Shown one piece after another: positions 1-64,000 of a DNA stretch of 64,000 nucleotides. Under the pieces are notes generated by a model. It was not told the DNA's origin. It did not search any database and saw nothing but the letters and a program-made list of their open reading frames with translations. The number at the start of each line of letters is the position of its first letter. The stretch's first letter is position 1. The DNA lies in the NCBI RefSeq assembly GCF_000149955.1, contig NC_030994.1:1218151-1282150 (forward strand), read 5' to 3'. The position numbers were made by a program, and so were the translations under genes. Origin of the DNA: Fusarium oxysporum f. sp. lycopersici 4287 (lineage: Eukaryota > Ascomycota > Sordariomycetes > Hypocreales > Nectriaceae).

Positions 1-1232
1 TTTGGCAGCCTCTGCAGTTTCTGCTGCTGCTGCTGCCGCCTCGGGTTCTGGCGTTACCGCAGGCTTCTTAGTTTCTTCTTCCTCATCGTCTGTTTCGTCT
101 TCATCATCTTCTTCGCTGTCCTCGTCACTATCCTCATCAGTGTCCTCCTCCTCCTCCTCCTCCTCCTCTTCGGCCTCATCCTCATCGTCGTCCGAATCAT
201 CATCGTCCGACTTTGTCTCAGCCTTCTTTTCCAATCCAGGCTCTTCCTTTATGGCCGTCTTAGCTTCCACAGCCTTAGCCTCGTCTGGGCTCACCTCCAC
301 ACTGGCTCGTTTCAAGGAGGAGATTAATCCTGGACCGCTTTCCTTCCAAGTACCACTTGTCGGGCTCTGAATAGCGTTTCGGCCTGCATCAGTCTCGGCC
401 CATGAACCGGATGTTGGTGATTGAATGCCATCGATCTTTGCGGCAGGAGTTTCTGATTCCTTAGATTTTCCAGTGTCCTTTGCGCTTGTGTCCTCCTTCT
501 TAGCCTTCGCACCATCCGTACCATGAACCTTTTCTCGCAGAGTCTTCAGGCGAAGTTCCTTAGCCTTTTGCGCAGCTTCGTCGGCGACGGATCGGACAGG
601 TAGGGCCTTCTCTTCCTTCTTAGGTTCTGTAGAAGTCTTCGGTGTCGCAGAAGACGCGGCGGCCTTGGCTGCCGGTAGCGGAGGCGCAGCAGGAGCAGGC
701 TTTGGAGCAGCAGCAGCGCTGGCGGCTGCAGCTGCTACAGCCTTGGCGACAGGCGAAGGGGTCATGGAAGCAAGAAGGCCGCCGGTGAGGTCGATGGGCC
801 GTTTTAGCGGGGGCTCGGGAAGTTTATCGTTGATGGAGGGGATGGTGAATTCGTCAAAGTAAATCGTGACATGCTCCTTGAGCTCACCATATTCGTTCCA
901 TTCTTCGATTTCAACAATATCCTACAGAAAGCCACATGCATCAGCTATACGACGAATGGTAGTACTAAAGGGGATGTTTGTCGTACACCTAGAACCCAGC
1001 CCTCCTGAACCAGGGCAGGAAGTTTCCTCGGGCGACCGCTCTTGTCTTTACCGGCTCTTCGACCCCATAGCAAGCGAGCCTTGGTGTCGACGGCAATATC
1101 GATGGCTTTGAAGGGAACTCGGTTGGCGCGTAGAATGGTCTCGAGACGTGAGGTGGCCGTGACGATGTGGGACGAGCCAGCTGTCAAAGAGGTATAAATA
1201 TAGAGGGCGGGGTCGTTCAAATAGTTGGTCAT
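1..1232 (-). CDS. SH3BGR/thioredoxin-fold protein with acidic tail (3' end outside window)
   Basis: Two exons are visible: 1232..987 and 921 down to the left edge, separated by a 65-nt intron (986..922, GTACGA...TGTAG) that keeps phase 0. The first ~110 residues (MTNYLNDPALYIYTSLTAG..., FKAIDIAVD, LPALVQEGWVLGDI, EIEEWNEYGEL) match the layout of SH3-binding glutamate-rich (SH3BGR) proteins, which have a glutaredoxin-like fold without the redox cysteines. After this come an Ala/Pro-rich linker, a Lys-rich helix-like segment, two copies of the octapeptide IQSPTSG(S/T)W and a long Asp/Glu run. No in-frame stop occurs in exon 2 down to base 1, so the C-terminus lies outside the window. The molecular role of fungal members is not established. 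A role as an adaptor is inference. Confidence 0.8.
149..172. repeat. CTC trinucleotide run encoding a poly-Glu tract
   Basis: About eight tandem CTC units. Read on the minus strand they are GAG codons inside the acidic tail of the SH3BGR-like gene. Such runs are prone to length variation. Confidence 0.7.
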
Positions 1233-3889
1233 GTTGGATTAAATATTAAATAGTTTGATATGATTCGACTTGATGGAGAGAGTATGAGTTGTTCGTCAGG
1301 GTATTGGCATTATCTGGTGGAGTTATGGAATGCGGTTGGGTTTCTCTGGACAACTGTCAAAGCAACGGGTAGTAGGGATAATGGAGCTATCTCAGCTACG
1401 TAAGCATGAGGTGTAGGTACTGTGTCTCGTAAAATACCAGGCGGAGTACTTGGACGCTGAGAAATAGGGGAACCGAACTCCTTAATTATAGCGCTCCAAC
1501 TTGGAGCCTCAGTTGGAGGTACTGTATGATGCGGGGGCGGGGCATTTGGAACTGTAGCTGCAGGAAGATCCCCTGAATGCATGAGAGTGCTTTAGTGGAA
1601 ATGCATGAGAAGGGTTTCGAAATACATGTCAGAAACGCGTTTTGTGGTTGTGATTCTTTTTCCAACTACCAATGAGTTGCCAACTCAAGATGCAGTACTC
1701 TCTCGGAAACAGACAATACAGTGACTGAAGTGTGTATCGTTTGTGTGGCTGATACACATCTCGTGTTAGTGATATGGTGTTAGAGTGAGGCTGTTGAACT
1801 GCATTACGAAAGAAGAGAAAGAGATTCTCCACCATGTCGCCAGTTCTTTCTTCCCTTTGTTTTTCTTCTTCTCATCTTTGTTTCTTTGATTCCTCAGAAT
1901 GTCGTTCTCTCCTTTATCATCAACAATTGATATCAAAACCCCTGAGAAGAACCCCTTAAAGAATGCCCCCAGGCCTGGGGCTTGTCCTTTGTTCGCCGCT
2001 ACTGACGGATGCCCACGGACACTATGGACGCCATCTTGATTCGGAATCGTCCACTATCGACGCATGGACAGCGAAAGGCAGTGTCCAACTGCCCGTGATA
2101 TATCCTGAAACTCCTTTATCTTCCACTTGAGACCAAGCGATCCTCAATTCGATCAAGCCATCGAGCTAAAGATAGCCAACCTACCAGTCTGCACCAGCAA
2201 CTACCCGCGTCTCCCCCCGGCGTCCAACAACTATTACAAAGGAAGCCATATCCTTCGCTCAGAGGATGGCAATTTCGTGTTAACCCCACTCTCAATCTAT
2301 TTATCGACACTGCAGATGATAGTCGCATCTTGGCATGATTTTGGATGGCAGTCAAGATCCAACATTAGAGCACCATCGGCTAGTCGCCGCTCTTTTGCAT
2401 GATATCTATTTCTCTTATTGATGCGGTGTACCAAGTCACTGCGCCAGGACTATTCCGTTGGCAACAAGAGCCGCTGCAGATCCAGTATTGTACCAGTCTG
2501 GCTCACGTCGTGCCGCTCACAATAACGAAGGGCCCGCCCCTTAATAGCCAGTTAGATATTCTCCCTTCATCTGGACTAGGCCATGGCCCTCGGTGTGGCT
2601 GCCATTAGGCGGCGCCAGTTCAAGATCTGGAGGCGTTTTTTAAGTGTTTCAAGCCTTGTGCACGCACTTTAACTGAGGCATCTGTGACTGTCTCTGAAGT
2701 CACTCAAAGCCAAGTCATCACGAGGGTTTTGTCTGAGATGGGTTTGCAGTTCACTTTCCTCTCACCACCAGCCTATCTTCGCGTGGCGGAATAATCCCCT
2801 CGTCAGAAGCGCTGTAGCAAGCCGTTTCATAACCTTGCCCACGCCGCCGCATCGTGGGACGTTGAATGAGACGCTCTGGTCCTCGCCATGGGTCCGGGAA
2901 ATTGTGTGTCAAGCGATGCAACCGAATCTTGCAGTTAACTCCGTTAGTCGCATTACAGAGGACAGTCTGGGTTGCACAATGATCTTGGGTCTGAAATTTT
3001 TTCTTCTTCTTTGTCTCTCTTGACTTATTTAGACTGACAGCTTTGTCGACACACAAATGTCAAAGGTCGCATGGCAACGAACCCACACCGACTTCTACAA
3101 CAATGACAGTTGGTCAAGACACGACAAAACCACGCAAAAGGGGAGATGCTAAAATAGATGTTCTTTGCTGGCTCCAGCAAGACACGTCCCTGCGAGCCTG
3201 GCAAGCTTCGATTGGTCCAGGATATGCAGCCGAAGACAGTTTGCCAGTGACTGATGCTTCCTTTGCAAGGAGCAGACTGGGGCCAGAATAGAGCTAGACC
3301 GGGGTAAGCACTCTAGCTCAGGAACAAGCCAGTCAAAAGTGCAGTAGCCAAGGTTCTGCCCGATCCTCAACTGGGTTCTAGGCTGCCGTTGGATCCAATC
3401 ACCGTCCACATTTATGACTGCGATGCAAGGTACCGTTGTGTGGTGGTACCGACGAAAACCATTTGGACCCAATGCCGGGGCTAACTCATAAACTTCCAGG
3501 TACGGGGAACAATGCCAATCAAGTTGGGGGCTAATGAGGTGACAACGCACCAGGGCTCTGACTGCTAGATAGGCAAGGGTATGGACAGATGGATGGACGG
3601 TCTTTAATGGACAGAGATTAAGTCCCGCAGTGTGTGCGAAAACTACAAGTTGCGCTTGGTATCCGCCCAGGCGCCTTGTTTGGTTTCCTCTTGTTTACCT
3701 CTTCAAGTGCGCTTGTTTTCACGATATCAATCTTCCAGCCTTGTGCTATACACTCATTAAACGATTCTTGATAACATTCTTTGTGCTTTGCACCCTACAA
3801 TCTTTTTTTGCTCAACGCAACAAGAATCTCTTACGATATCTTGAGAAATCACCACAGTTCTTTTCAAGCCACCCACAATCACCATCACA
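1233..3889. other. Intergenic, no gene supported (2.66 kb)
   Basis: This stretch separates the divergent SH3BGR-like gene (minus) from the GPI-type wall protein gene (plus) and should hold both promoters. All open frames are at most 133 codons, have no family resemblance and show no plausible splice chain. The part just upstream of 3890 is pyrimidine- and CA-rich, as is common in fungal leaders. Nothing else was seen. Confidence 0.6.
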
Positions 3890-4484
3890 ATGCAGTTCTC
3901 CAGCATCATGATTGCCGCCGCTGGCGCCTCGGTCGCCGCTGCTCAGGACTACGCTCCTCCTGCTCCTGTTCTGGATACCACAACACTCACCTCGACCACT
4001 ACCCGGGTTATCACTCTTACTCAGTGCAACCCTACTGTGACCAACTGCCCCCTTCGTACCACAACCTCGACCGAGGTTGTCGTTACCACTTCGACTGCTG
4101 CGCCCGAGGTTCCTACCACCTCTGTCTACGTTCCCCCTACCACCAGCGTCTACGAGCCTGTTGTCAACACCACCAGCCACGAGCTTCCCACTATCATCAG
4201 CACTCCTACCATCAGCACCACCAAGAAGGCTCCCTCTGCCAAGACCACCTTCTACCCTGCTGGCAACACTACCACCAAGGCTGGCCCTACTGCTCCTGGT
4301 TCTTACACCACCACCAAGCTCCCCGTTCCTGGCAGCAGCACTGATGTTCCCGCCAACCCCGGAAAGCCTGGCTATGAGGACCCCCAGCCCTTCCACCGTG
4401 CCTACCGCCGGTGCCAGTGGTCTCATCGCCTCTTCAGGCTTCGTCGGCGCTGCCATGGTCGCTGCCATGGTTGCTCTCTTCTAG
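3890..4484 (+). CDS. Ser/Thr-rich GPI-anchored cell-wall type protein, frameshifted near 4381-4385
   Basis: The start ATG at 3890 opens a signal peptide (MQFSSIMIAAAGASVAAAQ). It is followed by about 150 residues very rich in Thr, Ser, Pro and Val, with a CNPTVTNCP motif and two N-glycosylation-type NTT sites, as in fungal wall mannoproteins. In the starting frame the C-terminus becomes an Arg/Cys-rich sequence unlike this class. One frame over, the DNA reads TVPTAGASGLIASSG followed by a hydrophobic tail (FVGAAMVAAMVALF) and a TAG at 4482-4484, which is a good GPI-attachment signal. The two frames join if one base is dropped in the C5 run at 4381-4385. The protein would then be about 197 residues. 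Either the assembly carries an extra C or this allele is broken. Its function beyond wall or surface localisation is unknown. Confidence 0.75.
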
Positions 4485-5231
4485 ATGCAGTAAACCACTT
4501 GGTTACACGATCCAGCCTGTCCCTTGACAGACATGAATTATTCTTCACTTCACTTATGATACCTTCTTGTTCTTCTTAGGGGATGGCCGTTTGGGGATTT
4601 TTTATAAAGGCGAGGTTCTAACCGCGAGGCAATATCTTTTTCGAGATTGGCTACTGTGTAGCTATTTGATTTCTTGCAGGTCATCGATGAGGCGCATGGA
4701 ATACCCAGCGCGGAGTTTTCTGAATGCATCATGTGCCAGTCACGTACACCTTGGTTTGTCTGCGTACGCATATGGTGTCTGGTTCTGGGCTTGGAGGCGG
4801 AAGCCTCGGAATGTTGAGTTTAGAAAATTATGTTCACATCACATTGATAGAGTCATTCAAATCCAATTCGACACGAAACGACACATGACAAGTTCATCTA
4901 CGCGTGCGTGATAATTGTGCATATGCTACGTAGTTATGTGATCAGCTGCTGTTGTAGATGCATCGCCTGGTCGAACGAGCTGATTCTTTGCTTACATGTG
5001 CAGACTGACTCAGCGGCGACGTCTTAGCAGGCTGTGGTTATTCTCTTGGCCTGACTCGATAGTGTATGTCGTTGGTTGTAGACGTCAGCTATTTCCATCA
5101 TGTTCCTTGTAAAGATTCATGCAAATGTCATCAACTCCAATGAGGTTGGGGCTTTAATACAGTATAATAGCAATGTACTATACTGTAGTATGTCATCTGT
5201 AGATGTCTGCATATGTATGCAGTCTAGCAGA

Positions 5232-5256
5232 GTATGTTGAGTATGTTGAGTATGTC
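5232..5256. repeat. Short tandem repeat, unit GTATGTTGA
   Basis: Just under three copies of a 9-bp unit in head-to-tail order inside the gene-poor stretch. Confidence 0.6.
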
Positions 5257-5597
5257 TCTCATTCTCTGCATTGCATACATTTTGGTGTGAGGCATGACTC
5301 TCGTACCTTGTGCATTAGGTGCGTGTAACCACACTCATTATGAAGTTGCAATACTCATGTCGAAACAAGGACATCATCTTTTTCGCCTCTTTAGGACGTT
5401 TTCCTCCAACGGCGGCTAATAATTAACTCAAGCTAGAGTTGAAAAACTGGACATATCCACAACTGCAAGACCGTTACTCATGTGGTAAAAAGTAAAAAAT
5501 TAAACTAAAGATATACATACCTAGTTAGAAAAAAGTTCGGCGAAGTTCCTTGGCTCTTTAGAGGCAGTTATATCCACAAATGGATAAAATATTGACC

Positions 5598-5626
5598 TTT
5601 TTTTTTTTTTTAAATTTTTTTTTTTA
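5598..5626. repeat. Double poly(T) tract split by AAA
   Basis: A T run of about 14, then AAA, then a T run of about 11. It could be a simple A/T tract or the tail of an old retroposed insert. No element body was recognised beside it. Just upstream (5571-5586) lies a small perfect inverted repeat, TATCCA-CAAA-TGGATA. Confidence 0.5.
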
Positions 5627-8600
5627 ACTTGATGTTCGTTGGTGTACCTCTTTCTTCACACCCTCTTTAGCCTCTATTGGACATCGCCTCCAAAGCATCG
5701 GGACCGAGCCGTTGGGGTGCATTGAAGACTCTAGGCATGTAGTGAGGGTGTAGAGAATTAACTAGGTACCAAGTCAATGAGCCTGCCAAGCTTCTAAAGT
5801 TCCAAGTATTCCAGTCACTTGAGATCGAGGTTTTCGGTTTTCTTACATCCCCGTGTGAGACCTGTCATTTCTTTTGTGTGCTTGTCCTTGTTATACCTAT
5901 CATGCCTGCACAGCTGATCAACACGGGCTAAAAGACGGGCAGTTGCTACATTAGGAAGATTCTCACACGCTTCTGGCGGACTGCATATGCGCTGTCTTGA
6001 GTCGTTCCGTTGCTACTGTAGGGAGGTCACTCTAATGTCGATCTCTCGGAGCCGCATCTGGTGACGTGCAGGTTTTGGCTGAGCAATGACTGGGACATGC
6101 AGAGAAAGGCTTGGAATACGTAAAAGGGCAAGATATTTGCTCAACGCGCGGTCATCAGCTTATAATACATGTATCATATAATGCAACTTTTGTCACTATG
6201 AGACAGACATGGCGGGACATGGTAGCTGCGAGCAGTTTACTAGAACTGGCTTAAGTTCTCAACTTAATAACCAACGCACATGTACCATGATTAATCATTA
6301 AACATACTAACAAAATCTCACTCTTTGCTAAATTCTCACTGTCGGCCCGGTCCACGCCCTACAGACGGTCCGCCGGGATACACCCCCCGGCTGAAACCCA
6401 CGGGAAGCCAAGTTTATTGCTGACCTTTTTTGGATAGTCACATACACGATACATAGACATAATAGACTATTTGGTGATCAGAGAAACAGTAAAAACATCA
6501 GATCAGATCATATCATATCATATTCTCAAGTCGCAACAAACAAGTCTCGTCTCGCAAACGTCGCCTGTTTTGGCTCAGCCACTTTCATACAGGAGAGTAG
6601 AGAAACTTTATGAGGCTTAGACTCAGGAATAGTCTCAGTATCTCGTTCTCAGTCCAATCACGACATTGACGGTTTGGATCTGGGAGGGAATGGGACGGGG
6701 ATAATCTCACTATTCAGTTTTAGAGTGCTTCCAGGCTATGAGATACGGCGTAAGCACCATGGTCCTTTTGAGAATATGCATGTCGTGTACATTGTCTATT
6801 TCGGAACCCGATATTAACCTGCTTCATCCATGAATCTCCGTGCTTTCGGTCTTACATAGTGCAGCATCATGCTTGGCAAGGGAGCGAGTGGCAGATGCTA
6901 TGAATGACTTCTTGACGGGTATGACATGAATCGCATCTGTCACTGATGACCGATCATCACAATTTTCTCTTAACTACGAATAGGAGAGCCACTCAGACAA
7001 CACACTTGTCACCTCATGGAGCATCTAGTCTCTTGGCCGTCTCTGTGAAGGTTGCGTGCCATTTCGCTATCTTCTCTAGCCCCGTGATTCTACAACTAGC
7101 ACAGGCGGATTGGACCTTTGCATCATATTCAGTGGTCGATTGACAGCGCTTAATGAGATCCTAAGTGGCTTTAATACGGGCGTAGTGGCATCAAGGTTGG
7201 TCACGGCGGCTACACAATGAACTAATAGATATCCATCAGACTATGGAATCATAGTCGAATTTAGAAACATACTAAACAGCACGGCCATATTACGGGTCGA
7301 TAGGTAGATGCCGCCATAGTAGACGTGTAAATCGTAGACTATCTCTTGCTATGCTGACTTCGCTGGAAGAAAAAAAAAACAGTACCCCAATTCCACCCAC
7401 TCTCTGTCGTCAAGTCGAAATTTCTCACTGGCCCAAGTCCACCTACGTCTGTGCCTTGTCTTACATATCCACCAGCCTCACCCCTCCCGCATTATGCTTT
7501 CCGATCCTCCAATGAACCCTGCCAACGTTACGCCCCAGCACGTGGGAACCACGGCCATGTCTAGCTAGGTTCTTCATCAAGACAGACGGATGTCTTACAT
7601 GATTGCGTGAGTGTGTGTGCGTATCTGCAGGCAGACCCCTACCAGTCTCCCATACCGCATGATCCGAACCATCGCGTCGGTTACAAGCCTATCTCCAGAT
7701 GTCCTCTGAAGGTTGTCTTGATCGATCGATTCGGAGCGCTAAGACAAGACCTGGGGTCGTGTAGGAATGGCTCACCATCGCCGAGGATCTACACGATGGC
7801 CAGCCAAGGTCGACAAAGGGTTTCTTCAACCGCATGATGATCCCTTGCACATAATGCAAAGACCGCTTCCATCTTTACTCAGGTTTTCGCAATTGTGAAC
7901 AGAATTGTGATCGCACACTGGGTGGGCTTGGTCGACAAGTCCTGACGAGTTGGCGCCGACTTTCGAGGTGGTGTTTGGTCGCATTGCAGCGCCATTTCGA
8001 CGAGATATCTCGAGATGATCCATTGGAGTTTGTGGACGAGTTGATCTGGTTTATTTAGCTTTGTATCTGGGACGAATGTTGATCTGGCCTTGCGGTGGCT
8101 GGCGAGGCTGCAGATGATAAGTTGCTCCAGATGACAGAGTTGGGTGGTATAGTTGGTCGAATTTGCCGAACAATTGGGACAGGAAAGGGTGAAACAGTCC
8201 AAGACTTGCCTCCAAAGTAAAAGATTTGCCTCTCGTGCAGATGATACTGGCCTCAATGGTATGTTCAAAAAGGGGGACAGGCTGTAGTTTTGTAGGGCTG
8301 AGATGAACAAACGAGTGACTTGATTGTAGTAACAATGCTCACTTCCAAGTATTGAGCGGGACGGGACCTCCGGCTTCTTATGAACATTAGTTCTCGTCCA
8401 CGACGGGGGTGTTTGGCTCCAGGATGGTCATCTGAGCTCTACCTTGAGGGTCCTCAGTTGGATCTCTTGCCTTCGTCGTCATCAGACGGGTTTCCTCATT
8501 TCTCTTCTCTCAATGCAGTTCCCATTTGCGTATCAAATTCCATGCAGCAAAGCGGCGGGTGAGAGGTTAGCATCTGTGCTCTGAGCCATTGGTACTAACC

Positions 8601-9593
8601 ATTGTCTTGTCGCCAGGTACGGTCTACAGTTGGCCGTGGAAATCCTCCGTTTGGCACTACCAATCCCAATATGGTGGGTGAAGGTCTCACTTCATTTCTT
8701 GATCTCCTTTGTTTCTAGAATTCCACCTTGCATCAACGCCACTCGGCAATGGGTCAGAACTACAGGATCAGCAGTGGTGGTACCAACAAGAGCTGGATTC
8801 TGCATAAACCACGCAGGGGTGTTCTGTATGGCCAACTGAGGTTACAGTATCTTACTGCCGGTCTCTGGCCAACTGCCTGTTTTCTTCCATGTGCCGTACT
8901 CCGTAACCGTTCTACAGTACCTCATGTTGAGCTTTGCCGGGGTGGTGCGGCCAGTAACACCACCATCTGTTCTTCCAAGGCCTCACAAGCGACTAAGTAC
9001 TTATCTATAATTTTGTCCGTGACTACTGCGGGAAGGCCCAGTTGACGAGGCAGCGCAAGAGACCGAAGAGGGGCTTGGCGTGTAACTAATGGCGGATTTT
9101 CCTTGCATTCAGTGTACCGTATCGTACTGTGCTATGCTGTGCTATCAACCTGTGCATGTAGCTCCCTGCCCACGCTTGTATGGGTTGCAGTGCAGAAGTA
9201 TGGGCCAACATGAAGCATCTTGTAGCTCGACTTGTCAGTAATTGCGGCCATTTCCCCGCAGCGTAATCCACAGAGAAGTTGATCACCCAGGAGTCTCCCG
9301 TCCCGTCTGCATTTCGTCAATGCGACTGACAGTGTATGTGTGGTGCAGAAACCAGCGTTGGACCTTCAGAAACTGAGATCTGATGAGTTACGTACGCTAT
9401 TGGATGCTCCGTGCCCGTTGTTGTCTTGTGCGTGTGTTTGTGTGGGGGCCGGGCTATGAGGGGAACGGCACACAAGACAAGAGTCGGCCATACTCGTCGT
9501 GACTAGTCGGATCTTGTACGGCCTATCGACTGAATTTTTAATGGTCCGCGGCACTGCGTATCCGCTGTGTTTGTGCCGCCGCCTGGGCCGTTC

Positions 9594-9624
9594 TTGGACT
9601 TGGACCTGGACCTGGACCTGGACC
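9594..9624. repeat. Hexanucleotide tandem repeat (TGGACC)n
   Basis: About five copies of TGGACY in tandem within the gene-poor stretch. It is not in a supported coding frame. Confidence 0.65.
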
Positions 9625-12600
9625 GTCAGGGTCTTCTTCCTGAACCTTATGCCAAGCCATGGATCCTAGAGCAGGGGATGTCTGAGCATCACATCGATAA
9701 ACATATCTAGGGATCGGAAAACCAAGCAGCCTTGTCGTCCAGACTCAAAGCGTCCGTTCCGGCTGCATTGGTCCACAAAGATCGATCCGCCCTCTGTTTG
9801 TCACCATCCCTGTATGTTTGTGTAACACACATAGTGAGCTTCCATGGTGTCGTGATGGCGAAGAGATGCGTGTGACAGTAAGCCATTTTCGACGATGCAA
9901 CTGATGGGTGCGCATTGGACCACAGTCCTAATACCTCAGCCCTGGTGGTGACGAGGACCACCTAAGACTCCTGGCAGTCTTACAGTGGAGAATATGTGAC
10001 AACTAACATGGCTTTTTGCCGGCGGCAACGGGCTGGCCATGGTATGGCCATGGGTGATATTCAGGCTGCCTCTGAACATGCATGAGTGGCCGTGAGAGGG
10101 ATAATGGAAGCACACTGGAGTGACTAGCTGGTACATGAGACAGGGTCTTGTCATAGCCAAATGCTGCTCAGCGTATTGAGCATTCCAAGCCACCAGTTAT
10201 AGGCCGTCATGTCTTAGGCCGGCTCATACGTGCACTGAGGTCCAAGCTTTCCACTGGAAAACAGACTGGGTTTCTGATGGCTAAGTTGTAAGGACATTGA
10301 CCAACGTTGGAGATCGAAGATAACTTTGTCGTGTTCTACCAACAATCAAATAGCTCGCCTGTGATCATACAGGCTAAACCTGTCATGGTCTTGCATGCTT
10401 ACCCTAGCGTTGGCTATCATCGGCCGGGTTCCATGAATGTGATCTGATTCGCCGATGTGAGGCTAACATGCAACCATCTGCCAGAACCTACCCAAACCAG
10501 ATGTTCTGTGCAAGCTGTCTCAGATGGGGGAAGAAACTGAGACATTTGTCCACACATCAAAGTGAACTATGGTCTCGGCACTTGAACTATTCGATATACT
10601 CTGCCGTGATATCCAATTGACGCCCAAATAACCGGTTTATGAGAAGAAGGATCTGGACTTCTAAAGAGGGACTTGAAAGGTCCAACAAGGCGGAAGAAGC
10701 AACAAATGTTGGGGCGAGTACCTCATGGACACCTTCCTTTCTCCCATCATTTGTTCCGGTTATTTGGCCATGGAAGATGTAAGCTGCTAGACCACCTTGT
10801 CGCCTGATAGAATTCAATTGAGATATTATCGACCTGATGCTTGCACTGTGGCTTCTTATCTTGAAACCGACTTGCATATCAGCCATGGCAAGCTGAAGTG
10901 CCATTCGTTAAGCGAGATGTCTAATCTCGATGCTCAGCGTAAAAGAGCCAAGCAGTCACCGGCGCTATAATTGGCTCAATGGCGCACGCCGGTTTGAGGT
11001 GGCGGTGATGCGTGGGTATGATTCTGGACTCGCAAACTAGTACAGATACTGCCCATGTTGTGCATTCTGATAGTAAACTGTGATCTTGAGACTTCAATCG
11101 TTGGTAGGGTGGTGTGTATGGACATGATCCATAAAGGCTAGGTCGCAAGCATGCCTGGTAACAATGTAAAGGGAAGGATTGTCAACCAACCTGCAGTGAG
11201 CTATCAGTTATACTTTCCGAATTTATACTAAGTTTGCAGTGTGCACAAGGGAGTTTGATGACTGAAAGCCTTGTTGTCCACGGCCCATTGGTCTCGTTTG
11301 AAGTATGTGAAGGATCAGTTGAGGTGGTTATTAGCATGCTAATCCAAGGACCAGAAATCGGCCGACGAGAAGCGTCATGTTAGATTTAACATGTGGATCG
11401 GAATGCTTGACCCACGGCATGGTCAGGTAAATAGAACGAGAATCAAATCTCATATTGTCGTCAATGCTGATGTAGAGCCAATGTTTGCAATGTTCAACAA
11501 GAGCTGAGCGAAGCCCCTGATGTCATGGTAGGAAACCCATCATTGAATAGTACACAGCTGAAGCCATTTACGTATGAAAAACATCGAATTCTCGAAGCAG
11601 TGGTGGGTTCGTTCGGATGTAATGCGATGTCATCTTGAAACAGCATAATTTTTGTTGTGTTGGTTCGTGAGGTGAAGTTGAAATGAGGTTGCTAGAACCA
11701 ACAACTAAACGCGCTTGTGCACGTGCTATGTAACTATACTTGTGCGGCTATCAAGGCAAGCGCCGTGATTGAGGTCATCATTATGTCTGTTTGGGAAACA
11801 AGATTGGCTGCTCCATGGAGTGCCTTCCAAATCCATACTTGCCGCGGCCGGGTACCTTCCATCAAAGTCTGTGCTGTGCTGTGCTGGCATTGCAGGTGCG
11901 GATGAGACTGCAACTTCAGGCGGCAGCTAAAAGAGCTCCCGTGCAAGCTAATATCAAACTTAATCGCAGAAGGACCCTCAACTGAGATGGGGCCTTTGAA
12001 AGTTCCTTGGCGAAACTACCTAGTGCCAGTGACTGTAACAGGTTTCGATGGTGTTTTCTTTTCACTCTTTTCCGGGATGAGATATACGGCGCCTAAGCCA
12101 GATGAGGTTACACAAACATAACGGTACTTCCCTAATGCCCTGACCCCGAATCTCTGGCCTTGGATAGTGGGGAAATACTCAACCGTTGGTGGCGGAGGAT
12201 TCGCATTTGAATATTGATTATGAAGGACATTGGGGTCAGAAATCAAGACAGATACAAGGGGCAATAGTTCTTGTTTGCTCCTGATCCCAAACTACTAGGT
12301 ACGTAAGTCAAGTTGGTAGGGTATATCCAGCCTTGACAATGCATCTTGCTTTTGAATTTGAGTCAGCAATGTGACAGGCAATTCACTCAAACGAGTCAAG
12401 TGTGGCATTGACATCATCCAGACCCGAGAATTCGGGTGCCCCTCACATCTGACATCTCAGGTGACCCTTGACAAACATTTCTTGAGGCATTCAATGCCCT
12501 CATCATTCGACCATCCTCAAAGCAAAGTTCGAGTGGCCTTTCTATCCCACACTGACCAAACTTGGCGAGGGCTTTTAAAGAATACCAGTTGTTATCAGTC

Positions 12601-15211
12601 TTTATCAAATACCGCAAGCAAACAGACCTCTGATACACATGCTCCCCCTCCTTCAGGCAGCGGCACAGCAAATTCTGAGGTGATCTATCAATATGATGAA
12701 AGTGGACTGACAAGCTGACTTATAGGACCCTTGAATATGTGACATGGTTCTCGAAACCACAATCACCTGTTTATTGACAGCCCCCACTCTACAAACTCAA
12801 TTCTTATAACGAAGTTCGAACAACCAACAGACAATCCATTATCTGCACCTGGCCAAACATGGCTGTTCTGCAGGATTGCACCCCATTTCAACGCTACGAA
12901 TCTCAAGTATACGTCGCTCATAACCCGGAAAACTCTCGTCTTTCTGTCGTTGGGTCCGAACCTGTGTTGAAATGTAACTCCCAGAGTCCCAAGCAACCGA
13001 TATGGAGACGTCTGAAACATGCGAGACATTCATCAACTTGCACCAACACGCCGGTTGACGACCAGACAGAACGCGAAGAACGTCGGTTTTTGTATGGAAA
13101 CAACATTGGAAGTCCAAGGGGAACAACAGGAGAAACATGCTGTCCAAAAACGTGGCGCACAACTTTCCTACCTGTCGCGTAACTTTCAAACGACAAGTCA
13201 ACTCGTCAACGACAGGCCAACATACATCCGAGGTCATTATCCGAGTGGCCTGATCCGAATGCTACGCAAGCATAAAAAGAAACACCATGGCGAAGGAACT
13301 GAGCTGCATAATGTCGGCTGATATGCGCCACCACCTACTTACCCTCAGTTATAGGTCATTAAGGTATAATAAATGCAGGCTGGATCCTGAACCGCAGCAG
13401 TCATGAAGTCATGAGACCGAAATCAAATGATTCATTATAGCAGGGCTTGATAGGGAAGACAGCCTGAGGGTCTGGGTTAAGCAATGCCCCATATGCCATT
13501 TCTTTGGAACGGACAGCTGCATTGCTTCATATCTGGACCATGTCGAAAAAGCTTATAAGCCTGGTAATCCTTGCTGGACCCTGAAAGTTTTATGTAAGCT
13601 TGGCCGAAGCTTGGCAAGACATTATTCAGTGTCCCTGACACTAAACCAGTAAGCATATGAAACACTTGGAGAATTGCTTCAGGCTCTCCATGGCGGGGAT
13701 ATTGCGAAAATGATGCATCCTTGAAACTGAATTCTTGATAGTCAAAACCAGAGATGCCCTTCGAGGGTTGTTCTTACAGGGCAGCATAAATGAGCACATG
13801 GATAGGTACTTAGTATGAAGACTTGAGCAGCGAATGTTCTCACTCCACTCCATGGCATGGGACCCGAGAGCTGAAGGGCAGAGTCTATTGCCAGATGAAT
13901 CATCAAGACAAAGGTTAAACTGCTACTTCTGGCTGGCTGGAATCTTGTCCAGAAATAATCTCCGCTGACATAGCTTTCTTGAATCTTGACCAAGTCTTAA
14001 TGGCAAGATTTGAATCTTTGGGGGTGAAGTAACTTCAGCGCAAGAACAAAGTAAATTTGGAATATTAACCCAATTCAGATTATGCGAGGCTACTGATGAT
14101 TCACTGTGATACTCTTATGGAGCCTCTGTCAGTTATTTCATGAACAGGCGTCTCTCTACCCCGCGAATAGCTTTGGCGTTGAGATGGGTCGGGGCCCGCG
14201 GACGCGGGCATCGAGGGGATGAGTTTGTGTCCCAGCGAAACAACGAAAACCCGTCAGGCTCGATTAAGCTGAAACAAGCAAACAGGCAGCTAAATTAGGT
14301 TGATTCTTATTTTATTTGTTGATTCTTGTGCTGGATTATCAATAACTTGATTGTGGCCGGAGAGTAAACCGTAATAGAGCAACAGGGTTCAGAAGGCTAC
14401 TCTGCTAGTGGTAGCTTGAAAAGTGGCCTCGAAAGCCGTCAGAATCAGAGTCCTGAAGGGCCACGTATCCTCAGTTGCTAAAAAGAGGGGCCAGCGATCA
14501 AACTTGAGAGGTGTCGTGCATAAGACCTACGAACCCCTGAAAGAACCATGCACTGGATTCGTATCTGGTAAAGCCGAGTACGAGAGAAAGGACATGTAAA
14601 TCGGAGGCTGATATCGACCTCAGAGATATTAGATTGGGCTGGTATTGGATTGGAATTGGAACGAGCTTGGTGGGGGGTTTGATCGACAAGTGGTGAGGGA
14701 ATGACTGGCTGGACTGTAACTGTACCTGCGTTTTGTGGCTGGGATTAAGCTCAGGAGAAAGAGGCTCAATTTGAGAGAGAAGCTGCTCATATTGCATCAG
14801 TTCGTCGTGTTTATCTATCTACTTAATCAAGTCATTAATGGACAATTAATGATCTGGACTGTCCCGTCCCTCCCCGAGACATTGGATTGAATCCCAATAC
14901 TATCTTACCCCTATCACCGCTGAAAAGAACACCTTAAAACTACCGACCTGGCGCTAATCTTTCTGAATCTACGGGGTTTGGGTGATCCAGCCACCCAATC
15001 ATATACTGGGGAGTTCATCTGGGCCCTTTCTTTTTCACACCGCCCCTCCCCAAACCCAGGCCAAAGCTCCCTCCCTTTTTGGGTTCTGCCCCACGAAACC
15101 TCCATCCGGTCGCCCTCTTAAAAAAATAAACCCGCCTCAGCGACTTTCTCCCTCTTCCCTTTCATCATATCATCTCAAAGCTTTTGGTAGCCATTGGGAT
15201 CTGTCGTCACA

Positions 15212-16900
15212 ATGGCAGAGAAATCAGGCGTCACCGGCGCTGACTTCGAGTTTGTTAAAACTCCTGCTTATCCCAAGCCTGACTTTGATAAGCTTGAGGA
15301 TGTCGGTGTTCCTACTACCAGGGTAAGATTTGACGCTCATGATTGTTGCGTTGTCCTCTTTGATACCAGGGAATCAATGCTAATATTCACACTATAGTAT
15401 CCTGCCATCAAGAATGCTCCTCTCCCTGCCGATGGCTCTGGTGCCGATACCTTCAACAACTATGTCCTCATCTCCATCTTGATCCTTGTCTTGGTTCCTC
15501 AGCCGAAAGGTTGGCGGTGGACTCAAGACCACCCTCTTCTTCGCCCTCATCGTCGATCTTCCCCTGCTCGCCGCTTGGTGGCTTGTAATCTCCTCCATCA
15601 GCCCTCGCAAGAATGAGAAGGTTCGCCTTCCTAACCGTGGTGTTGAGCACTACCTCGAATTCAAGAAGGAGGCCGACCGCCTCAAGTACCGTGGCCACAA
15701 CAAGATCCCCATGGAGACCTTCCACGAGATGTACTTTGATGGTGATGTTGACTTCAAGGGTGACTGCCTCGAGGTTATGGAGTACCGCCATGACTGGGCC
15801 AGCTTCCGCTTCACCATTGGCCTCATCAAGTTCTTCCTCTTTGGCATGATCCCTGAGGTCATCATGCACACTCGTTCTCAGGGTATGTGCTTCAATTGAG
15901 GATCAATGTAAAGATAAACTAAAGTATTACAGACGAGGAGCAGGTCCGTGACCACTACGACCGTGGTGATGACTTCTACGGCTGGTTCCTTGGCCCCCGC
16001 ATGATCTACACTTCTGGTATCATCTCCGACATCAACCGCGAGGAGACTCTTGAGGAGCTCCAGGACAACAAGCTTACTGTCGTTTGCGAGAAGATTGGCC
16101 TCAACGAGGGTGACTCTATGCTTGATATTGGCTGTGGTTGGGGTACTCTTGCTCGCTTTGCCAGTGAGCAGTATGGCGCCCATGTCACCGGTGTCACTCT
16201 TGGCCGCAACCAGACCGCTTGGGGTAACAGCAGCATGCGCAAGGCCGGCATCCCCGAGGAGCAGAGCAAGATTCTCTGCATGGATTACCGTGATATTCCC
16301 GTTCCTGAGGGTGGCTACAAGAAGATCACCAGTCTTGAGATGTCTGAGCACGTTGGTATCCGCCACTTCGGTAGCTTCTTGAAGCAGGTTCACGACATGC
16401 TTGACGATGATGGTGTCTTCTTCCTTCAGTACGCTGGTCTCCGTAAGGCTTGGCAATACGAGGATTTCACCTGGGGTCTTTTCATGAACAAGTACATTTT
16501 CCCTGGTGCTGACGCTTCTACTCCTCTCGGCTGGGTTGTCGACAAGCTGGAGGGTACTGGTTTCGAGATCAAGCACATCGATACCATCGGTGTTCACTAC
16601 TCTGCTACCCTCTGGAGGTGGTACCGTAACTGGATGTCCAACCGCGACAAGGTTGAGGCCAAGTACGGCAAGCGATGGTTCCGTATCTGGGAGTACTTCC
16701 TTGCCTACTCCACCATCATCTCTCGCCAGGGCAGTGCCACTTGCTTCCAGATCACTCTGGTCAAGAACATCAACTCCACCCACCGAGTTGAGGGTATTGA
16801 GACCCAGTTCGCCATCACCGGAGCTCTTGACAACTGCCGCGCTGATCTCCAGTCGTGGGCTTCCAGAAACAACGTTAAGACTCCCTCCGAGTACCTGTAA
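15212..16900 (+). CDS. Sphingolipid C9-methyltransferase (cyclopropane synthase family), frameshift in exon 2
   Basis: Exons: 15212..15322, 15398..15882, 15933..16900. The 75-nt and 50-nt introns both have GT...AG borders. The protein (about 511 residues after correction) has an N-terminal hydrophobic pair (NYVLISILILV, then FFALIVDLPLLAAWWLVI) followed by a SAM-dependent methyltransferase of the cyclopropane-fatty-acid synthase type: motif I MLDIGCGWGTLA, then GVTLGRNQ and MDYRDIP. Fungal members methylate C9 of the sphingoid base of glucosylceramides in the ER; the Fusarium paralogues MT1 and MT2 are the closest known match by memory. Exon 2 is one base too long for its flanking phases. The frame changes between LISILILV and the downstream SRKVGGGLKTT, close to 15485-15500, and no intron fits there. 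As given, the reading frame is broken. An assembly error is more likely than a pseudogene, because everything else is intact. Confidence 0.85.
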
Positions 16901-17625
16901 AGGTATAATTGAGAGGTTGACAGTGACTGGTCAAATCTTGAGCCGTGCCAGACGCGGCAAGAATTTAATGGGATGTCTTATGACAAGAGGCCAGCTTTGA
17001 GTCTTCAGTTACTTATGTGACGGTCAGCTCAGGAAACGGGAACTGGATCTATCTGCATATTTAACCCGGAATGCGCCCCCTTGGCCGATAGAGTCGGTTG
17101 AGGCTGGTCCAGTCGCAAAGGGCAAGCTTCATGTGTTTCATGATAGATGTGTAACGGCAGCATAAAACAAACGGAATGGGCATGGATGAGTATCTACACA
17201 GATGCTATATAAGGGATGAATTGAAAAGTTTGTTCGTATTGACTCGGTCGCCTCGTTATTTCTTCACTTCTTACCATCGTTGAGATGTATCATAACTATC
17301 ATCGGCTTATCATGACATCCGAGGCCCGAAACCCGTGATTTGCTGTGACTTTTTTCAAACCATGTATGACCATGGAATAAGACTTAAAGCACTTTAATCT
17401 TTACGAGTTTGTTTCAATTCATTCCCTATTTTAGCTACTGTTGTGCTAGACAGAACATGTATATGTCGTTGATTTTCATCCAATTTTCATAATTTTGGTT
17501 GATGATCTTTAAGCCGAGGCTTTCCCACTGTAATACTCTGACTCGGCAACTAATTGCAACCATCAGCAACCAACATTGTACTGGACTCAGGGCCTCCATA
17601 CAATTCAATATCAAGAGACCTCATC
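16901..17625. other. Intergenic between methyltransferase and HTD2-like gene
   Basis: This stretch holds the methyltransferase 3' region and the HTD2-like promoter. A TATA-like TATATAAG lies near 17206. No gene is supported. Confidence 0.5.
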
Positions 17626-18657
17626 ATGAGGCCATTTTCTATACTCAACCGCCAGTGCGGTCCTATCTTTCATAGAGCCCATACCACAAATTCATCCTCA
17701 TCTATAATCTCATCACTCAAAGCCCACCCACCAAAGATAATAGCAGACTATTTGACTCCAATGCCCTCTCATCTCCTCACAACCACAATTAACGACCTTC
17801 TATATCCTTTGCCCACGGAGTCAAAAATATCATCGCCTCCTTGCGCCCTTCCTCAAGGCCATCATCTTGTCTACTTCCCCATCCAATTGCCCCCCTCGCG
17901 TCTCATTCCTGATGGCGCAGATCCTGATCATTCACCTGGCCCGCCTTATACGCGGCGTGTATGGGCAGGCGGTGAGGTTATCTTCAGAGGAGATGAGATG
18001 AAACTCGACGCGAGACCGGCGATCTGCAAGGAAAAGATTGAGGATGTTACCTTGAGAGGCAAAGAGGGCGAGGAGAAGGTGTTTGTTGATGTGTGGAGGA
18101 AATATGGAACTGGTCACGAGATTGAGGGGAGAACAGAGTGGGATATCGAAGAGAGGAGGACGTTGGTATTTATGAGGGACGAAGAAGGGTCTGCCTCATC
18201 ACCTTCACGTTTGCTCAAGTGTAAGGTTTCATACCAAGCTCCAGGATCATCATTACTGACACCAATCTCAGACCCTCAACCACCAAGTTACTCAATCTCG
18301 CTCACACCTTCACCAATACACCTATTCCACTTCTCAGCGCTCTCATTCAACGCCCATTCTATTCACTTCGATCCTCAGTTCGCGCGAGAAGTTGACGGTC
18401 ATCGAGCACTTCTGGTCCATGGCCCGTTCACTCTTGCTCTGATGCTTCGCGTCCTCAACGATCAAATCGGTGCTGGTGTAGCCGTCCACAGGTTCAGCTA
18501 CAGGAACTACGCGCCTTTGTACGTCAATGAGCGCATGAGCATCAATATCCGCAAGGTGTCGAAAGAAGACGGCGCTGAAGGACGATGGGATGTTTGGATT
18601 GAGGGGCCAGAAGGAGGAATGGCTGTCAAGGGAACAGCGGATGTTGCCAGCAAATAA
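17626..18657 (+). CDS. HTD2: Mitochondrial 3-hydroxyacyl-thioester dehydratase, type II fatty acid synthesis
   Basis: Intronless frame of 343 residues from the ATG at 17626; the frame is open further upstream but has no earlier ATG. The N-terminus (MRPFSILNRQCGPIFHRAHTTNSSSS) is Arg/Ser-rich with few acidic residues, typical of a mitochondrial presequence. The C-terminal part contains the hot-dog dehydratase landmarks DGHRALLVHGPFTLALMLR and FSYRNYAPLYVNERM, as in yeast Htd2 and fungal mesaconyl-C4-CoA hydratase-like proteins. The known role of Htd2 is dehydration of 3-hydroxyacyl-ACP in mitochondrial fatty acid synthesis, which supplies octanoyl-ACP for lipoate. The family is clear. The precise substrate is inferred from it. 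The gene is convergent with GPI13, about 260 nt away. Confidence 0.82.
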   Translation: MRPFSILNRQCGPIFHRAHTTNSSSSIISSLKAHPPKIIADYLTPMPSHLLTTTINDLLYPLPTESKISSPPCALPQGHHLVYFPIQLPPSRLIPDGADPDHSPGPPYTRRVWAGGEVIFRGDEMKLDARPAICKEKIEDVTLRGKEGEEKVFVDVWRKYGTGHEIEGRTEWDIEERRTLVFMRDEEGSASSPSRLLKCKVSYQAPGSSLLTPISDPQPPSYSISLTPSPIHLFHFSALSFNAHSIHFDPQFAREVDGHRALLVHGPFTLALMLRVLNDQIGAGVAVHRFSYRNYAPLYVNERMSINIRKVSKEDGAEGRWDVWIEGPEGGMAVKGTADVASK

Positions 18658-18914
18658 CGACGAATTTGATATGATATTTTGATTTGCCATAGATGATATG
18701 ACTGGATACAAGAAAATGCCGACATGCTACAATATGATTGTCTAACCGAAAGACTGACATGGACTAAACGCCCTGGATGACACCGCTCTATCCTCCATTA
18801 TCCTAATTTTCGTTCCTTTCCTATTGATAGATAACACAAGAGTTATTCTGCCTAAAATGCGACAGAACCCCTTATCTGTACACACATCATACACGTTTCT
18901 ACCCATCAATACAT

Positions 18915-21900
18915 CTAATCGGCCCATCCGAACACCTCGCCAAGGGACAAGGTGTTACTACGCAGGCCAGTCAGAGTGACGAGAATAGTCACCAGATCAA
19001 GAACGAGTAGGACAGTGCTCGCAAGCATGAAGCGAGGGCTGAAAACACGGTAGAGCATCAGGTGACGACGCAGCCAGCCAGCCCAGCTCATAGTAGCCAG
19101 GGCTTCAACGGCATAGTAGATGATGAAGACGCCAATGCCGCGGGTGGCTGTCTCTAAAACTCCCTTCTGCTTGGGACCGGCCTTCCACAGAGCGAGTAGT
19201 GGTACAGACGCAGCAGCGATGATCTGGCCCGCAAAGCTGTTAAGAATAACCACGATGGGGGTCCAAGGGTAGCGGATGCTAAAGAGAGGGATAAAAGCGC
19301 TATCCCACTGAATGCTGGACAATACAGCCTGGTGGCCAGTCTTGAAATAGTAGAAGTTTCCAAGTACAGCAAGCATGATGGGCCCGATTGGGCTGGTCTT
19401 GAGCTCGTTGAGATCCAAAAGCTCAGCCAGGGTAAGAATCTGCCAGAACATAAGAGCAAGGGCACCACCGCCCATGGGCTTCGAAAGGAGGAAGCATCCC
19501 AAAAGAAGGTTAAGCGGGAGCAACAAGTAGCGAGCACCAATAGCGTTACCATATCCAATAATAGTAACAACAGGTCGACCACCAGCTCCAGCAGATTGAA
19601 GGAGGGAGACGCAGGGAGGCGCCCAAACAAAAGCAGTGCTTCCGGCAATGAAGGCGAGAGCGAGGACAATCTGGGCTAGATAAACTCCGATGGTCTTGGG
19701 GGTTCCTTCGGCGAGACGTCCCTCGAGCCAGCCGCCATTGTCAGCGGCATCGATAACCCAGTACGAGGCAGACAAAAACAGGCCTCCACGGATGACATAG
19801 CCAATCCAAGTTGGGGCAAGACCCTCATACGACCTGCTTGTGACGAGGAACGATTTGATAATAGCTGGAAGAATAAGGCACACAGCAAAAGGAATGGCAA
19901 GCTGCCAAATTGCAGAGGTTGAAGAGGTCGAAGAGGCGTAGTATGTAGAAGTGCAGAAGGGCATCTGCTCCTCGCGACAAAGCTTGGAATACGAGGCGAG
20001 ACGGCCAAGAATGATGAAGGCAACAGAGTGGTAAATGCCCAGATATCTCTCCCGTCGAGCCTCAATGCGGAATGCAGAGACGGCACTGGCCACACCAAAA
20101 GTGGTAATAAAGAAGAGAAGGATCGAATCTTCCCAGATAGTGTAGGAGTTGGAAGCAAATCCGATCGATTGGCTAACAGTGAAAATTACAGCCAACCAAC
20201 CCCAGAAAGTCGAAGGGAAGACATTGAGAATAGTCCTACCTGCATCATGCAGGGAAGAGCTGAGACCTGCCATGAAGAGCACTGCAACGAGAGCAGCAAG
20301 GCCCTCGATAGGCTGCTGGCGATACAGGCCTACACCCGTAAGAACAGAGACAGTAAAGAGAATCTTGGGGTCCCAAAGGCCCTTGAGAATCTGCTTGTGC
20401 AAGACTTCCGCGGTCTCAGGCTCGTTCTCCTTGAAAGCCATGAGTTCCAACTTCTTCTCGGCATAGTCAAGCTCGGCGTCATTCATAATAACGTACTCAT
20501 CTTCCTCCTCTCGAGAAGAGTACATCAAGAGCAAGACGAGACCAACGCCAAAGACAACAATACCCATGATCATACGAGAAACATCGAAACGTGCCCAGAG
20601 GTCCTTGCAGACAGACAGAGTAGTGTCCTGGAACTTGGTGAAGGCAACGTAAGCATCGCGATCATTCTTGGCAATGGCGCGAGCAGCCTCCCAAAGAGCA
20701 GCGGGAGACTCGGCTCCTTCGCCCTGAGTCAGGCCTCGAGCCTTGTGGTAAGATGCCTGGTATCTCTCAATCCCAGCTGCAGCAACACGCGAAACAGCGT
20801 TGAGGTTACGCCAGTCGTTGCCCTTAGTACCAGCAAACGCCTCCTCAATTGGTCCTCCCAGGTTATTGAAGGGAATAGGAATACCAAGAAGCAGCGCGAG
20901 GGTAGGAACAAGATCAATCTGGTTCACCGGTCGAACCTTGGCGTTAGGGGGAGGAACAGCAAAGTCGGAAGAGGTTCTGCCGAAGAAGGGCTTCTTTGAG
21001 TACATCCAGAGAGCAGCCTCAACTTCGTCGTCGCTCTCACCACCGTGATCACCCTTGCTGTCCATACCGTGATCTCCCATAACAACAAGAAGTGTCTTGT
21101 CATCAACGCTCTCGACAAGCTTGCGGATAAACTCGTCCATCTGGCGAAGCTTGGCTCCCATGGCAGGGTGATCAGGTCCGTATCGGTGGCCAGCATGATC
21201 AACACCAAGACAATGTCCAATAAGGAGATCCCATTCGCCCTTTCGCTCCTTGTTCAATAACGGGAAGATGTTGTCAATAACGCCATTATCAACAGTGTGA
21301 AGATCCCAGACGTTGAAGCTGTCATAGGCCTTGCTAATATTAGGCTCGAAGTAACCAGGGAAGAGAGACCACCATGTATCGTCGCCAAGGTGAGCAATCT
21401 TCTTGCCAGCGTCCTTCAGCTGCATCAACAAGTTGTCCTCCTCGATAGCCGCGCCAGCAAAGTTGCTTCCAACATCAACAAAAGTAGGCAATGTTCCCGT
21501 CGTGAGACCCTTGAGTCTCTGCATCGTCGCGGTCGGAGGATCAGCGATAAAAGGGCGAAGGAAGGCATTCTGGGGCGACTTGACAGCTGTCTCGTAGAGG
21601 TAGGGGAAAGCATTGTGGAAGTGCTGAGCTTGCGCCGGATCTTCGGGAACAGTAAAGTCGTATCGAAGCGCGTCAATTAGAACGACAACAGCTCTGTCGA
21701 ACGATTTAGGGTGCCAGCAACCGCGATCGACATTCAATGAGCCCTTGGTGTTCTCAATTGGAGGCAGTGTGCAGTTCGACTTGTCCTCCAGCACTAGCCG
21801 TGTCAGCAAGAAACCGCTTGTAAAGAGCCAGATGCCGAGCGCGTGGATAGCTAGCAAGACGACCCAAAAGGCAGCAGTCCACCGCCAGCGCTTCTCATAT

Positions 21901-22106
21901 GTCTTCTGCCGTCTCTTGTCGAGCGCCTCGCGTCGTCGCTCCAGAACCTCTACGTTCTCTTCGGCGGGAGGGAGTCCGAATTTTGCATTAGCAGCTTCTT
22001 CAGCACGAGCTCTTTCAGCTTTAGCCCATTGTTCCGCAATCTTTTGATGTTCAGTTTGGGGAGGCTGCTGCTGAGCCTTGGGCTTAGCCTTTGGCTTTTG
22101 TGGCAT
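18915..22106 (-). CDS. GPI13: GPI ethanolamine-phosphate transferase 3 (PIG-O/Gpi13)
   Basis: Single-exon frame of 1063 residues, the usual size for the family. It has a cytosolic Lys/Gln-rich N-terminus, a first membrane segment (about residues 78-100), then a lumenal alkaline-phosphatase-like domain: VVVLIDALRYDF, the nucleophile segment PPTATMQRLKGLTTG, HCLGVDHAGHRYGPDHPAM and VVMGDHGMD...GDHGGES, which supply the metal ligands. The rest is a multi-pass membrane region. Gpi13 adds ethanolamine phosphate to the third mannose of the GPI precursor in the ER; this is the group later linked to proteins such as the wall protein at 3.9 kb. Nothing is missing. Confidence 0.95.
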   Translation of the reverse strand: MPQKPKAKPKAQQQPPQTEHQKIAEQWAKAERARAEEAANAKFGLPPAEENVEVLERRREALDKRRQKTYEKRWRWTAAFWVVLLAIHALGIWLFTSGFLLTRLVLEDKSNCTLPPIENTKGSLNVDRGCWHPKSFDRAVVVLIDALRYDFTVPEDPAQAQHFHNAFPYLYETAVKSPQNAFLRPFIADPPTATMQRLKGLTTGTLPTFVDVGSNFAGAAIEEDNLLMQLKDAGKKIAHLGDDTWWSLFPGYFEPNISKAYDSFNVWDLHTVDNGVIDNIFPLLNKERKGEWDLLIGHCLGVDHAGHRYGPDHPAMGAKLRQMDEFIRKLVESVDDKTLLVVMGDHGMDSKGDHGGESDDEVEAALWMYSKKPFFGRTSSDFAVPPPNAKVRPVNQIDLVPTLALLLGIPIPFNNLGGPIEEAFAGTKGNDWRNLNAVSRVAAAGIERYQASYHKARGLTQGEGAESPAALWEAARAIAKNDRDAYVAFTKFQDTTLSVCKDLWARFDVSRMIMGIVVFGVGLVLLLMYSSREEEDEYVIMNDAELDYAEKKLELMAFKENEPETAEVLHKQILKGLWDPKILFTVSVLTGVGLYRQQPIEGLAALVAVLFMAGLSSSLHDAGRTILNVFPSTFWGWLAVIFTVSQSIGFASNSYTIWEDSILLFFITTFGVASAVSAFRIEARRERYLGIYHSVAFIILGRLASYSKLCREEQMPFCTSTYYASSTSSTSAIWQLAIPFAVCLILPAIIKSFLVTSRSYEGLAPTWIGYVIRGGLFLSASYWVIDAADNGGWLEGRLAEGTPKTIGVYLAQIVLALAFIAGSTAFVWAPPCVSLLQSAGAGGRPVVTIIGYGNAIGARYLLLPLNLLLGCFLLSKPMGGGALALMFWQILTLAELLDLNELKTSPIGPIMLAVLGNFYYFKTGHQAVLSSIQWDSAFIPLFSIRYPWTPIVVILNSFAGQIIAAASVPLLALWKAGPKQKGVLETATRGIGVFIIYYAVEALATMSWAGWLRRHLMLYRVFSPRFMLASTVLLVLDLVTILVTLTGLRSNTLSLGEVFGWAD

Positions 22107-22846
22107 CTTGAGTGTTCGTAGTTGGAGTTAGGGAACGTAATCGCTATCGAAGAGGAGGAATTGAGGCCAGGTTCAGGGCCATTGAGATGCCAGAACGGCG
22201 CAAGATTGATTAAACAAAAAAGAAGAAGGAAAAAGGAAAGAAGAAAAGATTAAATGACGATAGTGGTCTCTGCTGTGAGGGACTTGAATGTTTAGCAGAA
22301 GAGCTGTCGACCCTGGTGGATTGTTCAGTGGAGCTCTAATGGAGGAGAGTGGAGTCATTAGAATTGGATACTGACGAGGGACAGGAGCTTCAACACCAAG
22401 CTCAGTGTAAGCCAATCATAACAGGTTCTTTACGGTCGGTCCAAGTATGTCACTTAAATACAATGGCTTCACAGTAAATACACATCACACCAAGTTCATC
22501 AAGATACACACCTTAACTGTATGAGAGAAGCGCAATTCTGAATTCATTATCGTCAATCCTTTGTGGATCCCTTCAAACTCTAGTAATAAGAAAGTTGCCA
22601 TATATCAAGTTATCATTCTCAAGCCAATCAATTCGTTCATTGGCATCAGTATCGTCCTCCAAGTCTATCTGCAAACATTGAAATCGACGTGACGTGACGT
22701 TACTAAATTCACAAATCTCCCTCCAGAACGCCGCCCATGCTAGGATCCCGTCCCACGATGCATATCTTTTCACCAGCCAATCGCCCACCTGTCAGCTTGA
22801 AGTCGACAGGCAAACGAGAGACATCAAACTCTCAGTCCTCGGCCTT
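22107..22846. other. Intergenic: GPI13 promoter and 3' region of cytochrome b561-type gene
   Basis: About 740 nt between two minus-strand genes. A purine-rich stretch (22215-22255) on the plus strand is a pyrimidine-rich leader for GPI13. No gene is supported. Confidence 0.5.
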
Positions 22847-25533
22847 TCAGTCAAACATGTCGACATTGGTAGTGGCAGGTGGCTCAGCAGTAGGTCCGCT
22901 TGCACGTCTCCTTTCGAGTCGTCGCCGTTGTCGTCGATTTTCTGCTGCGGCCGATCCGTCAACTGGCCCTTCCCCAGCAGGTCCAGGGGGCGAGGTGTTG
23001 ACAGATGGAGTGATACCACTCCAAGTGCCATGGCTCTCAGCCAAACTAGACACTGTTTGGCCAAACTGGGCTGAGGCGCCTGGCAGTAGCGACGCTGGCG
23101 TTTGTGCCTGTGTTGGTTGTCCGGAGTAATACGCGGAGTCTTTGCCTCGTCGTTTTTGCTTCGCAAAGGAAGGGTTCGGGGGGGACAGAGGCGGCATGGC
23201 ATCCTCCTCTTCAGCTCTTCGCTCGGCAGCCGTCTCAGCTCGCTTTTGGCTGGAGTCTCTTCGGTAACGTCGGCGGTACGAGGGAGACTCGAGTCCAGAG
23301 ATGCTGCTAGCAGAGTCTCTTCGGCCCCGTGCTGCCTTTGCTTCCTCCTCTGTAAGTCGTCGGAGGGTCACGTTCCTGTCTTTATCATCATGTACCTTCA
23401 TCTTGACACTGACACTGGCTGGGGATGCATAGCGTTCGTAACGCGAATCTTCCTCGCCTGGGGCAAGTCTTGATGTATCTCGGTCACCGGGCCGGCCTTG
23501 ACGGGACCGCTGAGCCCGAGATCCTGGGGATATTCCTGAGGCCGTGGTTTCAGTGGGTGCCAGGATACCGTGGGGATCAGGTGGCATCGCAGGCATTGAG
23601 ACATGCTCACTGCTGCGTCTCGAGTGGTTTCCTGCACGGCCGGCCACGGGTGGGAGATTTGATTGTGGGGGTAAAGTGCTCATTTCAGTAGGTGGGACGT
23701 AGTTACCTCGTGCAGGCCGGGGCTCAATGGTCGATTCCGACATCTCGGTTGATAGAAGCGTGTCCGTGGGAGGGTAGCCTGTTTGTCGACGTTCGATGGG
23801 CCGGCGGCTGTCTCGTCTCGTGGGAGAGTCGTGTCCGTCGCCGCCGGTAAACCTGGACAATGAGGTACCGGATCTCAAGTCCTCTTCATCACGTAAGCGT
23901 TGCTCTTCCTTTGCTGCCCTCCTGTCCGCCATCTTCTTCGCAAACCATCCGAAACCAAGGCCACCTAGCAGTCCTTTCGCAAAACCACCACCAGACTTCT
24001 CAGGCTGTGGTCGTCGAGAAGGACTGACATAGGAAGAATAGTCTGACTCTTCGAAGAAGCTGCGACCTGAATTTGGCGGGTATCGTTTGCCTCGAGGGGT
24101 GACAGATGGAGGAGGGGAGCTCAGAGCAGTCTCGGTATAACTTCCATCAGCGGCGCTCCGCATTTGCGACATTGCAGGAGGTGGCGGACGATTTCCAGAG
24201 GGGGGGAGTAACGAAGTACGCGTGATATCGGGCTCTCTCCTATTATTGGGTGTAACATCGCTGGTAAAATCAGTCCTGGTAAAGTCAGTCATAGTTGGAG
24301 CGCTCGCGGTGGCGCGGTGGCGCCTGGGTGTTTCAGTCGATACTGCAGAATACTCTGAGTAGTCTTCATCGCGTGAGCGATCCTTTTTGGAGAACAGTTT
24401 TCCAAGTCCCAGGACGGCCAAGAACTTTGCGATTCCACCTCCGGCTCCAGCTCCGCTATTGTCCTTCCGCGTTACATCGGAATACTTTTCCCCGGTATGT
24501 CCAGTGAGGTAGCTAGCTGATCCGGTCCTAGATGGGAGAACTTCTGGTCTTTGGCTGCGATCAAAGGAAGGGGATCGACTTCGGACTCGACTGCCATTGT
24601 CTTGGTTCTTATTCTTGTTTCGTCCTCTGGCCAGGGCTGCGAGTCCACCGAGTGCGATAAATGGGCCTAGCCATTTGGCTTTGCTCTTAGGAGGCTCCGA
24701 TTTGTACTCTGAGAAATATTCAGACTCTGTGTATCGAGTGCGTGTATCTTCTGTTGGCGCCAACTCAGACCGCATTTCTGAGCGTGCTCCACCCATATAG
24801 TAGTCCCGGTGAGAAGCAGACCGCCAACTCAAGATGAAGTACAAAATAAAAAGAAAGAACATCCAGACAGCGTAGAGAATGAACAGGTAGAGTGGCGAGC
24901 CGTACAAGGTGAGTCCCAGGGGAACCTGAGTAATGCCTAAAAGGGCAATCGCTCGACCGAACCATTGGTGAATCATGATGCGCAAAGAGACGGACTTGGC
25001 CACCCTTCGCACGATCCAACCGCCCATAAGCTGAACTAGAAATAGAGTAAATATGGCGACACCAATCCCATGATGTGGGTTCGTCAAGCTTCGTTCCGGG
25101 CCGACTGCAAAGTAGCCCAGGATAAAGAGAGGCACCAGTAACAAGCCGGAAAAGACATTGAGCTGACCATGGTATTTGATGGCCCAGCCAGGACGCCTTG
25201 AATAGAATCTGGCTGTCATGACAGAGAAGGGGATGAGAAAGAGGAATATTATTGTTCCCAAAACGGCATGTGCTAGTACAAGACCATGATATTGTGTAAG
25301 TGTAGAAAATCTGTTTCCCATGCCTATCGCCTAGTGTTAGTCGAATACAATGCTTGAACTCGAAGACGGGCTTGAATACCATTATAACGCATGGTTTCAT
25401 GATTGAGACCCTGTAAATTGGGGAGTAGAAATGTATTCTTGTCAAAGTCCCACGTTCCATCTCCCACGACTTGGGTGTTGGAATCATAACTCACTGCACC
25501 AGGTGCAGAGAGTTCATCGGTTGCCGGCGCCAT
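22847..25533 (-). CDS. Cytochrome b561-domain membrane protein with long disordered tail
   Basis: Two exons, 25533..25380 and 25323..22847, joined across a 56-nt intron (phase 1; the join reads NGMGNRF). The product is 876 residues. Residues ~1-50 hold an aromatic lead-in (DGTWDFDKNTFLLPNLQGL). Residues ~60-225 hold about five membrane segments with conserved histidines (YHGLVLAHAVLG, IKYHGQLN, NPHHGIGV, IHQWFGRA), the pattern of haem-binding b561 proteins. The remaining ~650 residues are Ser/Arg/Pro-rich and predicted disordered, with glycine-rich patches such as GGFAKGLLGGLGFGWFAKK. It probably transfers electrons across an internal or plasma membrane. The donor and acceptor are not known. 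The C-terminal tail has no function I can name. Confidence 0.85.
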
Positions 25534-27268
25534 GATGGCGACGACAGTAAGGAAAGTTGTGTTTCAGGCGAGATCGGGATGTCTCGCGCGGTGAAGTTTA
25601 GAGGTATTTTTGGATCCTCGTAGCGTTTGGCGTGGTTCTTGTCTCGAGATCGGAATGAAGGAATGTTGTTGATGACCTCGAAGGCGATGTCGGATGTCTT
25701 AGGCTAAGAGTTCTAGCACAAACATCTTGCCTAAGGATCGCTGTAGTCGTAAAATCGAAGAACCAGAGGCAAAAACAAGAATTGCCTAGAGGTTTGTGTA
25801 GGTGAAAAGAAGCTACAAAAAGAGGTAGGTACGCAAGCCAAGCTTGAAGACTTGAGTCGTTCCGTTTGGGAGGGAACTCTTCCCGTCACCGTCACCGTTG
25901 CCAGTTGCTAAGGTAGGGATGGTTGGTGGGGAAACCGCGGCGCAAGCTAAGGCTAGCCAGCGCATCCCATCATCATCTGTACCTGCCAGGTTTGGAGTAT
26001 TTCGAATGTATTTGTGGGTCAGGATACGTATTGCCCGATAGTGGGGCCGTCAGCGGTGAAGAAACGGCGGCCCGTTGAGTTTGTAGACGGGAGGCTTCAT
26101 CAATAGCATTGTATTGGATGTGACGAGTACCTGTTCTATTCAATCTTTTTGACTGGTATGAACTAAACTGAGTTATGGTGCACAAACTAAGGCAGTACCC
26201 TAAAGTTAATTCAATCTGAGAAAAACCTCGATCCGGGCTTGCTTTCTAAACATTTAGTCCCTCTCGGTACTCAAGTATGACTCGCCTCGTTCTTCACCGT
26301 CTCTGTGCTCGATCAGAGAACCCACATAGTATTTCTCAAAACTGCAATGTGCTTCGGCTCCGATTTGACACTTGTCAAGCTTTTCATCATGAGGCTGTTT
26401 GAACCACTAGGAGTTCGCAGCCTGATGCAATACGCCCCAGGCCGTGCGCTGTTACGACATGTCGGCCCAAGTTCCGTATGGTCCGTTGCGATGGTACCTG
26501 AAAAATGCAGTCTAGGTTCCCATGATCTTGGGATGATGCTACATATTACGCAGTGCTTAACTTACTGAGAAGTCAAGGCTTTGGTTACCTGAGAGATGTA
26601 AAATCTGAAGTCTATGCTATTGTGCTGCCGGGATCTACAAGGTCATGCAGCTAAGCTGTCACAGAATCGCACCAAAGATCTCTCCACAGACAAATGCACC
26701 ATTTATGCAGCCAAGAAATGCACAAATCGTTCCTTTCTTTCGTCCTTCACTAATGAAAGCCAGCTGATTAGTGAAACAATTCTTATGAAACCGTCCTTTG
26801 ATGCTGCTCCACCATTTCCTCCAACATGGCAACATGGGTTGTCAAAGGGTTGAGACGAAATGTGCCAACAAAGGAAAGAAATGCTCCAGAATTTCTGGAA
26901 GTTTGGAATCTTGTGTTGAATTCACAAGCCTTTCTCTTGTGATTATGAGTCCCAGTCCTTGGAATCTAAAGTTTGAAGAGAGGATCCCTTAGGGCTACCT
27001 ATAAACTCGCAAGTCTATTGTGTTTCCTCAGCGTGTATTACACCCATGTAACATCGTTTATTTAAGACTGAATCCTGATCCTACGAACCAGCTTACGGGC
27101 ACAGCCACAGAGCATCAAATGATAGTGGTGTGCTCTGAAAGCATGAACAATTCCCCTTGTTATGTTACTAACATGTGTTTCACTCGAACGAAATGGCCTA
27201 CAAGTGAAGAAATGTCCTAACAGCAAATTCTATTCTTCACTCTCTAACTAACTTCTGCGTAGTTTGAG
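25534..27268. other. Intergenic, no gene supported (1.7 kb)
   Basis: Divergent promoter region between the b561-type gene (minus) and the GH5 locus (plus). Small open frames (26305-26568, 26614-26853) have no recognisable content and overlap nothing conserved. Confidence 0.55.
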
Positions 27269-28702
27269 ATGCGGACATCTGCCTTTATCACCGCCGCTGC
27301 GGTCCTAACTACGTCTGTTAATGCATGGCTTCCTAATACTGAACTTCATGCCTTGAACGAGCGTGACAATGAAATCTTTGTATACCCTCTTCGAACAGAG
27401 CCGAACAACAAAAGGTGGCTTCCAGCGACCAAAAAGATCCGGGGAGTAAACCTCGGGTCTCTTTTCATCTATGAGCCCTGGATCGATAGCTAAGAATGGG
27501 CCAATACAGGTGGTGAGGGGGAAAAGTCCGAATTTGACTGTGTCATGAACAAAGGACAAGATATTGCGGACAAGAACTTTCAAGCTCATTGGAAACGCTG
27601 GATTAATCAAACCGATCTCGACGAGATGTTGAGCTATGGCCTGAATACTATTCGTGTGCCTCTAGGGTATTGGCTAAAGGAAGACCTTGTTGATGATTCA
27701 GAGCACTTCCCCAAGGTACATGACAATATCATTTCTTGATATGCTGTAGCTAACATTTGGAGGGTGGTTTGGAATACTTGACTCAACTCTGTGGTTGGGC
27801 AAGCGATCGAGGCTTCTACATCATTCTCGAGTAAGTCTCTCAACAAGTTCATGGCATATGCTAACTGTAAAAATAGCCTACACGGTGCCCCGGGTGCTCA
27901 AGAACCCAACCAGCCCTTTACGGGTCAATATGCTCCGACAGTTGGGTTCTATAGTGACTATAACTATGGGCGCGCGATCGAATGGCTCGAGTGGATGACC
28001 GACATAATCCACACCAAGAAAGAGTATCGCAATGTTGGCATGCTTGGGTTAGTCAATGAGCCGCTGAACTGGGACAAGGCCGTTGATTCGTTGCGAAAGA
28101 CCTATTATCCCAAGGCCTGCAGTGTACTTACTATCTGATCATCGACTTAATATGATACTAACGATCCATAGGCAATTCGCAAGGTCGAGGACAAGCTCAA
28201 GGTCACCAGCAACAACCGCCTTCATATCCATATGATGGGTTCTCTATGGGGCAGCGGAAAGCCAACCGAGTTCCTCAGGGACACCTCATTCACGGCTTTC
28301 GACGACCATCGATACCTCAAGTGGGATACGAGTGTTGAAGCTTCCCATGACGCATACATCAAGAAATCTTGTTCCGATGATCGCAACACTGACGGCCCCA
28401 CGATCGTTGGCGAATGGTTACTAGCTGTGCCCGATGATGTTGAGAAGACTGATGCTTGGAATCCTCAGACTCAGAAGGAGTTTTACACCAAGTGGTTCTC
28501 TGCTCAGGTGCATGCATATGAAGAGAATACTCTTGGATGGGTCTTTTGGACTTGGAAGGCTAGTCTTGGTGATGACTATCGCTGGTCTTATAGAGGTGAG
28601 CTCCGATTTTCAAAACGTACGACACGATCACTGATAGTAGTAGATGCGGCGAGAACTGGCGTAATTCCCAAAGACCTCGACTCCCTTCCCAGTGTTTGTT
28701 GA
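27269..28702 (+). pseudogene. GH5 beta-glucanase, secreted, with one premature stop codon
   Basis: Five exons can be traced with exact phases: 27269..27715, 27763..27830, 27877..28123, 28172..28595 and 28644..28702. The signal peptide is MRTSAFITAAAVLTTSVNA. The body shows GH5 landmarks of the fungal exo-1,3/endo-1,6-glucanase type: RGVNLGSLFIYEPWID, LNTIRVPLGYW, FYIILDLHGAPGAQ, the acid/base Glu in GLVNEPLN and the nucleophile Glu in IVGEW, ending DLDSLPSVC. Codon 75 (27491-27493) is TAA, directly after EPWIDS and before EWANTGG. Every other codon and splice site is intact, so the lesion is recent or an artefact. If real, the product is a 74-residue fragment without catalytic residues. A family role in wall or beta-glucan degradation is expected; the exact linkage preference cannot be read from the sequence. 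Confidence 0.8.
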
Positions 28703-28871
28703 CGAACTACATCTTGTGAACTTTAGGAAAGACGATACAAGAACTTATTGATGCCATTTATTAATATATATTGTACTTTTTATCTAAAGCCCGATTATAC
28801 CATCGCTATATAAGACTGAATTGACCTTGTGACGATATACCGATAAAACTTGTGTTCCAGAACAGACGTAA

Positions 28872-30857
28872 TTACCTCCTCAATACTAGAACCAGCCATG
28901 ATGCCAGTCGGTATCCAGCAATGATGGAAATCATAATGCCAACATTTCGTCCCATATGTCCGTTCGAATATCCATACTGGTTCAACACAGCCTGTCCGTC
29001 GATCATACACTGGTCCGCCAGGGTTGACTGATACATGCAACGGCATCCATCACCACAGCTATACACTCGATCCGCAAACTCATTGACCATCATACCCTCA
29101 AACACATACTTCTGGTAATCCCAGTAGTGGAAGACGTATTTGTAGAAGACATTAAGGATAGTTGGAGGAACCATGAAGCCACCAACAGACATCCACAGAC
29201 CATTCGCAAAGGCCACCAGTGCGAGGGAGATGACGAAGCTGGGAAATAGGGATGTCATAAAGACAACAAGTGACTCTGCAGCGAGTAGATCGAGGAACAG
29301 CCACAGAACCCAGGTGAAAAAGGCCTTTGCAGTTGGCTGGAAGTTGGAAAGCCAGTATGAGATGACCGAGAATAGAATAGAAATAAGAAACAGGTAAGGA
29401 ACGCCGATGAAGAAGTTGGATATAATAAGTTCCGCTGCTCCGTAAAGGCCATTGTGGTGTTCTTTGACGTATTGAAGCCTGTCCTCAATGAAAGCAGGGA
29501 CATAAGCTACTGCCATGAAACTCATAAAGGCTGAGCCAAAAAAGATAGCATTGATGAATGGCTGGATAGACTCTTGTGCAGGATCGAGTCTCACCCAGAC
29601 AGTGCCCATCATGATAGCGAGACCAAGATACATAGCGATACGAATGCCGTAGGCTACGACATCTCGATAACTCTTGATGAAGCTTCGATGGAGGAGAGTC
29701 ATAGTAAGACTAAACATGCTAGGCCTCTTCTCAATTGTATCGATGTTCCAGTCACCACCCGAAGATTCGGCAGACTTGATTGCAGTGTTGACTTCACTGG
29801 CATGTCGTGAGTTTTGCCATGCGGCTTGAAGTGTTTCCAAGTCTCGTGATGCCTCGCCTCTATCCTGGGCGAAATCAATGTTGACCAGCTCAAGAAGATG
29901 CTCGGCAGGGTTGACATATTGAGGTAGCGGTGATCCAACTTCGGCATAGTATGCCGCAACACTGTTTACAGGTCCGAAGTAATGGGTCTTTCCACCAGAG
30001 AGGAGGAGCAACTTGTCGAACAAGTTGAAGGTCGAAGTGGATGGTTGATGGATAGAGCAGATGACGATAAGGTTGTTGCGCTTGGCCACGTCGCGAAGAT
30101 ATTTAACAACTTCTAAACTGGCAGCTGAGTCGAGACCACTCGTAGGTTCATCGAGGAAGAGAAGCTTGGGACTAGTGATGAGTTGACTCGCAACACCGAC
30201 TCGACGTTTCTGACCACCTGAGATACCCTTGCGAATGGGCGTTCCAATAAGAGTGTTGGCTTGTTCGACTAGACCGAAAGACTCAAGGAGGTTGTTGATG
30301 CGGACGATCCGTTCTTTCTTAGACAAAGAGCTATCCAAGGTCAGATACTATCTGGAAGCTGAGCATACAAGATGCTTACCCCGAGCTGGCGAGCCGCGAT
30401 GAGAACTCGAGGGTTTCTCGAACAGTTAACGAGCCAATGAGAGCATCTTCCTGTTCAACGAAGCACGAAACTTCTCTGAACTCGGCAAGTGATAAATGTC
30501 TTCCGTTGATGTTAACTTCTGCTTCAACACTGCTTGCATTCGTTGGACGGCGTGCTAGTACGTTAAGAAGTGTTGTTTTTCCGCAACCTGAAGGACCCAT
30601 AAGGGCGCAAATCTCGCCTGTAAATTCATTAGCTTTGTATCACTGAAGAATGGCGGTCACCACAAACCTGCTTCGACTATCCCTTCGACATTATCAACAA
30701 TTGCCTTGGGCTGTTTTGTCTCTCTGTCTTTGACTGTTACAGTGACGTTGCGCCAAGTGAAATTCTTGATTGTGGTGTTGAGAAGATGCTTCTCTGCGAC
30801 AGGACGTTGCTCTGAGTCCATGCTGTTGTCCAAGTCGGATAACTTACGCACTGTCAT
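28872..30857 (-). CDS. Half-size ABCG (WHITE-type) transporter
   Basis: Three exons: 30857..30668, 30617..30380, 30330..28872. The introns are 50 and 49 nt, and the product is 628 residues. One nucleotide-binding domain precedes one membrane domain, the ABCG order. Walker A is GPSGCGKTTLL, the signature is ISGGQKRRV, Walker B is LLFLDEPTSGLDSA and the H-loop His lies in SIHQPS. About six membrane segments follow, with a Cys-rich outer loop (YSCGDGCRCMYQS...DQC) before the last one. Half transporters act as dimers. The substrate cannot be predicted; fungal relatives are linked to sterol or drug export. It lies next to a GH5 locus and a Zn2Cys6 regulator transcribed in the same direction, 1.1 kb upstream. 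Confidence 0.9.
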
Positions 30858-31970
30858 TTTGATGGCTTCACGATTAAGTAGTGGAGATAAAGGGGGTTAG
30901 AGAGCACTAGTGAATGTAGCAATTGAGTGTTTCAGTGATGTCAAGAAAAGACAGTTTGCACCTTAGGTTTTTATATATGAGTAAACACTGCAGTCACCAG
31001 GAGAAATCAATTCAAGAGGACAGAAGAGAGACTGTCTCATCTTTCGGCGTCTTGACTATAGCCCGTGTCATCCACCAATTTTCAGCTGAAGCAAAAGGTG
31101 CGCGGATGGTAAAATTTGATTGCTTACTCAAACTCCGCCACTACCATTTTGGGACTTTGAGCTGACGTATGTGTTACTGCTTTTATTGCTCTACAGCCTG
31201 TTAAAGCTGGACATGTCTCCGAATGGAAGCGGACGATAAACAAGAAGCAGAGGAGGAATGCCGATATCCGAGATCCGGCTCATCTCTCATATCTAGATTC
31301 TCTGTATGTATAGTGACCAACTGCCGGATTATCAGATAATCGCAAGCTTGCAGGTGGTGGGTGAAACTGGACCCATATGCATGTAAGCAATCTCGGGGTC
31401 TAGATTATTTCTTTTCGTATTACCCATGCATGTGAATTCAGCTTCTGAGTAAGATTTTACCCAGTTCCTGAATCCGTCCCGACTTGTTGGCTCCTTCATG
31501 TGATTGGCTCGTGATAGCTTAACTCCCGAGTAATAGGGCTGAGTCTCGACCAGGGTCGCCGACGGGCCGAAGACTCGACATCGCCGAGGGCCGTTTTAAA
31601 CAGCGACGGCAAGAATATAAAGCTTATTCTTGATCTACATTAGAAATCCCGTGTCTTTGATATCTGAGAGTCAAGCCGACTTATCCGGCCTTCCTCTTCT
31701 TCAACTCAGCATTCTCACGTCACAGAGATATCGTACAAATAGATGCCATGCCGGGAATAACATGTATCCTCAAATTTCTAAATAGGGCTACAATACTCTG
31801 TACATAATTAACAGTCTAACTACTTCTCATCACACATGTACTTCTTTGCATCTGTGCATCTTGTCCATTGCAACAATACATCAAAGTCTCTCTGCTCGAA
31901 GCCACCAGCCAAAACGCCATGCTTTAAATCAAGTTTCAAGCACAATTCTTTCTTGGAAGCCCTGTAGTGT
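30858..31970. other. Intergenic: ABCG promoter and 3' region of Zn2Cys6 gene
   Basis: 1.1 kb without a supportable gene. A CGG-containing stretch (around 31520-31610) is compatible with zinc-cluster binding sites, but no clear paired-CGG operator was identified. Confidence 0.45.
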
Positions 31971-34225
31971 TTAATTCCATTGCTTGTTCCCAGGATCGGT
32001 CCAATGACCCATCATACCAGGCACAACCTGCATATCCTCAAACTCGTGAATCATAGCGTCGTCCGCCGCAATCCTATCCATCGCTTCATCATGAGTCATA
32101 CTGATCCAAAACTGGGGCAATACCCTATACTGCTTCTTGACCTGGTAGATGCTTCGAGCCATGCTCTTCACAGAACTACTCTCTCGCTCTGAAGCGCTCC
32201 ATACTAAAGACATTCGTGAGAGGGCACCAATGTTCAGGCGGAGCACCTGGCGTAAGTTGTTCTCGGTATCGGGTGTAAATATAGCCCATCTGTTGAGGTG
32301 AATTACAGATGACATTGTAACCACGTAACTGAAGAAGTGACTGTGAGAAAGTAGCGAGACACGATGGGTGACAAGCTTGCTGATCTCTGTTGCGGCTTGT
32401 ATTATGTTCTTCGTATGGTTGTTGAAATCGTCTCTTGACGACACAGAATCATATTGGTCGGTTTGGTTGTTTGACCGGCTCAATATTGAGTTCAGCTGTG
32501 AGTATGGTTGATGAAGCAGAATCGAGGTAGCATGGGTTATCATGTGAGCTTGAAAGAGCATCTCATCAAGATGGCCATATTGCCGTAAAGCGTCTGCCTT
32601 TGACTTGGGTAAGCTGACTCGCCAACTCGTCAACATCGTCTGAATATTTCTGAGGCTTTCGTCGTCGGGTCCAGAAACGGGAGGGATTCTCAAGAGCCGT
32701 CCGAGGTTTTGAGTCGCTTGTATTCGATACGCGAAAGATGAAAACCCCTGGCTTGTACCGGAGAAGTCACTCTCATTCATATCCCTGAGATACATTGGCT
32801 CGGGAATGTCCTATACAGGCAATCGTGTCAGAGAGATTCTACCGTATGAAGAAATTAATATCTTACACCAGACAGATATTCATATTCCTCACAAGGCAAG
32901 GCAACATCAGAAGCTACATCGAACAGCAAAAAGTTCGTACTTCGATGGACTCCAGCGATTAGCCCGTCCACAATGAAAAGCTCCCACCACGTCCGCCTCC
33001 AACTCTCTTCCATCATTGGAATACCTCTCCCGTAAGTAGTCGCATATGATCTCGTATTGAGACCAATATCCACAGAAATTCTCTCGAGTCCAGATAATAT
33101 TTGTCGAGCTTGCTCCTGTTGGCCTTGTCCATCCAACCCGATCAGAAGGAGTAACAAAGCCTGTACAAGGAACCCGTCCTTTCGACGACGCGGTTCGTAT
33201 ATAAGTTGATGAGCTTCCTGGAAGAAACGGCCCCGCTCTGAACATGCTGGAATATGTAATGAGCCAATCCAGCGCATTACAGCGAGTACGGGCATCACAG
33301 AACTCTCGTGAGAGATCATCAGAAGTGACTCCTTCGGGAACACAAAAGGATGCGCGGCATGGAAATGGTTGTAAAACGAGTCTATACAGCGTTCGGGTAG
33401 AGTCAGTGCAGGGACATGCGTCACGACATGTTCATGCTGTGGACTCGTGAACAAGTTGAACATATCAGTTGATGTATCTGCTGGATCGTAAGGCCCGAAG
33501 AAAGACATATCGCTCTCCATGCTGTTGCTAGCATCCAAGGCAGGGTCGAGTAAAGGTGTCGATAATGGCGAGTTTAACATGTCGTCGCCCATATTAGGAC
33601 TCAAAAATAAGGATGAGCCCAGTGAAGCAGAACGTTCTGGTCTTGATGTCACTGAGCTTTCGCCACTGCGTGTTCTTGTTCGAGCTGGAGATACGCCATG
33701 TTTCTTGCCAGGCTTTTGAACGGTGTTTCTGCGAGGGCCTTTGTAGCCTCGTCTTGAAGCAACATAGACACAGTCAGAGCCAGAACTAAGGCAGCGAGAA
33801 CAAGGATTTACACCATCGCACTTCAAATGTCTGCCCCTCTGAGAGAGAAATGATGTTAACAGCGGCTCTACCTCAATCCAAGAGACAGTACTTACACAAG
33901 CCAAACAAGCAGCTGGGACAGAAGTAACGCTCATACGACTACTCTCAGCCGTTGTAGATGTTGATCCACAAGGTGAAGCCCTCCCATCGACACCAGAGCT
34001 GGGCGAATTTGAGTTGGAAGACAGTTCATCATTTCCCGAGTATGTATCTTCTCTATTTGAGTTCGAGATTGTCTGGTGGAATGAGATTCTGGAGTTCATT
34101 GTCGGAGAATACCACATGTACGATGTGTTCAGAGGGTCAGAATAGAATGAGTAAGGTTGGGGAGAGGGGAACGGCGAGGAGAACTCGGAATGAGTTCCAG
34201 AGAAAGTCTTCCTTCTTTCGTCCAT
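31971..34225 (-). CDS. Zn2Cys6 transcription factor
   Basis: Three exons: 34225..33896, 33838..32867, 32810..31971. The introns are 57 and 56 nt and the product is 713 residues. The zinc cluster sits at residues 107-133, with Cys at 107, 110, 117, 123, 126 and 133 (ACLAC/RGRHLKCDGVNPCSRC...DC), followed by a basic linker RRGYKGPRR. The first intron falls exactly between the second Cys and Arg111, which confirms the splice. The N-terminus is Ser/Pro/Tyr-rich. The remaining ~500 residues match the fungal transcription factor middle-homology region (CIDSFYNHFHAAHPFVF, RRTWWELFIVDGLIAG). Its target genes are unknown. The adjacent ABCG transporter is a reasonable candidate by position only. Confidence 0.9.
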
Positions 34226-37176
34226 TGATGAGTGCTTCTTGGAGGATTGTTAGTGGTTTCAAGAGGTGAATTCGAGTTTCGATATAAGCCAATAGTGGGT
34301 ATTTCGAGATTGAGGCTTTGCCGGTAGTTGACTTAATGATGAGACTTAGTACAGGTGCTGACTGTGTCTTAGTCGAGTTCAGATCTTGAATGCCGCTTTC
34401 TAAACAAGGCGGCCGCTTGGCTCAGATCTATAAGTGAACCTTGCTAGGGCGCCAAAGACAATATCTCTGAAGGGCGCAAGTGATCCGAGGTGACGATGTT
34501 TGTTGAATAATCAACTCTCACTTGCGATGTCTGCTGGTATAGACTTGAGAGGGAAATGGAACCTGCGAAGAAGATGGAAGAAGATTAATAATACTTCGAA
34601 ATGAATACGCTTCCGCATGGTCTGCCTGTTATAGATATTCTTCCTCAGGTACAGAACAACGTCATGTCACTGATGAACGAGCCGAATCTCCGAATGATTC
34701 GAAAGCAACCCTGGTACCATGTCCAAATAGGACATTTAAGCGCCAGTCTCGATATCATCATGCTTCACTCGGAGGGCTATGTACGGAACCCGGCATTTCC
34801 ATCTGGGCAAACGGTATACAGCAAAGCATCTTACAGGGACCATCTTCAGCCCTAGCACTGGCAAACAGCGGTAGTTTAGGGATCATGGAACAAGTAACTA
34901 TTTGAGATTGGGGGTCATACTCCCTACTCCCTCCTCTTCATTCTGCCACTTGCATTATCCGCTTGCGTTACCATTGTATTCGGTTGTGCCGCACATGTTC
35001 AAAGATGACAGGGGTAGGCTTGGTCCGACCTCGAAATGCAGACAGAGACTCATGTCAGCCAGTAAGGTTAACCAAACTAGCGGACGCCCGCCCAAACTGT
35101 CGGTGCCACATGTTGAAATGGTGCAAAGCTCGCTTAGTTGACTATCTAGCCTCGCCTTGTGAAGCACAGTTTTAGAGGCTAGTTACAATTACTAAGTAAA
35201 CCCGAGGCTTTAACATGGGACTAGATGATTATCTCCAGGAGCTTATAACGACTAACTTGCGGGCGTTATATTAGAGAGACGGGGCTACCAGCACAAGGGT
35301 GTGTCTAAGTGAATGGCATCTCTGACATGGACCAATCAGATCAGTCAGCTCGTACAAGTTGATCCATTTCTATAAACGGCCATGCAGGTTTCATTGCTTC
35401 AGAATATTGAGTGAACAACACAAAACAGCATGTCACTTGCTTCCCATCTAGACGATCCTCATCCCATTCCAGTACCGAGCATGATGCAGCATGTACGCCT
35501 TTGCCGCATCCCGACATTTTGGGCTTGGCATACTAGAAGGACAGGGATGAGAGGTATTTGCATTCTTTTCGTCTTGGCTTCGTGGCTTCGACATGTCTGT
35601 GGGTGTGAAGGCCGGCACTCCCATGTCCCGGGCACACTGCCTCGATGTCAACTCTAGCAACTATATGCGAGTCTAACAATACTAGGAGGCTATCGTCGTG
35701 CTTATGGCTTCACCCAAGGTCTGATCCTTAAACCTTAGTTCTTAGCACCAAACATCATATCATAGCATAGCATCATAACTGGCTGGCTGAAGTGCTGCTA
35801 TTACCCAAGCTTTTGCTAAGCTAATCTTGCATTCACCAGAGGTCATGGTGCAGCTTGTCAGGTGTGTGGGTATCCTCCCCAAGCCGTTACAAGGCACCGG
35901 AAATCGTGTCGGCAAGGTAATGCAACGCTGCGAGGTCCAGCTCTGCGGAAGTTCAAGGCCGCGGGAGTGGGAGTCAACTTAAGCCACGTTTTTACGCTTA
36001 CCTGAGCCAGTAAGCCACGCAATTCTAGAACTAGCTTCGAATATATCTAGACCAAAAGCAATGAATTGCGGCCCGCAAGCGGTGCTGCGGCATCTATTAC
36101 GGACCGCGTACCCGGGATATTGGATGGCTTACTGAGAGCTGATGAGGATCAACTCCATAATTAGTAAGAATTAGAAGACGTTGACAAGACTTCCAAAAAT
36201 ACAATTGGTCTAACTTGACGCGGAATTTGAGAAATGACGTCTTTATTTCCCGCAAGCTGACTCACAAGATGGTTCAAGCTGCCAACATCAACCTTAAACA
36301 AACATCCATCACGTAGCGTAGCTTGGTGTTTAGCATCTCGGAGAAGCCGTCTGCATGTAACATCCGGATCTACAACTACAATCCGAGTTAAATCCTAACG
36401 AATCATATTGTAGCTTCTGGTGACAGGATATTCCATATTGAGTTAAGCTTAAGACATGGGTTGAGAGAAGCTGAACATGAAGCCCTGTAGGCAACCGTTT
36501 ACTCAAGTCCTGTAGGCGGTCTGCTTAACAATTTCCAACTCAGGTTCCAGAGTAATGTAACATGACTGGCCTCACAAACTTCGAATCAGTTCTCAACTTC
36601 GCAAACTACCGGCGTTAAGAAGATCATGCATGAAGCGTAAATGGCAGTTGCTTAAGGACCCTGGTCTCGAAGGATTCATGTACATCCGATCCATGGCAAT
36701 TCGGGTCCTCTCGGCATTTATACGCCCCTTACTCATGGTAACGGGGTTGCTTACACGACACGACGTGCGTCGCTAATACGAAAAAGTGATCGACGAGATA
36801 GATAGACGAAGAGTGCACGAGTCAATTGCAGCCCTGTTGAAGGATCCGAACGAGTCGATAACTGTTGCAGGAGGAATGTCATTGGCCGCATTTACGGATT
36901 TCCATATTCGACATCAATTAGCATCCAAATCATCATCTCCGTTCTTATCTTTCCCTTCTATCTCCGGGCTGCTAATCATAGCTCCCACCAATCATCACCT
37001 CATTCCGACCTCGCATGATCCCCCGCAGTGTCAAATAATTTTTAGCTCCTGAACCACCCAGTGACAAGAAGTCACTCTATCACATCCATCACAGCGAGTT
37101 CGTCGGCCGCCTCAGACCCTGCTCAGCCGCACAGCCTCTCTCCCAAGAGCCCTAAAATAAGCTGCAGTAGGGCGCG
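34226..37176. other. Intergenic, no gene supported (2.95 kb)
   Basis: Divergent region between the Zn2Cys6 gene (minus) and the HeLo gene (plus). Small frames (34601-34855, 35430-35657, 36786-37052) lack coding signals. A short degenerate CAT-rich repeat lies near 35750-35780. Confidence 0.55.
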
Positions 37177-39154
37177 ATGGACCCTGTATCCCTTGCCGGC
37201 TTGGCGCTGGGAGTTGCTTCCATCAGCCTCCAGATCTACACTGGATGTATTCAAGGTAATTCTAGCTCATCGTAACCAGCATAACATGTGAAATTGACAT
37301 CCATTAGGGATACAGCTTCTTGTTACGGCATTGGGCTATGAGGATGAGTGCAAATATCTCAATCTCCGTCTCAGGATGGAACAGCAGCGCCTGTTTTGCT
37401 GGAGTGAAGCTTCTGGCCTGCTTGACCTTGATGCCAAGAACCAAGACAAGGTTCTCAACTCAAACGTATTCAATCTTCACCGCCAGACTGTAATTGATCT
37501 GCTTGTCCAAATTCAGTGTCTCTTCAATGAGTTCACAGAGTACCAGCAGAAGCACAATAACCTCTCCGCGGTTGTGGATAAAGATGGTGTTTTGGATGCT
37601 CCGGAAAAAGATGCCAAGCTATCAAACTATCCTATGAGTGAAAAGAAGCGGAACTTCATCAAGAAAGCAATGGCTGGACTCAAGTCTAAATCATCAGAAA
37701 GCCTTACTAGGTTAAGGTGGACTTCATTTGACAAGCAAGGATTTGAAAAGTTGCTGGCCAAGTTTTCAGTTCTCAATGACAACATGACCAATATCCTCGA
37801 TCACTCCTTACAGGTCGAGATTCGCAATACTGTACAGGACACCAACCGTGGAGTCTTATTGCTCCATCACAAGATAGCCGATCTGAGTCATCTTGTGTTA
37901 GCTCTCAAGTCTCAGCTCGATGCAGGTTCCCGGGTTGGACCGTCGCAAATGTCCAAACTGGAAAGGGAGGCCAATGCTGACGCTCTGCGGCAATTGTCAA
38001 GATTAGCCAAGTTCAAGGCCTTCAATGAGACTATCGATCCCAAGTCAGATAGTCCAGCAGTCTTTGACGAAGCTGCTGCAAAGTTCCTCGATCTTGCAAA
38101 GCCGGGTCATCAGCGCAATCTATTCATCCCTCGATACCTCATAGAGCTAGACCCTGAGGTGGATGAATCAGATGCTCCACGGTGTGAGGCTTTCATGAAG
38201 ACAGCAGAAGGCAAGAAGAAGGTTTGGATTGAGTGGAAGGACTATGACAATACAGATACCCAACCAGGTTCGCTATCAAAGACCGATATCATTGAGAGAG
38301 TCCGAAAACTTGCTGCTTTGCTGAACCATAGTCCCAAGCCCGAGGCCTTTCGCACTCCTCACTGTCTGGGGTTCTTCGATAAAGCTGATCCCAACATCTC
38401 TGAGGATGACGTTGATATTCTAGATCGAAGACTCGGCCTCATCTTCGAGCGGCCATCCGACGATAATCTACAGACCTCACTCCCACCTGTTTCGCTCCGT
38501 GAGCTTCTTCAAGACCCAAAGGTCCGCAAGCCTCGTGTTACAGAACGAGTATACTTGGCACACGCTATCAGCAATTGTCTCCTCTACCTTCATGCTGTAC
38601 ACTGGCTACACAAGGGTCTTCGCAGTCATAATGTGTTATTCTTCCGGACACGTGATGACCACGTAGACTACCGCCAACCATATCTCTCAGGCTTCGATTT
38701 TTCACGACCTGGGGGATCAGATGAGATGACTGATGCCCCAGGAGATGACGCAGAGCATGATCTATACCGACATCCCAACGCCCAATCAAACCGTCGGCGA
38801 GATAGAGAGCGTTCGAAGAAGAGCTTCGACATTTATAGCCTGGGTGTCATTCTGGTCGAATTAGCACATTGGCGGCCGGTTGAGGACGTGCTAAGTATCG
38901 ATATACGGCGTGCGCGCGGGAGACCTGATGTTGTGCGTGGTGTTCGAGAGGCTCTACTAGAGGAAGACCGAGTCGCAGCAGTAGGTGCTGACATGGGAGA
39001 GCGATTTGAAGATGCAACACGGAAGTGTTTGGCTGGAGGCAAGGATTTGGGACTAAATGATGGAGATGATGAGACACGAGATGAAGTTGCTGAAAAGTTA
39101 TCTATGAAATTTTATGAGGACGTGGTAAAGCGATTGGAGGGCGTGGTCGTGTAG
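37177..39154 (+). CDS. HeLo-domain protein fused to a degenerate kinase (MLKL-like architecture)
   Basis: Two exons, 37177..37255 and 37308..39154, with a 52-nt intron. The product is 641 residues. The start MDPVSLAGLALGVASISLQIY, then IQLLVTALGYEDEC and LNLRLRMEQQRLFCWSEA, follows the HeLo domain of the HET-S prion-controlled cell-death protein; a helical region continues to about residue 230. Residues ~330-641 look kinase-like: IEWKDY in the position of the ATP-lysine strand, LLYLHAVHWLHKGLRSHNVLFF as the catalytic loop, SGFDFSRP where DFG is expected, and FDIYSLGVILVELAHWRP as helix F. The catalytic loop Asp is Gly and the DFG Asp is Gly, so phosphotransfer is unlikely. HeLo domains can insert in membranes and kill cells. 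A regulated cell-death or incompatibility role is inferred from domains only. Confidence 0.85.
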
Positions 39155-39378
39155 AGCGGGTATGGTTTAGGGACTCGCGTTTAGACTTGTCATGACTGAA
39201 CGAAGCGATGAGAGAATGGCCGTAAATTAAATATTCGAACGAGGTATTATTTGAAGACAAAGCTATCAAAATCGTCGTATCATTAGCCAAAGATGGTATC
39301 CCTTTACATTGTCCTCCCAGTAAATCGTGCCTGAACGCCAGAGCTTTACTCTATGATATCCTTGCCCATTGAAATTGT

Positions 39379-39773
39379 TTAACAGCAGCAGTCTAGGCAT
39401 TCGAAACAGCAAAGACCGGCGCAGATACCACAACAGATAGCCTTCAAGATGTTAGTAAATACTGCAGAGTCGAATGAAGAATTGGTTTTTTCTTACACCA
39501 CCGTCTTTGCCTCCTCGCATGCTCATTTCAGGCTGTTCCATTGTCATGGGTTGAACTGGGCGCTGTTGAAAACGAGTTAGTCAATCATGATTCACGATGT
39601 TTGAAATTCAATGCTTGGCTGTCGTGTCTTGGCGATTGGGAAGACTTGGTAGAAGCCAAGCCGGAGGTTCGTGGGTGACATACCGGCTGTTCGGTGCTGG
39701 TTCGTTCGGTAGGGAACGCTGCGGGGGCCGGTTCACGGGGCATTTGCATGGCCGAAGAAGTAGTAGAAGGCAT
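39379..39773 (-). CDS. 72-residue CYSTM-type cysteine-rich membrane microprotein
   Basis: Three tiny exons in phase 0: 39773..39684, 39562..39497, 39441..39379. The second exon is preceded by a TGACTAAC branch site and a TTTTCAACAG acceptor, and all donors are GTATGT or GTAAGA. The product starts MPSTTSSAMQMPREPAPAAF, has a Pro/Met/Gln-rich middle (QPMTMEQPEMSMRGGKDGG) and ends AICCGICAGLCCFECLDCCC. This matches the eukaryotic CYSTM module, a cysteine-rich C-terminal membrane segment in small stress-related proteins. No single open frame covers it. It is convergent with the HeLo gene, 224 nt away. Its function in this organism is unknown. Confidence 0.82.
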
Positions 39774-42355
39774 ATTGACTGTTGTAATCAAGAGTATACG
39801 ACTGGATTGATTGGCGTATATAAGAAAAGAGGTTTGTAGACAAGCAGTTGATGTTCTGTATCACGATGGGTTGAAAAAAGAAGGATGAAAATCAGGCCAG
39901 GACAAAGAGCGCAACGTTGTTGTTATAAGGCTCTCGCTCTCAAGCAGCTGATTCTACAGGACAGGGTCCACGGTCCATTAGAGGCGGGCCCCATTGACTC
40001 AAACGAGGCGTCGGGATTTGGGGCTGACAGGATTAGCATTGGATTTTCCCTTCAACACGGCACATGGACTCATCCCCAACAATAACATGACCATGTCCAT
40101 GTCCATGTCCCTTCGGTGCCGTGACCTCCGGGCGAGGTCAGCCGGCGCCCACATGGGAGTCGCTCTACTGAGGATTTGTCTACTGCAAGACATCACAATT
40201 CGGCAACTATCTACATCATCATGACTTGAGAGATAGTACCCATTCACATCACAGATTCTGCACCTGTCAAGTACTGCATAAGTCTCCCACTTATGCGTGG
40301 CTGCTGATGCGAACCGCTCCACGGACGGCACGCCCGATGCCCCGGGCTGAAAAAGACATAGCGAAAAATAGCCTGAGCAGAAGAAAAATAAAAAGAAATA
40401 ATGACGTATGCCTGACGGGAACTACTGAGTGGTTGCAGGCGGACCCCTGCTCGCAAACCAGCGTGTTCTGGAACAAGCCTAATCTCTGGCTCTTCTGTAA
40501 TGTTACATATTCTAGAAACTATAGAGAGCCACTTTCTAGGTGTTCGGATTGAGGCTTTTCTTCTTGATACACGTATTGAATTGCGAGTTCTTTCTAAGAA
40601 TAGCTGTGTCGGTTCGGCCGAGTCATTGATCATGGCTTAGAGTCTATCTGGCAGATTGGCACGGTTATAACGGCGGGGAACGTATGCGTAATCTGTCAGT
40701 TAAGCCACTGCGACAACGTCAAAGCTGAGGCTGTAAATAAATGGGTTAACTCGAAGTTTAAGAGAAGGTTGATGTGATTTAACGCAGGAGCTTCTTGAAT
40801 TATTATTTTATGCGATAATTAAGTAAACTTGAAGAATAGTTCGTCTCCTCCTTGAATTTCTTTTGACCGTACCTTCATGGCTCATGCCAATGGTTATAGT
40901 GAACGACTGAAGGACCTAGAAGTTAGATTGCTATATCCATGAAGCATTCATCAGATACAGAATTCCAATAGCCCATACTTTGATCTTACCCAGTCTTACC
41001 TATCTTGTTATGAAGCTGACTGTTTGCTCAGGGCAGCAGCAGGACTGACATATGCCCGAATGGCTTATAGGTATAATCCTCTTTCTGGCGTGTTCAAACG
41101 ATATATAACCTCTGTGGGTGATTTATATAGTCGGTAGTGCCATGAAATTATGTATACAAAGCTCGCCTGGAACTGTCTAACGTTTATGACATTACCCTTG
41201 TGTGACGAAGGAAAGTTGAATACATGAATATTCAACTATGTACCCCGTCAACTGATTGTTCAAAGCTGACCTAGTGACATCCATATAGTAAAGATATGAG
41301 TGCGATACAAAGCATATAATCCGTTCAAATAAATTGATGAATCAGGCATGCAGAACGCCCCGAGACTTGACCGAATGCAAAACCAACGAAGATTCGAGGA
41401 CTCAGTATAGGGTAAGTGAATTTATGATGCGCAAAGTAATATCGCCTTGATGAACGAAACCGATCGGTAACCGTCGATCAATCGTTGAGATAAACTTATT
41501 TTGCTTTCTATGTAACTTCTCCCTTTTCCAAATTACCGATAAGGATGCTCCTCAGAGGTCTATCATGAATGTGATGACAGAAAAGGAGGCACTGAGGTGC
41601 CAATTACTGATAATAAGCCAAGGTTCAAGCAACGACCAACATAATCACATTGTGTAAGGAAGCAGGCTAAAATTGCGGGAAGCACATCCTTACTCGCGGT
41701 TGTATCAATTTCGTAGCGAAACATCGATTGTCAGCTGGATGAAACATGAAGCTAACAGGGTCATTCATAAACGTGGTGGTCACAGGATTAAAGAACTCAA
41801 CAAGAATACTCTGTGTTGATACGTACTTAGATATATACTTACATAATTGCAATACGGTTATATAGCAGTACGCAAAACTAAATGGTAAGATATTCAATTG
41901 GAATAAAGTTAGATCTCGACATCTGGAGTTTGGGATTTACCGACAATTCCCCGCCGTTGAAACAATGAATAAGAAGATGGAGTGGAATGTGAGGTGGCAG
42001 TGGAGTTGCTTGATCCGGGGACTAAGCCACTGAGCACCGAACCTATGATAGTTAGGCCAGGCCTGCAACCTCCAACAACTTGCCAAGGGGCCATGTGTTT
42101 TTGACGATGCGACCGTTCTAAATCACTCTTATACTTAGCATTTGTTTGATCCCGATGACTTGAATTGCCAGTTTTGCCGTTCCTTTTACTTCAATTCTGC
42201 CCCGATCGAATCTCGACCCCCTTTCGACCGCCAGACGCTTTCTTGGCTCCTTGGCTCAAGCTCGCTCCCTGTTGGACGGGGTCGCCGTCATCTCCCTCAC
42301 CCTCGAAATCCTCCTCAACTGTCATCGTCAATAATCGTTTACATTCCCGCTCACG
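39774..42355. other. Intergenic, no gene supported (2.6 kb)
   Basis: Divergent promoters of the CYSTM gene (minus) and the ARK-type kinase (plus). It contains a CCATGT triplicate (40091-40110). From about 40.7 to 42.0 kb the sequence is visibly AT-richer, with no convincing frames. Kinase leader sequence is pyrimidine-rich just before 42356. Confidence 0.5.
40091..40110. repeat. Short tandem repeat (CCATGT)3
   Basis: Three tandem hexamers plus a partial copy, in non-coding sequence. Confidence 0.55.
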
Positions 42356-45300
42356 ATGGCTTCACACGGCCAATATCCTCCTGCGCATATAATGCCCAAC
42401 AAGCATCATCATCATGCCCCTTACGGCTCTCCTGTGGCCATCCCTGGAGGCGCTCCGGCTGGTACCTTCGCCCCAGGCACCAAGATCCAGGTTGGCAGCC
42501 ACCGCGTGGTGATTCAGAAATATCTCTCCGAGGGAGGCTTCGCCCATGTTTACCTCGTCAAGCTGGCCAAGCCTGTCGACGGCACCGATCAGGCTGTCTT
42601 GAAGCGAGTTGCGGTCCCCGATAAGGATACCTTGCGGGGCATGCGCATCGAGGTTGAGACAATGAAGCGTCTGAAAGGCCACCGACCGATCGTCACATAT
42701 ATCGACTCGCATGCCTCCGAGCTTCAAGGAGGAGGATACGAAGTTTTTCTGCTCATGGAGTTTTGCAATGGCGGTGGCTTGATCGATTTCATGAACACCA
42801 GGCTACAACACCGCCTAACGGAGCCAGAGATCCTCAATATCTTCACCGACATCGCTGAGGGTGTCGCGTGCATGCACTACCTAAAGCCACCACTGCTACA
42901 CCGCGATATCAAAGTCGAAAACGTTCTTATTACCGCCAGAGGATCTTCCAAACGATTCAAGCTTTGCGATTTCGGTTCAGCCGCATCACCTCGTCCCGCC
43001 CCCACTACCGTCACCGAATGTCGTCTTATGGATGAAGATGTACAGAAGCACACCACGATGCAGTACAGGAGTCCCGAGATGATCGATGTATACCGCAAGC
43101 AACCCATAAACGAAAAGTCTGATATTTGGGCACTGGGAGTTTTATTGTATAAGCTGTGCTACTACACTACTCCCTTTGAGGACCAGGGCCAATTGGCAAT
43201 TTTGAATGCCAGTTACAGATTCCCTAGTCACCCTGTATTTTCTGACAGGCTCAAGAAATTGATAGGTAATGCTCATTGGCCCTGGTTGTTTGTTTCAGGA
43301 CTGACATAGTTCCAGCATCAATGTTGAGAGAAAACTTACAAGATCGACCGAATATCTTCCAGGTCCTAAAGGAAGGATGCGCCATGCAAGGGCGTGATGT
43401 TCCCGTTCAAGATGTAGGTGTACGATTATCCCAAGAAGAATTCATAATAACAATGGTCACAGATTTACAGTCGTCCGCAATCCCATGCAAGAACCGATAG
43501 TCCTCAACCCAAGGCCCCAAAACCAGAACAAACTCCTGCTGTGGGTGCCGTGTTTACGCGAGCCGAACCTCAGAAGCAAGTTATTCCTGATGTTGTACCG
43601 ATGCGAAGAGGACGACCGACAGCTTCACCGGCTCCAGCCAAGGTAGCCCAGAAACCAGATGCTTCTCCGATGAGGAAGACTGAGGGAGACCCATTTGCTG
43701 CCCTTGATTCCAAGGCTGCTTCCAAAGGATTTGACGAATTATCTTCAAGATTCCCTACCCTCGATCAATTTTCACTATTGCATGATCAAGGCACCAAATT
43801 CGATTTTGATGTCTCCTCACCTATCTCACCCACAGGCAATACCTCCTCTGATTTGAACGAAAGAGTGACGGCAAAACTGGCCGACGAGGCATTCGCAGCG
43901 CCGCAGACCGAATCTTCTCGACCGAAGCCAGTGTCTAGAACACACTCGGTCACTCCTGTGGGACACCATGCTGCAGTTGCTTCACCTCCCTTGGAGCCCC
44001 CGCTTGCTAAGACTTTGTCCGCACCAAGTAGACCTGACATTAGCAGGGCGCAGTCCATTATTAGCAACAACCCCGAGCTACAGGCGATCTCTTCTCAATC
44101 CAACTCGCGATATGTCTCGACTGGCACGATGACCTCGACACCTCCACCTGAGAAGTTCAGCCGGGATGTGGAACGGCCTATTCAGCGCGAAATCGCTGAA
44201 TATTCTCGTTCCAGCAGCGCCACAAGGCAGGTTGACCCAAGTGCAGCACAATGGAACGCAGAGGAACCCCGTGCTGCCGTCTCACAAAGAATTTCAGCTT
44301 TTCAGCAGCCTAGTCATGAACGTCAGCCATCTTCATCGAGGCCATCACTTGAAGGCGGCCGTCCTCGTGCTGATTTCTTAGAACCTGCTGCTCGCGCCTC
44401 GCCAGCCCCTTCGCGGCCACGACCCGCTAGCACGAACCTTGAGGGCACGACTCTCGATTTCTTGCGTGAAAGAGAGGCTGCATCACGCTCATCAAGCCGA
44501 CCGCCCCAGTCTCGCTCCCCCTATCAAGAGCCAGCGGACGAGCCACGGACGTCGAGCGATATGGAGTTCTTGAGAAGTCTGGAGGATTCGGAGCGGACTA
44601 AGTCTAGCAAGCGTTCCAGCTTGACTTCTCTTTCTGGTAACAAGAATATTCTGGCCGGCAAATTCGGTGATGCATTTAAGCGCTTTGAAGGCAGCTCCCC
44701 TAACAATGGGAGAATCCCTTCGCCAGAAAGGGGCATGGCACGCCGTGATCTCACTCCTATCGCGGGCTCCGAGGCAACTGATGGGCGCAGTGACGATGGC
44801 CATTTCCACGATGACGAGGATCGCATGGCACCTGAAATGAGACGGGAAATGGAACGGCTGAAGCTCCAGGAAGAGGAACAGCGCGTGGAAGCAGCACAAG
44901 CCGAATATCGAAAGCGGGTTGCTGCAGGACAACGCGGACCACCAGTTCCGCCTAAGAGTATTGGGGGAGTTTCCCGTGCTGTCAGCATTCAGAACAGGGT
45001 TCAAAGTCTCTTGAATGAAGACCAAAAGCCGTCCAACATTCAAAGAACTGCCCAAGGCTACGGAAAGTACACTGATGTTCCGGAGACTGGCAACAAGCCC
45101 GAGAAATCTCTTCCTGGAGTTCCCAAGAAGCCCTTGATGGTGGCAAAAACACGGGTCGATTCGCCTCAAGCAAGATATCCTTCTTCGACATCCTCTGCGC
45201 CCCCAGCTCTTACATCCAAACCCCCAGCGAAACCTCCTGCTCCAAAGAAGCCAGTGCATCTCAATAGCCTGCCTACTGGCCAACGACCATCGTCGCCCCA

Positions 45301-45487
45301 AAAGCCCACACGGGCCCAAACATCGACGGAAGAGCTGATTGAATTTCCTGGACAACAAATGGTGGACATGACAGCTAAAGAGAAGGATGATTATCTTCAG
45401 GACTTTTCCAAAAGGTTCCCCAGTCTAGGTTCGATCGAAATGGTTGAGCGAGAGATTGGGGGCCAGAACGGAGGATCAAGCCGGTAA
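42356..45487 (+). CDS. ARK/PRK (Numb-associated) family Ser/Thr kinase
   Basis: Three exons: 42356..43265, 43316..43413, 43463..45487. The introns are 50 and 49 nt and the product is 1010 residues. The kinase domain covers about residues 45-345: glycine loop LSEGGFAHVYLVK, ATP-lysine in QAVLKRV, catalytic loop LLHRDIKVENVL, DFG in LCDFGSA, activation segment MQYRSPEMIDVY. The long tail is Pro/Ser-rich and low complexity. This is the layout of yeast Ark1/Prk1/Akl1 and animal AAK1, which phosphorylate endocytic coat and actin-patch proteins. Nothing essential is missing. Which of the yeast paralogues it corresponds to is not resolved. Confidence 0.92.
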
Positions 45488-45751
45488 ATAGACATTGGTG
45501 AAGGGATTTAGAACTGCCATACTGCACATACATATGAATATACTCAGCGCATAGCGTCCAGAATGTTTCTGGTAAATTAAGAGGTCCAGTTTCTGGATGG
45601 TGAAAGTCATGCATATGGTGGGGTTATGCACGTATGCAGGACAGCTTCTTATCTTATCTCCCAATATTTTTTTTCGGTCCTCCCATTTGGCTTGTAGCAG
45701 GAATTGAAGCTTTCTACAGCGACTACTCAACATCAGAATAAATTCGACAAA

Positions 45752-47224
45752 ATGGCCAAACGTAAGAGACAAGCTATCGCTCAAAGCGAGCCTGCTTCTG
45801 AGCCTTCGATCAAGAAGAAGGCAAAGGGTGCTCAAGTTCTTAAGGAAAAGCCTGTAAAGGCAAAGACTTCAGCGCTGAAGAAGTCTACTACTCCTGCGAC
45901 CGCTTCGAATGCGCCCGAGACCATCCAGATCGTTGTCGGCTCCTACGACCGAATTCTTCACGGATTGACAGTGACGGTTGGCGGAAAGGGGAAGGCTGAA
46001 TTCGCTGACACATTTCTCTTCAATGCCCATACCTCGGCGATTCGTTGCGTCGCTGCGTCGCCGATCTCAGCGCCGGTTCCTGGACAGACACAAAAGGTCA
46101 TGCTTGCCTCTGGTAGCACTGACGAGCGCGTGAATGTTTACAACTTGTCGGCGCATCCACCCAGCCGAAAGAACCAGGAGATTCTGGCCAAGGTTGCTCC
46201 CCGACCGATTCTCGAGAACCCCAAGAATCGAGAGGTTGGCACCCTGCTTCATCACTCTTCGACTGTGACATCGCTATGTTTCCCTACACGATCAAAGTTA
46301 CTATCATCGAGCGAAGACTCTACAATTGCGGTCACCCGAACACGAGATTGGTCTTTACTCAGCAACATCAAGGCACCTATTCCTAAGCCTCAAGGCCGTC
46401 CCAGCGGCGACACAGCGCCTTTCGGTGGTACACCTTCTGGCGTCAATGATTTTGCCATCCACCCCAGTATGAAGCTTATGATTAGCGTCAGCAAGGGCGA
46501 GCGATCAATGCGATTGTGGAACTTGGTTACTGGAAAGAAGGCTGGAGTGTTAAACTTTAGCAAAGACATGCTGCAGGAGGCTGGCGAGGGAAAGCACTCT
46601 ACTGGAGAGGGTCGAAGAGTTGTTTGGGGAAGCGTTGATGGAGCAGATGAGTTCGCGGTAGGATTTGATCGGGATATTGTGGCATTTGGCATGGACAGTG
46701 TGCCCAAATGCAGGATTATGGGATCAATTCGAACAAAGGTGCACCAGTTCTTCTATGTTGCACTGGACAAGGAAGGGGATGCGACACTATTGGCGGTTGC
46801 TACAGAGGATGGCCGCATCCTGTTCTTCTCGACCAAGGAATCGGACCTTACACAACCGGAGTCGGAGGACAAGAAGCTCCCGACAGCCAAGTTGATGGGT
46901 CAAATCGGCGGAAAAGCCGGCGGAGTTGAGGGCCGAATCAAGGACTTTGTGGTGGTGCCGAGTGCGGAGGACGCCTCGACGCTGTACGTGGCTGGCGGGA
47001 GCAGCGACGGACGGGTCCGGGTTTGGCGGGCGGGTGTACCGGAGCTGCAGGGTAGCGTCAAGGCAGAGGAGGCCAAGGGAGAGTTGTTGGGGACGTATGA
47101 GACGCAAAACAGAATCACATGCATGACGGCGTTTATGATGATACCCCGGCCAGAGGGAGCTGAGGAGAGTGAGGATGAGCTGGAAGATGAAGAGGAAGAG
47201 GAGAGTGATAGCGATGAAGAGTAA
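45752..47224 (+). CDS. MAK11: MAK11/PAK1IP1-type WD40 ribosome biogenesis factor
   Basis: Single exon, 490 residues from the ATG at 45752; 48 nt of open frame upstream lack an ATG. The Lys-rich N-terminus (MAKRKRQAIAQ..., EPSIKKKAKG) suits a nucleolar protein. WD-type blades follow: GSYDRILHGLTV, FNAHTSAIRCVAAS, LASGSTDERVNVYNL, LLHHSSTVTSLCF, SKLLSSSEDSTIAV, KGERSMRLWNL and SSDGRVRVWRAG. The tail is acidic (EESEDELEDEEEEESDSDEE). Yeast Mak11 acts in 60S subunit assembly, linked to recruitment of Rlp24. The gene starts only 264 nt after the kinase gene in the same direction. Confidence 0.9.
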   Translation: MAKRKRQAIAQSEPASEPSIKKKAKGAQVLKEKPVKAKTSALKKSTTPATASNAPETIQIVVGSYDRILHGLTVTVGGKGKAEFADTFLFNAHTSAIRCVAASPISAPVPGQTQKVMLASGSTDERVNVYNLSAHPPSRKNQEILAKVAPRPILENPKNREVGTLLHHSSTVTSLCFPTRSKLLSSSEDSTIAVTRTRDWSLLSNIKAPIPKPQGRPSGDTAPFGGTPSGVNDFAIHPSMKLMISVSKGERSMRLWNLVTGKKAGVLNFSKDMLQEAGEGKHSTGEGRRVVWGSVDGADEFAVGFDRDIVAFGMDSVPKCRIMGSIRTKVHQFFYVALDKEGDATLLAVATEDGRILFFSTKESDLTQPESEDKKLPTAKLMGQIGGKAGGVEGRIKDFVVVPSAEDASTLYVAGGSSDGRVRVWRAGVPELQGSVKAEEAKGELLGTYETQNRITCMTAFMMIPRPEGAEESEDELEDEEEEESDSDEE

Positions 47225-48653
47225 AACAGGGTGTTAAAAATGCATGTTATTGGTTGGATATTTGCGTTTGTTGTGATACGGTAGCTAGCAATCTATAAAC
47301 TAATGTTAGATATGTGAGGAATTGGTGGTGATGTGAGAGTCAGTTGTTTTGTGCGCCCAGAATCACATGCAAATCGAACCAAGCATGCCATTGAACTCGC
47401 CACAGTCACTGAGTTTACGCCAGCGTCAGACCGGTCAAGAAATACTACCTACAGTACATGATATGTGTGCAGAGTTGCAGAGCAGTATCAACAGTTGCAA
47501 ATAAACGAATCGCACCGCGGATTTCCCTTTTGGACTCTTGGGTCACAGCTCAGGGCCCCAGGGGATTGCTGATCTTGTTATGTGCTTGAATCACGAGGGG
47601 GTCACAAATGCAAGTCAAAGCAGAATTACCTTAGTCTGACCAACCACGGAGTCTCGAATTCAAGCTTGAGGCGTTTTGAATGTGGGGTAATTGACGGGAT
47701 TGGATGGAGGATGACGATCAAGAATGTCAACAACAGGCACTGGACGTTGAAGAAGAGATATTCAATGTCTACAAGTTCAATCTGCGCAATGGACATAAAC
47801 CTTATCAAGTTATAGAGTGTCAAGTTCATCACTAATGACTCTCCACCACCATCATCAGTGACATCTCTACAGAGCCAGGCGGGGACTCGCCCACCTAAAA
47901 GATACAGGGGTTCAGGGCCCTCAACAGCTGCTGATGCAGGTAAATGGGGCACAATCTACGTAATTCCTGGGGCCCTTTAGTCGTGAAACTGCCCGTCCCT
48001 TGGTCTTGTGAGCATGTGAAGAACGAACAACCTCGTTCAGCTCATTCGTTTCCCTTTTCAGTTGAGGCTAATTACGTGCCGTCTCTCTTCTTTTTCCTCT
48101 CTCTCACTCTGTCACTACTACTCTCTCTATTTTGGGTTCCAGGGTTGGGTATTAAACTGTCCTCCTTCTGTTTCCTCTTACCCATCTCCTCATTCCTGTC
48201 TTACTCTTTGCCACTCAATCCTAACCACGTTATACTTGCTTCAACAACAAGATATTTGAAGCTCTTCAATTCCTCTCAGCAATTGCCGTTTATACTCAAT
48301 TGCTTGACTTGCTTCGGATATCCCGGTCCAACTAGCTTTAGGCCCTGTGCTCGTTAGCTCGCGCTGTGAAAGTGGTGGACAGGGTTGCAGAGACTGGACC
48401 CCAACAGCTTCAAATTATTTTATCCGGGACAGACAGACCCTCGGAAGCTACACCAATATTTGCTTAGGATACTAAGCTGAGACTGGCCGAGACTGTAAGT
48501 TTAGTAGCACTGCATTGTCCGAATATTGAGACTTGCAGGCTTCAGCTCAGTTCAGCTGAACCCGAGCCTCGTTCATAAGCCATTGCTGTCCCTCACCATT
48601 GTCTTCATACCTAACAACCAAAACAGTCAGTTATACAGAACCTTGGCTTCAAA
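47225..48653. other. Intergenic: MAK11 3' region and INSIG promoter/leader
   Basis: 1.4 kb with no supported gene. A pyrimidine-rich stretch (about 48085-48220) precedes the INSIG gene. A frame at 47944-48357 is an artefact of this low-complexity sequence. No clear sterol-response (SREBP-type) element was recognised. Confidence 0.5.
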
Positions 48654-49862
48654 ATGGCCGATGATGGTCCCCCTCTTATTCGTCCCGTCCCTCGAAGACC
48701 CTTCGATCTCAGTTTGACGACTCCTACACCACCAAGCGAGAACTCGTCTCCTCCAACTCCCGCGCCTGCTCCAGATCCCAATATTGCGCGCTTCCTACAA
48801 CCAACTCCCGAGCCTGCGAGCGCAGGTCTTAGCAGGCCTCAATCATTCATGAATTTGACCTCCTCGACGCTCTTCGGAATCTACTCTCCCACAACGTCCT
48901 CTTCGCGCGACCGTGTCTTTGCCGATCGCGATGAACTCGATACACCTTGGGGAACAGGCGCTCAGACACCCATCAAGAGACCTAGCATCGACGACGCTAC
49001 GTTTGATTTTCTGAAGGATCGATCACACCATATTCGTCGTCGGTCCTCGATTCGAGTTCATGAACCTGCTGGGCCTCAAAAGCATTCTCCATCTGGTGGT
49101 GCTCTAGTATTAAGAGGACTTTTGCTTTTCGTTCTCGGCGTGGGATATGGCGTATTAGTCACATCGCGCTTCCACGAGTCGGACAGTCTTCCGCCTCGTG
49201 CTACGTATAACTGGGGCCATTTGACGTTTTGGGGTCTTGCTGGCGTTGCACTGGGCGCGCTGTTCCCTTGGTTTGATAGAGTATGGGAGAACTCGTTCGG
49301 CGACAAGGGGGATGAAGCTGTGTTAGAAACCAGTGCTTCAGCGAAAGATGACGACCCAAGCACTGACTGGGCGCTTGCTGTTCGGGCTATCGGTGCCTTT
49401 GTCGGAATTGTCTTCGCGATTGTAAGTCAGCCAACGGCAAAGCCATTGTTCCGCATAACTAACATCCTGCAGCGCAAAGTGGCCTGGGCGTCCACCCTTC
49501 AGGTGTCACTGACCTTGGCACTTGTCAATCCCCTCCTATGGTGGCTTATCGACCGCTCCAAGCCCGGTTTTCTGCTCTCAGCTGCGGTTGGACTCGCAGG
49601 GTCGGTTGTGCTCCTCGGCGTGAACCCAGATATGATGCCGGCGCCTACTCAAGTTCCGTTCAGGCATTTGGTTAATGCCACAATGGCAGCCGATGGAGAT
49701 ATGCCCATTCTCGGTGGACTCGCCCAGCAGAAGACACTCGAGACGGGCATGTGGATGTTGAGTGTACTTTTCTGCAGCTGTGTTTGTTTTGGAAACATCG
49801 GTCGTCGACTTACCCTCGGGCCATCGACAACAGCCAAGGGGCGCTGGGCTGGAGTGAGATGA
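48654..49862 (+). CDS. INSIG-family sterol/HMG-CoA reductase regulator
   Basis: Two exons, 48654..49421 and 49473..49862, with a 51-nt intron (GTAAGT...CTGCAG, branch ATAACTAAC). The product is 385 residues. The intron length is a multiple of three and has no stop, but the spliced join FAIRKVAWASTLQ is what INSIG proteins show. The N-terminal ~140 residues are Pro/Ser-rich and cytosolic. About six membrane segments follow (GGALVLRGLLLFVLGVGYGV, LTFWGLAGVALGALFPWFDR, LALVNPLLWWLIDRSKPGF, AGSVVLLGVNP). INSIG proteins sit in the ER membrane and control HMG-CoA reductase, and in some species SREBP processing. In fission yeast and Aspergillus they act on the reductase. Confidence 0.88.
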   Translation: MADDGPPLIRPVPRRPFDLSLTTPTPPSENSSPPTPAPAPDPNIARFLQPTPEPASAGLSRPQSFMNLTSSTLFGIYSPTTSSSRDRVFADRDELDTPWGTGAQTPIKRPSIDDATFDFLKDRSHHIRRRSSIRVHEPAGPQKHSPSGGALVLRGLLLFVLGVGYGVLVTSRFHESDSLPPRATYNWGHLTFWGLAGVALGALFPWFDRVWENSFGDKGDEAVLETSASAKDDDPSTDWALAVRAIGAFVGIVFAIVSQPTAKPLFRITNILQRKVAWASTLQVSLTLALVNPLLWWLIDRSKPGFLLSAAVGLAGSVVLLGVNPDMMPAPTQVPFRHLVNATMAADGDMPILGGLAQQKTLETGMWMLSVLFCSCVCFGNIGRRLTLGPSTTAKGRWAGVR

Positions 49863-50540
49863 TGACGAGCGAGAAGCTGAACTGATGTGCAATCAGCTGT
49901 ATTGGTCTTTTCACATTCTGTAGCATGATGTGTCTATGATATCCTTTTCGTTTGGGCGACAATCATGAGGAGGTATATATATGGGCGGGTTTATTGGACA
50001 ATGGGAACGGGAGGCATGTGTATAGTTATCGAGATTGGATAAGGGCATTTTGCAGATCATAAGGGATGATATGATGCTTAGTTTACCGATATGGTCTGTT
50101 TATGACGACAACTATTTTGCTCTTCTGTTCTTTTGAATAGAATAGCATGGGTGGATAGGCTGGGCTAGGGTCAAATGACTAAGGAATGATAATGCCATTT
50201 CATTCTACGTTTCAATTTCCAAGGGAAACTCACGAATCTGTCACGGTGTGTTGTTTCTGTTTATCGTTCAGATACCTTAGCTGTAGCTCCAATCTGCTGA
50301 ACTAGCCATCTCGTACTAGTGAGTTGAACCTCTGCTGGTCCAGCAAAGAACTGGATACCACATGGAACTTTTGCATGCTCTTATTCTCTTTTCTTCTTTT
50401 TCGAGCCTTGAATTGTTTCCCAATGTCAAACCAAAATATGTTCGCCCTTTACTCCATCATTCATAAACCCTGTAACGGCCGACGATCATCGCGTGACGCA
50501 AGCTCTACAACGTCATTCGTGTATCAGGTCCAGAGCAGAT
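49863..50540. other. Convergent intergenic region
   Basis: Shared 3' region of the INSIG gene (plus) and the small unknown gene (minus). No gene is supported; one 77-codon frame (50324-50557) has no coding features. Confidence 0.5.
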
Positions 50541-51045
50541 CTAGTTTGCGCTCTTGATCGCCTCTTTAACGGCTTCTGATTTTTCTTGAATAGCGGAACC
50601 AAAGTCGACGTTGGAGAGGCCGAGCATGACGAGCATACGAGGGTTTTGAATCATCTCGTTGATTGTGATGGTACGTGTGCAAACGTCGGTGTAGGAAGCG
50701 AGGGCAGCTTCAGGGCCAGAAGCGACTGTTACAAGAAGATAGTGTAAGCCGAGGTACACTCTTCCGTTAAGGTTAGCAATAGGATAGCTTCTTCTACTCA
50801 CCACCGTCGTTCTTGGGAATCTGTTCAGGATGCTGAACTTTTCGACCAGCTGCAATGTTGTCCAGCTCGGTCATGATATAATGAGATCTCTTGACAAAGT
50901 CCCAGACGTGGAAGAGGCCACGGTCAACATTGGGGGGAGTCCATTGAGAATGAGACTCAATGGCTGTGATGAGGTCTGCCAAGCTAGCGGTGATGTCTTC
51001 CCGTTGCTCTGGGGTGGGGAGTTGAGAGATGGAGTTGGAAGTCAT
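50541..51045 (-). CDS. Small protein of unknown function (142 residues)
   Basis: Two exons, 51045..50802 and 50725..50541. They are joined across a 76-nt intron with a GTGAGT donor, a TTGCTAACC branch and a GTAACAG acceptor. I do not recognise the family. The product has an N-terminal Ser/Pro stretch, then amphipathic helix-like segments (EQREDITASLADLITAIESH, FHVWDFVKRSHYIMTELDNIAAG, AALASYTDVCTRTITINEMI, SAIQEKSEAVKEAIKSAN). It has no signal peptide, membrane segment or cysteine pattern. The clean intron and balanced composition argue for a real gene, probably a small soluble helical protein. Confidence 0.72.
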
Positions 51046-54000
51046 GATGGGTGTGTGAGTATTTGGTATTGATGAAGAAAAGGTCAGCTTGAAGTTTGGA
51101 GAAAGAAGAGAAGAAGGTTAAAGAAGATAGTAAAGGGAAGAATAAACAGAAAAAGAGGAGAAGAAAGCAAAAACGTAGCATCAACGTCAGAAAAAGCAGC
51201 TTCCCCGCTGCTTCGAGAGTCGTCTGTCCAATTGCCTCTTTACGTAGAGCAAAGCAAAAACTCCATTTCTCTCTAACCGTCCCTAGTATGTCAGGGCCCC
51301 CTTGTGGCTTTCTTGTATCTCTCGTCAGAAACGTTACCGCCTGAAAGGGCTGAAGTTTAGGGCGTTTCAGCCATTGATCGACCCGAGTAACATTGGTAAT
51401 ACTTTGGCTCAAAACGCTTGAGCTTGAATGAGTAAGATAAGCCCTAGACTCCAACGGTTTCTCTCAGCATGTTTGGGGACGAGAAGCTATCACGAGCAGG
51501 GGAGCTATACGAAAGCATGAGACGGTAAGCTTATGCACAGACTGTTAAGGGAATGACATGTGATGGCGGAACAAGTAGACGGAGGAAGCCGTCGATGAAT
51601 AACGGAATTGCCTAGACAAAAATACGGTGACGTTAAAAGTATTAATCGTATTTACTAAGAGAATAATGCTTATAGGCAGAGAAGTTCTTCAGGGAGAATC
51701 AGATCAGAGAGAGCTTAGCTAGTTCAGCTATTGTGGGGAGGTTGAATTCAGGGTTCTGGAGCTCGAGGTTGAGGTTCAAAATGGGGCTCTTGTTAGTTAT
51801 CGAGCTGGTAGAGAATCAACATATAGAAACAGAAAATGGTCGTGTGATGAATTACCTTTCTTGGCAGCCATTTTCACACATGATGAATCTTGATCATATA
51901 AGTCTCAGCCTAAGGAGAGAAGTCATATTGACTAAGCGGAAGAATCAATGCCCCTCGTCATCCATAACTCGGCATCGCCAAAGGGCTCTCAACAGCGACA
52001 ACAGAGCAAGTCCTGATTCGGGAACCAAGAAATCGGAGATGGTCTAGAACAATTGGAACATTGGCGAAATGCGAACCGATCTAACTAATTTCGAAGGGGA
52101 CAACACTATAGTAAGCGTCATCCAAAGAAGGGTCCTGGGGTATGGTTCCCTAGCTCATGACGAGAAAAAGATCATTCCAAAGAACAGGTACAACAAGTCA
52201 TGACAGTCTACTAAAATTTGGTCACGTTTGGCGGCTAATCAGCCAACAGAGATATTATTGCCTCTAATAATCATCGGGATGGAATTCCGTTGCACACCCG
52301 TAGCATAGAGAAGCACGTTTTCAACTCGTGTACCGTACCGCGTACTGTGCTGTGCAGCCCGGAAAGCTGGAAACGTTGTGTGGCAGGCTGCAGCAGCGAG
52401 AACTGCTGCTTGTCTCGCTGTATCAGGCTATCGTTGCAAGGGAGGCTGAAAGGTTGAGGAAATGGATTGGCCGCATCTCGATCCGGGCCGCCACACCCTC
52501 GAGACTATTGGATGACAAGTGCAAGGCTTGAGAGAACGATGATGCGTAGATTGGGCTTCTGTCCAACGCTTTGAACTGTTGATGCCGAGAGTAGAGACTT
52601 GAGATCTGAGATTGAACAACAACTCCCGTGTTAGAAGGCAAAAAAGATTTGATCTACATTTCTACCATGTCTGAATCTCATAGTATTCGTGAAAGATTAG
52701 TTATTCAGCAAGGCAAAAAAGAGATCGTTGGCATCATGGCCATGACCCATCATGGATCCTTTGCGGACCCCCCGTCTCATATGACGCCAACGACTTTCTT
52801 TTTGAGCCTCTTTCAAGTCACGACCTGGTTCTAGAACCTGGGGCCTTGCTCCAGTTCCTTAGCTCTTACTGTGCATACGCCAGCCCTGCCAGGACCTGTC
52901 TCTGTGCCCCCAATTCTCCCACTCCCACCCAATAGCGAGGCTCTCACTTAGACGCAAAGCTCCATTTTATCTCGGAAGCTGCCAGCCCGTTTTTATTGTC
53001 AATGGCAGGTTTCCCTCTCAACTATTAAGTAGCGTCGATGTGCCAGTTGATTCACCCGATGGCCGTTGCAACTGCAGCGTTGTCTCGATCGTCCTCGTCA
53101 GCCAGAATCTCGAAAGGAAAAAGAGTCGAGAGAGAAGCGAGAACGACACCCCTTACGATAACCCCCGACTCACAACGGATTTTAGGTGCATTTTCGAGCG
53201 CGCGCTGTATTCCGTTTTCTGCGGACCGTCCAAGAGTGACAAGAGGAGGTTGTACACACAAACAAGAGCAAGATCGGCGACAGATGCGAAACTAGGGTCC
53301 TCTGCCGCGGGGAGAAAGGTCTTGATCGAGTACCGTCTACAATACTGCATCTTCACTGAGAACCCTGCATTCTCGTTGGTTTCCTGCATCGCGATCTGTG
53401 ATACTGGTCTCTATGGTTATTGGCCATGCTTGCGCTTCTGGAGGGCAACTTTTCGGTTACGCTATGAAGAAGGGGAAAGTTTCCTTTGTCTGCCTTGTCT
53501 CAATCCTCAGCTCAGTCAAGAGGCCCCGGCCCAGATCTTGAATCTTGGATCTTGGATCTGAACGTTTTTCTTGGCCCCATTGAGCTGGGATGTGTTTTAT
53601 TTTAGGTTCATCCTCCCATGCATCCCCGGTTGGCAGCACAGCGCACCACAAAACAGCAAAAGCAGGGAACTGACGAGCTCCCGATTATCGAGATGAGTGA
53701 GGGGTTTAGGCTCCGTCCCTCGGTTGCTGCAACGGGCACCAAAGTCTATCTATCTGGTGCTGCACCTTGGCCGTTAGATACGCGGCAAACATCACTGGTT
53801 GCTCGAAATGGATTACCATTCGATATCGGGCAGTGCAGTTGGTGTTTTTTGGGGGGGTTGTTGTTTAGCTACTGCTGTTGGCTTAGATTCGATGTTTTGC
53901 CTCGACGTCATGAGTTCATGACCCCGGCCTGCCATCGTCATCCGTTTTGCCTTGTAAGACAGAAGTTGATGCTGTTGTGTGACTCGAGAGCTCCAGGGTA

Positions 54001-55434
54001 TGAGTTCTTGTGACCATATCACTGGCTTTCATTCCTATGTATCCTTCAACTTCAACTTCAATCATCTGAACACAGTATTCATGACCCTTTGAACCCTGAG
54101 ATGAGCTTAGACTGGAGGCGTCTAAAAACTCGTGATATACGCAGAGTCCTCTCAAGTTTTCTAGGGGACCCTCTTTCTATCTAGCAGGCTACTAGGTACT
54201 TACTAGGAACCTCCTACCTTAGTGCTAAAGTTGGAAAATCTACAACATTTCCCAGTTGTCAATCCATCCTAGCCCGTCCCGAAGTACTATATACATGCCA
54301 GAGACTAGGGCATCTCCACCAAGTTTCCTCATATATTTTGTATAGAGAACAAGTATCGTAGAGTAACGACCACCTCCCACCCCCGATCTCTCTTCCCTTC
54401 CTTCTGATTTGGTTTGGTTTGGTCTAGTCTCGCCTCGCGTCGCCTCGTCTCTAGGTGCTTCTATTCTTCATCTTCTGTTGAAACTGTGACGCCTATGATT
54501 TTGCACGTTTTCCTTATCTTCCAACATCTCTCCCTCCTCTTCACTTATTCACAACTGACACGAATAACTTGAGCGGAACTGCCAAGTTCGCCTTTTCTCC
54601 CATTTGGGAGCTCGCGTGTCTCTCTCTCTCTCTACTTATCACAAAGGTTAGTACCTTTACTTCCATATTTACACCCCCCAACTAGACTCTCGTCTCTCCG
54701 CGTGCCTCTAGAATTGTCCCCGGATTGGTAAGTCTCTCTGGTGTATGACGATCTCTATATTTGCTGCACCTCATCTTCAACAACCCTTTATCCTTGTCGA
54801 CGTATTCTATTTCGGCACTACGGCCTGAAATAGAAGACCCGTCTTTCCCCCTTTCCATTTCTTTCTTATTTAGCAAGCAACCCCCTTCTTGGTCCTACGA
54901 TAATCCGTCTGTTCCCTTCTCATACATGGTACATACTTGAAGGCTGAATCTCCGGAGCCAGCCCCGTCTCCCCTTATATCCCTGTCAGAAATCCCAGAAC
55001 AAGTGGGCTCGACTTCGGCAGCCGTTTTAAACGATTCTCGTCAACTTAAACCTATGACATCTTCCCGCTGCTCAAGGAGTACCAGTACTACTCCATCTCG
55101 TTAAACCCCCACCAATCTCTACACGCCTACCTTATACAACCCCTTTTANNNNNNNNNNNNNNNNNNNNNNNNNNNNNNNNNNNNNNNNNNNNNNNNNNNN
55201 NNNNNNNNNNNNNNNNNNNNNNNNNNNNNNNNNNNNNNNNNNNNNNNNNNNNNNNNNNNNNNNNNNNNNNNNNNNNNNNNNNNNNNNNNNNNNNNNNNNN
55301 NNNNNNNNNNNNNNNNNNNNNNNNNNNNNNNNNNNNNNNNNNNNNNNNNNNNNNNNNNNNNNNNNNNNNNNNNNCCCCTTATTTCTTTTACAATCTTCTT
55401 TATTGTACTATACGCACGCAATCTATAGACGTTC
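51046..55434. other. Divergent intergenic region (4.4 kb) with an assembly gap
   Basis: Separates the small unknown gene from the LON/RING gene. Frames such as 53038-53295, 53040-53561 and 53618-54013 show no family resemblance or splice support. From about 54.35 kb the sequence becomes pyrimidine-rich (including a CT run near 54630), as in a long leader. A GTAAGT at 54728-54733 could be the donor of a leader intron, but its acceptor may lie in the gap. Confidence 0.5.
55149..55374. other. Assembly gap (run of N, about 226 nt)
   Basis: Unresolved bases, flanked on both sides by pyrimidine-rich sequence containing CCCCTT. The gap ends about 60 nt before the LON/RING start codon, so leader sequence or an upstream exon could be hidden. 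Confidence 0.97.
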
Positions 55435-57216
55435 ATGTCCTCAGAAGGCACGTCGCAAGCTGCCGCGACCGATTCCGCCTCCGGTCCCGGTCCTCGACAG
55501 TCGCGGACCCCCGATCCGCCCACCGATTCCGATCACGAACCTCCGGACTCGGGCCGGCAGCCGACACAAGTAACACAATCACAGTCGTCTTCTGCCAACA
55601 CTTCTCGCCATCGCGATGTCGCCCCCCGCGATTTCGTCCGGCTCTTCCAGTGTCAGATCTGCTCACTGCCCCTAGATGAGCCTATCAGCCTCCCCTGCGG
55701 TAAAAGTCTGTGCCGGCGCTGTTTACCAGGCACACACATGCGCGCCAACATAACATATCCCGCCGCTCCAGAACGACTTCGTGGCTTTAAATGTCCTTTT
55801 GAGGACTGCAATAAGGAACATGCTATTGGCGACTGCGCCGTTGATGTTGTGCTCAACAAGACGGCACAACACGTGAGGGAAGAGATCGAACGATTCAAGA
55901 ATGAGTCTTCGACTACCGAGCTGGCGACGAAGGTCATGTGGCCTGACCCTTGGGCTGCTGCAGGTGTTTCTTCCATGAGGGATGATGATGAAGCGTACAC
56001 AAAGGTGATACCCGGCGGAAAGGTTATCGCCACTTATCGCCTGGCGGAGGAGGGTGACCTGTCTTATGAGGCCGATATATGCTACGACGAAATTACATCG
56101 GCGACGCCATCACCACCTCCTGATGCTGATGATACAGGGCTCGTTCGAAAAGCGCAAGACGCCACTCGCGCTGAGATGGACTGTCAGGTCTGCTACGCAC
56201 TCTTCTACGATCCTCTTACAACCTCTTGCGGACACACTTTCTGTCGGTCATGTTTACATCGCATTCTTGACCATTCACGGTATTGCCCGATATGTCGTCG
56301 CCCACTGGCTATCAGCCCCTTATTAAGTCAAACTTCATCGCCTTCCAATCAAACTATTAAGCGCATCATCGAAACATTCTGGCTGGAGGAAGTCAACGCT
56401 CGAAAGGAAGCTCTGGACGCTGAGCGTGTAGCTCAGATGCAAGACTATGACCTCGCTCTCTTTGTATGCACATTGTCATTCCCACAAATGCCGACATTCC
56501 TACACATTTTCGAGCCGAGGTATAGACTCATGATCCGGAGAGCACTGGAAGGAGACCATACCTTCGGTATGGTCATACCCAAACGACCCCAACATGCTGG
56601 TGATGCGAACTTTCATGAGCTAGGCACGCTTCTCCGCATTGTCAATGTCCAGTTCTTCCCAGATGGTCGGAGTCTCATTGAGACTGTGGGTCTGTCACGC
56701 TTCCGCGTTCTCGAACACAGTTACCTTGACGGATACATCGTCGGCAAGACTGAAAGGATAGACGATGTTAGCCTCGAGGATGAAGAAGCTGCCGAGGCTG
56801 CTGAAGCAACACCGATAGAGACTGAGGATCAACAACAACCCATGCAGGCTATGGATACTGTCAAGGAACCCACTGAACCAACACCGACATCTCCATTACC
56901 GCGGTCTGATTCATCCAGTCCACACATACCAACGTCAGTTACCGAGATCGACTCAATGTCTACACAGAGTCTTATGCACTACGCCTCATCTTTTGTCGCT
57001 CGAATGCGTCAACAGAGTGTCCCCTGGTTGACAGAACGCATGTTGACTATATACGGCGACTGTCCAGAAGACCCTGCCATCTTTCCATGGTGGTTTGCCA
57101 GTATGTTGCCGGTCAAAGACATTGAGAAATATCGACTCCTGGGCACATCCAGCGTACGCGAGCGACTCAAGATATGCTGCACGTGGATTGTGGAATGGGA
57201 GACATCCAGATGGTAA
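55435..57216 (+). CDS. Two-RING, LON substrate-binding domain protein (LONRF/CrgA-like E3 ligase)
   Basis: Single exon of 593 residues. A disordered Ser/Pro N-terminus is followed by a first RING-like cluster (about residues 73-125: CQICSLPLDEPISLPCGKSLC...FKCPFEDC). A canonical C3HC4 RING follows at about 245-290 (CQVCYALFYDPLTTSCGHTF...CPICRRPL). From about residue 335 comes a LON N-terminal-type domain (LALFVCTLSFPQMPTFLHIF, EPRYRLMIRRALEG, FGMVIP, SRFRVLEHSYLDGYIVG). The same order is found in animal LONRF proteins and Mucor CrgA, a regulator of carotenoid synthesis. It is expected to act as a ubiquitin ligase; its substrates are unknown. A GTAAGT follows the stop region, so an alternative last exon is possible but unsupported. 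Confidence 0.9.
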   Translation: MSSEGTSQAAATDSASGPGPRQSRTPDPPTDSDHEPPDSGRQPTQVTQSQSSSANTSRHRDVAPRDFVRLFQCQICSLPLDEPISLPCGKSLCRRCLPGTHMRANITYPAAPERLRGFKCPFEDCNKEHAIGDCAVDVVLNKTAQHVREEIERFKNESSTTELATKVMWPDPWAAAGVSSMRDDDEAYTKVIPGGKVIATYRLAEEGDLSYEADICYDEITSATPSPPPDADDTGLVRKAQDATRAEMDCQVCYALFYDPLTTSCGHTFCRSCLHRILDHSRYCPICRRPLAISPLLSQTSSPSNQTIKRIIETFWLEEVNARKEALDAERVAQMQDYDLALFVCTLSFPQMPTFLHIFEPRYRLMIRRALEGDHTFGMVIPKRPQHAGDANFHELGTLLRIVNVQFFPDGRSLIETVGLSRFRVLEHSYLDGYIVGKTERIDDVSLEDEEAAEAAEATPIETEDQQQPMQAMDTVKEPTEPTPTSPLPRSDSSSPHIPTSVTEIDSMSTQSLMHYASSFVARMRQQSVPWLTERMLTIYGDCPEDPAIFPWWFASMLPVKDIEKYRLLGTSSVRERLKICCTWIVEWETSRW

Positions 57217-57793
57217 GTGAAATCTATAACTTCGCAATTTTTTATGCATCCCATGCCCTGTCAAGCTCCTTTATGATATTCATTGCCCCTCAATGAGCTT
57301 ATGCTCGTCGTCATGTCCGTCCCCCAGGCTAAAACGACGTCTCCCATTCCAGGACAAAGCTGATTCATGGCCGCTCAGGTCCATCCACGGCTGCACAATC
57401 CTCTGATTGACAATGCTTGCCCTACTATCTCTCGCTCGGCTTGGTTCTGCAATTCGTGCTCTTGCTTTTCTGCTTTGCTGTGCAGTTGTTGTACGAAGCA
57501 CAAGACGGTTCGCGGAGTTGATGTTATTCCACTTCTGACACGAATAGGACGATTACGACTCGACGATAGCTAGGGCGGTTTGGTTTGCATCATGGCATTA
57601 TAACGCATCAAATGTTACAAGACAAAAGTCACAGAAGGTGTTCATTTACACGGGTTGAATATTGATTGATTGATTCGGTTGGGAGGCATCTAGTCATAGC
57701 ATCTTGTAGTACAGTGATTTTGCGGATACCATACCCCCTTAGCTAAACTAGACATCTTTCTCATAACCGCATGTAGCAAGTTTCCAATTTCTA
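57217..57793. other. Convergent intergenic region
   Basis: 3' regions of the LON/RING gene (plus) and the GW-tail gene (minus). One small frame (57367-57573) has no recognisable content. A spliced extension of the LON/RING gene into it was considered and not accepted. Confidence 0.45.
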
Positions 57794-60260
57794 TTACCAG
57801 TTCGAGGCTTCGCCGTTCGTGTCCCGTGCTGCAGTAGGATCTCCCCAAGTTGGCATAGTAACGCCGGGGGTGTCAACCCATGTCCCAGGCATGATGTTGT
57901 CGCGACCTTCTCCTTCCGCTGAAGGAGGTTTTTGGTTTCCGTTCCCGTTCCCATTCACATCCGTGGGAGCCCAGATGCCCACGTTGTTGTCAGCTCCTTG
58001 CCCAACACTGCTTATAGTCGGTTGTTCGCTCCAGTCGCCGCGGGCGCCTGGGAACGTGTCGTCACCCCAATGATCTCCGTTCCTTTTCACAGTCTCGTTG
58101 CTCTTGTTCGAATGGTTCGAGCCAGCTCCCCAACCGTTTTGGTTCTGATCTTGCTCGCCACTTGGTGGTGACACTACCCATTCCTCCGGCTTACTATCCT
58201 GAGTGGCCTTATTCCAATCGTCAACTGCCTGGTTGTTGCTCGTATTCCAACCATCACCGTTCTGGTTGTTGTCCTGGGTCGGTGCGCCCCAACCGTCTTG
58301 ACCGTTCGGGCCATTGTTGTCACCTGATCCATTGTTCCAGCCGTTCGACCCGTTCGACCCAGCCTTATCGGAACCTGGAGGCTGAGCTGGTGTCGTTAGA
58401 AAAGAAGAAGCCACTTTCCACAGGGGTAGTTTTGTGACTTTCTCTTATAGTATGGATTGTCCTGGCCCTGAGTCGATGAGTTAAATCCAGTCCGGCCCGT
58501 GTGTTTCTTTAATAATGACTCACAGTAAGACTTCCCGGAGGTCCAACATTGTTCTGGCTGGCCTTGTCCTTCTCCGTTTTGGAAGCCGGGGTGTTTTTGT
58601 TAGTTTCAGGGCTCCTGTGTCCATAGTAGCCAGTGGGGGGGACTCCCGGAGGAGGGCCCATGGCATACCATGGAGGAGGGGCCATTCCTTGAGTGATAGG
58701 AACATGTGAGTATGCTTCTGGTGGCGGTATCCCTGCATAGCCTTGGTGGAATGGCGGCATCTGTGGATAGTTGGGATACTGCTGCGTATTGTTGAAGTTA
58801 TAGTAGAAGGGGTTCTGCATCGGATGAGGCTGACCCATTGGCAGAGGGCAAGTGAAGGCGTCACGTTCTGGGTACAATGCATTGTTTTGGTGATTACCGT
58901 AGGCGGGACCCTGGTAGACTCTCATGATATTGTGTTCTGCATCGTAGTAAGCGTTAGGTGCTGGGTCTTGTGGAGTTTCGATCACGCGTTCTGTCTGAAC
59001 GACCTGAGCTCTGATGGGCTCGATAAGCTGTGGTCGACGCATATGAGGAACTGGTAGTCCTTCGGGATAATTGCCCTTCTTGACTCCATCCTTTTGTTTA
59101 GGCTGTGCCTTTGCTTTTCCTTTCATAGTTCTGAACTTGCCTTGATCTTTGTCTTTGGAAGCTTCGGGGGCTTCATCAGTTGGTGTTTGTTCGACAGCCT
59201 CTGGGTCTTTATGGGTTGCTTTCTCTGGTTCGTGTTTCTTCTGTTTTGCTTGTTTTTCATCCTGCTTCTTATTATTCTTCTGCTTGCCTTTGTTCTGTTT
59301 CTCGGGCTCCTCTTCTGGTTCAGTTTCCTCCTCTGCTTCCTTGGGTGAGTCACAGGTTTCACCTTCAATCTCTTGCTCTTGTTGCTGCTTAGCCTTTTTG
59401 TTCATTGCTTTTCGTTGCTTCTTGGTCATAGGAGGCTGGGGCGCGGCTTGCTTTTTCTTTCCACCTCTCTGCTTGCCTTGATTTTTGGTTTGGTTCCGTT
59501 TCTTGGGTGCTGGGATCTCGGACTCTGAATCTGAGTTAGAAGTATTGGGGTCAGGCTCTGTTGGTTTTGCTTTCTTTCGGCACCTCCTCTTATTCTTACC
59601 AGACTGTCGTTTAGTATTGGGGGATTCTTCTTCGTCCGATTCAGAAGTTTCGGGGCTTGGTGGAGTGATTTCCTTGCTCCTTTTCCGGCCTACTCTTTTT
59701 AATATCTGTCGGCCCTTCTGGCATCTCAGGCAGTCACAAGTTGGTTCTGGATCAGAGTCCCAGTCACTCTCGATGTCTTCTTCGGTCTGTGTCTGTCTGT
59801 GCTTCTTCTTTTTCTGCCTTTTGTGCTTCACGCACTCAATTGAGTATTCAATATCAGAATCGGTGGCATCAGAGCTTGATATGTAGGCCGACTGACTCGA
59901 GTCTGACTCGGTTTCTGGGCCGGAGTCGGATGCCTCATCTGAGGAGTCCATGGGAGTTGTGGTAGTGGTGTGCTTCATAGCAGATTTGATGGGGCCATTT
60001 TGGCCAAAGTTAAACCGGACCTTCTTGGCCTCGGCCTTTGCTTCGTTGGCAGGCGGAGGTGTATAGGTGCGTCCAGTGCGCGGGTAGGTGATCTTGACGG
60101 TGTCCTCTTCGGACTCATCATCGGTGGTGACCTGAACACGTACGACGTCTCGTTTCTTAAGGGGTTTGTTCTGGGGGATAGCGCCGATAACAGATTCGAT
60201 TGTTGTTCCAACTACCCATTCGCAAAAATGCGAGGGGCGTTTGATCTTGCGATTTGGCAT
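57794..60260 (-). CDS. Low-complexity protein with tryptophan/glycine-repeat C-terminus
   Basis: Two exons, 60260..58524 and 58381..57794. The 142-nt intron has a GTGAGT donor, a CTAACGAC branch and a GCTCAG acceptor, and keeps phase 0 (join GSLT/PPGSDK). The product is 774 residues. I do not recognise the family. The N-terminus holds a short ordered-looking segment (SHFCEWVVGTTIESVIGA) and KKVRFNF, a PP1-docking RVxF-type motif. Residues ~130-420 are Ser/Asp/Glu and Lys/Gln-rich, with a CDCLRC pair. Next comes a Pro/Tyr/Gln-rich region (NPFYYNFNNTQQYPNYPQMPP). The last 195 residues are Asn/Gly/Asp-rich, with 12 Trp spaced 11-31 residues apart in settings such as QDGWG, GDGWN, QNGWG, DHWG and PTWG. 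That pattern resembles Argonaute-binding GW proteins; the link is inference. Confidence 0.78.
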
Positions 60261-60713
60261 CGCACCAAAGAAGGTTGCTGTACCAAAGAAATTGTCAAGA
60301 TAGTTTGTCTTCAGAAAGGTCAAAGGGTCAAGAAAGGGATGCTTATGTGTTTGCTTTAAGGTTGGATGCAAGAGGTCACCCTGGCGGTATGGGCGATAGT
60401 CGAAGGTTTGTTGTTGTCAACTGCGCGCAGCTGTCAAGGCGAGGCGAGAAAGTGGTAACGGCCCTAGTGTTTGGCAATCTACAGATCAGAAAAAGAAATG
60501 CAAAGAGGGCATGTAGGGACTATGTTTTGTTTTGGTGGAAAGATGTAATAAAATAGAAATGAACTGCGCTGAGATGAAAAGGGTTGGTTCGTGGTTGAGA
60601 AAAGAGGCAGGAACGAGCTTGAGTTGGGGCTCCTTCCTTCTTGTGTATATATTTACCTGTATTATCCACCCTCCAACCACTAAAAGCAATCAAACTCCCC
60701 CTATAACTCACCA
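60261..60713. other. Intergenic: promoter of GW-tail gene and 3' end of CAB5
   Basis: About 450 nt between two minus-strand genes; no gene is supported. The open frame of the GW-tail gene extends upstream to about 60371 without an ATG. Confidence 0.5.
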
Positions 60714-61532
60714 TCACAGCCTCGCATTCAGCTTCATCTCCTCCCATCTCTCATTAATAATAAGATTCTGCCAGAACCTCCAGGTCGCGACAGCAACTGC
60801 CAGAGGAGGGCATCCAAGCAATAACCATGACCACCAATCGGGACTTGCCTTTCTCAGATCCTTGATAGCCTTATCCAGCTGCCCCTTCAACTCTTCTCGT
60901 GACCCATCGTTCCAGAGCACAATCCCTTTGCCTTCTCCTCGTTCTTCACATCGCCGGGCTTTTTCTCGTACATCTGTTTGGCTGCGCACTCTGTTCTCAG
61001 CATCCTCTGCGCTGAGGTGAGGATCACGCGCACGCAGACGCTGCATCTGGACTGCCGGGTCGTGGACTGCGACTACAGCTGTGACGCCGCAGAATCGATC
61101 GAGGCCACTTTCGAAAAGGAGTGGGATATCCAGAACCACAGCCCAATGACCTCTGAAGTAACACCCAACAACGGACTTGAACATCTCCCATCGGACGGCC
61201 GGATGAACGATTCGGTTGAGAACTGCTCTGTCCTTCTTTCGCTCCTCTGAATCGCCAAACACTCGTCTCCCCAATGCCGGTCTGTTGAGTGGTCTGCCTT
61301 TGCCGTCTGGTCCATCCTCTGGCATCTTCTCTGATGGTTGCACCAGAAGTTCGGGTGTCGTAGGCCCAAAATGCTTCACAATCGCTTCATACCCACGAGT
61401 TCCCGGCTCCACAACCTTGCGCGCTAGAATGTCTGCATCTATGATCGGGAGGTTGTAGGGTTGTGATGAGAGCATTGACGACACTGTCGTCTTGCCTGTG
61501 GCAATTGAACCCGTAAGACCGATGAGAAGCAT
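60714..61532 (-). CDS. CAB5: Dephospho-CoA kinase with C-terminal membrane segment
   Basis: Single exon of 272 residues. The P-loop is GLTGSIATGKTTV, followed by IIDADILARKVVEPG, NRIVHPAVR and VLDIPLLFESGLDRFC, all diagnostic of dephospho-CoA kinase (CoaE/Cab5), which performs the last step of CoA synthesis (ATP-dependent 3'-phosphorylation). Compared with bacterial CoaE, it carries an extra C-terminal part containing a hydrophobic stretch at about residues 233-255 (WWSWLLLGCPPLAVAVATW), which would anchor the enzyme to a membrane as in other eukaryotic forms with terminal hydrophobic segments. Nothing is missing from the catalytic core. Confidence 0.93.
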   Translation of the reverse strand: MLLIGLTGSIATGKTTVSSMLSSQPYNLPIIDADILARKVVEPGTRGYEAIVKHFGPTTPELLVQPSEKMPEDGPDGKGRPLNRPALGRRVFGDSEERKKDRAVLNRIVHPAVRWEMFKSVVGCYFRGHWAVVLDIPLLFESGLDRFCGVTAVVAVHDPAVQMQRLRARDPHLSAEDAENRVRSQTDVREKARRCEERGEGKGIVLWNDGSREELKGQLDKAIKDLRKASPDWWSWLLLGCPPLAVAVATWRFWQNLIINERWEEMKLNARL

Positions 61533-62484
61533 GATGGTGTATCTTAAAGGCTGCGCAGGTCTATTGGTACTAAGAAAACTTCAGACTCTAGGAACTCGTC
61601 AGAAAGTCTTCAAAGCTCATGCTAAGATCACAAAAGTATTCTCATGGATCATAATCAAGATAGCTCTTTCTTACCTCTTGGCGGGGTATAGACCTAACAA
61701 GGTGAGGCAATAAGCTCGGATGATCTTAAAAGGGCTTATCTTTTGAGATTTGATAGTGGCTTCTCAGATCTTAAATGAAATGAGCGTATCAATGGATGTA
61801 CCTAGTTAACACGAATGATCTGATAAACCTTGGACCGATGATGCAATTACCGAGGATGTACGAAACTGTCAGAACAGTATAAGTTACCCCACATGCATCC
61901 ATGACTTGCATTAGTAACTTGCACCACATTAAATCAACTACATGTGATGCTATCTTCTTTCTTTCACGCAGATCAATCACAACGAGACCATTTTATACAA
62001 TTTCAATTAACCGTAGCAGTGAATATCTTCAGAGGAATGATACGAAGCAATTTCCTGTCTGCATTCGGTAGGTAGTGTTTCCTTGCGCAATCTCAAAACG
62101 GCCCATGTCCTTATCCGTGAGACGTCTTATTCATCGATACAGTCTCAATCGCATAACTGAGCATGGGCTCATTATAAGTCGAAAAGTCGAACAAAGAACG
62201 AGAAGCGATATCATGCCTTTCAAAAGTCAGCTTGTGTTGCCATATTGTCTCGATACTACTTACATGGAAGACATGGTGACAGGTCAACTCAAATTCTCGA
62301 TCGGGGGCGGAGCCAACTGCATAATTATTCGTACAACTTCGACTCAATGTGGGGAGATATATTACAGCTTGCGTTAAACAATTTCCTAATGAATCATTCT
62401 TGTGTGTTTCGTGGTATGTCTATAGATTATCAGCCCATGACCGGGAGATGAGGCAAAGGGAGTTTAGCTTACTGGCGGCGTCGC
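61533..62484. other. Intergenic, no gene supported
   Basis: CAB5 promoter and 3' region of the Gln/Pro-rich gene; AT-richer than its flanks. Short frames around 62075-62451 have no coding features. Confidence 0.5.
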
Positions 62485-64000
62485 TTAGTTGGGTAGTCGG
62501 ACGGCGTAAAACCAACCCTCATCGGTCACATACCAGCGGGAGTCACCCATGTGATCAATGGTAAATCGGTTGCGCTGAGTCCAGTTCCCGTCAACTTCAC
62601 GAACATAGTAGAAACGGGAGGGGTCATCGTCAGCTGGCTTGAAGTCCTGAGGCTCGTACATCTTGTTCGCATGCGCAAACTGAATCTGACGGAGCTGCTC
62701 CTCGCCAGCGGTACGACCAACACCAGTGACATCAGGGACATGTTGACCACCAGGGACATTACCTGCAAAGACGGGGACCGTGCCGGGCACAGCAGCTCCA
62801 CCAGCAACACCGACCGAGGGGACGCCTGCGACTTGCTGGACCTGCGGCATGAACTGCTGAGGCTGGTGGCTAGCAATGAGGACTGGCTGTTGGCCCATGT
62901 TCGGCTGCTGGTAGTAGTAGGGCTGCTGCTGGACAACGTAGCTGCCTTGAACGGTAGGCTGGGGAGCCATACCACCGACGGCGGGCTGCTATAGAACTTG
63001 TCAGCATTTGCTAATAGTTGTGGTGAGATTTTGAGGAACGAGTGAAAGAAAAGGGTAGACCGCCGCCGAGTCACTGAAGTCGCGGAGGTGCACTGAACCA
63101 CTTGATTCAGGCCGACTCCACGTCGAAGCCAAAACGCAATGATAAATCAGCAAAGTGAACTTGCATAATACGTATAGCCATTCAAATAGAATGTCTTCGG
63201 CACTACAACTGTAGTGCATGCGGGAGTCGTCATTGGGACAGGAGACAAGAGAGGGGCAGTAGGGGCAACGTAAGAAAAAGAGGGTGCACAAACTTGAACA
63301 CCCGGCATAGCCCCCGACTGGGACACCAGCGAGACCATTGTCAAAGCGAGGCACATAAACGTGCTGCATAGGACCAAAGGTAGTGTCAGGAACAGGCGGC
63401 TGAAAGTTCATGCCATGAACAGGAGGCGCAGTGTTCTGATAGTCACCCATGTTTGCGGTGTTGACAGCGGGAGACTGAGGTCCGATTCCGATGTAGGTGA
63501 TTGGAGATGGGGTGAGTTGGTTTTGCCCTGCGTTGATGAAGGGAGCAGGATGAAATTGAGGGGAGAGAAATTGGTGCTGCTGAGGGGTAGGCGAGACGAA
63601 ACCAGTTGGCACTTGTTGCGCGAGGCTCTGAGTCGGGTCGGCACTGATATGCCACTGAGGCTGTGCGTTAGGGCCTAAGCCAAGCGCAGGGAAGTTCGTA
63701 GGTTGATTGCTGCCCTTCTCCTCCGGAGCAGAAGTGGTTGCTCGGGTAGCAGCAGTGGTTGTCGTAGCTCGAGCAGTGCTAGGAGCTGTAACACCGTTGA
63801 TACCAGCACTGAAGCCGCCGCTGGGGGAATTAGCAGTGGTGTAGCCCGTGATGCCCTCGTTGAAGGCGGCAGATGCAGATGTAGATGCAGAAGCAGAAGT
63901 ATCAGGCTTAGTCTGAGAGCCAAAGTGCACTTGACGAGTCTCGGGGGTCTTTGGTCGTCGAGGGATTTTTGGAGACTTGAAGGCGCCGGCACCTGCCGAG
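62485..64000 (-). CDS. Gln/Pro-rich protein with conserved aromatic C-terminal module (5' end outside window, frameshift near 63301)
   Basis: Visible exons: the right edge down to 63165, and 62988..62485. The first part (SPKIPRRPKTPETRQVHFG, then Ser/Thr/Ala-rich and Gln/Pro-rich sequence to VPRFDNGLAGVPVGGYAG) is in one frame. The following VQVCAPSFSYVAPTAPLLS...VVVPKTFYLNGYTYY lies in the next frame; dropping one G from the CCC/GGG run at 63301-63303 joins them. The intron before the last exon (63164..62989, 176 nt) then begins with GCAAGT, the usual GC-AG donor, and ends CTATAG, in phase 0. The last exon holds a Gln/Tyr-rich stretch and ends in a compact module (DPSRFYYVREVDGNWTQ, DHMGDSRWYVTDEGWFYAV). 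I do not recognise a named family. The start codon is beyond base 64000. Confidence 0.68.

Follow-up and report, generated by a model that had tools for sequence, protein, structure and literature searches.

The gene at positions 37177 to 39154 of the window (the whole 64,000-nucleotide stretch analysed, which lies at C9:1218151-1282150 in a genome of 71 contigs and 61.2 Mb) is predicted to encode a protein of 641 amino acids that probably, at roughly 0.55, is a two-domain switch working like MLKL, namely a HeLo bundle gated by a pseudokinase. Family alignments firmly indicate that the kinase domain is catalytically dead and that the loss is family-wide. The MLKL-type layout put forward in the original prediction is supported by profiles, a structure model and fold searches, which place a HeLo domain and a pseudokinase in the MLKL order with connecting helices between them.

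Sequence searches and alignments

Three protein searches, each scoring about 8000 candidates, listed the best 120 of 370, 100 of 100 and the best 120 of 511 matches. A 137-row alignment was assembled from 25 of the 120 sequences of the first search, all 100 of the second, 11 frames from the own genome and the window protein. A larger alignment of 322 rows comprised 312 fetched proteins, nine own-genome frames (three of which, L056, L058 and L059, have no HeLo match nearby) and the window protein; the loci L052, L054, L020-L031, L036 and L038 were left out of this set. One row, P0129, is aberrant, being without kinase motifs and misaligned at column 488, leaving 321 alignable rows. The 214 sequences referred to here as close relatives were defined by the search lists and not by the tree, in which 31 of them stand.

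Gene model and HeLo domain

The start codon at 37177 and the end of the stop codon at 39154 are as originally predicted. Three splice choices left the frame open, and the GT-AG intron in Table 1 was preferred on account of relatives of 641 amino acids (e.g. P0001, 96% identical) in which the N-terminus runs uninterrupted across the intron site. P0001 served as a stand-in for the window protein in the profile scans and the structure model. The best protein matches, among the best 120 of 370, are from Fusarium (96% identity for F. agapanthi and 95% for F. oxysporum f. sp. vasinfectum).

Table 1. Predicted features of the gene and its product in window coordinates
Feature	Residues	Position	Strand	Basis
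Exon 1	Met1 to first base of codon 27	37177..37255	+	sequence and homologues of same length and N-terminus
Intron, GT-AG, 52 nt, predicted		37256..37307	+	window sequence and homologue length
Exon 2, including stop codon		37308..39154	+	window sequence
HeLo domain PF14479	8-222	37198..37894	+	profile matches; HET-s HeLo structure 2wvo
HeLo helix 1, intron inside	3-32	37183..37324	+	helix in P0001 model
Two connecting helices	216-235 and 243-269	37874..38035	+	P0001 model
Pseudokinase	300-641	38126..39151	+	predicted fold; C-lobe overlaps DUF7580 (414-637 on P0001)
Beta3 Lys	K337	38237..38239	+	assigned from sequence WIEWK and predicted strand 328-338
HKG replacing HRD	461-463	38609..38617	+	sequence alignment
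GFD replacing DFG	488-490	38690..38698	+	sequence alignment
Candidate phosphosite in activation segment	T501	38729..38731	+	conservation; phosphorylation putative
Helix F motif FDIYSLGV, Asp kept	D534	38825..38848	+	sequence alignment

The N-terminal HeLo domain that had been claimed is borne out by PF14479, which matches P0001 over positions 1-205 of its 205 (E=2.4e-43, 148.8 bits versus a curated cut-off of 23.2) and is also recovered from the exon 2 frame of the window alone (E=1.4e-32, 113.6 bits). The HET-s HeLo structure 2wvo was likewise matched by profile, with an E-value of 7.2e-24. No HET-s prion domain (PF11558) was reported on exon 2 at E-values up to 1 or on P0001 up to 0.1, in agreement with the earlier remark that no amyloid-type C-terminal motif was noticed; the same profile library did find PF11558 in two other genes of the genome, L002 and L003. 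In the P0001 model the protein ends just past the last predicted kinase helix.

Residues 4-32 of helix 1 are without any Asp, Glu, Lys or Arg, a feature shared by 106 of the 125 close relatives with a Met aligned to Met1. Among other HeLo-pseudokinases the segment is uncharged in 3 of 74 and carries at least one charge in 71. Its hydropathy is moderate, with a best 19-residue Kyte-Doolittle mean of 1.54 versus 1.31 elsewhere. By aligned identity, helix 1 is the best conserved segment of the window protein: in eight sequences that we take, from their organism names, to belong to the Sordariales and Coniochaetales, mean identity to the window protein is 82% over residues 4-32, 65% over the rest of the HeLo domain, 46% over the linker and 65% over the pseudokinase. 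Across all 76 other sequences that reach 620 amino acids or more, the corresponding values are 78%, 72-73%, 61% and 72%. According to the available part of PMC3531502, HET-S attacks membranes by exposing a segment, about 34 residues long, that had been buried; the paper also notes that HeLo occurs alongside uncharacterised domains in many proteins.

A pseudokinase domain without either catalytic aspartate

A kinase fold was predicted for the C-terminus by an AlphaFold model and by fold searches. The model used was built on 124 diverse sequences, in place of an earlier, poor one (pLDDT 64) based on 62 near relatives. The fold had been proposed for residues 330-641; the structure prediction agrees as to the fold and moves its start to near residue 293-300. 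The C-lobe of P0001 matches DUF7580 (PF24476) with 50.7 bits versus a cut-off of 27; the function of this Pfam family is unnamed. Neither HET-s nor MLKL appeared among the fold-search matches listed, an absence that carries no weight since kinase rows fill the listing.

Both Asp to Gly replacements foreseen from the sequence are present, as G463 within LHKGLRSHN (460-468) and G488 within SGFDFS (487-492), and helix F is kept as claimed (FDIYSLGVIL, 533-542). The third residue of the DFG triplet is also changed, giving GFD, a refinement beyond the original prediction. G463 and G488 are invariant in all 121 aligned sequences (the window protein and the best 120 of 370), so that the losses are attributable neither to sequencing error nor to chance. 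The proposed family alignment extends the result: the column of the DFG Asp is Gly in all 321 alignable rows of the larger alignment, both aspartates are absent in 317 of the 320 rows lettered at both places, and none of these 320 has both. The three rows that retain the HRD Asp (P0183, P0188 and P0218, of 320 lettered) are all without the DFG Asp.

Other elements of the site are retained. The beta3 Lys column holds Lys in 301 of 321 rows and Arg in 14, and the catalytic-loop Asn is kept in 313 of 320; the sequence preceding K337 shows no glycine-rich loop. The DFG triplet of the close relatives is GFD in 209 of 214, GFE in four and GFG in one, versus GFE in 73 and GFD in 15 of the 108 other sequences. 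T501 lies 11 residues after D490. All 214 close relatives have Thr at this column, and 103 of the 108 others have either Thr or Ser.

Family members, distribution and neighbourhood

The own genome contains 19 HeLo matches, of which 12 are followed by a same-strand match to DUF7580 or to the window protein no more than 4 kb downstream. The motifs were observed in eight of these 12 loci; three more copy one of the eight, and the remaining one is L014. Four of the 12 are copies of one paralogue. By its profile matches and motifs, the window gene is a member of a large HeLo-pseudokinase family, a point absent from the original prediction. The paralogue L052 carries HKG and GFE in the 137-row alignment. 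The four copies of one paralogue, L047, L048, L049 and L050 (contigs C3, C3, C6 and C70), are identical to L047 over 813 bases, and the identity of L047 and L049 extends over all 3813 bases. In one copy, at C3:3674838 (L016), only the end of the HeLo match lies within the 478-amino-acid frame.

Elsewhere in the genome, L002 and L003 are HET-S-like genes with HeLo followed by the HET-s 218-289 prion domain (PF11558), and L001 has HeLo fused to a NACHT-type NTPase in an all-in-one NLR form. Counting the HeLo-pseudokinase loci, HeLo proteins linked to amyloids, to NLRs and to pseudokinases thus coexist in one genome. A matched protein of 882 amino acids (P0171) combines HeLo, DUF7580 and PF01048, joining the pseudokinase to another domain known from NLR effectors. 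In nine other DUF7580 loci of the genome (L020, L021 and L025-L031) the HK and GF[DE] motifs are unrecognisable in the alignment; these are perhaps still more degenerate kinase folds, which would give DUF7580 a structural identity.

Relatives at least 60% identical over the aligned part occur in Fusarium, Trichoderma, Metarhizium, Neurospora, Chaetomium and others among the best 120 of 370 matches, and the matches listed (best 120 of 370 and best 120 of 511) include close relatives from many Sordariomycetes and Leotiomycetes. The Neurospora crassa orthologue, P0108, shares 63% identity with the window protein. A quick tree of 70 rows was built from the pseudokinase columns; several of its long paralogue branches are unsure. 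In this tree, 14 rows presumed from organism names to be Sordariomycetes form a starred group (99), nested within a starred group of 31 rows (100) with unlabelled rows and rows assigned to the Leotiomycetes in the same manner. This nesting fits vertical descent within the two classes.

End branches in the tree measure 0.02-0.43 for the window-gene group versus 0.88-3.81 for seven own-genome paralogues, a contrast that is largely a sampling effect because close relatives of the seven are absent from the tree. The idea of an unusually slow evolution was dropped, as L052 is about equally conserved across the same species pairs: identity to Podospora aff. communis is 61% for L052 versus 63% for the window gene, and to F. 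nematophilum 83% versus 89%. An Ilyonectria pair (36% versus 83%) is probably a non-orthologous comparison. The comparisons uphold a wide retention of the window gene, not an unusual slowness.

The idea of an NLR partner beside the gene was rejected after Pfam scans of the window, in which ordinary genes were found: none of the other 24 ORFs of at least 180 amino acids has a NACHT, NB-ARC or HET domain, these being unspliced ORFs, so that a split gene may escape. Neighbours include an ABC transporter (28872), a Zn-cluster factor (32855), a kinase (42356), INSIG (48654), a LON-RING protein (55435) and CoaE (60714), and the remaining ORFs of this size have ordinary domains or none.

Comparison with MLKL and HET-S

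MLKL (PDB codes 4BTF, 4M68 and others) has the same order of killer bundle, connecting helices and pseudokinase, the killing function being putative for the window protein. The connecting helices sit where the MLKL brace sits, a likeness by position alone, and the bundle of the window protein is HeLo by profile, unlike that of MLKL. Both proteins are without the HRD and DFG aspartates, keep the beta3 Lys and have a conserved Thr in the activation segment. The portions available of PMC6013482 and PMC5104457 give, for human MLKL, GFE in place of DFG, HGK in place of HRD and a retained K230, and place the RIPK3 sites T357/S358 6-7 residues after E351. GFE is also the commonest triplet of the wider fungal family, whereas the window group mostly has GFD, and the catalytic loop reads HKG in the window protein versus HGK in MLKL. 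T501 may be functionally equivalent to T357/S358. In PDB profile scores of the kinase domain, IRAK4 (38.9 bits) and BRAF (38.7) stand slightly above MLKL (36.3, E 2.2e-8), so that no specific kinship with MLKL is shown.

HET-S/HET-s of Podospora anserina (PDB codes 2WVO, 2WVN and 2WVQ) shares the HeLo domain and an N-terminal membrane-type helix. Its gate is an amyloid domain at the C-terminus, where the window protein instead has the connecting helices and the pseudokinase. A 2016 PNAS paper reportedly linked HELL to MLKL. One sentence in the accessible part of a review mentions fungal HELL proteins with kinase or pseudokinase domains (PMC12881547); the architecture is the same, and that part specifies neither a gene nor a motif nor a conserved group of this kind. 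The HeLo-pseudokinase family is not described in the available portions of PMC10197012, PMC9815663, PMC9262711, PMC5485727, PMC5613156 and PMC7885112. Among the open-licence PMC papers searched, none was found on DUF7580, fungal pseudokinases or the window-gene family; papers elsewhere may exist.

Proposed mechanism and alternative explanations

In the proposed switch, a HeLo bundle whose uncharged helix 1 would be capable of membrane entry is tied through a pair of helices to a kinase fold presumably dead for phosphotransfer. At rest the pseudokinase would keep the bundle closed. A signal at the pseudoactive site, either phosphorylation of the activation segment, perhaps at T501, or a ligand near K337, would change its shape, upon which the freed HeLo domains would oligomerise and helix 1 would insert to leave the membrane leaky. 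Such a gate would stand in for the amyloid of HET-S and for the NLR that gates other HeLo proteins of the same genome. Several observations argue against an MLKL-like switch. Helix 1 is only moderately hydrophobic and is charged in nearly all other HeLo-pseudokinases, and we know of no fungal counterpart of RIPK3. The gene is moreover kept in many species, as far as N. crassa, whereas animal MLKL is poorly conserved according to the part available of PMC11476962, which also describes as unclear how the homologues of fungi and plants relate to metazoan MLKL.

This wide retention, with relatives of at least 60% identity in many genera, others in Leotiomycetes and the 31 such tree rows in one starred group, would also suit a conserved membrane protein that does not kill, such as a stable scaffold or remodelling switch of normal growth, for example at septa or endosomes, in which killing was lost or never present. 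The lack of NLR and HET domains among the neighbouring ORFs points the same way. We nevertheless consider this reading unlikely, if the most credible of the alternatives, since helix 1, the part that attacks the membrane in HET-S, is the best conserved segment; the failure of the evolutionary-rate argument, with L052 about as conserved, lowered our estimate of it slightly. The HeLo domain might instead act as a restraint or decoy that damps the genome's other HeLo killers, in the manner of non-toxic HET-s towards HET-S. Genes in which HeLo is joined to PF11558 (L002, L003) or NACHT (L001) would provide candidates for such damping, but no prion domain was found in the window protein, which leaves this idea without a known route of interaction and makes it distinctly improbable.

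Some former pseudokinases turn out to be active by an unusual route, and retention of the beta3 Lys and catalytic-loop Asn in nearly all rows might be taken to indicate that the window protein is an enzyme of this sort with a membrane-targeting HeLo domain. We give this very little credence: no row keeps more than the HRD Asp, the three that do being without the DFG Asp, and no glycine-rich loop is visible. The MLKL-like switch is the reading we prefer.

Implications

For fungal HeLo killers, gating by amyloids or by NLRs is known. A rather doubtful extension of the MLKL-like reading is that a pseudokinase-gated bundle killer with a GF[D/E] pseudoactive site was ancestral to fungi and animals, the window-gene family being its fungal branch and a standing membrane switch across filamentous ascomycetes; if so, the MLKL architecture would predate animal necroptosis. 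Since the pseudokinase-linked group is widely retained and includes an orthologue in Neurospora crassa, fungal MLKL-type gating could be tested in a laboratory organism, where it may also be asked whether the animal and fungal versions descend from a shared two-domain ancestor or arose twice.
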